50,060 nt of DNA from Thermoanaerobaculia bacterium. GTDB taxonomy: Bacteria; Acidobacteriota; Thermoanaerobaculia; JALWYX01. Shown here piece by piece: positions 1 to 50,060 of this stretch. Every line of letters begins with the position of its first letter. Position 1 is the first letter of the stretch. Position numbers and translations under genes: made by a program. The notes beneath the pieces are model-generated. The model made no database searches and had not been told where the DNA came from. It was given only the letters and a program-made list of their open reading frames with translations. The stretch covers positions 1 through 50,060 of the forward strand of contig JALWYX010000046.1 in NCBI GenBank assembly GCA_027078415.1, read 5' to 3'.

Positions 1-425
1 TTTAGAAAAATTTTAAAATCGGGATTTATACCGGATAAATAAGTGGATGTGCTTTTTATGAAAAAAGAGATCTCTTCTTTTTCACTCTCGGCTATATACG
101 GCCATTCTACCGAAACTATAGAAGCGTTGCTCTGTATACCTTTCTCTTTTTGCTCCAACTCAGATATGAAGGTATTTAGATTGTTTTTTAAATCTTTTGT
201 CGATATATATACAGGAGAAATTAAAGAACCGCTACTAATCTGGTGCTGCGTTAAGGGCAATTCTATATATAAAGATTTAGGCAGAGGAGAATTTAATTTG
301 ACAAAATCTACAGCGTTTTCAAGATCACTAAAGGAAAATCCTAAACACGGTTTGCACTCTTTAAGGGCGAATGCTAGAGTAGGGAAAAGTATAATAGTTA
401 GAACTATGACAAATTTTTTTATCAT
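1..425 (-). CDS. Putative exported protein, partial (3' end lies left of the window)
   Basis: An uninterrupted minus-strand reading frame of 141 codons begins at ATG 425 (GTG at 428 is an in-frame alternative) and runs off the left edge. The first 20 residues form a clear Sec signal peptide: MIKK, a hydrophobic core, and an LAFA cleavage site. The mature protein begins LKECKPC, which contains a CxxC pair, and continues as an ordinary mixed-composition protein with no domain I recognise. Only 46 bases separate it from the divergent oxidoreductase gene, so both must be transcribed from overlapping control sequences. The opposite strand is also open here (43-441), but that translation has no signal peptide or sensible composition and is the shadow. 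Function unknown; I am confident in the gene, not in any role. Confidence 0.8.
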   Translation of the reverse strand, partial: MIKKFVIVLTIILFPTLAFALKECKPCLGFSFSDLENAVDFVKLNSPLPKSLYIELPLTQHQISSGSLISPVYISTKDLKNNLNTFISELEQKEKGIQSNASIVSVEWPYIAESEKEEISFFIKSTSTYLSGINPDFKIFL

Positions 426-471
426 CACTTTATTAGGATAACATAAGCTATTTTTAGGTGAGGAGGTTTTT

Positions 472-1641
472 ATGGAAAAGAGGTTTAAAGTAGTTGTAGC
501 AGGAGCAGGAGGGATAGGTGCAGCTGTAGCCCTTTTGCTTAGGGAATGGGGAGACTTCTTTGTAGATATCTATCTGGGAGACAGATCGATAGATATTGCC
601 AAAGAGGCAGTTAGATGGGTAGTGGATGCTTCTCCTCATATTCCTGGCATTGTAGAACCTTTCCTACTTGCAGAGACTGGGTTCAACGAGGAATTTGTTA
701 AAGTATTAGAGATAGGTGAAGTAGTACTGGATTGTTTACCAGGTTCGCAAGCTCCCAGAATTGCTAAAGCTGCAAGAGAGTTTAATCTACACTACGCTAA
801 CCTTACAGAGTACGTTGTTAAAAATAGAGAAGTTATGGAAATAGCCAAGGGTGCAGATACAGGGTTTATTTTGCAAACGGGATTGGCTCCAGGATATATA
901 AACGTTTTAGGTCATAAACTTTTCTTGGATTTTTGTAATACCTTTGGAGTAGAAAAGGTAGAATCTCTTAAAATGAGAGTGGGAGCTCTTAGTAGAAACG
1001 CTTTTCCTCCAACTTACTATGGTTTTACCTGGTCTCCAGTAGGAGTTGCAACGGAGTACCTTGAGGATGCTGTAGTGATACGTAATTGGAAACAAACCTA
1101 TCTAGCCTCTCTTACAGAGATAGAAAGGGTTATAATTCTCGGTTCAGAGTATGAAGAAGGTTTGACTTCAGGAGGTGCTGCTGATCTCCCTTACGCGCTT
1201 GAAGGAAAAGTGAAAAACTTAGATTATAAAACTCTGCGCCACCCCGGGCATTTTGGATGGGTTAAAAAAGTTATCGAAAGTATTCCAGCTCAGAAAAACA
1301 AAGTTAAAGAACTTCAAAGAATTATGGAAAAAGAGATACCCGCTGTAGAGGACGACCAAGTGGTTATATTTTCAGCTGCTGAAGGGACGGATAAAAACGG
1401 TATAAGACGCAGGATAGAGCATTCTAAGATAGTACCTCCTATAAAAATAGGATCTGCATATCTACGTGCTATCCAAGTAACAACTGCGGCGGGGATAGCT
1501 GAGTGCTGTAGAATGTTACTGTTGGATAATCTAAAAGGGGTTATATTACAAAGCCAGATAGATCCAGACCGTTTTCTAAATGGACCGTTTATAAAGAGAG
1601 GGTATCGCCACAGAGCTGTAGACTTTGAACCTCTTGTTTAG
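472..1641 (+). CDS. Saccharopine dehydrogenase-family NAD(P)-dependent oxidoreductase
   Basis: A 389-residue protein opening with a Rossmann dinucleotide-binding strand and the loop GAGGIGAAVA (about residues 11-20), followed by a charged loop and a second half typical of the saccharopine dehydrogenase/reductase family (GLAPGYINVLGH near residue 138, where the family carries its substrate-binding segment). The family reduces or oxidises imine-linked amino-acid conjugates such as saccharopine or carboxynorspermidine; the exact substrate cannot be read from the sequence. There is no signal peptide, so it should be cytoplasmic. The start is fixed by a strong AGGAGGT ribosome-binding site at 461-467. 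It is followed after 37 bases by a small lipoprotein gene and is not clearly part of the downstream operon. Confidence 0.8.
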   Translation: MEKRFKVVVAGAGGIGAAVALLLREWGDFFVDIYLGDRSIDIAKEAVRWVVDASPHIPGIVEPFLLAETGFNEEFVKVLEIGEVVLDCLPGSQAPRIAKAAREFNLHYANLTEYVVKNREVMEIAKGADTGFILQTGLAPGYINVLGHKLFLDFCNTFGVEKVESLKMRVGALSRNAFPPTYYGFTWSPVGVATEYLEDAVVIRNWKQTYLASLTEIERVIILGSEYEEGLTSGGAADLPYALEGKVKNLDYKTLRHPGHFGWVKKVIESIPAQKNKVKELQRIMEKEIPAVEDDQVVIFSAAEGTDKNGIRRRIEHSKIVPPIKIGSAYLRAIQVTTAAGIAECCRMLLLDNLKGVILQSQIDPDRFLNGPFIKRGYRHRAVDFEPLV

Positions 1642-1678
1642 GTCCCAATTAGGATAAAATCTAAGTATGGGGAATTTT

Positions 1679-1993
1679 ATGAAATTAAAAAAAAGTATTT
1701 TTATTGTTCTAACAACCGTTTTATTTCTATCGTGTAAACCAAGTAAAGAAGCGTGCCAATCCCTTTTCCCTGTGGAAGTACCTAAGCATAAAATAGAAGT
1801 GATTAAGAAAAATAGTTGGAGATGCGAAGTTACCGTTGATAATAGTATCTTCTCTGTGGAAGCACTATTTGAAAAAGGTGATTGGAGAAGAGGAGCTCTA
1901 TTTGTAAATGGTAAAGAAGTATCGCTAGATGCCTTTATAGTAAAATTTAAGTGGGCATCTGGTAAGAAAAAGATAAAGGACCTTTTGCAGTGA
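1679..1993 (+). CDS. Small putative lipoprotein
   Basis: A 104-residue protein with a positively charged start (MKLKKS), a hydrophobic stretch and a Cys at residue 19 in the context LFLSC, a slightly non-canonical lipobox, so probably a lipoprotein. The rest is basic and short, with two further cysteines (CQSLF and WRCEV contexts) that could pair. I prefer ATG 1679 over the in-frame ATG 1667 because GGGGA at 1669-1673 sits at ribosome-binding distance from 1679 and the shorter form gives a cleaner signal peptide. The stop codon overlaps the GTG start of the nfeD gene, which indicates translational coupling. No family recognised. Confidence 0.65.
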   Translation: MKLKKSIFIVLTTVLFLSCKPSKEACQSLFPVEVPKHKIEVIKKNSWRCEVTVDNSIFSVEALFEKGDWRRGALFVNGKEVSLDAFIVKFKWASGKKKIKDLLQ

Positions 1994-3291
1994 TAAGGGG
2001 TAGACGGTTTCTTTTCCTTTTTTACAGTTTAATTGTAGGCACTTTTCTGTACGCTCAGGAAGTGGTTGTTGCTAGATGGCAAGGTGCTATAACCCCGGTC
2101 ACGGTGGAGTTTATACTCGATAAGCTCAAGAATATCAACTATATGCACGATGATAGCACTATCTTTATTCTAGAACTAGATACTCCAGGAGGTCTTCTTG
2201 AATCTACACGTGAGATAGCTAAGAGTTTTCTCAATTCAAAAACTCCTATAGTTGTGTATGTAGCCCCGAGTGGAGCTAGAGCCGCTTCTGCAGGTTTCTT
2301 CCTTCTACAAGCTGCTCATGTAGCTGTTATGGCTCCTGGTACTAACACAGGTGCTGCTCATCCTGTAACTGTAGGAGGCGAGGAAAATAAACAATCTAAA
2401 GAGCTGAAAAAAAAGATAGAAGAGGATACAGCTGCTTATATAAGAGCTATAGCTAAAAAAAGAAAACGTAACGTGGAACTCGCGGAAAAAGTTGTTCTTG
2501 AAAGTTTGTCATTTACAGAAGAGGAAGCTTTAGATAAAAATCTTATAGACTTTATTGCTAAAGATTATCTGGAGTTGTTAAAAGAATTAGAAAAAAGAGC
2601 AGAGAGTCTGGAATTTGCAATATTTAAAGAGGCTACCGAGCTTCCTAGAAGAGTTGTAGAGCCTACAGTATGGCAAAAGTTTTTGGCTGTTATATCAAAC
2701 CCTAATATAGCGTATCTACTACTTAGCTTAGGTATGCTTGGTATTATGGTAGAACTCTACAACCCTGGAGCTATATTACCAGGAGTTGTAGGATCTATAG
2801 CGCTTTTGCTTTCCCTTTACTCGCTTTCCGTTTTGCCTATAAACTACGTGGCTTTAGCACTTATATTTTTAGCTTTTATATTCTTCGCACTGGAGATAAA
2901 AATAACAAGCTTCGGCTTACTGGGTACAGCTGGCGTTGTAAGTTTCGTACTAGGATCACTTATGCTTATACGTTCCCCAGACCCTGCTATGCAAATAAGT
3001 AAATTCCTTATAGGAAGTATAACTGTAGCTTTGGTAATAATAGGAGTTTTCCTGGTAGTAATCATAGTACGTGTACACACGAAACCTGTTGTTACAGGTA
3101 TCGAGGGTTTGATCGGAAAGGAAGGAGAAGTTATAAGATCGATCACTCCGGAAGAGGAAGGAAAAGTTTTTGTCCATGGAGAGATATGGTTTGCGGAATC
3201 TTCTCGTGAGATAGAGAAAGGCAAAAAAGTAAAAGTTGTAGCCGTTAAAGGATCGAGGGTTATAGTTGAACCTGTAGAAGAAAGGAGGTAA
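1990..3291 (+). CDS. nfeD: NfeD-family membrane serine protease (long form)
   Basis: A 433-residue long-form NfeD protein. Residues 1-22 are a signal peptide ending in YAQ. Residues 25-200 are a ClpP-like protease domain with the LDTPGG oxyanion-type motif (about 63-68) and the nucleophile region APSGARAASAG, where Ser100 is the expected nucleophile; a lysine in the KKK run near 141 would complete the Ser-Lys dyad known from this family. Several transmembrane segments follow (about 235-355), and the C-terminal 70 residues form the NfeD OB-fold (GLIGKEGEV). The next gene is the stomatin-like slipin that archaeal and bacterial NfeD proteases are known to pair with and can cleave. The GTG start overlaps the preceding stop as GTGA. 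Family assignment is secure; the physiological target is not known. Confidence 0.9.
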   Translation: MIRGRRFLFLFYSLIVGTFLYAQEVVVARWQGAITPVTVEFILDKLKNINYMHDDSTIFILELDTPGGLLESTREIAKSFLNSKTPIVVYVAPSGARAASAGFFLLQAAHVAVMAPGTNTGAAHPVTVGGEENKQSKELKKKIEEDTAAYIRAIAKKRKRNVELAEKVVLESLSFTEEEALDKNLIDFIAKDYLELLKELEKRAESLEFAIFKEATELPRRVVEPTVWQKFLAVISNPNIAYLLLSLGMLGIMVELYNPGAILPGVVGSIALLLSLYSLSVLPINYVALALIFLAFIFFALEIKITSFGLLGTAGVVSFVLGSLMLIRSPDPAMQISKFLIGSITVALVIIGVFLVVIIVRVHTKPVVTGIEGLIGKEGEVIRSITPEEEGKVFVHGEIWFAESSREIEKGKKVKVVAVKGSRVIVEPVEERR

Positions 3292-3294
3292 TTG

Positions 3295-4065
3295 ATGGAG
3301 ATTTTAGGGGGGTTCTTGTGTCCGTTTATAGGGTTTATCCTTTTCTATCTGTTTGCAAGTTTAAGAATAGTGACCGAGTATGAAAGGTTGGTTGTATTCA
3401 GGTTAGGTAGATTGGTTGGTAGACCGTTTGGTCCAGGTATCACATTTGTGTGGCTAGGGATAGATAAAGCTTTTAAAGTTTCTCTAAGAACCGTTGTTCT
3501 TGACGTTCCTCCCCAAGATATTATTACCAAGGATAACGTTTCTGTAAAAGTTAACGCGGTTGTGTATTTTAGGGTAGTAGATCCGCTTAGAGCAGTTACC
3601 GAGGTGGAGAATTACCTTTTTGCTACAAGTCAGTTGGCTCAAACTACTCTTAGATCTGTTTTGGGGCAAGTTGAACTTGATGAGCTTTTGGCAGAGCGTG
3701 AAAAATTAAACGAGCAACTACAATCGATAATAGATCTTCATACAGATCCATGGGGTGTAAAAGTTTCTATGGTTGAGATAAAACATATAGATCTTCCTCA
3801 AGAGATGCAGAGAGCTATGGCACGACAAGCAGAGGCAGAAAGAGAAAAAAGAGCAAAAATTATACACGCTGAGGGTGAATATCAAGCTTCAAAAACTCTT
3901 GCCGAAGCAGCAGAAGTTTTGGCACGCAATCCTATTACCTTACAGCTGCGCTATCTGCAAACTCTTATAGAGGTTGCAGCTGAACAAAATTCAACTATAA
4001 TATTCCCTGTACCTATAGAACTTTTAAAAACTTTGATAAATGGTGAGGTGAACCGTGATAAGTAA
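3295..4065 (+). CDS. Slipin, SPFH/stomatin-domain membrane protein
   Basis: A 256-residue slipin. An N-terminal hydrophobic hairpin (about residues 5-25) is followed by the SPFH domain ([33 protein letters not shown]) and an Ala/Glu-rich coiled coil ([18 protein letters not shown]), all diagnostic of prokaryotic stomatins that organise oligomeric membrane microdomains. Its gene directly follows nfeD, its usual operon partner. ATG 3295 is chosen over TTG 3292 because the AGGAGG at 3283-3288 is then six bases away. The end overlaps the start of the next gene by 11 bases. Confidence 0.93.
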
Positions 4066-5224
4066 AAAGTGGATAGCTCTTATCGTACTTTTTGTAACGT
4101 TATCTCTCGAAGCGCAGGTATGGCGTGGACGTGGACGGATAAGAGGTGAAGTTACAGACGAAAATGGAAAACCTATAGAGGGTGCCAAAATTACTCTTAT
4201 CCTTATAAGGGAAAATGCAGGACCAGATCCTATATATACCAACAAAAAGGGTCGCTGGTCCTACCTAGGTCTTGTCCAAGGTGAGTGGAAAGTAGTTATA
4301 GAGAAAGATGGATATTATCCAAGCGAAGGTATAGTACAGGTTCAAGAGTACGGGGCGGGACCTAACATAAAAACCAAGCTTGTAAAAGCTTCAGCGCTAG
4401 ATACCGGGGAGTTCCAGCAAGAAGTTGGAAAAGCTGATGAACTTTTATCTGCAGGGGAGTACGAGAAAGCGATAGAGAAGTACAACGCAGCTCTGCAGAT
4501 GTTAGATAATAATGATCCTAGGGCTAAAGTTATATACCCCCAAGTTTATAGAAATATAGGAGTAGCGTACGTTTACATGAAAAGCTACGATAAAGCAAGA
4601 GAATATTTCAATAAAGCTTTAGAAATGGTGGACAAGAACGATCCTAAAATGAGTAAACTTATAACATCTATTTACCAAAATATCGCTACTACCTATCTAG
4701 AAGAGAAGAAATATAAAGAAGCTCGAAGTTTTCTAGAAAAAACTTTGGAAGGAATTGATCCTCTTTATCAAGTTCCGATAAAAAATACTATAGCTCTCAC
4801 TTATCATGAAGAGGGTAATACCGAGAAAGCAATAGAAATTCTAAAAGGGATAGTTGATACAGATCCTTCGCAAGTTGACTCTATAGAACTGCTAATACAG
4901 TTTCTAGTGGATACGGGCAAAGAAGAAGAAGCTGAACAATACGTAGCGTTGCTTCCAAAGGCTTCAGATCTTGATCCTAACGCTATTTTGAATATAGGCA
5001 TTAAATACTATAATGAGGGCAAAATGGAGAAGGCTCTTGAGATGTTTAACGAGGCTATCAAGAGAGTTCCGGATAAAGCTGACCCATACTATTACAGAGG
5101 TCTGTGTCATATGAGAATGCAAAAAAACAGTGAGGCTAAAAAAGATTTCCAGAAATTTTTAGAGCTGGCTCCAGATCACCCAAAAGCTTCTGAAGCACGA
5201 GAATTTTTAAAGTATATCAAGTGA
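4055..5224 (+). CDS. Exported protein with carboxypeptidase-regulatory-like domain and TPR repeats
   Basis: A 389-residue secreted protein. Residues 1-20 form a signal peptide (core [15 protein letters not shown]). Residues 27-105 form a carboxypeptidase-regulatory-like beta-sandwich ([16 protein letters not shown], then [13 protein letters not shown]), the same kind of module as at the N-terminus of the TonB receptor further on. From about residue 125 to the end there are at least five TPR repeats ([36 protein letters not shown]). It probably acts as a periplasmic scaffold. It overlaps the slipin gene, its GTG start is translationally coupled, and its stop overlaps the GTG of the first sulfatase-like gene. 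Precise role unknown. Confidence 0.85.
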
Positions 5225-7203
5225 AGAAACAGTTTCTATTTAAAGTGAGAAGGAGGAGGGGATCCCTCCTCCTTTTTTTCTCTGTTTTTCAATTGGCATG
5301 TGTAGGTAAAAGTGATAACGTTCGAAACGTTATATTGGTTACAGTTGATACTTTACGCTCAGATTACGTGGGTTTTATAAATCCCCAACGTCCTACTCCT
5401 AACCTGGATAGAATAGCTGAAAAATCTCTTGTATATCCCAACTGTTACGCAACTTCTCCTATGACTTTACCTTCTCACGCTTCCATACTTACAGGTTTGT
5501 ATCCGTATCAACACGGTGTTCGAGATAATTTTGGCTTTAGATTGGAGGATAAAAAAACAGTAGCATCTATATTGCAAGCAAAAGGGTTTAAAACAGCAGC
5601 TTTTATATCTGCATTTCCACTTGATAAAAGATTCGGTTTAAATAAAGGTTTTTCTGTATATGACGATAACTTTCCACTGGTGAAAACGGGAATAGTTGTA
5701 GCTGAACGAAGCGGTGCGAAAACAGTAAAAAACGCTCTTGATTGGTGGAACAATAACGTGAGCGATTCTCCAATATTTCTATGGATACACCTCTTTGAGC
5801 CTCATGCACCTTACAAACCTCCGAAAGGGTTTGTAAATAAAGATAATTACTACGGTGAAGTACTTGCAGCAGATTTTTACCTAAAACCTGTCATAGATAT
5901 AGTGCTATCAAGAGATGACACCGCTTTTATATTTACGTCTGATCATGGTGAAGGGCTTGGAGAAAAAGGAGAATTAACTCACGGTTTATTTGCTTATCAA
6001 TACGCTATTAAAGTTCCTCTTTTGATATACTCACCCTCTTTGAAACCTTTAGTTATTGAAAGTAACGTTTCACATGTAGATATATTACCGTCTGTTCTCT
6101 ATTTGGTAGGAGTAGAGACTGATTACAACTACAGTGGAGTTAATATAGTGAATACTTTTGATAGTAAACGAGTTTTATATTTTGAAGCGCTTAACGCTTT
6201 TTTTAGCCGTGGTTGGGCACCTCTGAGAGGGGTAGTTGAAGACAAGTGGAAATATATAGAACTGCCAAAACCTGAGCTTTATAACGTTGCCGAAGATCCT
6301 AAAGAGAACCACAATGTTGTTAATAGATACAAGAAGATAGTAAAAGCCTTGAGAGAACATTTGCCAAAAGAAGATGATCTTAAAACAGGTTCGTTCTCTT
6401 TTAGAGGTGACGTAAGAAGCACCTTAGAATCTCTAGGGTATTTAACTAGGAGTGTAAAGAGTCCCTCTTTGGTTGACCCTAAGGATATGATACCTTTTGT
6501 CCAGAAGCTGCACGATGCTATAAATCTTTATTCACATAGAAAATATGAAAAAGCTCTTGAAGTGACCTTAGATATTCTTAGGAGAGTACCAACATTCTTT
6601 GAAGCTTGTAAATACGCTAATCTCGCTGCAAGAACGTTAGGTAAGACTGGTGAATCTGTAGAGGTTCTCCAAAATTGTATTAAGGCAGGCGTTAACCACC
6701 CTGAAATATATAGAATGTTAGCACTCACTTACGCAGAAATTGGTCAATTTAAGAGAGCTTTGGAAGTACTGCAACTGTCTACCGACGATAGCTTAGAGTA
6801 CAGTAAAGTTAAAGCTAAAATCTTACTTGAACTTGACTATAAAAAGGTGTTACGCCAAATTGACGATCTTATTTTTCTAGAACCTTACGATCCAGAACTT
6901 TACCTTATAAAGGCGTTGGCTATTGCCAAAAAAGGTGATGTACAGCTGGCTGCCGAAGAGCTTGTGAAGGCTAAAGATAAGATCGGTACCCTTACTCCCG
7001 AAGGATGGAATACTTTAGGAGCGTTATATGTACAGATGGGGAATTTAGAAAAATCTATAGAATTTTTCAAAAAAGCTTTGGAAATGAACCCTTACTTTGC
7101 TGACGCCTACTACAACCTGGCTGTTGTTTATAGGAAAAAGGGAGATACTCAGAAAGCTTATGAATATTTAAAAAAATATAGTAACTTTAAGGGAAGATTA
7201 TGA
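5221..7203 (+). CDS. Sulfatase-like hydrolase with TPR tail, lipoprotein (paralogue 1)
   Basis: A 660-residue alkaline-phosphatase-superfamily protein. Residues 1-27 read as a lipoprotein signal (KVRRRRG, a hydrophobic core, QLAC with Cys27). The sulfatase-like domain spans about 35-380: VTVDTLRSD (metal-ligand Asp43), the nucleophile segment TLPSH (Thr82), FEPHAPY, and SDHGEGLG near 240. TPR repeats fill about 430-650. The classical Cys/Ser-x-Pro-Ser-Arg formylglycine motif is absent: Thr replaces Cys and His replaces Arg, so a phosphodiesterase or phosphotransferase activity is as plausible as a sulfatase. The GTG start overlaps the preceding stop. Codons 10-20 coincide with a perfect terminator hairpin (5250-5279). 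A start after the hairpin would remove the signal peptide that both paralogues keep, so I retain GTG 5221. Confidence 0.82.
   Translation: MKKQFLFKVRRRRGSLLLFFSVFQLACVGKSDNVRNVILVTVDTLRSDYVGFINPQRPTPNLDRIAEKSLVYPNCYATSPMTLPSHASILTGLYPYQHGVRDNFGFRLEDKKTVASILQAKGFKTAAFISAFPLDKRFGLNKGFSVYDDNFPLVKTGIVVAERSGAKTVKNALDWWNNNVSDSPIFLWIHLFEPHAPYKPPKGFVNKDNYYGEVLAADFYLKPVIDIVLSRDDTAFIFTSDHGEGLGEKGELTHGLFAYQYAIKVPLLIYSPSLKPLVIESNVSHVDILPSVLYLVGVETDYNYSGVNIVNTFDSKRVLYFEALNAFFSRGWAPLRGVVEDKWKYIELPKPELYNVAEDPKENHNVVNRYKKIVKALREHLPKEDDLKTGSFSFRGDVRSTLESLGYLTRSVKSPSLVDPKDMIPFVQKLHDAINLYSHRKYEKALEVTLDILRRVPTFFEACKYANLAARTLGKTGESVEVLQNCIKAGVNHPEIYRMLALTYAEIGQFKRALEVLQLSTDDSLEYSKVKAKILLELDYKKVLRQIDDLIFLEPYDPELYLIKALAIAKKGDVQLAAEELVKAKDKIGTLTPEGWNTLGALYVQMGNLEKSIEFFKKALEMNPYFADAYYNLAVVYRKKGDTQKAYEYLKKYSNFKGRL
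5250..5279 (+). terminator. Perfect intrinsic-terminator hairpin inside a coding sequence
   Basis: AAGGAGGAGGG (5250-5260), loop GAT, and CCCTCCTCCTT (5264-5274) form an 11-bp perfect stem, and the T-tract runs from 5273 to 5279. This is the standard form of a Rho-independent terminator. It lies 26 bases downstream of the previous gene's stop and inside the signal-peptide codons of the sulfatase-like gene. The left arm also contains a perfect Shine-Dalgarno-like AAGGAGG that would be hidden in the stem. It either ends the upstream operon or acts as a translation-coupled attenuator. Confidence 0.75.
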
Positions 7204-9338
7204 TGAGGAAGCTATTTATCTTGATTACAATTATTTTTATAAGTGGTTGTTTTCCGGCGAAAGAGGAACTAAAATTCGATAATTCGCATGTGATTTTTAT
7301 TTCTATAGACACTTTGCGGGCGGATAGACTTAGAATTTATGGTTATAAGCATAACACTTCTCCCCATATAGATTCATTTGCTAAGGATGCTATCTTATTC
7401 AAATGGGCTTTTTCACCTGTTCCTTTAACTTTGCCTGCACACGTTAGCTTATTGTCAGGGTTGTCTGTAAAATCTCATAAAGTGCTGGATAATATAGGGT
7501 ACGTTCCATCTAAAGATATCAAATTCATTCAGCAATATTTGGCAGAACAAGGGTATGAAACTTGGGCAGCTATTTCTTCTTTTATATTACGAAAAGAAAC
7601 TGGGATCGCTAGAGGATTTTCTCGATACGAGGATAGTATAATACGTGAAAGTAATAAAGTGCTATCTGCTAGTCAAAGAAACGGATTTGAAACTTTAAAA
7701 ATAGTACAGGAATGGCTAAACGATAAAGTTCCAGAGAAACTTTTTCTCTTTTTCCATATATACGAACCCCATTCTCCCTATACTCCTCCAAGAAAGTTTG
7801 ATAGATTTAACGATCTTTACGATGGAGAAGTGAGAACCTCAGATGAGATAGTGGGCAAACTTTTTGAGTTGTTGAAAGCTAAAGGTATATACGATAACTC
7901 CATTATAGCTCTTTTTGGGGATCATGGAGAAGGATTGGGAGATCATGGAGAGATCGAGCACGGTGTTTTAATGTATAAAGAAGCTATACATGTACCTTTG
8001 CTTATAAAATTGCCAAATTCATCTTTGGGGGGAAAAACGGTTGAAGCGATAGTTTCGTTGGAAGATTTAACTCCTACGATACTTAGTTTAATTGGTAGCA
8101 AACCTTTATCGTCGATTGACGGTAGGATTATCTTGCCCGATGCTCCTGAGGATAGAGTTTTATTTGGAGTTACTTTCTATCCTCGTATACATTTTGGCTG
8201 GAGCGAAGTGTATAGCGTAGTAGATAACGAATTTCACTATATAGAATTTCCTACACCTGAATTGTACCGTTTTAAGGAAGATAGATACGAAAAGAACAAC
8301 CTGATTACAACAAATAAAAAGGAGTTGTTTGCTCTTAGGGAAAGACTTGCTAAATGGAGATTTCCTTTTGTACCTCCTTCATCTGTAGATCCAGATCTCT
8401 CTGAAGAGCTTGCTGCTCTTGGGTATCTTACAGGAGGAGTAAAAGAGGCTACTTTGGAGGATCCTAGAGATAAAATTCATCTTTTAAATGAGTTAACTAA
8501 AGCTATCAAACTTTATAACCAAAAGAAGTATAAGCAAGCTATAGAAAAATTGGAAAAAATTTTACAGGAGTCTGATACCATAGTAGATGCGTGGGAATAC
8601 CTGGGGCGTTCTTATACTGAAACTTTCAACTTCAAGCAGGCAGAGGAGGCTTTTAAACGTGCACTAGATCTCTCCGGTGGAGCCCCCCATATAGCTTTGA
8701 CATTTGCTAGATTTTATCTCAGATTCAAGATGCCAGATAAAGCTATCCCACTTATAGCAATAGCTGAAACAGCTCTTCCGTCAGAAGCGTATGAACTGTA
8801 CGCGCGTTCCTATTTGGATAGAGGTCAGCTAATTAAAGCAGAAGAATATATAGAAAAAGCTATACAAGAGAATCCTAATAATCCTACTTTCTATTTGCTT
8901 AAAGCTGAGATATACAAAAGGCGAGGTGTCCTTAGTGCAGCACTCAACAGTATAGATAAGGCTTTGGAGTTGAGTGAAGAAAAGGTTCCTGAAGGTGTAT
9001 GGGCAGCTAAAGGAGATATATTAGCACGGATGGAACGGTTTGACGAAGCTGAGAAGTTTTTTGAGAAAGAAGTTCTTTTATATCCACAAACTTTAAATGC
9101 TTACAAAGGCTTGGCTTTTATATACGCTCGTAAAGGAAAAATCGATAAACTGCAAAAACTTATAAACGATATGTTAGCGTATAACGATAATGCATTAGGA
9201 TACATAGAAGCTGCCCGTACTTTATCTGCTTTAGGAGATATACAAGGTGCAAAAAGACTTTTTAATTTGGCTAAAGAAAGGTATCCAGACTCCTATGTAT
9301 GGGAAACTTTCCGTAACAATAAAACTGCTACTAATTAG
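7200..9338 (+). CDS. Sulfatase-like hydrolase with TPR tail, lipoprotein (paralogue 2)
   Basis: A 712-residue paralogue of the preceding gene. It has a lipoprotein signal peptide with a good lipobox (FISGC, Cys17). The sulfatase-like core has ISIDTLRADR (about 35-43), the nucleophile segment TLPAH (Thr77), YEPHSPYTPP and GDHGEGLGDHGEIEHG. The linker ELAALGYLTGG (about 402-412) marks the junction to six or so TPR repeats. As in its neighbours, the formylglycine Cys and the following Arg are replaced by Thr and His. The ATG overlaps the preceding TGA (ATGA), so the genes are translationally coupled; ATG 7203 is an alternative start that changes nothing. It probably sits on the periplasmic side of a membrane and modifies a phosphate- or sulfate-bearing envelope substrate, which is an inference. 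Confidence 0.82.
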   Translation: MMRKLFILITIIFISGCFPAKEELKFDNSHVIFISIDTLRADRLRIYGYKHNTSPHIDSFAKDAILFKWAFSPVPLTLPAHVSLLSGLSVKSHKVLDNIGYVPSKDIKFIQQYLAEQGYETWAAISSFILRKETGIARGFSRYEDSIIRESNKVLSASQRNGFETLKIVQEWLNDKVPEKLFLFFHIYEPHSPYTPPRKFDRFNDLYDGEVRTSDEIVGKLFELLKAKGIYDNSIIALFGDHGEGLGDHGEIEHGVLMYKEAIHVPLLIKLPNSSLGGKTVEAIVSLEDLTPTILSLIGSKPLSSIDGRIILPDAPEDRVLFGVTFYPRIHFGWSEVYSVVDNEFHYIEFPTPELYRFKEDRYEKNNLITTNKKELFALRERLAKWRFPFVPPSSVDPDLSEELAALGYLTGGVKEATLEDPRDKIHLLNELTKAIKLYNQKKYKQAIEKLEKILQESDTIVDAWEYLGRSYTETFNFKQAEEAFKRALDLSGGAPHIALTFARFYLRFKMPDKAIPLIAIAETALPSEAYELYARSYLDRGQLIKAEEYIEKAIQENPNNPTFYLLKAEIYKRRGVLSAALNSIDKALELSEEKVPEGVWAAKGDILARMERFDEAEKFFEKEVLLYPQTLNAYKGLAFIYARKGKIDKLQKLINDMLAYNDNALGYIEAARTLSALGDIQGAKRLFNLAKERYPDSYVWETFRNNKTATN

Positions 9339-11514
9339 TACTTTATATTTCTCTTGTGGGAAAGAACCTTTTTACCCTGATGCACCTGTTATTTTAATAT
9401 CTATAGACACTTTAAGGGCCGACAGACTTTCTGTATACGGGTATAACAAAATTAAAACGGTTAATATAGATAGATTAGCGGAAGACAGCCTAATTTTTGA
9501 ACATGCTTATAGCCATTGTCCTCTTACCTTGCCTTCCCATATATCTGTTTTTACCTCCCTTATCCCACCTAAACATAGAGTACGTAATAACATTGGGTTT
9601 AATTTAGAGGAAAATTTTTCCTTCACTCTGGCCAATTTTTTAAAAGATAAGGGATATACAACAGGAGGATTTGTTTCGTCCTATGTCCTGAGATCTGAGA
9701 CGGGAGTATCTAGAGGGTTTATTACTTACGATTACCCAATTTCAGGCGATGCTGTATCTATGTGGGGTCCTGAGCGTGCAGGAGAGATCACGCTTGAAAA
9801 AGCTGTTAACTGGATAAAAGAAATAGAAAAGGAAAAGTTTTTTCTTTTTATCCACTTTTACGAACCGCACCAACCTTACAAACCGAAGGGAGTAACAGGT
9901 TTTGATCACCCGTACGATGGAGAAGTTTTGGTTGTAGATAGACTTGTAGGAAAACTCGTATCTTTCTTAAAGAAAGAGAATCTATACGAAAAAAGTATAA
10001 TAGTGTTCTTTTCAGACCATGGAGAAGGTTTGGGAGATCATTTGGAACAATCGCACGGCATTCTTCTATACAGAGAATCGCTACAAGTACCTTTGTTCTT
10101 TAAGTATCCCTACTCCGTAAAGAGAGGTAGAATAGATAACGCTGTAGCTTTAGTAGATATAACCCCTACTGTACTAAAAGTATTAGGGTATAAGAACAAC
10201 TACCAGCTGGATGGTATACCTTTGTCTGATTTAACCAAAAGGTATATATACTCGGAAACTTACTACCCATATTTGCATCTAGGAACCCAAGCGTTAACTA
10301 GTGTTATAAAATTCCCTTTCCATTTTATACAATCTTCAAAACCTGAGTTGTACAATTTGCTGCAAGATCCCCAGGAAAAAACAAATATAGTTTATAAACA
10401 TAGAAAGGAAGCTCTAGAACTTTCTAAAGTTCTAGAGAAGTATGATAAGCAGCTGATAATACCAAATTTAGACGAGGAAAGCGGTAACAAATTAGCTGCT
10501 TTGGGATACCTTTCAGGGTTTACTCAAGAAGTAGAAGAGCGTATAACGCCGCTTGAGTTACTAGAGAGCTTGGAAGGTAAATTGTCTAAAGCGTTTTCCC
10601 TGTCATTCGAAGGTAGATGCGAGGAAGCGATACCTCTTCTAGAAGAGATAAATCGCAAATACGATAAAATAACAGATCTTTGGCAACATCTAGGGAAATG
10701 TTATATGCAAAAAATGGTTTTCGATAAAGCAGAACTAGCCTTTAAACGAGCTTTTGAATTGTCTAAACAACCTCAATTCCTGGCTGCTCTGGCAAAGCTA
10801 TACTTGATCCAAGGAAAAGAAGCTTTATCAGAAAAACACGCTAAATTGGCCCTAGATATGGGACATAAAAGGGCTTTGTTGGTATTAGCCGATATTTATA
10901 TGAAAAGAAGAGATTTTGATAAAGCTGAAAACTTTCTATCCCAAGCTTTGAGAGAGAGAAGTATAGAAAAGGTAGCTAAAGAGAAATTAGCTCTTATTGC
11001 TGCATTGCAAGGTAAAAAAGAGATCCCTGTTTCAGAAAATCCTTCTACTGCTGAAGGTAAAATAGCAGCAGCTATGAAATATCTTAAAGAAAATAAACTC
11101 TCGAAAGCCTATATTATGTTGAAGCTTTTATCCACAGAGGGTATAGAGACTCCTTTTGTTAATGAAATGTGGGGCCTTTACTACCTAAAGAAAGGTGATT
11201 TAGTAAAGTCTGAAATTTATCTTACACGTTCCGCTACTGCCAATCCTAACAGGGCAAATGTGTGGAATCTACTGGGAGTTGTTACTTCTTTTATGGGAGA
11301 TAAAGAAAGTGCTCTTGCATACTTCAAAAAAGCGTTGACAATAGATCCTATGAACGAAGAAGCTCTCTATAACGCCGGTATTATCTCCGTAGAACTTAAA
11401 AAGTTCTCCGAAGCTAAAACTTTCTTTAAAAAATTTATTGAAATTACACAAGATCAACAAAGTAAAAGTAAAGTTTACCAACTACTAGAACAAATAGATA
11501 CCTCTGCTGGCTGA
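9295..11514 (+). CDS. Sulfatase-like hydrolase with TPR tail, lipoprotein (paralogue 3)
   Basis: A 739-residue third paralogue. Its lipoprotein signal ends LYFSC (Cys21); the core has ISIDTLRADR (36-45), nucleophile segment TLPSH (Thr78), YEPHQPYKP and SDHGEGLGDH; the ELAALGYLTGG-type linker appears as KLAALGYLSG; at least seven TPR units follow to the C-terminus. I chose ATG 9295 because a signal peptide begins there. An in-frame GTG at 9247 would add 16 residues before it and overlap the previous gene by 92 bases instead of 44. The 44-base overlap itself is large but typical of this compact cluster. It is the last gene of the run before a 450-base gap and a convergent gene. Confidence 0.8.
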   Translation: MYGKLSVTIKLLLISTLYFSCGKEPFYPDAPVILISIDTLRADRLSVYGYNKIKTVNIDRLAEDSLIFEHAYSHCPLTLPSHISVFTSLIPPKHRVRNNIGFNLEENFSFTLANFLKDKGYTTGGFVSSYVLRSETGVSRGFITYDYPISGDAVSMWGPERAGEITLEKAVNWIKEIEKEKFFLFIHFYEPHQPYKPKGVTGFDHPYDGEVLVVDRLVGKLVSFLKKENLYEKSIIVFFSDHGEGLGDHLEQSHGILLYRESLQVPLFFKYPYSVKRGRIDNAVALVDITPTVLKVLGYKNNYQLDGIPLSDLTKRYIYSETYYPYLHLGTQALTSVIKFPFHFIQSSKPELYNLLQDPQEKTNIVYKHRKEALELSKVLEKYDKQLIIPNLDEESGNKLAALGYLSGFTQEVEERITPLELLESLEGKLSKAFSLSFEGRCEEAIPLLEEINRKYDKITDLWQHLGKCYMQKMVFDKAELAFKRAFELSKQPQFLAALAKLYLIQGKEALSEKHAKLALDMGHKRALLVLADIYMKRRDFDKAENFLSQALRERSIEKVAKEKLALIAALQGKKEIPVSENPSTAEGKIAAAMKYLKENKLSKAYIMLKLLSTEGIETPFVNEMWGLYYLKKGDLVKSEIYLTRSATANPNRANVWNLLGVVTSFMGDKESALAYFKKALTIDPMNEEALYNAGIISVELKKFSEAKTFFKKFIEITQDQQSKSKVYQLLEQIDTSAG

Positions 11515-11966
11515 TCTACCGGTACAGCGTGCAATTTGAATTTACAAATATCTGTAGTTTTTAAATATATAAATGGCTATATTGGACAGAATAGTGTTTT
11601 AGGTATATTTAAAGGTGTGGTTAGACAAGAAGTAAGCAAAGAGGCCTTGATTTCTAACTGTTTAGAGTAAATTGAATCTAATGCCTGGATAGTTAAAAAA
11701 TTTGAACGCTTTATTGACAACTATAGAAGCTAACTTCCTGGGTCTTTGATTTAGATAACGGCTAAATTTAATGATTTTTAGATCTTTTGAATTGTTTCTA
11801 AAAACGGATCTTATTATATTTCCATTTTTTCTTTTTCTGTACCGTTACGTTTCACCTGTTGTTATAAAAATCACTATTATCTCCTTCTTTACCTTACCAG
11901 AGGTCTTAAATTGTAGCTTTTTTGAGATAGATACTAATTAGTTAATATTACCAGTATAGATAGTTT
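11515..11966. other. Intergenic region between convergent genes, possible decayed reading frame
   Basis: These 452 bases lie between convergent genes and hold no intact gene, RNA or clear terminator that I can identify. The plus frame that continues directly after the sulfatase-like TGA stays open for 51 codons (11515-11667), meets a TAA at 11668-11670, then stays open for another 20 codons to a TAA at 11731-11733. The first part could start at a TTG near 11536. The peptide resembles nothing I recognise. It could be eroded coding sequence or chance in AT-rich DNA. From about 11800 the sequence is T-rich without a strong hairpin. Confidence 0.35.
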
Positions 11967-14042
11967 TTACATAGTTGCTGCAACAGTTGGTTTATCTACC
12001 CTTTGCACTATAAGTACAATAGGTTGACTTTTTATTCCTCCGTTTTGGATAAAGGCAAAATATTTGCCACTTTCAACTAAAGAGAAATTTCCCTCGACGT
12101 TGTAGACACGAGTGTTTGCTATCCTATCTTCACCTACAACTTTGACGGGTAGTACTGTTTTTTTACCATCTTCTAAACTTTCTAACTCTATCTGCAGGTC
12201 TGAGTCAAGATTAATTATAGAAAGTATGTAAAAATTATGAATATCCGGTGTAATTTCTGCTATAGGTTGAGGTACGAATATCTGTCTTTGATACATGAAA
12301 GGGTATTTAATTTCTTTAGGTCTATTCTTAGGATCTAAAATTAAAAAGGTTTCAGCAGGTAGTTTTCCAAATATAGGGGCACTTACAAAATTATCTGGTA
12401 TCGTTGGAAGCGTATAGGTATCTAGTTTGAACCTGTCAACCTCCAAAATACGGGCTAACGATCGTATTTCGTAGTTACCTTTTTTGTCTAAGAGTAGGTT
12501 CCACCAAAGTGTCAAACCGTCTTTTAATCTTTCTCTCATTTTAGATAGTTCTAGTTTCACAGTTTTGTTGAAAAATGAGACTATATCGCCTTGCTCATTA
12601 AATACGTAAGATAAAATTTCTAATGTTATTCCTGGTAGAGTTCCTGTTTTTTCTAACATATCTTCTCCTTCTATTTTTGCTATTACAGGAACGTACAATT
12701 TATCGTCTGTGTAATCTATTGGGAAGGCTACTATAGAGAAGATTAAATCTCCTTTTTCTACTCCTTCTAAGATCATCTCAGCAGCCGCGAACTGTTTACC
12801 TTTAACGCTAGGTGGGTACGCGTAATAGCCGGGCCTGTGGTATAGTTTTGCTTTTTTATACTCTTTTGGCACATTAACTAACTTCACTTTTAGTTTGTGA
12901 TACGAGCCGTCTAACTCGATATTTGTTGGATGTATTGTGAGGATGTAAGTTACAGATGTTTCTTTAACTATTTTCCCTAAAGCTTTACCCAATTTGTTGA
13001 AATTCTCAAAAAGGGTACCGCCTGTGTCTTTTGCTAATGCAACAAGTCCGGATGCTTTTCTTGTTCCTCCTTCCCTAAGCCTTCCTATATCTACAGCGTA
13101 TATTGTGGCACCTATTCTTCTGAAGGCTTTTGTAATGTTGTTTAAGTATCTTTTAGACTCGGTGTTGCCGAACATGGCTTCTGTGTTTATCTGCCATACA
13201 TCTGTCAGGATACGTTGATCTGCACTACGAATGCCACCTGAGTCTCCTAAGAGAGTTGGCTCAAAACCCTCAGAAAGAAAGATTACAAATTTTCTACCGT
13301 TCAAACGTGACATCATCGACGCTAAGTCTTGCATAGACCTGGAGAAAGCTCTAAATCTGGCCTCCGATTCTTGCCTGTATACCTGTTGTTGAACGCTGTA
13401 CATGCTTTGTAGAAACTCTCTAAACGTTCCCTCAAACTCTTGCCCCCCTTGAGTATTAGCGTTTTCTAAAGCTGTTAACTGAGCTGGATCCAAAAAATCA
13501 CCAAACATTAACCCTAAAGGGTCTTTGTATCTTTCAACCAACTTGGGGGCTCCAAACGTTTTTATGGCAGCTATCACTTGATCTTTTGCTGGAGTAAAAC
13601 CTAAGAGTAAAACTAGTCCTCTGTGCGAGTATATAGCTACCGCAGCCAGATCAGAATTTGTAAGATGATTTGTTACTATATCTATAGCAGCTTCACGTGC
13701 TTTTGTTATGGAGTTTAAATCGGAATGCAAAAGGTCGAAAAGAAATAGAAAATGTCTTCGTGCAGATACAGGAACGTTTTTACCTTCAGATGATATCTTT
13801 TCTAAATGTACATACTCAAAATCCGATATCTCTATTCTTTTCCCATTATCGTACACCTCAAAATTCTCTTTTCTAAGTTCTTCAATCGGTTTGCCATCTT
13901 TTATAACGGTAACAGGTATCTCAACACTTAAAACAGTAATAGAAGATCTAACTTCCTGCTGTTGCGAACTTGCTATCGATGGAAAAAACAGGTACATAAG
14001 AAGAAAAGAACAAGTTAACACACTATTATATTTTTTTAACAT
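11967..14042 (-). CDS. Secreted VWFA-related protein (acidobacterial type)
   Basis: A 691-residue exported protein. Residues 1-26 are a signal peptide ending IASS. The N-terminal part (VTVIKDGKPIEELRKENFEVYDNG, about 45-68) and the following von Willebrand A-like domain (FLFLFDLLHSD near 103-113, FVIFLSEGF, TIYAVDIGRL) match the VWFA-related domain family especially abundant in Acidobacteriota (TIGR03436). The MIDAS motif is degenerate: DLLHSD in place of DxSxS, so metal-dependent adhesion is doubtful. The C-terminal half (about 390-691) is beta-rich with no name I know. It is transcribed divergently from the TonB receptor and convergently with the sulfatase-like run. Secretion and family are secure; function is unknown. 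Confidence 0.85.
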   Translation of the reverse strand: MLKKYNSVLTCSFLLMYLFFPSIASSQQQEVRSSITVLSVEIPVTVIKDGKPIEELRKENFEVYDNGKRIEISDFEYVHLEKISSEGKNVPVSARRHFLFLFDLLHSDLNSITKAREAAIDIVTNHLTNSDLAAVAIYSHRGLVLLLGFTPAKDQVIAAIKTFGAPKLVERYKDPLGLMFGDFLDPAQLTALENANTQGGQEFEGTFREFLQSMYSVQQQVYRQESEARFRAFSRSMQDLASMMSRLNGRKFVIFLSEGFEPTLLGDSGGIRSADQRILTDVWQINTEAMFGNTESKRYLNNITKAFRRIGATIYAVDIGRLREGGTRKASGLVALAKDTGGTLFENFNKLGKALGKIVKETSVTYILTIHPTNIELDGSYHKLKVKLVNVPKEYKKAKLYHRPGYYAYPPSVKGKQFAAAEMILEGVEKGDLIFSIVAFPIDYTDDKLYVPVIAKIEGEDMLEKTGTLPGITLEILSYVFNEQGDIVSFFNKTVKLELSKMRERLKDGLTLWWNLLLDKKGNYEIRSLARILEVDRFKLDTYTLPTIPDNFVSAPIFGKLPAETFLILDPKNRPKEIKYPFMYQRQIFVPQPIAEITPDIHNFYILSIINLDSDLQIELESLEDGKKTVLPVKVVGEDRIANTRVYNVEGNFSLVESGKYFAFIQNGGIKSQPIVLIVQRVDKPTVAATM

Positions 14043-14400
14043 TTTCTACCCCCTAAACCCTTGATTTTAGTTTTATTCATACCTATAATAATACGTTAAA
14101 GAAGGTAGGGATTGTCTAAATATTAAAGATTTAATTTTTCGAATAGCAGATGTATAGTTTTATAGAAATCCTTTATAGGGAAAGCGAGGAAGGTGAGGAA
14201 AGAGGAGCAAGATTTTAAGTGGTATAAGACTTGCTTGAATCTTAGGGTAAATAACTGTGGCCAGATATACATTGGGAGAGAAAGGAGGTGGTAGGGATTA
14301 GAGTAAAAGAAGGGAGAAATTACGGATGAAGTGTGGAAGTTAGTGTATTATTAAATAAAAATAATAGAAAAATTACTTTATAGATGTGGAGGTGTAAAGT
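14043..14400. other. Divergent intergenic control region (VWFA gene / TonB receptor gene)
   Basis: This 358-base stretch separates two divergent envelope genes and should hold both promoters. A purine-rich stretch occupies 14180-14330. An imperfect inverted-repeat cluster spans 14206-14243: AGCAAG (14206-14211) with CTTGCT (14230-14235), and AAGATT (14209-14214) with AATCTT (14238-14243); the two left arms overlap, so the hairpins would compete. A candidate sigma-54 site overlaps this cluster. A Shine-Dalgarno-like AAAGGAGG at 14281-14288 has no convincing gene after it. The real ribosome-binding site for the receptor is GGAGGT just before 14401. Confidence 0.5.
14220..14235 (+). promoter_or_regulatory. 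Candidate sigma-54 (-24/-12) promoter for the TonB receptor
   Basis: TGGTATAAGACTTGCT has the invariant GG (14221-14222) and GC (14233-14234) separated by exactly ten bases and a good TTGC -12 element; the -24 element differs from TGGCAC at two of six positions. It lies about 165 bases upstream of the receptor start in a non-coding region. A sigma-54 activator is encoded elsewhere in this window. A single match of this quality can arise by chance. Confidence 0.35.
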
Positions 14401-17325
14401 ATGAGAAAAGTGAGGATGTTAGCAATCATTGCTCTTGTGTCTTTTCTTTTGACGGGAGCAGTGTTTGCACAGTTAAGGACCGGTAATGTATACGGTAAGG
14501 TTGTGGATCCAGATGGCAATCCTTTGCCGGGTGTTACTGTTACTTTAAGTGGTGAGGGGGTTGCTACTCAAACTACATTTACCGATGAAGCTGGTAACTT
14601 TAGGTTTTTGGGTTTGCCTCCTGGAAAGTACGTTGTTGAAGCTAAGCTTGAAGGGTTCGGTACTACTAGAAACGAGGCTGTATACGTAAACGTTGGTAAA
14701 AACACGGAGATTTCTCTTTCCTTAAGTGCAGAGGTTGGTGGTGAGGTTGAAGTAGTTGCGGAGTCTCCGTTACTCGATACTCGTAAGATCACAACTGGTG
14801 CTACAGTTACTCAAGAGGAGCTTGAAAAGGTTCCGTCTGCTCGTGACCCTTGGGTTATTCTCCAAACTACTCCTGGTGTCTTGGTTGACCGTGTAAATGT
14901 GGGAGGTAGTGAGAGCGGACAGCAATCTCAGTACGTTGGTCCAGGTTCTTCGGGTGATAACGCTGTCTGGGCTGTGGATGGTGTTATCATAACCGATATG
15001 GCTGCAGTTGGATCCTCGCCAACCTATTACGACTTTGACGCTTTTGAAGAGATGCAGATAACAACTGGAGGTTCCGATGCCGCTTTGCCGACTGGTGGAG
15101 TTGCTCTAAATATGGTTACTAAGAGAGGTACTAACGAGTGGCGTGGTTCTGCAAGGCTTTTTAGGACAGATCCAAGCTTTCCTTTCAGTAAGAAGACTCC
15201 TAATATAGATCCTGACGATCTGGGTCCTGGTCAGACAGAGTTTAAAGGTAATAGAACAGAGAAAGTAGATGACTACGGTTTCGAGGTTGGAGGCCCCATA
15301 GTTAGAGATAAGTTCTGGATTTGGGGTCACTACGGGGTTCAAAAGCCTGTTTTAATAACCGCTAACGATATAAGAGACGCTACAGATCTGCAAACTTACG
15401 GTCTTAAGTTGTCTGGGCAGCTAACATCTACTAACTCCTTTACTTTCTTCCATATGCTTGGAGACAAAAGAAAATACGGTCGTAACGCTGGTCCTACAAG
15501 AACTGAGCCTACCACATGGGATCAGAAAGGACCTACTCCTATATACAAGATCGACGATACCCAAATTTTTGGAACTAATTTCTTCTTGACCGGTCTTATT
15601 GCTTACGTTGGCGGTGGTTTCCAGCTTACTCCTAAGGGTGGCTATCCAGATGGTCCTATGGCTATCTTGGATGAAAACTTTATCTGGCAAGCTAACTTTG
15701 GGCATTACGAGACCACCAGGCCTCAGAGGCAGCTCAATGTAGATGGTAGTTTCTTCTTTAACACAGGTGATCTTGCCCATGAGCTTAAGTTTGGTTTGGG
15801 TTACCGTGACGCCGAAGTTGAATCTTTGTGGGCATGGCCAAGCAACGGTTTGAGATTAGATTTCTATACAGCTTTTGGATTTCCTTACAATGTCGTAATT
15901 ATAGCTCACGATCAGAAATGGTATAGAACTAACTTCTACAACTGGCTATACGTTCAGGACGTTATAAATTGGGGTAACGCTACCTTTAACGTTGGTTTAC
16001 GCTACGACAAGCAGTGGGGTAAACACAAAGACGTTACCATACCAGCTGTACCTGGCTATGAAGACTATTATCCTCAGATAACTGTGGGTAAAGTTAATCC
16101 TGAGGGAGATCCAGGGTTTGAATGGACAAGTATAGTACCGCGCTTTGGCTTAACTTGGGCGTTCGGTGAAAATAACAACATAGTTCTAAGAGCTTCCTAC
16201 AACGAGTTTGCTGATCAGCTGGGTATAGGTTATGTAGATCACACCTACGGCATGCAATACTCCTACCTCTATTTCTTCTACAGAGGTGATCTGAACGGTG
16301 ATGGTGTCATATCACGTGACGAAACGATCGGCGATCCAATCTATATAACTCCTGAGTACTATGTAACTTACCAAGGTGCTCCTAACTACAACCGTTTCGA
16401 TAACTTCGATCCTCCAATGACTAGAGAGTTTATTGTAGGTTTGGATTACGCTATAAGACCGGAGTTTGTTGTAGGAGCTACCTATACCTATAGAAAACTG
16501 TTTGATCTCGCTGAAGGTGAGCTGCTAGTGGAGGATGCTAGCGGTAACATAAGACCTCATACCAGGTCGGATTACTGCTACTCCACAGATATCACCGGTA
16601 ATATTCCCTACCCGATCGGTAACACAGATACCTATTCTCAACCTGTATACGGTTTCTGTGACGGTATAACTTATACCGGTGCTAGCATTATAGAAAACGG
16701 CGATCGTGAACAAACATACGGTGGTTTGACTCTATACTTTAACAAGAGGTTGTCCAACAGATGGATGTTGCGCGGATTCCTAAATATAGCTGACTGGAAA
16801 TGGAACGTGCCAGATAGCGAACTTGAAGATCCTAACCACTATCTGCCGGGAGCTCACGATGGAGATTCGGTGTTGCAAGGATCGGGTAGTGGTTCGGGTA
16901 ACAAGGGAGCTGTCTATATAAAACAGGACTGGAGCTGGTCGTTGAACGGTCTATACCAAGTAGCTCCTGAAAAGGTTTGGGGATTTGATGTAGCGTTCGC
17001 GTTAACTGGACGTTCCGGTTACCCGATACCTTATCACGAGAGGGTAACATCTGGCACCAGCGGTTTGCAAAGAACCACGTATATACTAGTTACAGACAAC
17101 GATAAGTATTCTAACCCAGATATCTTCCTGTTCGATCTGAGCTTCCAGAAAGGATTTACTTTCAACGATTTCAACATCACAGCTCAGCTGGATATATTCA
17201 ACCTGTTCAACAACAACTCTGCGCTTCAGAGAAGGCACAGAGTTAACATAGGTTCTGCCGGTTGGTTGCTTGAAACTGTACCCCCAAGAATCGTACGCTT
17301 GGGTGTCAGGTTCAAATTTAGGTAA
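14401..17325 (+). CDS. TonB-dependent receptor with carboxypeptidase-regulatory N-domain (Oar-like)
   Basis: A 974-residue outer-membrane protein. Signal peptide 1-23 (ends VFA); carboxypeptidase-regulatory-like domain about 27-110 (GKVVDPDGNPLPGVTV, TDEAGNFRFLGLPPGKY); TonB plug about 125-245 (VVAESPLLDT, AVWAVDGVIITD, GGVALNMVTKRGTNEW); then a long beta-barrel ending RLGVRFKFR. A perfect EF-hand-type loop, DLNGDGVISRDE, occupies residues 630-641 in an extracellular-loop context (Asp630, Asn632, Asp634, Glu641), suggesting calcium binding. The gene is visibly richer in G+C than its neighbours and prefers GGT, AAC, TAC and GTT codons, as highly expressed genes do. It stands alone, preceded by a long control region and followed by a strong terminator. 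Substrate unknown; peptides, glycans or metal complexes are all possible. Confidence 0.92.
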   Translation: MRKVRMLAIIALVSFLLTGAVFAQLRTGNVYGKVVDPDGNPLPGVTVTLSGEGVATQTTFTDEAGNFRFLGLPPGKYVVEAKLEGFGTTRNEAVYVNVGKNTEISLSLSAEVGGEVEVVAESPLLDTRKITTGATVTQEELEKVPSARDPWVILQTTPGVLVDRVNVGGSESGQQSQYVGPGSSGDNAVWAVDGVIITDMAAVGSSPTYYDFDAFEEMQITTGGSDAALPTGGVALNMVTKRGTNEWRGSARLFRTDPSFPFSKKTPNIDPDDLGPGQTEFKGNRTEKVDDYGFEVGGPIVRDKFWIWGHYGVQKPVLITANDIRDATDLQTYGLKLSGQLTSTNSFTFFHMLGDKRKYGRNAGPTRTEPTTWDQKGPTPIYKIDDTQIFGTNFFLTGLIAYVGGGFQLTPKGGYPDGPMAILDENFIWQANFGHYETTRPQRQLNVDGSFFFNTGDLAHELKFGLGYRDAEVESLWAWPSNGLRLDFYTAFGFPYNVVIIAHDQKWYRTNFYNWLYVQDVINWGNATFNVGLRYDKQWGKHKDVTIPAVPGYEDYYPQITVGKVNPEGDPGFEWTSIVPRFGLTWAFGENNNIVLRASYNEFADQLGIGYVDHTYGMQYSYLYFFYRGDLNGDGVISRDETIGDPIYITPEYYVTYQGAPNYNRFDNFDPPMTREFIVGLDYAIRPEFVVGATYTYRKLFDLAEGELLVEDASGNIRPHTRSDYCYSTDITGNIPYPIGNTDTYSQPVYGFCDGITYTGASIIENGDREQTYGGLTLYFNKRLSNRWMLRGFLNIADWKWNVPDSELEDPNHYLPGAHDGDSVLQGSGSGSGNKGAVYIKQDWSWSLNGLYQVAPEKVWGFDVAFALTGRSGYPIPYHERVTSGTSGLQRTTYILVTDNDKYSNPDIFLFDLSFQKGFTFNDFNITAQLDIFNLFNNNSALQRRHRVNIGSAGWLLETVPPRIVRLGVRFKFR

Positions 17326-17350
17326 ACCGGTAGAATAGCAAAAATAGGTA

Positions 17351-17377
17351 GGGGCCCTTTGGGGGGCCCCTTTTTTT
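17351..17377 (+). terminator. Rho-independent terminator of the TonB receptor gene
   Basis: GGGGCCC (17351-17357), loop TTTGGG, GGGCCCC (17364-17370) followed by seven T residues (17371-17377). A seven-base-pair all-GC stem plus T-tract 25 bases after the receptor stop codon is a canonical intrinsic terminator and isolates the receptor from the tRNA/thrS transcription unit. Confidence 0.92.
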
Positions 17378-17439
17378 ATAGAAAACTGGCTAAGGCACTT
17401 TATCTTTACACGTAACGGCTAAATTATTAAAAATATCTC

Positions 17440-17468
17440 TTGACCTTGGTTATTATCTCTGTTATTAC
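17440..17468 (+). promoter_or_regulatory. Sigma-70-type promoter for the tRNA-Val / thrS unit
   Basis: TTGACC (17440-17445) and TATTAC (17463-17468) are separated by 17 bases; a second TATTAT begins three bases after the -10 element. Transcription would start about 17475, a few bases before the first tRNA, which is where a tRNA promoter is expected. Confidence 0.6.
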
Positions 17469-17481
17469 TATTATTAAGTGT

Positions 17482-17558
17482 AGGGCCGTAGCTCAGTTGG
17501 TTAGAGCGCTACGTTGACATCGTAGAGGTCAGCGGTTCGAGTCCGCTCGGCCCTACCA
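17482..17558 (+). tRNA. tRNA-Val (anticodon GAC)
   Basis: A 77-base tRNA with encoded CCA. Acceptor stem AGGGCCG pairs with CGGCCCT, the anticodon stem CTACG/CGTAG encloses loop TTGACAT with GAC at 17516-17518, and the T arm is AGCGG-TTCGAGT-CCGCT. It reads GTC/GTT valine codons. Its D and T arms are nearly identical to the next tRNA, so the two are probably a duplication. Confidence 0.97.
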
Positions 17559-17566
17559 TTTTGTGC

Positions 17567-17643
17567 AGGCGCTTAGCTCAGTTGGTTAGAGCGCTACCTT
17601 CACACGGTAGAGGTCAGCGGTTCGAGTCCGCTAGCGCCTACCA
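17567..17643 (+). tRNA. tRNA-Val (anticodon CAC)
   Basis: A 77-base tRNA with encoded CCA. Acceptor stem AGGCGCT pairs with AGCGCCT, the anticodon stem CTACC/GGTAG encloses loop TTCACAC with CAC at 17601-17603. It reads GTG. It begins eight bases after the first tRNA and ends 19 bases before the thrS start, so it is almost certainly cut out of a tRNA-mRNA transcript. Confidence 0.97.
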
Positions 17644-17662
17644 ATCCATGGAGAAGTTCGAT

Positions 17663-19579
17663 ATGGAAATAAAGGTAGAAATAGAAGGGAGACACTATCT
17701 TTTTCCCAAAGGGATTACCCCTTTAGAGATTGCGAAAAAAGTGGGTTACAATCTAGAGAAGCTGGTAGGAGCAAAAGAAGATGGAACTATTAAAGATATA
17801 AGAGAACCTTTGGATAAGAGTTGTGTACTTGAATTTGTCTCTGTAGATTCTCCTGAAGCTGGTACTTTTATACGTCATAGTGCAGAGCATATTTTGGCTG
17901 ATGCGGTTAAGAGACTTTGGCCTGATACTCAGATAGATGTTGGAAGAAAAGATCATTCCAAGAAGTTTCAGTACGATTTTCTTATAGATCACAAGTTTAC
18001 CCCTGATGATCTAGAAAAGATAGAAAAAAAGATGTACGAGATAATAGCTGAAGACCATATATTTGAACGTGTTGAAATGGATCGCAAACAGGCAGAAGAG
18101 GTTTTGAGAGACAGAGGTGAGGTACTTAAGATAGAAAGATTAAAAGATATACCGGAAGGAGAGAAAATAACTTTTTATAAACATGGAGATTTTGTGGATC
18201 TGTGTAGAGGACCACATATTTTTAAAACTTCTCAGATAGGGGGAATTAAGTTACTAGATTCCTCAGGGGTTTACTATAGAGGTAACGAAAATAATCCCAT
18301 GCTTCAACGTATATACGGTACAGCTTTTGCGAGTGATAAAGAGTTGAGGGATTTTTTAAAGTATAGAGAGGAAGTAAAGTTAAGGGATCATAGGGTATTA
18401 GGTCCCAAACTTAAGTTGTTTATTTTAAATAAGTACGCTCCGGGAAGTCCTTTTTTCTTACCTAAGGGTGCTTTTGTATACAATAAACTTATAGAGTTTC
18501 TGCGTGAGTTGTACGTTAAATACGGTTATAAAGAGGTTATCACTCCTCAACTTTTTACATCGGATCTGTGGAAAATATCTGGACATTATGAAAACTACAG
18601 GGAAGCTATGTTTCTACTTGAGGTAGAGAACAATGAATATGGCCTTAAGCCTATGAATTGTCCGGCTCATTGTTTAATCTTTGCGTCTGAGTTGCGTTCC
18701 TATCGCGATCTTCCTGTAAGATTTGCTGATTTTGGAAGACTTCATAGAAACGAGCGTTCTGGTGTTATCTCAGGACTTACTAGGGTACGATCGTTCGCGC
18801 AGGATGATGCGCATATATTTTGTAGAGAGGATCAGATAGAAGAAGAGGTATCAAACGTTATCAATATGGTGCATGAGGTTTATAGTACCCTGGGCTTTAA
18901 AAATATAAAGGTTGAACTCTCTACACGACCAGAGAAGTTTATAGGATCTATAGAGATGTGGGATACTGCAGAAAAAGCTTTAAAGGATGCTTTAGAGAAA
19001 AATGAGATCGAATATGAAGTGAATAGAGGTGAGGGTGCATTTTACGGTCCTAAGATAGATTTTCAAATAGAGGACGTTTTAGAGCGGGAATGGCAACTTG
19101 CGACTATACAGCTTGACTATCAACTTCCTCGTAGGTTCGGCTTGAAATACATAGATAGTGGTTCTAAAGAACGAGTTCCAGTTATTATACATAGAGCTAT
19201 TTTAGGTTCTATAGAGCGTTTTTTTGCCGTTATGCTGGAGCAAACAAACGGTGTTTTCCCCGTATGGCTTTCTCCTATAGTGGCTGTTGTTCTTCCCGTA
19301 TCTGATAAATTTAACAGTTATGCATTGGAGGTATTTGACAAGCTGAGAAATTACAGTGTACGCGCTGAGCTGTGGAGTGGAAGTGAGAAACTTAGTTATA
19401 GAATAAGAAAGGCGCAAAGCGAGAAGATACCTTATATGGTGGTTATAGGTAAAAGAGAGCAGGAAAGCGGAGTATTGACTGTTCGCCTGCGTACAGGAGA
19501 AAATATATCGACTACTTTTGAAGATTTTGCTAATAAAGTAAGATATCTATCGATCTCTAGAGAGAGTAAATTGTGGTAA
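17663..19579 (+). CDS. thrS: Threonyl-tRNA synthetase
   Basis: A 638-residue ThrRS, the usual length for the bacterial enzyme, which charges tRNA-Thr in the cytoplasm. Domains in order: TGS (1-60), the editing domain with HSAEH (about 71-75) and DLCRGPH, the class II catalytic core (motif 2 GRLHRNERSGVISGLTRVR; NCPAHC zinc-site region near 330) and the anticodon-binding domain (VAVVLPVSDKF). The frame is open backwards through the second tRNA, but that stretch is translated tRNA. GGAGAAG at 17650-17656 sits six bases before ATG 17663, so I chose this start over ATG 17648. It heads a translation operon with no terminator visible before rpmI. Confidence 0.97.
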   Translation: MEIKVEIEGRHYLFPKGITPLEIAKKVGYNLEKLVGAKEDGTIKDIREPLDKSCVLEFVSVDSPEAGTFIRHSAEHILADAVKRLWPDTQIDVGRKDHSKKFQYDFLIDHKFTPDDLEKIEKKMYEIIAEDHIFERVEMDRKQAEEVLRDRGEVLKIERLKDIPEGEKITFYKHGDFVDLCRGPHIFKTSQIGGIKLLDSSGVYYRGNENNPMLQRIYGTAFASDKELRDFLKYREEVKLRDHRVLGPKLKLFILNKYAPGSPFFLPKGAFVYNKLIEFLRELYVKYGYKEVITPQLFTSDLWKISGHYENYREAMFLLEVENNEYGLKPMNCPAHCLIFASELRSYRDLPVRFADFGRLHRNERSGVISGLTRVRSFAQDDAHIFCREDQIEEEVSNVINMVHEVYSTLGFKNIKVELSTRPEKFIGSIEMWDTAEKALKDALEKNEIEYEVNRGEGAFYGPKIDFQIEDVLEREWQLATIQLDYQLPRRFGLKYIDSGSKERVPVIIHRAILGSIERFFAVMLEQTNGVFPVWLSPIVAVVLPVSDKFNSYALEVFDKLRNYSVRAELWSGSEKLSYRIRKAQSEKIPYMVVIGKREQESGVLTVRLRTGENISTTFEDFANKVRYLSISRESKLW

Positions 19580-19615
19580 AATCTCTCTAAATTTTTAAGA
19601 AAGTGGAGGTTTTTG

Positions 19616-19813
19616 ATGCCTAAACTGAAAACTCACAGAGGAGCGGCAAAGAGATTTAAACTTACAGCGAGCGGGAAAGTAAAAAGGAGGAAAGCTTACC
19701 ATAGTCACATATTGACAAAAAAATCGCCTAAGCGTAGAAGAAGATTACGTCAACCAGCACTTGTTGTGGGAAAACAGGCTAAAAGCGTGAAAGTGATGTT
19801 AAATTATTCCTAA
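19616..19813 (+). CDS. rpmI: Ribosomal protein bL35
   Basis: A 65-residue, highly basic protein beginning [20 protein letters not shown], the invariant start of bL35, with the following [13 protein letters not shown] segment. It belongs to the large ribosomal subunit. GGAGGT at 19605-19610 places the start at ATG 19616 rather than at TTG 19613. It follows thrS after 36 bases; infC, which usually separates the two, is absent. rplT starts 15 bases downstream. Confidence 0.97.
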
Positions 19814-19828
19814 TTGTAGGAGAGACCT

Positions 19829-20185
19829 ATGAGGGTAAAGAGAGGACCTAAACGTAAAAATAGACGTAAAAAAATACTTAAACTTGCAAAAGGATACTAC
19901 GGTGCTAAATCTCGTCTTCATAGAACAGCTAAAGAAGCTGTTGAACGTTCTTTACAGTATTCTTACAGAGACCGAAGACGTAGAAAAAGAGATTTTAGGC
20001 GATTGTGGATAATTAGAATAAACGCTGCAGCTAGATTGCACGGCCTTTCTTACAGTAGATTTATGCACGGACTGGCAAAAGCTAATTGTAATATAAATAG
20101 AAAAATGTTGGCAGAACTTGCCGCTACAGATCTTCCAGCTTTTGCTGCTTACGTTGAGATATCTAAACGTGCTATGGATATGTAG
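19829..20185 (+). CDS. rplT: Ribosomal protein bL20
   Basis: A 118-residue protein with the bL20 signature ([20 protein letters not shown], then [20 protein letters not shown] and [19 protein letters not shown]). It binds 23S rRNA early in large-subunit assembly and in many bacteria represses its own rpmI-rplT mRNA. Normal length. It lies between rpmI and pheS in the conserved order, and pheS begins three bases after its stop. Confidence 0.97.
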
Positions 20186-20188
20186 ATT

Positions 20189-21193
20189 ATGATAGATATT
20201 GCAGAGCTGAAGGAAGAATTTAAGAGAGATATAGGTTTAGTAGATTCTATAAAAAGGCTGAATGAGGTAAAACATAAGTGGACCTCTAAGACAGGTATCT
20301 TGAAAAATTTAAGTAAGAAAATAACTTCTATTCCTTTAGAAAAGAGAGCTGAGTTTGGCAAGTTACTCAATTCGCTTAGAGACTTTGTTAGAGGGGAGAT
20401 TCAAGAGAAAGAGAAAGTTCTTAAAGAGACGCAGGAAAGAGAAAAAATAGACTTCTCTTTACCAGGAAGAAAAATCGTTCAAGGGGCTATTCACCCTGTT
20501 ACAGTAGTTATATATGAGATTATTGAGATATTCAACTCTCTAGGTTACAGTGTTGCTGAGGGACCAGAAATAGAGGATGATTTTCATAACTTTGAAGCGC
20601 TTAATATACCGCCTTACCATCCAGCACGAGATGCTCAAGATACCTTCTTTGTTAAGGGGGATCGTTTGTTGAGAACTCACACTTCTCCTGTGCAGATTCG
20701 TACGATGTTAGCAAGGAAACCACCTATAAGGATAATATGTCCGGGTAAAGTATACAGACGAGACAACGATTTGAGACATTCTCCTATGTTTCACCAGGTA
20801 GAAGGTTTAGTTGTGGATAAAGGTATAGCTTTTACCCATTTGAAAGGAACGTTGCTCTATTTTCTTCGCGAGCTGTTTGGTAAAGGTATAAACTTACGTT
20901 TTAGACCGAGTTATTTTCCTTTTACTGAACCTTCTGCTGAGGTGGATATTTCCTGTCCTTTCTGTGAAGGTAGCAACGTGTGTAAAGTTTGCGGAGGCGC
21001 TAATTGGATAGAGATATTGGGTGCTGGTATGGTTGATCCACGGGTTTTACGTAACTGTGCTATAAACCCAGACAACTATTCAGGTTTTGCTTTTGGTTTG
21101 GGTGTTGACCGGATCGCGATGATAAAATATTCGATTCCTAATATTAGAATTCTTTTTGATAACGATATAGATGTCCTTTCACAGATAAACTAG
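20189..21193 (+). CDS. pheS: Phenylalanyl-tRNA synthetase alpha subunit
   Basis: A 334-residue class II synthetase subunit of normal length. The N-terminal coiled coil (about 1-90) is followed by the catalytic core: VAEGPEIEDDFHNFEALNIP, DTFFVKGDRLLRTHTSPVQ, the motif 2 region and the C-terminal FGLGVDRIAM (motif 3). A Cys-rich segment CPFC...CKVCGGANWIEILG near 252-270 is the variant found in many PheS proteins. With PheT it forms the alpha2-beta2 enzyme that charges tRNA-Phe. It is separated from pheT by eight bases carrying an AGGAGG ribosome-binding site. Confidence 0.96.
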   Translation: MIDIAELKEEFKRDIGLVDSIKRLNEVKHKWTSKTGILKNLSKKITSIPLEKRAEFGKLLNSLRDFVRGEIQEKEKVLKETQEREKIDFSLPGRKIVQGAIHPVTVVIYEIIEIFNSLGYSVAEGPEIEDDFHNFEALNIPPYHPARDAQDTFFVKGDRLLRTHTSPVQIRTMLARKPPIRIICPGKVYRRDNDLRHSPMFHQVEGLVVDKGIAFTHLKGTLLYFLRELFGKGINLRFRPSYFPFTEPSAEVDISCPFCEGSNVCKVCGGANWIEILGAGMVDPRVLRNCAINPDNYSGFAFGLGVDRIAMIKYSIPNIRILFDNDIDVLSQIN

Positions 21194-21201
21194 GAGGATA
21201 T

Positions 21202-23220
21202 ATGTTGGTTCTGTGGTCATGGGTAAGGGAATTTCTCCCTAGTTTGAAAGTGTCTCCGGAAGAGGCAGCTGATAAACTCACCATGGTTGGTTTAAATGTA
21301 GAAGAGGTGAGCAAAGTTGAAAACGATTGGGTCTTCGATATAGAGGTGACCGCCAACCGAGGAGACGTGATGAGTCATCTAGGGGTTGCACGGGAGCTTA
21401 TGGCTATCTACGGTTTAGATTCCTTACAGATGCCTATAGTAATAGAGAGTATGGATGCTCCTATAGATAAAGAACTCGTTTTTATAGAAGATCGTTTCGG
21501 TTGCAGAAGGTATAAGGCTATAGTAGTTAGAGATATACCTAGTGATAAAAATTGTTCTCTAATAGCAGAAAGATTAGAAAAACTAGGTTTTTCCTCTGTT
21601 AACCCTCTTGTTGATATATCGAACTACGTTATGCTAGAAGTGGGACAACCTTTACATTTTTTCGATATTAGAAAGCTAAGTAATGAAAAGGTGATAGTAA
21701 GAAGAGCTAAGGATGGCGAGAAAACTGTTTCTTTAGATGAAGTTGAAAGGGAATTGAACAGTAACGATCTAGTTATAGCGGATAAAGAGAAAGTAATAGC
21801 TATAGCTGGGATAATTGGATCAGCGTCTAGTGAAGTAGACGAGGAAACATCTTCTATTTTTATAGAAAGTGCATGGTTTGATCCTATTTTAATCAGGCGC
21901 ACTTCAAAAAAACTTAATTTAAAAACTGAAGCATCTGCACGCTTTGAAAAAGGTACTGATCCAGCGATAGTTTCATACGCTGCAAGGAGAGCTGTATATC
22001 TTATAAAGAAATTTTTAGGAGGTAATATTTCTAGAAGAGTCTTCGTAGTAGGCGAAAATGTTTCTCCTCCAAAAATGATATATATAGATATAAATAACCT
22101 TAATCAATTTGCAGGAGTAGAAATAGAGAAGGAAAAAGTAAAAACTATATTAGGATCTCTGGGTTTTGAAGTTGAAACGTCCGGTAATCTCTTGACAGTT
22201 GTACCTCCTACATATAGACGTTTCGATGTGGAAGAAAAAGCAGATCTTTACGAGGAGATCCTGAGATTCGTAGGATTCGATAATTTACCCTACGAATTGC
22301 CCGCCTTTCCAGGTAAAGATGCTGGTGATCCACCTGTTATTAAAATAAGGAAGAGAGCAAGAACTTACTTTAAAAGTGTAGGTTTTTACGAAGCTATTAA
22401 TTACTCTTTTGTAGATCCTACTTTTAATGAAAAGTATATAAGCCTTATAGAAGGAGAAGAGGTGGAACTTGTTAATCCTCTTTCTAACAACAACTCACGC
22501 ATGAGAAAGTCTCTTCTACCAGGATTATTACAAAATCTTTCGTATAATGTAAGGCGAGGTAAACTTTTTGGAACCATTTTTGAAATAGGTAACGTATATT
22601 CGTGGAAAAAGAGTAAAAATCTTTTCACAGAGGTTGAACTGTGTGCGGCTGTTGCAGGTGGTAAGCGAGGAACACCTTGGGATAAGATAAGAGACTTAGA
22701 TTTTTACTGGTTTAAAGGAGTTATTGAAAAATTTTTTACCGATTTTGGTATAGAGTTAGATTTTGAAGAGTCTAATGTAAAAGGTTTTAGACAAGCTGCT
22801 TTTATAAGAATAGAAGGTGAAATAGTAGGTGTTATAGGTGAACTTGAAGTTGCAGATAAACGTGTTCATTTCCCCGTTTGGGGAGCGGAATTTATGTTGC
22901 AGAAGATTTTAGAGTATGCAAAGCAGATAAGCGTAGTTTTACCCTCTAAATTCCCCGCTATAACGTTCGATTACACCGTTCAGCATCCTAAAGGAGTTCA
23001 ATGGAGAGAAATAGAAAGTGTGATAGAGCGTTATAAGTCTAAGTATTTAAATACTTTCTTTCTTTACGATCGTTATGAGGGCAAAGGAGTCCCAAGCGGT
23101 ATGGTCAACACTACTATAAGGTTTGTTTACCAAAGTAAAGAGGGATCTTTGAGTAAAAAAGATATAGAAGAGTTGCACACATTGTTGATAGAAAAATTGG
23201 ATTCTTGGAGGAAAGTATGA
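21202..23220 (+). CDS. pheT: Phenylalanyl-tRNA synthetase beta subunit, short form without the tRNA-binding OB domain
   Basis: A 672-residue PheT, more than 100 residues shorter than the usual ~800. The B1 start (WSWVREFLPSLKVS, KLTMVGLNVEEVSKVE) passes directly into DIEVTANRGDVMSHLGVAREL; in standard PheT about 110 residues of an EMAP/OB-type tRNA-binding domain are inserted between these two points. The editing B3/B4 domain (VDISNYVMLEVGQPLHFFD), B5, the catalytic-like core (RARTYFKSVGFYEAINYSF) and the C-terminal FDX-ACB domain (FDYTVQHPKGVQWREIE) are all present and the frame is intact, so this is a domain-loss form rather than a broken gene. Its TGA overlaps the ATG of the zapB-like gene (ATGA). 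Confidence 0.94.
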   Translation: MLVLWSWVREFLPSLKVSPEEAADKLTMVGLNVEEVSKVENDWVFDIEVTANRGDVMSHLGVARELMAIYGLDSLQMPIVIESMDAPIDKELVFIEDRFGCRRYKAIVVRDIPSDKNCSLIAERLEKLGFSSVNPLVDISNYVMLEVGQPLHFFDIRKLSNEKVIVRRAKDGEKTVSLDEVERELNSNDLVIADKEKVIAIAGIIGSASSEVDEETSSIFIESAWFDPILIRRTSKKLNLKTEASARFEKGTDPAIVSYAARRAVYLIKKFLGGNISRRVFVVGENVSPPKMIYIDINNLNQFAGVEIEKEKVKTILGSLGFEVETSGNLLTVVPPTYRRFDVEEKADLYEEILRFVGFDNLPYELPAFPGKDAGDPPVIKIRKRARTYFKSVGFYEAINYSFVDPTFNEKYISLIEGEEVELVNPLSNNNSRMRKSLLPGLLQNLSYNVRRGKLFGTIFEIGNVYSWKKSKNLFTEVELCAAVAGGKRGTPWDKIRDLDFYWFKGVIEKFFTDFGIELDFEESNVKGFRQAAFIRIEGEIVGVIGELEVADKRVHFPVWGAEFMLQKILEYAKQISVVLPSKFPAITFDYTVQHPKGVQWREIESVIERYKSKYLNTFFLYDRYEGKGVPSGMVNTTIRFVYQSKEGSLSKKDIEELHTLLIEKLDSWRKV

Positions 23221-23454
23221 ATGAACAGCTGGTTGAGCACTTGTCGAAAATTGTAGCCAGGGGTAGAGACTGAAATAGATAATTTAAGAAAGGAAAACCT
23301 TAAACTTAAAGATGAGTCGGAACTTTTGCGTAAAAGAATATCGGAGCTTGAATCGTATATTTCCAACATGGAGAAATCTAGAGATGAAGCTAAACAAAAA
23401 ATATTGATTCTTATAAATAAGTTGGAAGATATACTAGATTCTATTAGTGATTAA
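23217..23454 (+). pseudogene. ZapB-like coiled-coil cell-division gene, broken by one extra base
   Basis: From ATG 23217, which overlaps the pheT stop, the frame encodes MNEQLVEHLSKIVAR and then stops at TGA 23271. Removing one base from the GGGG run at 23260-23263 joins it to a frame that stays open to TAA 23452-23454. The repaired product has about 78 residues and is a continuous coiled coil with leucine heptads (VETEIDNLRKENLKLKDE, then LLRKRISELESYISN). A small coiled-coil protein of this kind sits just before zapA in many bacteria and helps to organise the Z-ring. No usable start codon exists near the beginning of the second frame. It may be a sequencing or assembly error in the G-run, a real mutation, or programmed +1 frameshifting. 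Confidence 0.6.
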
Positions 23455-23548
23455 GGGATAAATTTTGTCACGATCTGGTAAGAATATTTCCTCACTATGT
23501 ACTAGGAGTTTATAGAGTATTTTGTTTTGGTATATAAAAATGTAAAAT

Positions 23549-23554
23549 ATAATG
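23549..23554 (+). promoter_or_regulatory. -10 element of a likely promoter for zapA (and the RNA behind it)
   Basis: A perfect TATAAT lies 33 bases before the zapA GTG in the 132-base gap after the zapB-like gene. The -35 region is weak: TTTTGG at 23526-23531 gives a 17-base spacer. It would allow zapA and the downstream structured RNA to be transcribed apart from pheST. Confidence 0.45.
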
Positions 23555-23586
23555 AGAGTATTTGTGCTTGTGCAGCAAGGTGAAGT

Positions 23587-23877
23587 GTGGGAAGCAGGAA
23601 AGTAGTTATTTTTGGTAAGGAGTATAAACTGCGTTGTGATGAAGGGGAAGAAAATTATATAGATAAGGTTGCTGCAAAGGTAGATAAGCTTATGTGGAAG
23701 ATGGCAAAGGCGTTGAAGGAAAACGATGAGTGTAAAATTGCAATTTTGGTCGCTCTCAATTTAGCTGAGGAGAATATAAGGCATCAAGAAGTTGAAAGAA
23801 AAATTTCTGAACTTATCTTGCGTTTGGAAAAAAGTTTGGTTGATGAAAAGGTCAACAGCTCTCTACGTCAGGTGTGA
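23587..23877 (+). CDS. zapA: Cell division protein ZapA
   Basis: A 96-residue ZapA-like protein. The N-terminal beta-hairpin (KVVIFGKEYKLRCDEGEENYIDKVAAKVD) is the ZapA signature, followed by a long helix (ALNLAEENIRHQEVERKISELILRLE) for dimerisation and tetramerisation. ZapA cross-links FtsZ filaments at the division site. It begins with GTG 23587 with AGGTGA just upstream. The order pheST-zapB-like-zapA and the structured RNA after it support the call. Confidence 0.88.
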   Translation: MGSRKVVIFGKEYKLRCDEGEENYIDKVAAKVDKLMWKMAKALKENDECKIAILVALNLAEENIRHQEVERKISELILRLEKSLVDEKVNSSLRQV

Positions 23878-23887
23878 TAGTATGAAA

Positions 23888-24056
23888 CGGTGCGGAACCA
23901 ACAGTAATCTCAAGGGAGCCCTGCTCCGTCTATCTGGTGCCAGGTCTAAAGGGGCTAGGCTAAGGATATATGGGGGGGTACCCACTTGGCGGGAGAGGGT
24001 TCCTGGACCCGTTCTCTATCTCCTGGCGTAGAGAGCATCTGTTCTTCCCCTTCGAT
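23888..24056 (+). ncRNA. ssrS: Probable 6S RNA
   Basis: A GC-rich island of about 170 bases in an AT-rich neighbourhood, lying between zapA and rny with no sensible reading frame. It folds on paper into one long interrupted rod. Outer stem GGAA/TTCC (23894-23897 with 24045-24048) and AACAG/CTGTT (23900-23904 with 24039-24043); TCTC/GAGA (23908-23911 with 24031-24034); GGAG/CTCC (23915-23918 with 24020-24023); an open central bubble; GGTGCCAGG/CCTGGACC (23936-23944 with 24002-24009); and a distal GCTAAG/CTTGGC stem (23959-23964 with 23985-23990). A rod with a large central bubble, about 170-190 bases, next to zapA is the profile of 6S RNA, which mimics an open promoter and binds sigma-70 RNA polymerase. 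The exact ends are estimates. Confidence 0.65.
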
Positions 24057-24077
24057 TAGATATTTGGGTGTGAAGAA

Positions 24078-25643
24078 GTGGAAGTGATTACTGCTGTAGT
24101 TATCGGAATAGCAGTAGGTTTGTTGACAGGAGGTGTGGTTTATCTATTTTGGGTGAAACCTAAAGGTGAAAAAATAGTATCTCAAGCTTATAAGCAAGCT
24201 AAGGAGATATTGGAGCAGGCTGATAAAGAAAAGCAGGCGAAACTTAAAGAAGCGGAGGTTGTAGCAAAGGAGAAATTGTTACAAGCTAGGGCAGAATTTG
24301 AGAAAGTATCACGTCAAAGGCGTAATGAATTGGAAGAGTTTGAGAGAAGACTGACTCAAAGGGAAGACACGCTGGAGAGAAAAAGTAGAGATCTCTATGA
24401 TTTGGAAAAGGAACTCAGAAACCAAGAAAAAGAGATCGATAAAAAGATAAAAGAGATAGAGACAAAAGAGAGAGAATTGGATAAACTGATTGAAGAACAG
24501 CAACATAAACTTGAACAACTTTCAGGTATAACTGCCCAGGAAGCAAAAGAAGAATTAATTCGTTTAGTTGAGAATGAAGCTAGGATAGAAGCAGCTCACC
24601 TTATGAGAAAGATAGAAGAAGAGACCAAGGAAAATGCTGTTCAAGAGGCTCAAAAAATTATAGCTACCGCTATTCAAAAAATAGCCTCTGATTATGTATC
24701 GGAGACTACAGTTAGTGTAGTTAATTTACCCAATGACGAGATGAAAGGGAGGATTATAGGTAGAGAAGGTAGAAATATAAGAACTTTTGAGTCGATATTA
24801 GGAGTGGATTTAATAGTAGACGATACCCCAAAAGCCGTTGTGATATCTAGTTTTGATCCGATTAGGAGAGCTATCGCTAAATTGGCTCTAGAGAGACTTA
24901 TAGTTGATGGGAGGATTCATCCCGCCAGGATAGAGGAAATTACAGCTAAGGTGCAGGAGGAGTTTGAAGAACATTTGGTTGAGGTAGGGAAAAAGACGTT
25001 ACTTAAGTTGAATATTTCACGTATGCATCCTGAGCTTGTTAAGTTGCTTGGAAAACTCAAATATAGAACTTCCTATGGTCAAAATGTATTGGATCACTCG
25101 ATAGACGTTGCCTTTTTAGCTGCTTCTATGGCGGCAGAGCTTAAGGTGAACGTGCAAATAGCTAAAAGGGCGGGGTTGTTACATGATATCGGTAAAGCGG
25201 TAGATAGAGAGATGGAGGGTGGCCATCTTGAGTTGGGACGTATGCTTTTGCGTAAATATGGTGAGTCGGAAAAAGTAATTCATGCTATGGAGTGTCACCA
25301 CGGAGATTACGAGCCGAGAAGTGTAGAAGCTGTGCTTGTTACAGCGGCAGACGCAATGTCTGCTGTTAGACCAGGTGCTAGAAGAGAAGTTCTAGAAGCG
25401 TATATGAGAAGATTGGAAAAACTAGAAGAGATAGCATCTTCTTTTGAAGGAGTAAAACAGTGCTATGCCATACAAGCAGGTAGAGAGATAAGAATAATAG
25501 TAGATAGTAAAAAAATATCGGATGAAGAGGCTATATGGTTGGCAAGGAATATTGCAAAAAAAGTTGAAGAGGAGTTAACCTATCCTGGACAGATCAAAGT
25601 TACCGTTATAAGAGAAGTTAGAAGCGTAGAGTACGCTAGATAA
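24078..25643 (+). CDS. rny: Ribonuclease Y
   Basis: A 521-residue membrane-anchored endoribonuclease that starts decay of many mRNAs. In order: N-terminal transmembrane helix (about 4-27), a long coiled coil (about 30-190), a KH RNA-binding domain ([15 protein letters not shown] near 230-245), and an HD domain ([11 protein letters not shown], then [10 protein letters not shown] near 366-375) that carries the metal-dependent active site. Length and domains are normal. The start is GTG 24078 with a weak ribosome-binding site. Its stop TAA overlaps the ATG of the ymdB-like gene by one base, the common rny-ymdB arrangement. Confidence 0.96.
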
Positions 25644-26431
25644 TGAAAGTTTTATTTGTAGGTGATGTAGTAGGTAAACCTGGGAGAAGAGCTTTAAAAT
25701 ATCTATTACCTGCAATTATAGAAGAAGAAAAAATAGACTTTACCATAGTTAACGTAGATAACGCCGCAGGTGGTTTTGGAATCACTTTAAATATATTTAA
25801 TGAACTAAAAAAATTGTCTATAGATTGTCTGACGGCCGGAGACCATTTTAATGATAAAGCAGCTGAATACTCAAAGATAGTTGGTTTATCAAAAGATTTG
25901 ATAAGACCATTAAATGTAAAAGGAGATTATCCAGGTGAAGGAGTGTTTATAGGGGAGAGCAAAAGTGGCATAAAAATAGTAGTTTTGCATTTAATCGGTA
26001 CAGTTTTTATGAAAAACAGTGTTTCACCTTTTAAATTTGCTGAATCTTTCATACCAAAGCTTAGAGAGGTAAGTAATGTTATAGTTGTAGATTTACACGC
26101 AGAAGCTACAAGTGAAAAACAGGCTATGGGTTTTTTTCTAGATGGTAAAGTGAGCGCTGTAATAGGGACGCACACCCATGTTCCTACCGCAGATGAAAGA
26201 ATATTACCAAAAGGAACAGCTTTTATATCTGATGTTGGTATGACTGGAGCTTATAAGTCTATTATAGGATTCTCTCTGGATTCTTCTATTCCTAGGTTTA
26301 TCGGTTATAATAATTCCTACCTTAAAGTAGCAAAGGAAGAGGTTAAGCTTTCAGGTTGTATAATAGAAATTGATGAAGAGTCGGGGAGATCTACCGGTAT
26401 AAAGAGAATAGTCAAACCTTTGGAATATTAA
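25643..26431 (+). CDS. YmdB-like metallophosphoesterase
   Basis: A 262-residue protein of the TIGR00282/YmdB family ([50 protein letters not shown]). Characterised members bind two metals and hydrolyse cyclic nucleotides such as 2',3'-cAMP, affecting biofilm and motility choices. The family's usual metal-binding GNHxWD motif reads GDHFND here (near residue 73), so Asp replaces the Asn ligand and Asn replaces Trp. The usual ENAAGG is DNAAGG. The enzyme may have altered activity. It is translationally coupled to rny by a one-base overlap and followed after three bases by a glycosyltransferase gene. Confidence 0.88.
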   Translation: MKVLFVGDVVGKPGRRALKYLLPAIIEEEKIDFTIVNVDNAAGGFGITLNIFNELKKLSIDCLTAGDHFNDKAAEYSKIVGLSKDLIRPLNVKGDYPGEGVFIGESKSGIKIVVLHLIGTVFMKNSVSPFKFAESFIPKLREVSNVIVVDLHAEATSEKQAMGFFLDGKVSAVIGTHTHVPTADERILPKGTAFISDVGMTGAYKSIIGFSLDSSIPRFIGYNNSYLKVAKEEVKLSGCIIEIDEESGRSTGIKRIVKPLEY

Positions 26432-26434
26432 CTT

Positions 26435-27301
26435 ATGGGGAAAATCTGTATATCTGCAATAATTACAACTTTTAATGAAGAGGTTAACATAGCAGATTGT
26501 ATTGAATCTCTCTTGTGGGTAGATGAGATTTTGGTAGTGGACTCTTTTTCAACAGATAGAACTTTAGAGATAGCCAGGAATTACCCTGTAATAATAATGC
26601 AGCGTGAATACTACGGTGATGCAGCGCAACGCAACTGGGCTATGGATAGAGTAAAAAACGAGTGGGTACTGATTGTAGATGCCGATGAACGTGTCACTCC
26701 ACAGTTGGCCGAAGAGATAAAGGAAACTTTACAACGAAACTCCATTTTTCGCGCATTTAGCATACCTCGCAAAAATATATTTATGGGTAAACATATAAGG
26801 TTTTCAGGTTGGGGAAACGATAGGGTAATTAGATTGGTTGATCGCAGATTTTGTCGTTATCTCAACAAGAGAGTACATGCTAACTTTATAGTGAGGGGTA
26901 AAACTGGTAAGCTCAACAATTACCTTGAACATTATACTTTTAGATCGTTAGCTCATTACTCAGAAAAGCTTATGAAATATGCCGAATGGGGTGCTGCGCA
27001 AGCTTTTAGAGATAGAAAAAAAATAACTTTCTTAGATCTACTTGTAAGGCCGGCTTGGAGGTTCTTTAGAACTTACATTTTCCAGGGAGGATTTCTAGAT
27101 GGTCTGCACGGGATAACTGTATGCTCTTTGCAAGCATTCGGAACATTCATGAAATACGCTTGGTTATGGGAATATTATTACAAAGAAAAACAAGGTATAG
27201 ATCCAGAACTGCCTCCTTTCGAAACGGATCCTGAAATATGGAAAGAAAATAACGAAAGAGGAGAGAAAGATGATAAACAAGGAACTACTTTCAATACTTA
27301 G
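26435..27301 (+). CDS. Family 2 glycosyltransferase (WaaE/KdtX-like)
   Basis: A 288-residue GT-A glycosyltransferase. Nucleotide-sugar-binding start ISAIITTFNEEVNIADCI (about 6-23), VVDSFSTDRTLEIA, and the metal-binding VDADERVTP (DAD near 80). The region AQRNWAMDRVKNEWVLIVDAD and the C-terminal segment with RPAWRFFRTYIFQGGFLDG are typical of the WaaE/KdtX group that adds a sugar to lipopolysaccharide inner core. No signal peptide; it should act at the cytoplasmic face of the inner membrane. Neighbouring O-antigen-ligase-like and DUF374 genes fit an envelope-glycan role, although the acceptor is not known. Confidence 0.85.
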   Translation: MGKICISAIITTFNEEVNIADCIESLLWVDEILVVDSFSTDRTLEIARNYPVIIMQREYYGDAAQRNWAMDRVKNEWVLIVDADERVTPQLAEEIKETLQRNSIFRAFSIPRKNIFMGKHIRFSGWGNDRVIRLVDRRFCRYLNKRVHANFIVRGKTGKLNNYLEHYTFRSLAHYSEKLMKYAEWGAAQAFRDRKKITFLDLLVRPAWRFFRTYIFQGGFLDGLHGITVCSLQAFGTFMKYAWLWEYYYKEKQGIDPELPPFETDPEIWKENNERGEKDDKQGTTFNT

Positions 27302-27521
27302 ATGCCCTAAAACAAAATCTAAGTTGGAGCTAATAGAGTTAAACGACAAAGTTATAGCAGCTTTAGAGGAAAAATATAAACAATATTTTCCAGATACTAA
27401 TGTGTCTGTTAAGTATGGATTGCTTAGCAAAGAGGCTAGGCTTATATATCCTATAGTTCAAGATATCCCTATCCTACTGGAGGAGGAAGCGTTGTCTCAG
27501 ACCGTTCTTGATGAAAAATAG
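27270..27521 (+). CDS. Trm112/YcaR-like small protein
   Basis: An 83-residue protein beginning INKELLSILRCPKTKSKLELIE and containing LIYPIVQDIPILLEEEA, the hallmark of the Trm112/YcaR (UPF0434) family. Eukaryotic and archaeal Trm112 activates methyltransferases; bacterial versions are usually linked to lipid A and envelope genes and their role is not settled. Only one cysteine of the possible zinc site is kept. It overlaps the glycosyltransferase gene by 32 bases and the next gene by 11, so translation must be coupled. Confidence 0.82.
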   Translation: MINKELLSILRCPKTKSKLELIELNDKVIAALEEKYKQYFPDTNVSVKYGLLSKEARLIYPIVQDIPILLEEEALSQTVLDEK

Positions 27522-28641
27522 ATACAACTTTATATTTATTTTCTACACCCTACATATAATAACCTTCGGATCTATTTCCGTATCAAATTTGTTTTTGGCT
27601 CTAGCCTTAATAACTCTTTTTTATAGAAGAGATAAAGATCTCCATTCTCCTTTAAATTGGTTGATAGGAGGGTTTATTTTAACCTCTGTACTCTCATCTT
27701 TGTTTTCTATTGAACCCTTTTCAGCAATAGGTACCTTGGGTGAAATTTTTCTTTTTGCTTCTTTAATGATCCCAATATACTCGAGGTTTTCTCAAAAAAT
27801 GTTCTATACAGTGCTGGATTACCTTACTGTCGTAGCTACACTTTTCTCTATTCCAGCTATTTTCAACTTATTATACTCAGTTCCTGAAAGGGTGAAAGGC
27901 CCTTTGTCTCACTATATGACGTTTGCCGGTATTCTAATGCTTGTAGCTGTTGCTAACGTGACAAGATTGTCTTTTGAGAATATTGGAGGAAGGAAAAAGA
28001 TTGTTTTTTATATATCTGTTGCTATTATCTTTTGTGCTTTGTTTGCTACTCTTACTCGTGCAGCGTGGGTAGGTCTGTTAGCAGGTATACTACCTCTTTT
28101 ACGAAAAAAGAGAATATCTTTTTTGCCTCTAACGCTTCTACTTATTATTACTACAGGTGTAATATACCTTAATGAGGAGGTAAAAGGAAGATTCTTTTCC
28201 TTTTTCAACGTATACGATCTTACCTTTTATGATAGGTTGGCTATGATAGACGCAGCTCTTTTGTTTATAAAAGATAACCCTGTTTTTGGTGTAGGGGTAA
28301 ATATGGTCGATGATTTCTATCCTGTATATCGTCACCCTTTCTCAGTTGAGATAGTCGTTCCTCATCTTCATAATGCGTTTCTACAGATTGCCGCTGAAAG
28401 AGGGTTGATCGCTCTGTTTTTCTACCTGCTTTTGCTGTTGTATATAATTTACTATTCTCTAAAGAGTAAAAAGAGTGTTCCAATCGCCTTTACTACTACA
28501 ATAGCTTTTGTTGTAGCGGGGTTGTTTGAGGATAACTTCGGTGACACAGAAGTCCAGAGAATATGGTTTTTCTTAGCTTCGTTACCTTTTATTACAGAAT
28601 ATGAAAAAGAGCGAGAGAATCGACAAAATCTTAGTGGATAA
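27511..28641 (+). CDS. O-antigen ligase / Wzy-like membrane protein
   Basis: A 376-residue polytopic membrane protein with roughly ten transmembrane segments. A large periplasmic loop and the following PHLHNAFLQIAAERG motif (near 285-300) mark the Wzy_C domain of O-antigen ligases and polymerases, which join glycan chains on the periplasmic face of the inner membrane. ATG 27511 is used rather than TTG 27508 just before it. It overlaps the Trm112-like gene by 11 bases and tlyA by 41. Whether it ligates O-antigen to lipid A core, polymerises repeats, or transfers glycan to protein cannot be told. Confidence 0.85.
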   Translation: MKNRYNFIFIFYTLHIITFGSISVSNLFLALALITLFYRRDKDLHSPLNWLIGGFILTSVLSSLFSIEPFSAIGTLGEIFLFASLMIPIYSRFSQKMFYTVLDYLTVVATLFSIPAIFNLLYSVPERVKGPLSHYMTFAGILMLVAVANVTRLSFENIGGRKKIVFYISVAIIFCALFATLTRAAWVGLLAGILPLLRKKRISFLPLTLLLIITTGVIYLNEEVKGRFFSFFNVYDLTFYDRLAMIDAALLFIKDNPVFGVGVNMVDDFYPVYRHPFSVEIVVPHLHNAFLQIAAERGLIALFFYLLLLLYIIYYSLKSKKSVPIAFTTTIAFVVAGLFEDNFGDTEVQRIWFFLASLPFITEYEKERENRQNLSG

Positions 28642-29341
28642 AGGTTTCTTCCCCTCACGTGAGAAGGCTAAACGTGCAATTATTGCCGGAGAAGTAAAAA
28701 TAGGTACTAGAAGAATTTTAAAACCTTCCGAATTGGTTGTAAAAGAAGAAGCCGATCTTATAGTTGTAGAAAATTCTTTTGTTGCAGTATCTAGAGGGTA
28801 TGAGAAGATAGCTGGTGTATACGATAAATTTAAACTAAATTTCGAGGGTAAACTCTGTTGTGATTTGGGTGCTTCTACAGGAGGTTTTACTCAATTTATG
28901 CTTGATAAAGGTGCAAAAAAAGTGTTTTCTGTAGATGTTGGCAAAGGTGTCTTGCATTATAAACTGCGTACAGACTCCCGAGTTGTTGTGCTGGAAGGTG
29001 TTAACGCTAGGTATCTAAAAATTGAGGATATAGGTGAAAGAGTTGATTTTACAACTATCGACTTGTCGTTTATATCTGTTCTTAAGGTTATTGAGAAAAC
29101 TAAAGAAATTGTTAAAGGGGGAGGAGAGTTGTTGGTTCTTATAAAGCCTCAATTTGAAGTGGGAAGAAAATTCCTTAAAAAGGGGATAGTTAGGGATAAA
29201 CAATTGGGTTTAAAAGTGGCTAGAGATGTTGCTGATAAGATAGAAAAAGCAGGATTTTGTATGGAAAATTTTGCCCCTTCTCCAATAAAGGGTACAAAGG
29301 GAAATTTAGAGTATTTTGCCTATTTTGTTAAAACAGAGTAA
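28601..29341 (+). CDS. tlyA: TlyA-family rRNA methyltransferase
   Basis: A 246-residue protein with an N-terminal S4 RNA-binding domain (RIDKILVDKGFFPSREKAKRAI, about 5-27) and a Rossmann methyltransferase domain (GKLCCDLGASTGGFTQFML near 84-102; TIDLSFISV; LIKPQFEVG). TlyA proteins 2'-O-methylate cytidines in 16S and/or 23S rRNA and modulate capreomycin susceptibility; old annotations call them haemolysins. Length is normal. It overlaps the previous gene by 41 bases and is followed five bases later by nadK, the common tlyA-nadK pairing. Confidence 0.93.
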   Translation: MKKSERIDKILVDKGFFPSREKAKRAIIAGEVKIGTRRILKPSELVVKEEADLIVVENSFVAVSRGYEKIAGVYDKFKLNFEGKLCCDLGASTGGFTQFMLDKGAKKVFSVDVGKGVLHYKLRTDSRVVVLEGVNARYLKIEDIGERVDFTTIDLSFISVLKVIEKTKEIVKGGGELLVLIKPQFEVGRKFLKKGIVRDKQLGLKVARDVADKIEKAGFCMENFAPSPIKGTKGNLEYFAYFVKTE

Positions 29342-29346
29342 AACTA

Positions 29347-30192
29347 ATGAGCAATAGTGCACTGAGTTTTGCTATAGTTGCTAAATATTCTCAAAAGGAT
29401 GCAGTTCGGTTGGCTAAGCAGATAGCTTTGTGGCTTGTAGATAGGGGTCATAAAGTGTTTTTGGATGATGCACTTATAAGGATGTGGCAAGATTTTGCTC
29501 CTATTCCAAAGATACAAAAAGAAATAGATTTTTTCATAGTAATAGGAGGTGATGGTACTCTTATGTCTGTAGCTAGAAAGGTTAAAGTACCTATCCTAGG
29601 AGTAAAGATGGGTAGATTGGGATTTCTTACAGAGATATCTGCAGACGAAGTTTTCGATTCGCTGCATTTACTTGTAGAAGGAAACTACAAGTTGGAGAAA
29701 AGGTTCTTGCTTAAAACAGAGCTGAAAAAAGAACGTGGAACTGTGAACAGCTTTTTCGCTTTTAACGACGTGGTAGTGGTAAAATCAGCTCTTGAACGGA
29801 TAATAGATATAACGGTAGAGATAGATGGAAGTAAAGTAGCTGATTATAGAGCTGATGGAATAATAATAGCAACACCAGCAGGATCTACTGCCTATAACCT
29901 TTCAGCTGGAGGACCGTTAGTTGCTCCAGAATTGGAAGTTTCTGTAATAACACCAATATGTCCCCACGCGTTGTACTCAAGGTCTTTAGTTGTACCGGTG
30001 TCCTCCACTATAGGGGTGAGTGTGGGAAGTAAAAGTGCAGAGGTGTTCCTCGTTATTGATGGTCAAGAAGGTTCTGCTATAGCAGCGGGTGATAGAGTCT
30101 TGATTTCAAATAGTGAAAAATACGCTTATTTGGTTCGTTTTTCACGTAGAAGCTTTTACGATCATGTACGTATGAAGTTTGGATGGGGATAA
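29347..30192 (+). CDS. nadK: NAD kinase
   Basis: A 281-residue NAD kinase that makes NADP from NAD and ATP. Diagnostic motifs: IVIGGDGTLMSVARK (GGDGT near 62-66), FNDVVVVKSALERI (NE/D motif) and ADGIIIATPAGSTAYNLSAGGPLV. Length fits bacterial enzymes. The gene follows tlyA directly; its end overlaps the tamB-like frame by 14 bases. Confidence 0.96.
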   Translation: MSNSALSFAIVAKYSQKDAVRLAKQIALWLVDRGHKVFLDDALIRMWQDFAPIPKIQKEIDFFIVIGGDGTLMSVARKVKVPILGVKMGRLGFLTEISADEVFDSLHLLVEGNYKLEKRFLLKTELKKERGTVNSFFAFNDVVVVKSALERIIDITVEIDGSKVADYRADGIIIATPAGSTAYNLSAGGPLVAPELEVSVITPICPHALYSRSLVVPVSSTIGVSVGSKSAEVFLVIDGQEGSAIAAGDRVLISNSEKYAYLVRFSRRSFYDHVRMKFGWG

Positions 30193-33100
30193 ACTGAAAA
30201 AGTTAATAATAACCTTACTAATTTTAGTATCAATTCTGATACCCAAAGTGGTGGTTTCTTCCTCTGCGTTTAAAAAATTGTTAAAAACGTATATAAACAA
30301 TCTTATAGCTACCTATCACCTATCTGTAGATCTAAAATCTTTAAATTTGTATTACATGTTCCCGCGTATAGAAGTTACGGGTCTACTTTTAAGATCAATC
30401 TATTTAGAAATAGTTGAAATAAAGAAACTCTCTTTTTTCTTTTTTTCTTCCCGTATTCTAGTTTATTCGCCGGTTCTGTATCTTGATAGGATAGTTGAAG
30501 TAGATGTTAAAAAAAATAGATCTAGGAAAAAAAGTAATTTGCAAATAGATTCATTAAAAGTAACTGTTTTGGATGGTAAGTTGTTGTATCGCAATGTACG
30601 GAAAGATTTCTATTTTGAAATAGATAAGCTGAGTTTAAACATTACGAAAAATTCTGTCGTCTCTTATTTAGAGGTAGGAAAACTTTATTTAGAAAACGTT
30701 TTTTACCCTTCCTTCATAGCAGAAATAAAAGGAAAGCTATCTCCTATTAATCTTAGAATATACTTTTTTGGCAAATGGATAGATATTAGAACTACAGTTA
30801 CAAAGCAACGAGTAGATAGAATAGAGGTTGCGACCAAAGCAAGAATAGATCTCCCTTATTTCAAGGTGGAACCTTTAGAAGGAAAGGTTTATTTTGATCC
30901 ACGGAAACGTTTATATTTTTTCGACTATTCTTTTAAAAAATTGCAAGTAGATAATTTTTTTGTTGCTAACGGTTATTTAAATGCAAACGTAATAGGCACA
31001 GATCTAGATCTCTACCTTACCGCTTATTGCGGTGATGGCAAAATTGATCTTTATCTTAACAAAACAGATAGAGTAATTAACTCTATATTAAATGCTGAAG
31101 CCCTGTATCTACCTGGTTGTGTAGAAGAAAATTTTTACTCTCGTAAGGTCAAATATCCTTTGAGAATAAAATTTTTATCTTTGGAATACTCTTTTGCTTA
31201 TCCATATTTACTGTTTGGCAATGGCAAGATCGATACAGTTCTATCTTTATATGAAGGTAACGATGAGTATCTGGCTGCTGGTTGGGCAAGTTTTTTATCT
31301 GGTAAAGTTATTGGTGGTCTAAGCGTTAATAACGGTGATAATACAGTTAACGCCTCTGTGTGGGGTTTATCGCCCCTGAATTTTTCAGTGCTGTTAGCGG
31401 GAAATACTAAGCTAGATAGGTTAAGAATTGTCAGCAGTTTTAAAGATTTCCCTATTTATAAAGGAGACGTTACTATAAACTCTGTTGTTAATATTTCTCC
31501 TCTTTCCATAAAAGGAGAACTATTTGTATTTGTTGACCGTATAGTATCTTACTTTTTATTAAGCGATTCGGTCTTAATAGGTAAAACATCTTTTACGTAT
31601 AGAGCGTCAGAGTTTGCTACTTTAGGCTACGTTAGCTATGGTGAAAGCAAGTTTTTTTTTGATATAGGTAAAGATAGATGGAAAATTGACGCTCACGCTG
31701 TGGACTCCAGATATTTTATGAATTCACATTACTACGCTTTAGGCGATGTAAAAATAGTTTCTGGAGATAAAAAAATAGAGTTTTATACACGAGGAGATCT
31801 GTTTTATTCTTCTTATAAACTCTGCTCATTTAGCGGATATGGACAAAGTAGAAGCAATGCTGTACAACTGTCCAATATCAGTTGCGCTTCTCCTACCTTA
31901 CAGCTAAGTGTTGATGGTTTTGTAGCTAGAAACAGATTTGACTTCAACGTTCATCGGTTTGTAATAAATCTAGGATCTGAACCTCTATATTCTGCTTTAA
32001 GAAAAAAGTTATACGGTAACTTGATTCTAAATGGTAGATTTGGCAAGGATAACAGCGGTTACTATTACAATCTGTTGCTTTCTGGTAGTGGAGTATATTT
32101 TGAAAGAGAACGTCCTCTAAATGTTAAAGGAGTTTTGTATGGGACAAAAAATCGACTTATAGGTAATATTGAAGTACCTACGCTTTTACATGGTAGTGTA
32201 AAAGGCAAAATAGGTGAACAGGTAGAGTTGTTGTTACTACCCTCTACTGAGTTATACGATATTATTTTTGGAAATAAATATTATTCGCTAAGTACCGGTT
32301 TTATACGTGCTTATTATAGAGGAAATGGATTGCTAGAAGGAACGATCGATAAGGTAGTATTTAAAATTGCTGGCTCTACTTTTTTTAATGATACACCTGT
32401 GACTTTTAAGCTTGGTAAAAGCAGAAAAGAATTAACTTTTTCTCTAATCTCGGAGAGCGATCAGTATATAGCTGGAAAGCTAATAAGCAAGAATGGGGGA
32501 AAACTTAGTGGTGGTATTCAAGCTAAGTTGAATATAGATAGTCTCAACGAGTTACTCGATAGATCGGTTAAAAATAAGGCTAAAATTGGAGGAACACTTT
32601 CTTTATTACTCTCCTTGGTTGATGACGATAACAGATCTGGAGTTTACGGGCAGGCTAGGTGGGATACAGGGTTTGTTGAGATAGATTCGTTGCCATCTAT
32701 AAAAAATATCGAAGCGATCTTTTACATAGACGGAGGTAAGATTACTTTGGAAGAACTGCATGCTTTGTTTGGAAATGGGTATATGTTGGCTACTGGTGAG
32801 CTTTTAGATTTTCAAAAAGGTAGTCTATTGGTAGGAATCAAAAATATGCATCTTAAAAATTTATATGGATTGGATATATCAGGGGATGCAAACCTAGCAT
32901 TTTATGTAAATGGTAACGATGTCGATCTTACAGGTAATTTGGAACTTGAAAAAATTGTTTTCTATAAAGAGATACAGGTTGGTATAACGGATATATTAAG
33001 ATCTATTTTGGAACGTAGGGTTGAAAATGTGGTTGGAGAAAAAAGCGGTATAGATCTTTTTCTTAGAATAAATGTTAATAACTTGATAGTAGATAGCAAT

Positions 33101-33730
33101 ATAGCTACTGTAAAAGGGTCTGCAGAGCTCGTTGTGACGGAAGATCTGTTTTTACCAGAATTTATTGGAACTATCTATTTTCATGAAGGTTCAGTTAAAT
33201 ATATGGCAACAGATTACGATATCAAGGAGGGGTATTTAAGATTTATAAAGAAAAGATCATACGATCCTTACTTGTATTTTAATTTGGAAACGTCAAAGTT
33301 AAATTATCTGGTTAATGTAACTTTGATTGGATTTTTATCCCAATTTAAAGTTTTTTTTACTTCAACTCCCCCTTTAGCTAAAGAAGAAATAGTAGCTATT
33401 TTGCTTGGAGGAGAAGAGGAAAAGGGGATTTTGGATTTTTTAATACAACAGACTGCAGAAGTTGCTACTAAACGCATAGAATCTATTGTAGGAGTAGATC
33501 TTTTAAGAGTAGAACCAGCAACAGAAGGTGGTGAGATAGGTGGTACACGTGTAGTGGTTGGGAAAAGATTAACAGATGATGTGGAGTTTGTTTATACGTA
33601 TAATCCTTTACTTCCTGAGAGAAACGTATATAAGTTACGTCTTACCTTGGGGAAGAATACTCTACTAGAAATGGCGGATGAAGGAGATGGTAGTTATTCA
33701 GCTTCCTTGAAGTGGGAAATAGATTTCTAG
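30179..33730 (+). CDS. TamB/AsmA-like giant envelope protein
   Basis: An 1183-residue protein with one N-terminal transmembrane anchor (about 8-28, LIITLLILVSILI), a very long beta-rich region of short alternating strands and a conserved C-terminal TamB domain (DYDIKEGYLRFIKKRSYDPYLYF, then LLGGEEEKG, ending SASLKWEIDF). TamB-like proteins span the periplasm as hydrophobic grooves and move phospholipids toward, or help proteins into, the outer membrane. The start TTG 30179 is uncertain: no ATG or GTG lies in frame close by and no strong ribosome-binding site is visible. The Omp85 partner gene follows one gene later. Confidence 0.85.
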   Translation: MDGDKLKKLIITLLILVSILIPKVVVSSSAFKKLLKTYINNLIATYHLSVDLKSLNLYYMFPRIEVTGLLLRSIYLEIVEIKKLSFFFFSSRILVYSPVLYLDRIVEVDVKKNRSRKKSNLQIDSLKVTVLDGKLLYRNVRKDFYFEIDKLSLNITKNSVVSYLEVGKLYLENVFYPSFIAEIKGKLSPINLRIYFFGKWIDIRTTVTKQRVDRIEVATKARIDLPYFKVEPLEGKVYFDPRKRLYFFDYSFKKLQVDNFFVANGYLNANVIGTDLDLYLTAYCGDGKIDLYLNKTDRVINSILNAEALYLPGCVEENFYSRKVKYPLRIKFLSLEYSFAYPYLLFGNGKIDTVLSLYEGNDEYLAAGWASFLSGKVIGGLSVNNGDNTVNASVWGLSPLNFSVLLAGNTKLDRLRIVSSFKDFPIYKGDVTINSVVNISPLSIKGELFVFVDRIVSYFLLSDSVLIGKTSFTYRASEFATLGYVSYGESKFFFDIGKDRWKIDAHAVDSRYFMNSHYYALGDVKIVSGDKKIEFYTRGDLFYSSYKLCSFSGYGQSRSNAVQLSNISCASPTLQLSVDGFVARNRFDFNVHRFVINLGSEPLYSALRKKLYGNLILNGRFGKDNSGYYYNLLLSGSGVYFERERPLNVKGVLYGTKNRLIGNIEVPTLLHGSVKGKIGEQVELLLLPSTELYDIIFGNKYYSLSTGFIRAYYRGNGLLEGTIDKVVFKIAGSTFFNDTPVTFKLGKSRKELTFSLISESDQYIAGKLISKNGGKLSGGIQAKLNIDSLNELLDRSVKNKAKIGGTLSLLLSLVDDDNRSGVYGQARWDTGFVEIDSLPSIKNIEAIFYIDGGKITLEELHALFGNGYMLATGELLDFQKGSLLVGIKNMHLKNLYGLDISGDANLAFYVNGNDVDLTGNLELEKIVFYKEIQVGITDILRSILERRVENVVGEKSGIDLFLRINVNNLIVDSNIATVKGSAELVVTEDLFLPEFIGTIYFHEGSVKYMATDYDIKEGYLRFIKKRSYDPYLYFNLETSKLNYLVNVTLIGFLSQFKVFFTSTPPLAKEEIVAILLGGEEEKGILDFLIQQTAEVATKRIESIVGVDLLRVEPATEGGEIGGTRVVVGKRLTDDVEFVYTYNPLLPERNVYKLRLTLGKNTLLEMADEGDGSYSASLKWEIDF

Positions 33731-33779
33731 TCAACCGTGTGGTGTGCGTTGACTTTAAAGATAGAGTCAAAAAACTCTA
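33729..33779 (+). terminator. Two small hairpins after the tamB-like gene (weak terminator candidate)
   Basis: AGTCAAC (33729-33735) pairs with GTTGACT (33748-33754), and TAGAGT (33762-33767) pairs with ACTCTA (33774-33779). They directly follow the stop codon. Neither is followed by a real T-tract, so they may slow decay or mark an end only weakly. Confidence 0.3.
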
Positions 33780-33862
33780 GAGTAAGTAAAAAGTTATTTA
33801 AAATAGGTTACTTTTCGCTTATTAATATCAGTTTGATCTATTTATCAACAGTTTTTTGTTAT

Positions 33863-33871
33863 TGGTATACT
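33863..33871 (+). promoter_or_regulatory. Possible extended -10 promoter for the bshA-like gene
   Basis: TGGTATACT matches the TGn-TATAAT extended -10 pattern with one mismatch, 11 bases before ATG 33883, which would give a nearly leaderless mRNA. No good -35 element is visible. The 152-base gap before the gene supports an independent promoter somewhere here. Confidence 0.25.
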
Positions 33872-33882
33872 TAACAGTTGAA

Positions 33883-34974
33883 ATGCGAGTGGCAATAGTT
33901 TGTTTTCCTCACTTTGGGGGATCGGGCGTTGTAGCTACGGAATTGGCCATATATCTAGCAAAAAAGGGTGTAAAGGTTTTTATAGTATGCAAAGACAAAC
34001 CTAGAAGATTAGGTGATAATAATGATGTACACTTTGTTAAGATAAACCTTCAACCGTACCCTTTGTTTTCTCAAGGACTTTATACCTGTGCCGTCGCTGA
34101 GTCTATCGCTAAACTTATCTATAGGGAAAAGCTCGATATTGTAAATGTTCATTACGCATTGCCACACGGTCTCTCTGCCATCTTAGCTAGGGATATAGTA
34201 TCTAATACGGATATAAAAGTGGTAACCACAGTTCATGGAACTGAAGTGGCACTGGAGAATATAAGAGAAGCCTACAAAAATGTAATATCTTTTATATTAC
34301 GCTCGAGTGATAAAGTTACTACTGTGTCAAAAGATCTAGATAATAAAATAAAGAGCTATTTTCAAATAGATGATACAGTAGTTATACCTAATTTCGTAGA
34401 CTATTTCAGATTTAAACCCTATCCGCCTGATAAAAGAGAAAAAAGTGTAGTTTACATATCAAGTTTTCGTGAAGTTAAGAATCCTCTAAGGGTTGTACCT
34501 ATTTTCGAACGTGTTGCACAATTTGTTAACGATGCAAAACTTGTAATAGTTGGAGATGGACCGTTGTTAGCTAGGGTTAAAGATAGTGTGGAAAAATCGA
34601 AGTTAAAAGATAAAGTGTATTTCGTTGGTCAAGTAGTAAGAGTAGAAGATATTCTGAGTAAGGCTAGGGTGCTTTTACTCACTTCTGCTTACGAATCATT
34701 TGGATTGGTTGCCTTAGAAGCTCAATCGTGTGGAGTACCTGTTGTTGCTTACAACGTTGGTGGGCTTCCTGAAGTTGTTATAAATGAAAAAACGGGGTAC
34801 CTTGTTCCTTATAGCAACGATACTCTTATGGTAGAGAAGATAAAAAATTTATTGTTAGATGATCAAATTTTTACAAGTTTTAGTAAAAATTGCAGAAAAC
34901 ATGTTGTAAACAATTTTGACTACTCTAAAACCGCGTACAAATATTTTTCTCTTTTTAATTCTTTGGTAAAGTGA
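33883..34974 (+). CDS. bshA: BshA-like N-acetylglucosaminyl-malate synthase (bacillithiol pathway)
   Basis: A 363-residue GT4 glycosyltransferase closely resembling BshA in its landmarks: [19 protein letters not shown] at the start, [41 protein letters not shown], and the GT4 donor site [21 protein letters not shown] with NVGGLPEVV. BshA joins UDP-GlcNAc to L-malate, the first step toward the thiol bacillithiol. The start ATG 33883 is preferred over an in-frame TTG 33856, which would add a non-conserved extension. bshB and bshC are not in this window. It lies between tamB-like and tamA-like genes and its stop overlaps the next start (GTGA). A related GT4 of different specificity cannot be excluded. 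Confidence 0.82.
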
Positions 34975-37622
34975 AAAGATTTTTTATTCTACTTTTTGTT
35001 GCCAAAACTTTAGTATGTAGTGATTTGCCTATAATCTCTGATGTAACTATTTTTACTCCTCACAAGTTAATCAGTGACAATGAATTTTTATATTTGCTAT
35101 CTTTGAGAAAGGGAACCCCCTGGGACGAATATAAACATTACCAAACGGTTTATAGATTTTTCGCTACTGGTTTTTTTAGAGATGTTCAGACGTTTATAGC
35201 TTACGATTATTTAAATAATCGAATAAAAGTAAAATACAATCTTATACCTAAAGATTTTATAAAGAAAATATCTTTTGTAGGGTTACCCGTCAATCTATAC
35301 CTCGGTGCTTACTCTTTGGTTAGCGATCTTCTAAATACACCTCTTGAATCCTCTAGGATACTTCCGAAAGTCTATAGGTTGAACGATTTTCTAAGAGATA
35401 AAGGATACATAGATTCTCACGTAAGGGTGATAATTAAAGATCTAACAGATGGTAAAGAGATTAATTTTAATTTCTATGTAGGTAAGCGCTATACGTTAAA
35501 TAAAGTAGTTGTTGAAGGAATCGATTTCACGATCCCTGGAATGTATAAGTATAATTCACGATATTTGACTAGAGAACTCCTCGAGGATATTGAACTGTAT
35601 ATAAAGAGACATCTTTATAAAAACGGGTATTTCAAAATTGAAATCAAGTTTTTACGTTTTGATCCTGTTAATGGTGGAAACGAGGCTACAGTTTTCTATA
35701 GGGTCTCTTTGGGTACAAAGTACACCGTTAAAGTACGAGGTATCCGTAAGGAGAAGCTTAAAGATATTATAGATTTTAGTAAAGTAGATATAACAGGAGA
35801 TACAATTTCCACTCTGATAAAAGATTATTTTCAACTTAAAGGTTTTTTTAAAGTAAACGTCGTTGTGTCTATCCAACAAAAAGGAGATATAAAAGAGATA
35901 GATATATATGTTGATAAAGGTAGAAAATTTTATTATGGAGAAGCTAAATTTACGGGTAATAAGAACGTTAGTTCTAATGAATTAAGTAAATTGGTTGTTA
36001 CATACAGATCGTTGGGTAAGAAAATAGTTACTGATAAGAGTATAAAAGATACTGAAAAATTACTTACTAACTTGTATATGTCTAAAGGTTTTTTGGAAGT
36101 TGAAGTTGGGTGTTTACCTATTGCTAATAAAAAAGTTGTCAATCTACATTGTACAGTATCTGAAGGAGACAGATATTTAATAAAAAGTGTAAAACTTGAA
36201 GCAGAGCAGAGTTTACGTTCTAGTCTGGAAGATATAGTTGCTACTATTTCGCCTTTAGAGCCTTTTAATATTACTAAAATTGAGAAAGTAAAACGAGATC
36301 TACTTAATGCATTGGAAGAGCTCGGATATCTGAATGCGGAAGTACAAGTCCAGTTTACTGGACAAACGGAAAAAGACGTATCTTTTGTTGTTAAGAGTGG
36401 GGATAAAGTTAAAGTAGAAAAAGTTATATTTTCTGGTATATACGATACCGATTTCACGCTGTTACGCAGTTTAGTAAACGACCTGGTTGACCGAGAGTTT
36501 AGTTTGCATTGGTTGCGTGAGAAGTTACATGAACGGTTAGCTGATATCAACTTAACGCTTCGTTCGCTTGAACTGATAAATACTATCGGTTCTGACTCTT
36601 TTTCCGATTTAATAGTAGAGGTAGGTAAGCAGAAAGATAAAAAAATATCGTTATCACTTGGTTTCGATTCTATAGAAGGTCCTAGAATAGGAGTTTCTTA
36701 TTTCGATTACGGCTTTGGTTATAACCGCAATAGGTTGTTTCTATCTGCTAGATATTCGTTAATAGAGAAACACGCCGTGTTGTCTTTAGACTTTCCGCTC
36801 CTTGGTAAAGGTATATTTCTTGGAATTAATTCTAGCTATAGCAGTATTATAAGAGATAAGTATACCGTTAATTTAAACGAGGTATTACTCTCGGTAAGCC
36901 ATGATTATTACAAGAGGAGAAATTTCTTGTCTGCTACTTTGAGGTTTAGTAATAGCGGTTTTTTTCTCGGAGAAGGTGTTAATCTCGAAGATATTATAGC
37001 TGACCCTAACGCCAGAGTATATATTACTGCTCCTTTTGTGGGGGTCGGTGTGGAGATGGAATTTGATAGAAGGGATGATAGATTGTTTCCGATGAGAGGT
37101 ACTCGTGTTTACACTTTTATCGATAAAACGTTTGCTGTGCAAAAAGATTTCGCTGATTTTTTTAGGTTTTTTTCTCAAATTAGTGTATTTTATACAAAAA
37201 ACAGCTTAACTGTAGGGACTAATCTGCGTAGTGGCAAGATAATAGGAGACAAAGTTCCTGTAGCAGAACGGTTTTTTGCTGGTGGAAGCAGTTCGCATAG
37301 GGCTTTTAGAAGAGATAAATTGGGAATAAAGGGTGACACATTAACTGATGAATTTATTCCTTTAGGAGGTACAAATCTATTAATAATTAATTTTGATCTT
37401 AGATACAGTATCTCAAAAAAGTTAGGTGTGATTTTATTTGTGGATGGGGGTAACGTTTGGAATAAGAAATTCGGTATATCTAACATGCGGTGGGGAGTAG
37501 GAATTGGGGGATGGTTTTTCTCTCCTATAGGACCTCTTATTTTGCAAGTAGCCAGGAAGCTAGATTCTACACCAGGAGAACCTAGAAATAACGTAACTTT
37601 TAATGTTGGATTTGCTTTTTAG
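34971..37622 (+). CDS. Omp85-family outer-membrane protein (TamA/BamA-like)
   Basis: An 883-residue outer-membrane assembly protein: signal peptide (about 1-17), a series of about five POTRA domains (roughly 20-560; for example [21 protein letters not shown]) and a C-terminal 16-strand barrel ([39 protein letters not shown]) ending in Phe, as outer-membrane barrels do. In the loop-6 position the usual (V/I)RG(F/Y) motif reads HRAFRRD. Together with the nearby tamB-like gene it likely forms a translocation and assembly module, but a BamA role is also possible since no other Omp85 is seen. GTG 34971 overlaps the bshA stop. Confidence 0.88.
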
Positions 37623-37729
37623 ATAAGTTCTGTTTGAATTAAATTGGAAAATAAAGTAAATAATATACGAGAATCTTTTTAATAAAAAGTGGGAACTATC
37701 CTAGATATTGGGAGGAGGGAAAGAGATAA

Positions 37730-38434
37730 ATGTCTGTATTGTTATCGTGGTCTGGAGGGAAGGATAGTGCATGGACCTTCTATGTACTTCAACAGCGTGG
37801 AATAAGAGTGAAAGCGTTACTAGTTGTTTTAGATCCTAAAGAAGGTATCCCTCTGCATGGGATCGATAGGGACTTAGTTAGAATGCAGGCAAAAGCGCTC
37901 AACGTTAGCCTGATAGAGGTAAATATTCCGTTCAATTCTCCTTTGAGTTTATACAGAGAAAGGATTATTGCTGCGTTAACAAAGGCAAAAAGAAGTAAAG
38001 GTATAAAAGTAGTTGCTTTTGGAGACATTTTAGGTAATCGCCGTAAGACTATACGTTCTGAAATAGTTACTGATGCTGGTCTTACATCACTTTTTCCTTT
38101 ACAAGGATTTTCTAGTATTCAACTTGCTAAGCAGATGATAAACGGTGGACTGCGTGCTCGTGTAACATGTATAGATTCCAGAATATTGCCTGATGACTTA
38201 TTGGGTTCCCACTATGATCTTGAGTTCCTGGCAAATCTGGATAGAGTTAGCAAAGAGAGCGGGAATAAAGTGGATTATATTGCTGAAAACGGTGAGTTTC
38301 ACACCTTTGCTTTCGGTGGCCCCCCGTTTAACGAGGAGATGGACGTTACTTTGACCGATACCCCTATATCTATGTACAACTTCAAGATTTTAAAACTAGT
38401 AGGTCGTGAAAACGCTGTGTGCAGAGAGAACTAA
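37730..38434 (+). CDS. Dph6-related PP-loop ATP pyrophosphatase
   Basis: A 234-residue protein of the COG2102 family. The PP-loop SGGKDSA (about 8-14) binds ATP; VVAFGDILGNRRKTIRSEI and the C-terminal AENGEFHTFAFGGPPF are the family's conserved segments. In eukaryotes and archaea the family amidates diphthine on EF-2; bacteria lack diphthamide, so the bacterial substrate is unknown. A strong GGAGGAGGG ribosome-binding site precedes ATG 37730. Its TAA overlaps the TAG of the convergent thioredoxin gene (38431-38434), so the two transcripts necessarily overlap at their ends. Confidence 0.85.
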   Translation: MSVLLSWSGGKDSAWTFYVLQQRGIRVKALLVVLDPKEGIPLHGIDRDLVRMQAKALNVSLIEVNIPFNSPLSLYRERIIAALTKAKRSKGIKVVAFGDILGNRRKTIRSEIVTDAGLTSLFPLQGFSSIQLAKQMINGGLRARVTCIDSRILPDDLLGSHYDLEFLANLDRVSKESGNKVDYIAENGEFHTFAFGGPPFNEEMDVTLTDTPISMYNFKILKLVGRENAVCREN

Positions 38435-38937
38435 TTTGTTGCTTTCAATATTAGTTGAAACTCTTTCTCTTCCCAAGTTGCAGGACCTTTCCAATGTATT
38501 TTTTTATTTCCTTTTGATACAAATATCGTCTCTGGCAGTTTTTCTACTCCATAAATAGCAGCTATTCGACCTGAGTTGTCTAACAATATTTCAGGAGGTG
38601 CATTGTTGAAAAATTGTTCAATTTTATCTTTTGAATCGTTCACAGCCACTAGATAGAGAGGTATATCCTTTTCCTTTAATCTTTCTCTAAAAGCTAATAT
38701 CTTAGGTAACTCTTCCCTACACGGTATACACCAAGTAGCCCAAAAGTGGATCAAGTAACTTTCGTTTCTTAGTTTATAAAGATTTACCTTCTTACCGTTT
38801 AAAGTCTCTATTGTGTAGTTTCGATAGGTTTCTTGAACAACGTTCGTAAGGAAAAGAACGAGGAACCCTGTAACAAAGATTACTGCCCATAAAGTAGCGT
38901 TTTTCTGCATTTTCTTTACAATTATGTATGTTATCAT
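38431..38937 (-). CDS. TlpA-like membrane-anchored thioredoxin
   Basis: A 168-residue protein with a single N-terminal transmembrane anchor (about 14-33, LWAVIFVTGFLVLFL) and a periplasmic thioredoxin fold with the active site WATWCIPCREELP (about 68-80) and the cis-Pro segment KLPETIFV. TlpA/ResA-like proteins reduce disulfides in the periplasm, for example during cytochrome c or thiol-protein maturation. The start codon lies only 15 bases from that of divergent hflX, so its promoter must overlap the hflX coding region or the gap. A later in-frame ATG (MQKNATLW) would still keep the anchor. Confidence 0.9.
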   Translation of the reverse strand: MITYIIVKKMQKNATLWAVIFVTGFLVLFLTNVVQETYRNYTIETLNGKKVNLYKLRNESYLIHFWATWCIPCREELPKILAFRERLKEKDIPLYLVAVNDSKDKIEQFFNNAPPEILLDNSGRIAAIYGVEKLPETIFVSKGNKKIHWKGPATWEEKEFQLILKATN

Positions 38938-38952
38938 AGTTACAGAGACTGT

Positions 38953-40062
38953 ATGCTAGACTTTCTTCCGAAGATTGAAGGTAGAGTTTGTTTGATAGCT
39001 GTTTCTAAAAATAAGAAAGAGCGGTGGAGGGCTGAAGACTACTTAGATGAGCTGGAAGAATTAGCCAAAAGTGTAGGGTGTTTACCAGTTTATAGAGAGA
39101 TAGTAATACGTAAAAAAATAGATTCTGCAACTTTCATAGGTAGAGGTAAAGCACAGGAAATAGGTGCAAAAGCACGTTGTGCTAACTGTAAAGCTGCTAT
39201 ATTCGATGAGGAATTATCCCCTTCTCAAGTGCGTGAGTTGGAAAAGTTAATGGGAGTACGTGTTATAGACAGAGATATGTTGATTCTCCAGATTTTCCAA
39301 AAGCATGCTAGTAGTAAAGAGGCTAAAACGCAGGTAGAATTAGCCAGTTTAGAATATATAATCCCTAGGTTGGCTAGATACTGGACACATCTTTCTCGCC
39401 AAAAGGGTGGTATAGGATTACGTGGTGAAGGTGAAAAACAGATTGAATTGGATAGAAGAATAGTAAAGCGTAGAATATCCCGGTTGAAAAGAGAGTTGGA
39501 TAAAATCCATAGTAGGAGAATCGTTCAAAGAAAAAGTAGAAGCGGAAGATTTGTAGTGGCTCTAACTGGATATACTAACGTAGGGAAAAGTCAACTGTTT
39601 CGTATGTTAACTAAAGCCGAGACTCAGGTCAAAGATAAAATGTTTTCTACTTTAGATACTAAAGTGAGGAAAAGTTATCTAGGAGAAGGTTGTGAGGTCC
39701 TTGTAAGTGATACTGTAGGATTTATAAGAAAACTACCTCACAATCTTGTTGCTTCCTTTAGAAGCACATTGAGCGAAATAGAACATGCAGATTTAATCTT
39801 GCATGTTGTGGATATATCTCACCCAAATTGGATGGAACAGAAAAGGTTAGGAGAAGAAATTCTAATGGATTTTGGTATCAAAGAAGGTAGTATACTTACA
39901 GTTTATAATAAGATCGATAAGTTAAAAGGTGAATTGTATAACAATTCCTGTAATGAATGTTACGTGTCAGCTTTATTGGGTACTAATCTGGAAGAGTTGA
40001 AAGGAATAATTAGAAAACGAGCTTTACAACATAATTGTTTAGTGTATAAAAATGAAGTTTAA
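38953..40062 (+). CDS. hflX: GTPase HflX
   Basis: A 369-residue HflX. The N-terminal domain has [11 protein letters not shown] (about 56-66), [14 protein letters not shown] and the basic helix region [21 protein letters not shown]; the G domain has [11 protein letters not shown] (G1, near 205), [22 protein letters not shown] (G3) and YNKIDKL (G4). HflX splits stalled or heat-damaged 70S ribosomes. Length is normal. It is divergent from the thioredoxin gene and its end overlaps the start of the giant kinase gene by 11 bases, so the two are translated in coupling. Confidence 0.95.
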
Positions 40063-43000
40063 ATCTGTTTTAGATCGTGTAGAGATCGATAACGAACGTT
40101 ACTTAACTGAACTTGAGAAGTTTATAGGAGATTTTGTATTAGAGAATCTAATAGCTGCCACCCCTAAATCTTTGGTTTATAAGATAAGATCAGCTAGATG
40201 GGACGAGACTGCAGCTTTGAAAATTTCTCTTTTACCTTTGTCGCCTGTGGATTTAGAAAGATTTCAGCATGAAATAAGGCTCTTGAGCGAAGTTTCACAT
40301 CCTAACGTAATTAGGCTACTGGATTACGGTGTATTGAGTGGTGGTTTGCCTTTTATATGCAGCGAAGCTTTGGATGATATCGAGATAACAGCATTTGCTC
40401 TAAATGCCGATTGGAACACTATCTATGATCTTGCTATTCAGATAGCTGCTGGACTTGTGCAGATACACAGATACGGTCTTGTTCACCTAGATATAAAACC
40501 CGCCAATTTGGGAATAAAAAAAGACACTGAAGGAAACACTGTTCTCAAAATTATGGATTTTGGACTATCGCAATATGTACGTGATGAAGTAGATAGTAAA
40601 ATAAGGGGAACTTTAGCGTATACTGCACCAGAAGTGATCCTGAAAAACAGGTACGATCATAGGGCCGATCTCTATTCGTTGGGTATGACTCTCTTTCAGC
40701 TCACTACAGGTATTCTTCCGTCTGCAGGTGATGATGAAAGTGCTATAAGATTTCATCTACAACCTGATATCCCTGATCCTCTGACCTATCGTCCTGATAT
40801 ACCATTACCACTTGCCAACATTCTAAAAAAATTATTAGCTAAAGATCCAGAAGATAGATTTCAAAATGCTGGAGAGTTATTAGACGCACTTGTACGTGCC
40901 AAAGGAGAAAAAATAGATGTAACCTATCTATCTCTTGCGAGAGGTAAAATAATATCTCCACGTTTGGTAGGTAGAAAAGGTATCTTGTCTCGTCTAGGCA
41001 AAGCGTTGAGAAAAACTTCAGAGGGAGAGAGTAAAGTAATTGTAATTGTAGGAGAAGAGGGTATAGGAAAATCTCGTCTTTTACGGGAATTTAAAATAGA
41101 AGCTGCTCTTAAAGGGTTTCGTGTAGGATTAGGAGGCGAAAAAGGAATAAAAAACGAACCCTTTAAATCCCTTAAAACTGCTCTAGAAAAATTACTCAGT
41201 TCAGTTGAAGGTGGTTTCTCCCAATTTGTAGATGAAGAAACGGTAGTAAATTTATTAGAGAAAATCTCTTTCGAAGGACCTCCTCTAGTGCTTCTTTTGG
41301 ACGATCTCCATTTGGCACATGAATCCACTTTGAATTTCTTACAGATACTTTCTAAAAAGCGCTCCTTACGTGTTTTAGTAGTAGCAACTGTCAGAGGTAG
41401 AAGCATTAACGATTCTCCTTTCTCAGTTGACGTAGAGCATATAGAAATTCCTCCCCTTGATCTAAAAGAAACCGAAGAACTTATAAAAGCTAGTGTAGGT
41501 ATAAAACATTTAGACGATAATTTGTCTAAATGGTGTTTCAAAGTAACCAGAGGAGTTCCAGGAGAAATTTTGCGATTGATTAGACATTTAGTAAATAGCA
41601 AAGTTTTATCTCTACTAAAAGGACAATGGATATTTGATAGGGAACGTTTTGAAGAACTTAAAAAGGAGGTTCCTAGACTCAGTTTTATAGAACAGTCGAA
41701 AATAAAGCTCCTTGACGATACACAGAAAAAGTTGTTGGCACTTTTGTCAGTTGTTAAAGAAGGTATTACAGCTAAAGATATGGAAGCTATACTAGATATT
41801 CCTTTAGAGAGAATTCTTGATGTTCTTGAATCTCTGTTGGGAAGTAATTTTGTTGAGGTTACATACGTTGATAATGAGGAACGTTTTACCATAGCTTCAC
41901 AAGAACTTGAAGAATGGATATACGGTAGTATAAAACCTAATGTCCGTAAAACCTTGCATTTTAAATGGGGTGAATATCTTCTTACTAAGTATCCTGGTAG
42001 TAAAGATAAAGAATCTATAGCTGCGGAACATTTATGGCAGGGAGGCGAGTTTAAGAGAGCTATCCCTATGTTGTGGAGAGAAGTTGCTAGATTGCGAATT
42101 TCACATAGATACGAAGAAACCGCAGCTATACTGGATAAAATAGCAAGAGCTTCACTTGCTGTTGGTGATACGGAAGGTTTTGTAAAGTCTCTTTATACAC
42201 AAGCTGAAGTATATGAATTGGGAGGATTTACTAAAGAAGCTATAAATATATATCTTAGAATCTTGAATGAGTTGGACAACCTTTCTAGTAAGAAAGTGTC
42301 GATTAGAAGAGGAAAAATTTTGGTTCGGTTGGCTAGTTTGTATCCTATAGTGGAAGAGTATGAGAAAACTTGTCTGTATGTTGAGGAAGGACTTAAATAC
42401 GTTGATGAAATAAGTTTGACGGAGATTCTGCAACTTAAAATTGTGAAAGCGTATTCTCTTTTTAAGCTAGGAGAAGCACTCGAAGGATACAAAATAGCAA
42501 GAGAAGTTTTAAGGAAAGCTACTAAGAATCAAATAGTAAGAATTATAGCCGAGTCTCTTTTTACTTTGGGATCTATAGTTAAGAAGAAAGATAGCAAAAA
42601 AAGCTTAAGGATAGTTATACGAGCACTTAAACGCGCTAAGCAAGTTGGAGATCGTCGTATAATAGCTCGTTCTAGATTGCTTCTTTCAAGGATTTTCTTC
42701 GATTTAGGTAATTATGAAGAAGCTAGAAGGTTATTGGAAGAGAATCTTTCGTTGGCAAAACAGTTAAACCACAACAGAATCAGGGTTGTAACTCTACAGG
42801 AAAGAGGTTTTCAATATTTCGCTAGAGGAAGGTTTAAAGAAGCTTATAAAGACCTCGTAGAAGTGTTACAGATGCGTAAAAAATATGGTATGCACGATGG
42901 CGAAGAGAAGAGTCTGTTGCTTTTAGCTGCTACAGAAGAGATGCTAGGTTTTTGGAACGACGCTGCAAAACGTTTTGTAAAACTTACAACTAGCGTAAAT

Positions 43001-45184
43001 AAGCGTTATTCTCTTTATGGGCATCTGGGTTTGGTATCTCTTGCACGTAAAAGAGGAGAGTGGGAAGAAGCAGAGGATAGGGGCTTATGGGTTCTTGCAA
43101 GAGCGGAGAAGTTGGGTGATAAAAAACTTATAAGTCTAGCACATAGACAGCTGGGAATACTAGAAAAAGATAAAGGTAATTTAGGTCCTGCAGCGGCACA
43201 TCTATTTAGATCGTTAGAGCTTATAGATGCGATTATGCCTCCTTTGAGAGTTTCTGCGTTTGTTAGTTTGGGAGATCTTTTTATAAAAAAGGGTGATTTA
43301 AATAACGCAGCTATTTATATAGAAAGGGCGCTTAAGAATGCTAAGGAGATAAACAACCCTTTTGAAATAGGTAAATTACTTATGTTGCAAGCTACTTTGA
43401 CTTTTGCAAAAAATAACCCTTCTGAAGCTGATGACCTTTTTGATAAAAGTGTAAAAATCCTTGAGAAAATAGAAACTCCCTATGAGTATGCACTTGCCTT
43501 ATATAATTGGGGAGTGCGCAGTTCTCATCCTGACCAAGCTATAGAAAGATTAAGAAGAGCGTTAATAGCTTTTGATAGATTGGGAGCTGTAAGTGAAGTT
43601 GAAAGAGTTAAAGGAGCTATAGATAGTATACGAGAGCGACGTGTATTGGAAGGTAAAGCTTCTCTAGGTAGGCCTGGACTTTGGGAGATGGCCAAGATAA
43701 TCAATTCGACCTTGAACCTCCAGGAGGTACTCAACAGAATATTAGATATAGTCATAAATCGTATTAAAGCTGAGCGAGGTATGATAGTTTTTGTAAATCA
43801 AATAACAGGGGAACTTGAAATAGTATCTAGTAGAAATATTCTCGGAGGAGAAGAGAAAAATCTATCTGAGACCGTTATAAAAGAGGTTATAGAAACCCGA
43901 ACCCCTCTCATGTCCATAGACGCTTTGCGAGATCCGCGCTTCAAATCATCAGATTCTATAGTTGCTTCTCATATAAGATCTATTATCTGTGTACCTCTTC
44001 TTATAAAAAATAAGTTAGTGGGGGCTATCTACGTTGATCACAGAAAAAGCCATTCCTTATTTGGTAAAGCTGAGCTCGAATTTACAGTTGCTTTTGCAGA
44101 TCAGGCTGCTATAGCTATCGAAAACGCCCGTTTGTACGGAGAGTTGGAACAAGCTAGAGCACGTTTGTTTGCAGAAAATGAACAGCTAAAACGAGACTTA
44201 TTAGCAACGCATCACTTGGATAACCTTATAGGTAAAAGTAAACCTATGGTAGAACTAAAAGCGACTATACAAAGAGTTGCACCCAGTAATTCAACCGTTC
44301 TTCTTACAGGAGAAACAGGTACAGGTAAAGGGGTTGTAGCTAGAATAATTCACTATATGTCTCCCAGAAAAGATAAGCCTTTTATACATTTTAATTGTGC
44401 TGCTCTCCCTGAGAGTTTGATAGAAAGTGAACTCTTCGGACATGAAAAAGGAGCCTTTACAGGAGCAGTTGCAGCTAAACCTGGTAGGTTTGAACTTGCC
44501 GATAAAGGAACTATTTTTCTAGATGAAATAGGAAAAATATCCCTTAGCGTTCAATCAAAACTGCTTAGAGCAGTCGAAGAAAAGGAGTTTGAACGTGTGG
44601 GTGGAACTAAAACCTTAAAGTGTGATGTAAGAATAGTAGCAGCTACAAACATAGATCTTCGTGAAGCAGTTAAAAGGGGAGAGTTTAGGGAAGATCTTTA
44701 TTATAGATTGAACGTTGTTCCCATCTTTATTCCACCTCTTAGGGATAGGAAAGAAGATATTCCTTTCTTAGTAGATCACTTTATCAAAAAAATTTGCAAA
44801 GATATGGGGAAAGATCCTATGGAAATAGAACCGCAAGTATTAGAACTGTTTATGGAATATGATTGGCCAGGAAACGTTAGAGAACTTGAAGCTGCTATCC
44901 ATAGAGCAATCGTCTTAACAGATCGAGATCGCTTAACGGTAAACGATTTTTCATGGATTGTAACAGGTTCAAACAGGGGAGTAGTGTACCACGAAGTGGA
45001 AGATGAATTAAAACCGGGTTCTTTTTATCCCCTTATAGAAAAATACGAAAAGATGATTATAGAGAAAGCTCTAGTTAAATGCGGTTGGCGTATACGAGAA
45101 ACCGCTAAATTTTTGGGAATTTCTAGAAATACTCTCAAAGCTAAACTTAAGAAATATGCTATTCTTGTCCAAAGGATTAATTGA
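40052..45184 (+). CDS. Fusion of Ser/Thr kinase, AAA ATPase, TPR, GAF and sigma-54 activator with Fis-type HTH
   Basis: A single 1710-residue frame. Kinase (about 20-285): Lys57 (ALKIS), Glu74, HLDIKPAN (145-152), DFG 169-171, TAPE 191-194; the glycine loop is degenerate ([16 protein letters not shown]) and HLD replaces HRD. AAA_16 module: Walker A GEEGIGKS (334-341), Walker B LLLDDLH (414-420). A helical TPR-rich region follows to about 1200, then GAF (about 1220-1363), then the sigma-54 AAA+ domain with GETGTGKG (about 1420), GAFTGA (about 1467) and [11 protein letters not shown], and a Fis-type HTH at 1672-1703. The GAFTGA motif means it should contact sigma-54 polymerase. A start-stop overlap couples it to hflX, and its own end overlaps the next gene by 29 bases. 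Ligand and targets unknown. Confidence 0.93.
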
Positions 45185-45794
45185 AAAAGTTGTTGTAGAA
45201 GTAGGTTTCCTTCTAATTTGGATATTATCAAAAACAGTTAGTTTTTCCTTAAAACTTCCTGATCCTACTAAAGATTGGACAAAAAATCGTAAAGGAATAA
45301 TAGCTATATGGCACGAAGATGTACTAATAGCGGCCATTTTTTTTAGCAGATATTGGACTTTTAAAGGAATAAAAATATATGTGTTAGTAAGTAGGTCTAG
45401 AGACGGAGAGATAGCAAGTAAAATTGTAGAAAGGTTAAATGCAGTAGCTGTACGAGGATCATCCTCTAAAGGTGGTAGCAGCGCTTTGATGCATCTAAGG
45501 AGAATAATAGAAAGAGAAGAATGGGTTATGGTAGTTATGGATGGACCTAAAGGACCGGCTAAAGAATGTAAGCCAGGTATAGCTTATCTTTCAATCAAAC
45601 AAAATGTACCTATATACAAATTTACATTCGAAGGCAAAGTTGTTAGGTTAAAAACGTGGGATCGTATGAAAGTGCCTATCCCTTTCTTTAAATTAGAAGT
45701 TAAAACTGAAATTGTGGATAACAGCATTAACAAAGGTATAGAAGAAACTATCCAAATATTAGAAGGGAAAGGAAGATTAAAAAGTGTCGGCTAA
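45156..45794 (+). CDS. DUF374 lysophospholipid-acyltransferase-like protein
   Basis: A 212-residue protein of the DUF374 family, to which lipid A late acyltransferases of the LpxJ type belong. An N-terminal hydrophobic segment (about 10-33) is followed by the conserved [11 protein letters not shown] (the H-x4-D-like site near 53), [27 protein letters not shown] and [16 protein letters not shown]. It should sit on the inner membrane and acylate a lipid A-like precursor. It overlaps the giant kinase gene by 29 bases and the rhomboid gene by 11. Specific substrate not known. Confidence 0.85.
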
Positions 45795-46608
45795 TAGCAG
45801 AGTATGCTCCAATTGCGGAAGATTAGTTAGGAAAGATAGAAGAAAGTGTCCCCATTGTGGAGTATACCTAGGAGGACGTTTCTCTATTATGAACGCCGTT
45901 AATAATTTAAACTTTCTGGAAAAGGAGCACGCTTTTTTCTTTTTTTTCTCTACAATAGCTACTTTTTTGTATCTATTCTCGTTGTTACTATCTTATCGCT
46001 ATGGGAATATAAGAGGGTTGCTAGCTCCAGATATAGAAGTACTGTATAGGTTAGGAGTTAGTGGAGCTTATCCTTTAATAAAAGAAAAGCGTTTCTGGAG
46101 TGCTTTCTCAGCAATTTGGTTGCATGGCAATCTTTTACATATAATTTTTAATATTCTATGGGCTAAGATCCTAATTAAACTCCATTCGCAACTTTTTGGA
46201 ATAGGTAGAACCGTTGTTGTTTTTATAGTAAGTGGATTTCTATCGTTTTATTTCAGCGCTCTGGGCGCTTTTGCACCACTTCCTATAAAGTATATTATGG
46301 GAGTAGGTTTGTTCTCTCTGGGTGCATCGGGAGCTCTACTTGGACTTATGGGAGCTATAGTAGCTGCGTCTGGGGAAATCTCCTACAGTCTAAAACGTTC
46401 GTTAATTTTAAATTGGGTTCTACCTATAGCTGTATTCGGGCTTATAGTACCAGGTATAGATAATTGGGCTCATTTGGGAGGGTTTGTAATTGGATATTTC
46501 TTCGGTAACCTCTATAAATCACCTGAAAAAGAGAAAGATTATATAATAGCACTTTTACTACTTTTAGCATCACTAGCATCGGTTGTGTATAACTACAACC
46601 TTCTTTAA
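45784..46608 (+). CDS. Rhomboid intramembrane serine protease with N-terminal zinc ribbon
   Basis: A 274-residue protein. Residues 8-26 contain two CxxC pairs (CSNCGRLVRKDRRKCPHC), a cytosolic zinc ribbon. Six or so transmembrane segments follow with the rhomboid signature: WLHGNLLHIIFNILW, GASGALLGLMGA with the catalytic Ser, and NWAHLGGFVIGY with the catalytic His. It cleaves membrane proteins inside the bilayer; the substrate is unknown. GTG 45784 is the start. Translation overlaps the upstream gene. A GGTTGT/ACAACC hairpin lies near the stop codon. Confidence 0.93.
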   Translation: MSANSRVCSNCGRLVRKDRRKCPHCGVYLGGRFSIMNAVNNLNFLEKEHAFFFFFSTIATFLYLFSLLLSYRYGNIRGLLAPDIEVLYRLGVSGAYPLIKEKRFWSAFSAIWLHGNLLHIIFNILWAKILIKLHSQLFGIGRTVVVFIVSGFLSFYFSALGAFAPLPIKYIMGVGLFSLGASGALLGLMGAIVAASGEISYSLKRSLILNWVLPIAVFGLIVPGIDNWAHLGGFVIGYFFGNLYKSPEKEKDYIIALLLLLASLASVVYNYNLL

Positions 46609-46679
46609 AAAACGTTGTATAAGGATAGTATAGTTAATTGGGTCTGTATTGTAATATTTCGTTTTTATAAAAACAAACG

Positions 46680-49600
46680 CTATGAGAGAAGAAAATCATG
46701 GTATTTAACAGAAACGTTAAAGTAGGTGTCGGAACCGGATTTGTAACGCCGTAACTTATATATGAGAATCTTTTTAAACTTAAGGAAGTGTGGTCTGGAT
46801 GGTGATAATTCTAACGCTTTGTTAATTAAATCTAAAGACTTCTTTAGATTTTCTAATTTTTTGCCTTTGGATAACTGATAAATAGATTGATAGTATAGAA
46901 AATCTGGGTCCATACGTTTTCTTTTGTATCGCTCCAAAAAAGATTCTACTTTGATACGATATTTTTTATTCCCGCTTTTTATTTGCCCAACGTAGTATAT
47001 AAAAACGTCTAACGGATAGGATTTTTCTAAGAGATTTAGAGAGATAGAGTTATCTAATATTTGTTGTACAGATTGTTCTACCAATTTTTGCATTTTTGGG
47101 TAGTTAAGCAGATATTCTCCTGCACTTCTTACAATACGTGCAGCTCTTTCTAGAGCGAATATATTGTTGCTATCAGTAAATGAACCACAAATCTTAACTA
47201 TATCTTTAAATATAGTTGATAGATCTGTATGATAGTTATGATCAGTATCGAGAGCGTATTGTAATTCTAAGCTCTTTAAGCGACATAAATAATTGTAATA
47301 TATATTATTTCCTAGATCTTCAATAGTTTGTAAGTAGCCATTTGCCTCGAGCAACTCTTTTTCTTCTGCACTTTTCCATTTAATGTTAAGTTCTATCTTG
47401 TTCATAATGGTCCACAGCAACTCCAGTTTAGCTACTATAAACTTATCTTTACTACTAGATATCTCTTTTAAAATGGTTAAAGCTTTGGATATATACTTTC
47501 TATATTCCTCCTTACTGTATTTACCTAGGTATAGTGCGAACCTGTTGTAAGTAATAGCCAGATAATATTTTATCAATCTGTTTTCTGGATCGTATCTAAG
47601 AGCTTCTTTAAAAAGTAGAATGGCTCGTTGGTACTTCTCTTTGGGGTTTGCTTCACCTACGATTTCAATAAATTCTCCCCATTTAGAAAACAGCATTCCT
47701 GAAATAGCCATAGATTCAGCATCTACTTTGTTTATTTGTATTGCTTTAGAGATTGCATCTATCCCTTCTTGTAGTAATTTCAATGTACTGTCGCTATAAT
47801 CACCCCTGTTAAATAAGTAATCTAGATAGAAATAAATTATAAATGCTAAGGCTTTTTTGAATCTTGGAGGGTCAGGGAATTGAGAAATTTTAGATTTTAT
47901 AAGTTGATAACTTTTCTTAAAGTTGGCTTCTACATTGCTATCATTTTCATAAACGGTTCGTGCAAAGTCAAGGCGGACTAGTTCTATAAAGTTTTCCCAA
48001 ATATCAACACGTGAACCGTCTATAAGGACGGCTTTGGAGCATACTTCATATGCTTCTTGTGCCAATTTCTCTACATTGGACAGTTCTTCTATAACGGATT
48101 TTAGCAGCAAAATAGTTTTAAATTCACAAAATTCACTCCATACTTTGGGGTCGCTACGTGCAACAGCTGAGAGACTGTTAAAGAGAGATTCAGTTTCACC
48201 TACCAGTTTTGCATAAACATGAAATTTACCTTTTATTATAGAAGAGAATAGTGCGCTTTTGTATACAAGAGCTTTGAGTAGATCTGGAAGATAAAATGTG
48301 GGAACTGAAACATTTGGATTTGAATTGGAAAGAAGCGTAATAGCTTCTTCAAGTTTGCCGGTCGCGTACAGTTTTAATGCGCGAAGGAAAAATTGTTTTC
48401 CAGGGTCATCTATATTTGATATACCTTTATTTATGTACGGTATTGCTGGTATAAGATACTTTTGTTCTATAGAGGCTAGCCGTTTACTTGCTAATGTGGG
48501 AGATATGTGTAAAAGAGGTTTAACATTTTCTATATATACAAGTAGGTAAGATGCTGGTAGAAAGAAGTATATATCTTTTCTTCTATAACCTAGATGGAAG
48601 GATTTAACAAAGTTCTCCAATGCGCGAGAGTAATCGTGTAAGTCAAAGTAACTTTTACCTAGTGAGAACAAAACTACGGCTTGTAGTTCGTTGGGTAAAT
48701 AAGGTATATGTTCTTCTATTTTACCTATTTTTGCAAGGCTTTTTATTTTGTTTTCGGTTATAGAATGGGTGGGCAATAGATAGGAAGCGTTAATACTTGA
48801 ACGTACCTCTTCTAATTGATTGATTATTTCTTCTAATTTACTAACCATTTTTTCTGTGTTTTTGATATATTCTCTAGTTCTCTTCTGGGTAAATAGATAG
48901 CTTGCTATATATATGATTAAAGACGACAGTATTATAGTTAATATCGTTATATTTCTTTTGCGGTATCTGGACAGAGTTCTAAACAAGTGTGGTATTGACA
49001 TATTTTTTGTTGTTATAGGTTTAGAATCGAGAAAATTTTGTAAGTCTCTTGCAAATTCTTCTGTGGTTTGATATCTATCTTCCGGGAATCGTGCAACAGC
49101 TTTGTCTATTATTTTTGCAAGGTCTTTGTGTAATAACGGATTCTTTATATATACCGGTGTTGGGTCCTGGGTGGCCATCTTAGAAATAACGTCTAAAGGA
49201 TTGTTACCCTCATAAGGAGTAGAGTTGGTTATTAAGTGGTATAAAGTAGCTCCTACTGAGTAGATATCTGCTCTTTCGTCTACTGTGCTGGAGATTATCT
49301 GTTCGGGAGGCATGTAGTAAGGTGTTCCCATAACAACATCGCTTGCAGTCAAAGTTGATTCGTGCAAAACTTTTACTAACCCAAAGTCTACTATAACAGG
49401 TTCTAACCCATCCTCAGTATTTTTAACTATTATGTTAGAAGGTTTTATGTCCCGGTGAATTATCCCACTTTGATGAACGTAGTTTAGAGTTCTAAGAATT
49501 TTTATAGTTATTTTTATTTTCTCCTCTATATCTAGGAAATCTTTGAGTTCTTTTAACGTTTTTCCCTCTACATACTCCATTACAATGAAAAACATATCTT

Positions 49601-50060
49601 CTACGCAACCAAAATCGTATATTTTTGCTATATTGGGATGCTTAAGGTTAGCTTGAGCGGTTGCCTCCCTTTCAAATCTTTGTAACTCGCTCCTTTCACC
49701 TTTGAAAAGTTTAATAGCTGTGTTTCTTTTAAGAACAGTATCGTAGGCTAGATAAACTTCTCCTCCTCCCCCTTCTCCTAACTTCATAACGGGCAAATAA
49801 CGTTCCTTCTGAGAAAAAAAAAGTTTTCCCCTATAAGAGGTTAAACCTAACTCGTCTATCTCTGCTAACCTTTTTACGTAATCAGATCTATCTTTTACCT
49901 TGATAAAAGCTATTATGATATGTTCTACAGGGATAGTTCTTTGCTCGATAATTTCAAGAAGCAGATCTTTGTACCTATTATGATAATGATCGAGTTTTTC
50001 TATAGATGATAGATAATCTAAAATTCTCTTTGCCGCTTTGTCGTCTACACTGTCTTCTAT
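46680..50060 (-). CDS. Membrane-anchored Ser/Thr protein kinase with TPR region, partial (N-terminus outside window)
   Basis: The minus frame is open from the stop at 46680-46682 through the right edge, so the gene is 5'-partial; the visible part is about 1126 codons. Near the edge comes about 85 residues of unidentified sequence (EHIIIAFIKVKDRSDYVKRL), then a Hanks-type kinase: GEGGGGEVY glycine loop, AIKLFKG Lys, HRDIKPSN, DFG, GTPYYMPPE. All catalytic residues are intact, unlike the giant kinase upstream. A single transmembrane helix (ITILTIILSSLIIYIASYLF) leads to a long helical TPR-like region of roughly 740 residues, probably periplasmic. A TTG at 49796 and ATG 49786 are internal, since the frame and kinase-typical RYLP segment continue upstream. 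Receptor-type signalling is inferred. Confidence 0.9.
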   Translation of the reverse strand: MEDSVDDKAAKRILDYLSSIEKLDHYHNRYKDLLLEIIEQRTIPVEHIIIAFIKVKDRSDYVKRLAEIDELGLTSYRGKLFFSQKERYLPVMKLGEGGGGEVYLAYDTVLKRNTAIKLFKGERSELQRFEREATAQANLKHPNIAKIYDFGCVEDMFFIVMEYVEGKTLKELKDFLDIEEKIKITIKILRTLNYVHQSGIIHRDIKPSNIIVKNTEDGLEPVIVDFGLVKVLHESTLTASDVVMGTPYYMPPEQIISSTVDERADIYSVGATLYHLITNSTPYEGNNPLDVISKMATQDPTPVYIKNPLLHKDLAKIIDKAVARFPEDRYQTTEEFARDLQNFLDSKPITTKNMSIPHLFRTLSRYRKRNITILTIILSSLIIYIASYLFTQKRTREYIKNTEKMVSKLEEIINQLEEVRSSINASYLLPTHSITENKIKSLAKIGKIEEHIPYLPNELQAVVLFSLGKSYFDLHDYSRALENFVKSFHLGYRRKDIYFFLPASYLLVYIENVKPLLHISPTLASKRLASIEQKYLIPAIPYINKGISNIDDPGKQFFLRALKLYATGKLEEAITLLSNSNPNVSVPTFYLPDLLKALVYKSALFSSIIKGKFHVYAKLVGETESLFNSLSAVARSDPKVWSEFCEFKTILLLKSVIEELSNVEKLAQEAYEVCSKAVLIDGSRVDIWENFIELVRLDFARTVYENDSNVEANFKKSYQLIKSKISQFPDPPRFKKALAFIIYFYLDYLFNRGDYSDSTLKLLQEGIDAISKAIQINKVDAESMAISGMLFSKWGEFIEIVGEANPKEKYQRAILLFKEALRYDPENRLIKYYLAITYNRFALYLGKYSKEEYRKYISKALTILKEISSSKDKFIVAKLELLWTIMNKIELNIKWKSAEEKELLEANGYLQTIEDLGNNIYYNYLCRLKSLELQYALDTDHNYHTDLSTIFKDIVKICGSFTDSNNIFALERAARIVRSAGEYLLNYPKMQKLVEQSVQQILDNSISLNLLEKSYPLDVFIYYVGQIKSGNKKYRIKVESFLERYKRKRMDPDFLYYQSIYQLSKGKKLENLKKSLDLINKALELSPSRPHFLKFKKILIYKLRRYKSGSDTYFNVSVKYHDFLLS

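Follow-up and report, generated by a model that had tools for sequence, protein, structure and literature searches.

6S RNA is a small RNA that restrains bacterial RNA polymerase, and the cell-division gene zapA is a frequent, though not a universal, neighbour of its gene. The locus described here raises the question of whether a structured RNA situated between zapA and rny in a Thermoanaerobaculia bacterium (assembly GCA_027078415.1, contig JALWYX010000046.1) belongs to this family, as an earlier note had proposed, and where this RNA begins and ends. The window, i.e. the whole stretch of DNA that was analysed, comprises 50,060 nucleotides of a genome of 1.96 Mb that is 97% complete. The protein encoded by rny has its closest records among Acidobacteriota, and the gene following rny is presumably of the ymdB/TIGR00282 type (table 1). 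Elsewhere in the window, a tandem pair of tRNA genes at 17482–17640 is ordinary. Upstream of zapA, a small coiled-coil frame (23218–23455), which by its position may be ZapB-like, is split: its first codons are in one frame and the remainder in another; the shift is found near a GGGG run (approx. 23260–23263) and could be either a sequencing or assembly slip or a real frameshift.

Standard searches gave little indication of a 6S RNA. The Rfam 6S model (RF00013), which the earlier note had named as a check, does match the window at 23876–24020, but with 17.3 bits the match lies below the gathering score of 46.4, a detection cut-off set by curators and not a biological trait. At E = 0.28 (551 bases against 4227 families), it had the lowest E-value of the five Rfam matches listed, the four others (E = 2.8 to 9.4) being dismissed as unrelated families. 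No 6S match was obtained in the window at the gathering score, and none to RF00013 at E ≤ 10 when the organism's own genome was searched as a whole. A plain DNA search of 60 genomes, which included the organism's own but no other member of its family, returned a best non-self match of E = 8.1e-4 over 39 bases, and such short matches were not taken as homologues. By itself, the direct Rfam test would have led to the rejection of a correct 6S call.

The picture is different with a model specific to the class. The 30 best-scoring RF00013 loci of the class were fetched, all 30 of them lying between zapA and rny, and 25 of these 6S RNAs were used to build a covariance model, R1, from which the window was excluded (L092, L096, L098, L105 and L111 being the five left out). 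R1 matches the window over its full length at 23857–24038 (48.7 bits, E = 5.7e-12), and this is the sole match at E ≤ 10 in the whole 1.96 Mb genome (E = 2.2e-10). Among 147 genomes of the class, RF00013 detects a 6S RNA in 108 at E ≤ 1 and in 100 above its cut-off, the organism's own genome being one of the misses, whereas R1 at E ≤ 0.01 finds exactly one match per genome in 133, the organism's own included; 25 of these 133 supplied the sequences of R1 itself, and some of the 14 misses were perhaps lost to strict filters. The class-specific model thus raises detection and reveals in this genome a 6S gene that standard Rfam annotation overlooks. The window gives the lowest R1 score of the 133. 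The earlier note had called 6S RNA rarely described in this lineage; it is not rare there, as the 100 genomes above the Rfam cut-off show.

The gene order points in the same direction. Across 133 loci (the 30 RF00013 loci, 102 further ones and the window), the 6S RNA follows immediately on a zapA frame in every case, the position after zapA having been put forward in the earlier note; rny is found within the downstream flank at 123, and the other 10 may reflect short flanks. When rny neighbourhoods were gathered independently, by protein, a plus-strand R1 match was present just upstream of rny in 42 of 56 (59 loci in all, three of which had no DNA upstream of rny and were left out of the R1 search). 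With filters off, the 14 rny loci lacking an R1 match yielded nothing better than a match of 14.9 bits (E = 0.011) that covers 79 bases away from rny and was taken as chance. At the gathering score, Rfam applied to nine loci (eight of those fourteen and L068) detected a 6S RNA in L068 only.

The last of these, a locus from Goldiibacteriota, carries a strong 6S RNA (positions 1540–1720, 102.1 bits), also found by R1, directly upstream of rny, and the 6S–rny order therefore extends beyond Acidobacteriota. Two other groups are of interest for the distribution of the RNA:
— In family f10, all three sampled genomes (G017, G025 and G029; 92–96% complete) are without an R1 match, and the 6S RNA may have been lost, moved or become too diverged.
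— In five loci from Acidobacteriota or Aminicenantes (L040, L075, L085, L069 and L087), zapA and rny are separated by a gap of approximately 170–240 nt, in which no credible R1 match was seen even with filters off; these gaps may hold 6S RNAs diverged beyond R1.

Table 1. Features of the zapA–rny region (positions in the window; MFE, minimum free energy).
Feature	Position	Strand	Basis and remarks
zapA	23587–23877	+	ORF list; zapA profile, E = 1e-34; stop TGA at 23875–23877; offset to RNA −21
6S RNA gene	23857–24038	+	R1, full length 1–188, 48.7 bits; ends taken from the class-model alignment, predicted
5′ arm of 15-bp closing stem	23858–23872	+	MFE fold; within the zapA reading frame
GGAACC, conserved 5′ flank of central bubble	23894–23899	+	alignments; helix 2, 97.3% of cells paired
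Central bubble, 5′ strand	23900–23913	+	inferred from class consensus structure
Apical hairpin, 3 + 5 bp	23939–23960	+	MFE fold
Central bubble, 3′ strand, after conserved ACCC	23984–23997	+	class consensus structure
GGTTCC, partner of GGAACC	23998–24003	+	class-model alignment; pair list
3′ arm of closing stem	24022–24036	+	MFE fold
rny (RNase Y)	24078–25643	+	ORF; protein relatives; start approx. 40 nt after RNA
Gene after rny	25643–26431		ORF list

The ends of the RNA differ from those first proposed. The earlier note had described a G+C-rich island folding into a long rod at 23888–24056. Both island and rod are present, the G+C content reaching 0.52–0.58 at 23850–24049 against mostly 0.26–0.47 around it (100-base windows), but the coordinates were shifted and the 5′ arm had been missed: the RNA starts approximately 31 bases earlier, within the zapA frame, and ends approximately 18 bases earlier. 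With the start moved to 23858 the missing arm is included, and 15 consecutive base pairs (GCTCTCTACGTCAGG with CCTGGCGTAGAGAGC) close the rod. The stretch 23858–24040 folds at −84.8 kcal/mol (z = −4.70, none of 200 shuffles being as low), whereas 23878–24060, near the span first proposed, has a z-score of −0.01 (96 of 200 shuffles as low); the exact span 23888–24056 reaches −64.7 kcal/mol. A closing stem, an internal central bubble and an apical stem were all found, the bubble being partly paired in the MFE fold, and the apical hairpin appears in the fold of the window, yet is gapped in the alignment. By the model, the RNA is 182 nt in size, against a class median of 187.

Covariation upholds the 6S structure. 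In an alignment of 54 matches from 53 sources (A4; one source adds an antisense row), standard pairs occupy 95.3% of cells, changes on both sides are seen at 34 of 46 pairs against a shuffled mean of 20.6, and the pairs reach a covariation score of 0.398, compared with 0.158 for shuffled alignments (none of 500 as high) and 0.05–0.08 for slid structures. A4 was fitted to the model, and R1 and A4 derive largely from sequences detected by the Rfam 6S model, so that these pair counts lean toward the 6S structure. Within A4, the row of the window is the most divergent, keeping 33 of the 46 consensus pairs, with six broken and seven gapped, the fewest of the 54 rows; the small 3′-side hairpin of the bubble is lost. 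At four nearly invariant pairs of columns, however, the window differs on both sides and still pairs: UA instead of the CG of the other 53 rows (columns 6/288), AU instead of GC in 52 rows (14/279), GC instead of UG in 51 rows (16/278) and AU instead of GC in 52 rows (25/271). Such preserved pairing argues against simple decay.

On this sequence evidence, i.e. the sole genomic match of a model built without the window, the covariation and the zapA–6S order, the RNA between zapA and rny is a 6S RNA, strongly diverged yet well preserved, and a new but ordinary member of a known family, in agreement with the identity originally proposed. The best explanation, to which we assign a probability of roughly 0.93, would be a 6S RNA (ssrS) produced from the zapA transcript or from a promoter internal to zapA and acting as a promoter mimic of RNA polymerase. 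The RNA would be transcribed with zapA, or from within it, and trimmed to about 180 nt; its rod with an open central bubble would mimic an open promoter and occupy the RNA polymerase–sigma70 holoenzyme as growth slows, until the polymerase is released by using the bubble as a template for a short product RNA. Open-promoter mimicry, binding of the sigma70 holoenzyme and release via a short product RNA are described for other 6S RNAs (PMC9130861), and polymerase binding, product RNA and growth-phase regulation would be expected here by analogy with the family.

Two other explanations were weighed. The RNA might act in cis, as a leader of rny or as a 3′ element or terminator of zapA, and be rod-shaped without being a free 6S RNA; its distance of some 40 nt from rny, a terminator-like stem that ends at 24036 with a weak T tail and the recurrence of rny downstream in 123 of the 133 loci are all compatible with such a role. 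Nevertheless, both sequence and structure match 6S RNAs, some loci scoring well above the Rfam cut-off, and in Proteobacteria 6S RNA is reported to follow zapA with other genes downstream (PMC7641849, PMC9788540), so that rny is not a constant partner. The cis-regulatory leader was set aside as highly unlikely.

The low R1 score of the window, the lowest in the class, raises instead the prospect of a 6S relic decaying in a reduced genome, with which the six broken consensus pairs and a genome of 1.96 Mb, most class members having larger ones, would also be consistent. Yet the closing stem is perfect over its 15 bp, the fold has a z-score far below that of shuffled sequences, the changes on both sides preserve pairs that are near-invariant elsewhere, and R1 detected no second 6S copy in the whole genome that could serve as a replacement. 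A relic is thus extremely improbable, and a diverged 6S RNA remains our reading.

The overlap of this 6S RNA with the reading frame of zapA is the unexpected part, and the one feature worth follow-up. The last 21 nt of zapA (23857–23877) are the first 21 nt of the RNA, the codons TCT CTA CGT CAG GTG TGA sitting within the 5′ arm and the stop codon UGA falling at R1 model positions 19–21. A UGA occupies exactly these positions in 119 of the 133 loci, and lies within two bases of them in seven more. Overlap was seen at 18 of 133 loci, namely the window and two other clades (an initial impression that it was unique to the window, from 0 of the 30 best Rfam loci, came from a biased sample):
— An overlap of 28 nt occurs at five loci, where zapA ends in GGPCAVGDG.
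— An overlap of 21 nt occurs at 12 loci, where zapA ends in LRGA or LRGT, as well as in the window.

The other 115 loci have 3 to 106 nt between the zapA stop and the RNA. In a phylogeny of 57 RNase Y proteins, the 28-nt and the 21-nt loci each form a cluster, separated from the remaining labelled rows with 100/100 support; L061, which carries no label, is nested among the 21-nt loci. The window belongs to neither cluster, its branch being long and its position weakly supported. The simplest reading would be separate origins of the overlap, the alternative being shared ancestry with later loss.

Because the 5′ arm is zapA coding sequence, no single transcript should be able to yield a mature 6S RNA and still serve as an intact zapA message: the 6S RNA would be either cut from the zapA transcript, destroying its stop codon, or made from a promoter of its own inside zapA. 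Expression from the zapA promoter, which the earlier note had entertained, may gain in plausibility from the start of the RNA within zapA. A perfect TATAAT at 23548, upstream of the zapA start, is accompanied by a weak −35 (2/6), and a promoter-like site inside zapA (9/12, second hexamer ending at 23819) was also noticed; neither was counted as evidence. That the overlap is a regulatory device which arose more than once, ZapA synthesis competing with 6S maturation for each transcript, seems to us rather unlikely. If it were true, excision of the 6S RNA would truncate the zapA message, and translation of the last zapA codons would unwind the closing stem, so that a brake on transcription would be coupled to the availability of a division protein; the enzyme making the cut could well be RNase Y, whose gene is adjacent. 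The recurrence of the overlap in the window and two clades makes it testable whether one transcript can be both zapA message and 6S precursor. No report of a 6S RNA in Acidobacteria, or of a 6S/zapA frame overlap, was found among titles and abstract openings, which leave most of the subscription literature uncovered, and this absence is no proof of novelty.

Compared with known systems, the RNA resembles 6S RNA/SsrS (RF00013) in its size, within the class range of 158–239 nt, in its closing stem, its apical arm and a central bubble with GGAACC/GGTTCC and GGG/CCC at its flanks, and in its place after zapA, which is also reported for beta- and gammaproteobacteria (PMC7641849, PMC9788540). It differs in its sub-threshold RF00013 score, in beginning inside the zapA frame, and in being followed by rny and not by ygfA, the gammaproteobacterial order being zapA–6S–ygfA (PMC9788540). 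Ms1 of Actinobacteria, a structurally 6S-related RNA that binds the core enzyme of RNA polymerase, has a HAD hydrolase and an oxidoreductase as neighbours (PMC9130861); with zapA and rny on its flanks, the RNA of the window is set apart from Ms1 as so described, and this identity was set aside. It is also similar to the 6S RNAs of Thermoanaerobaculia, with which it shares the zapA–6S–rny order, the motifs and a single copy per genome, and among which it belongs to the 18 that overlap zapA, unlike the 115 that start past the zapA stop.
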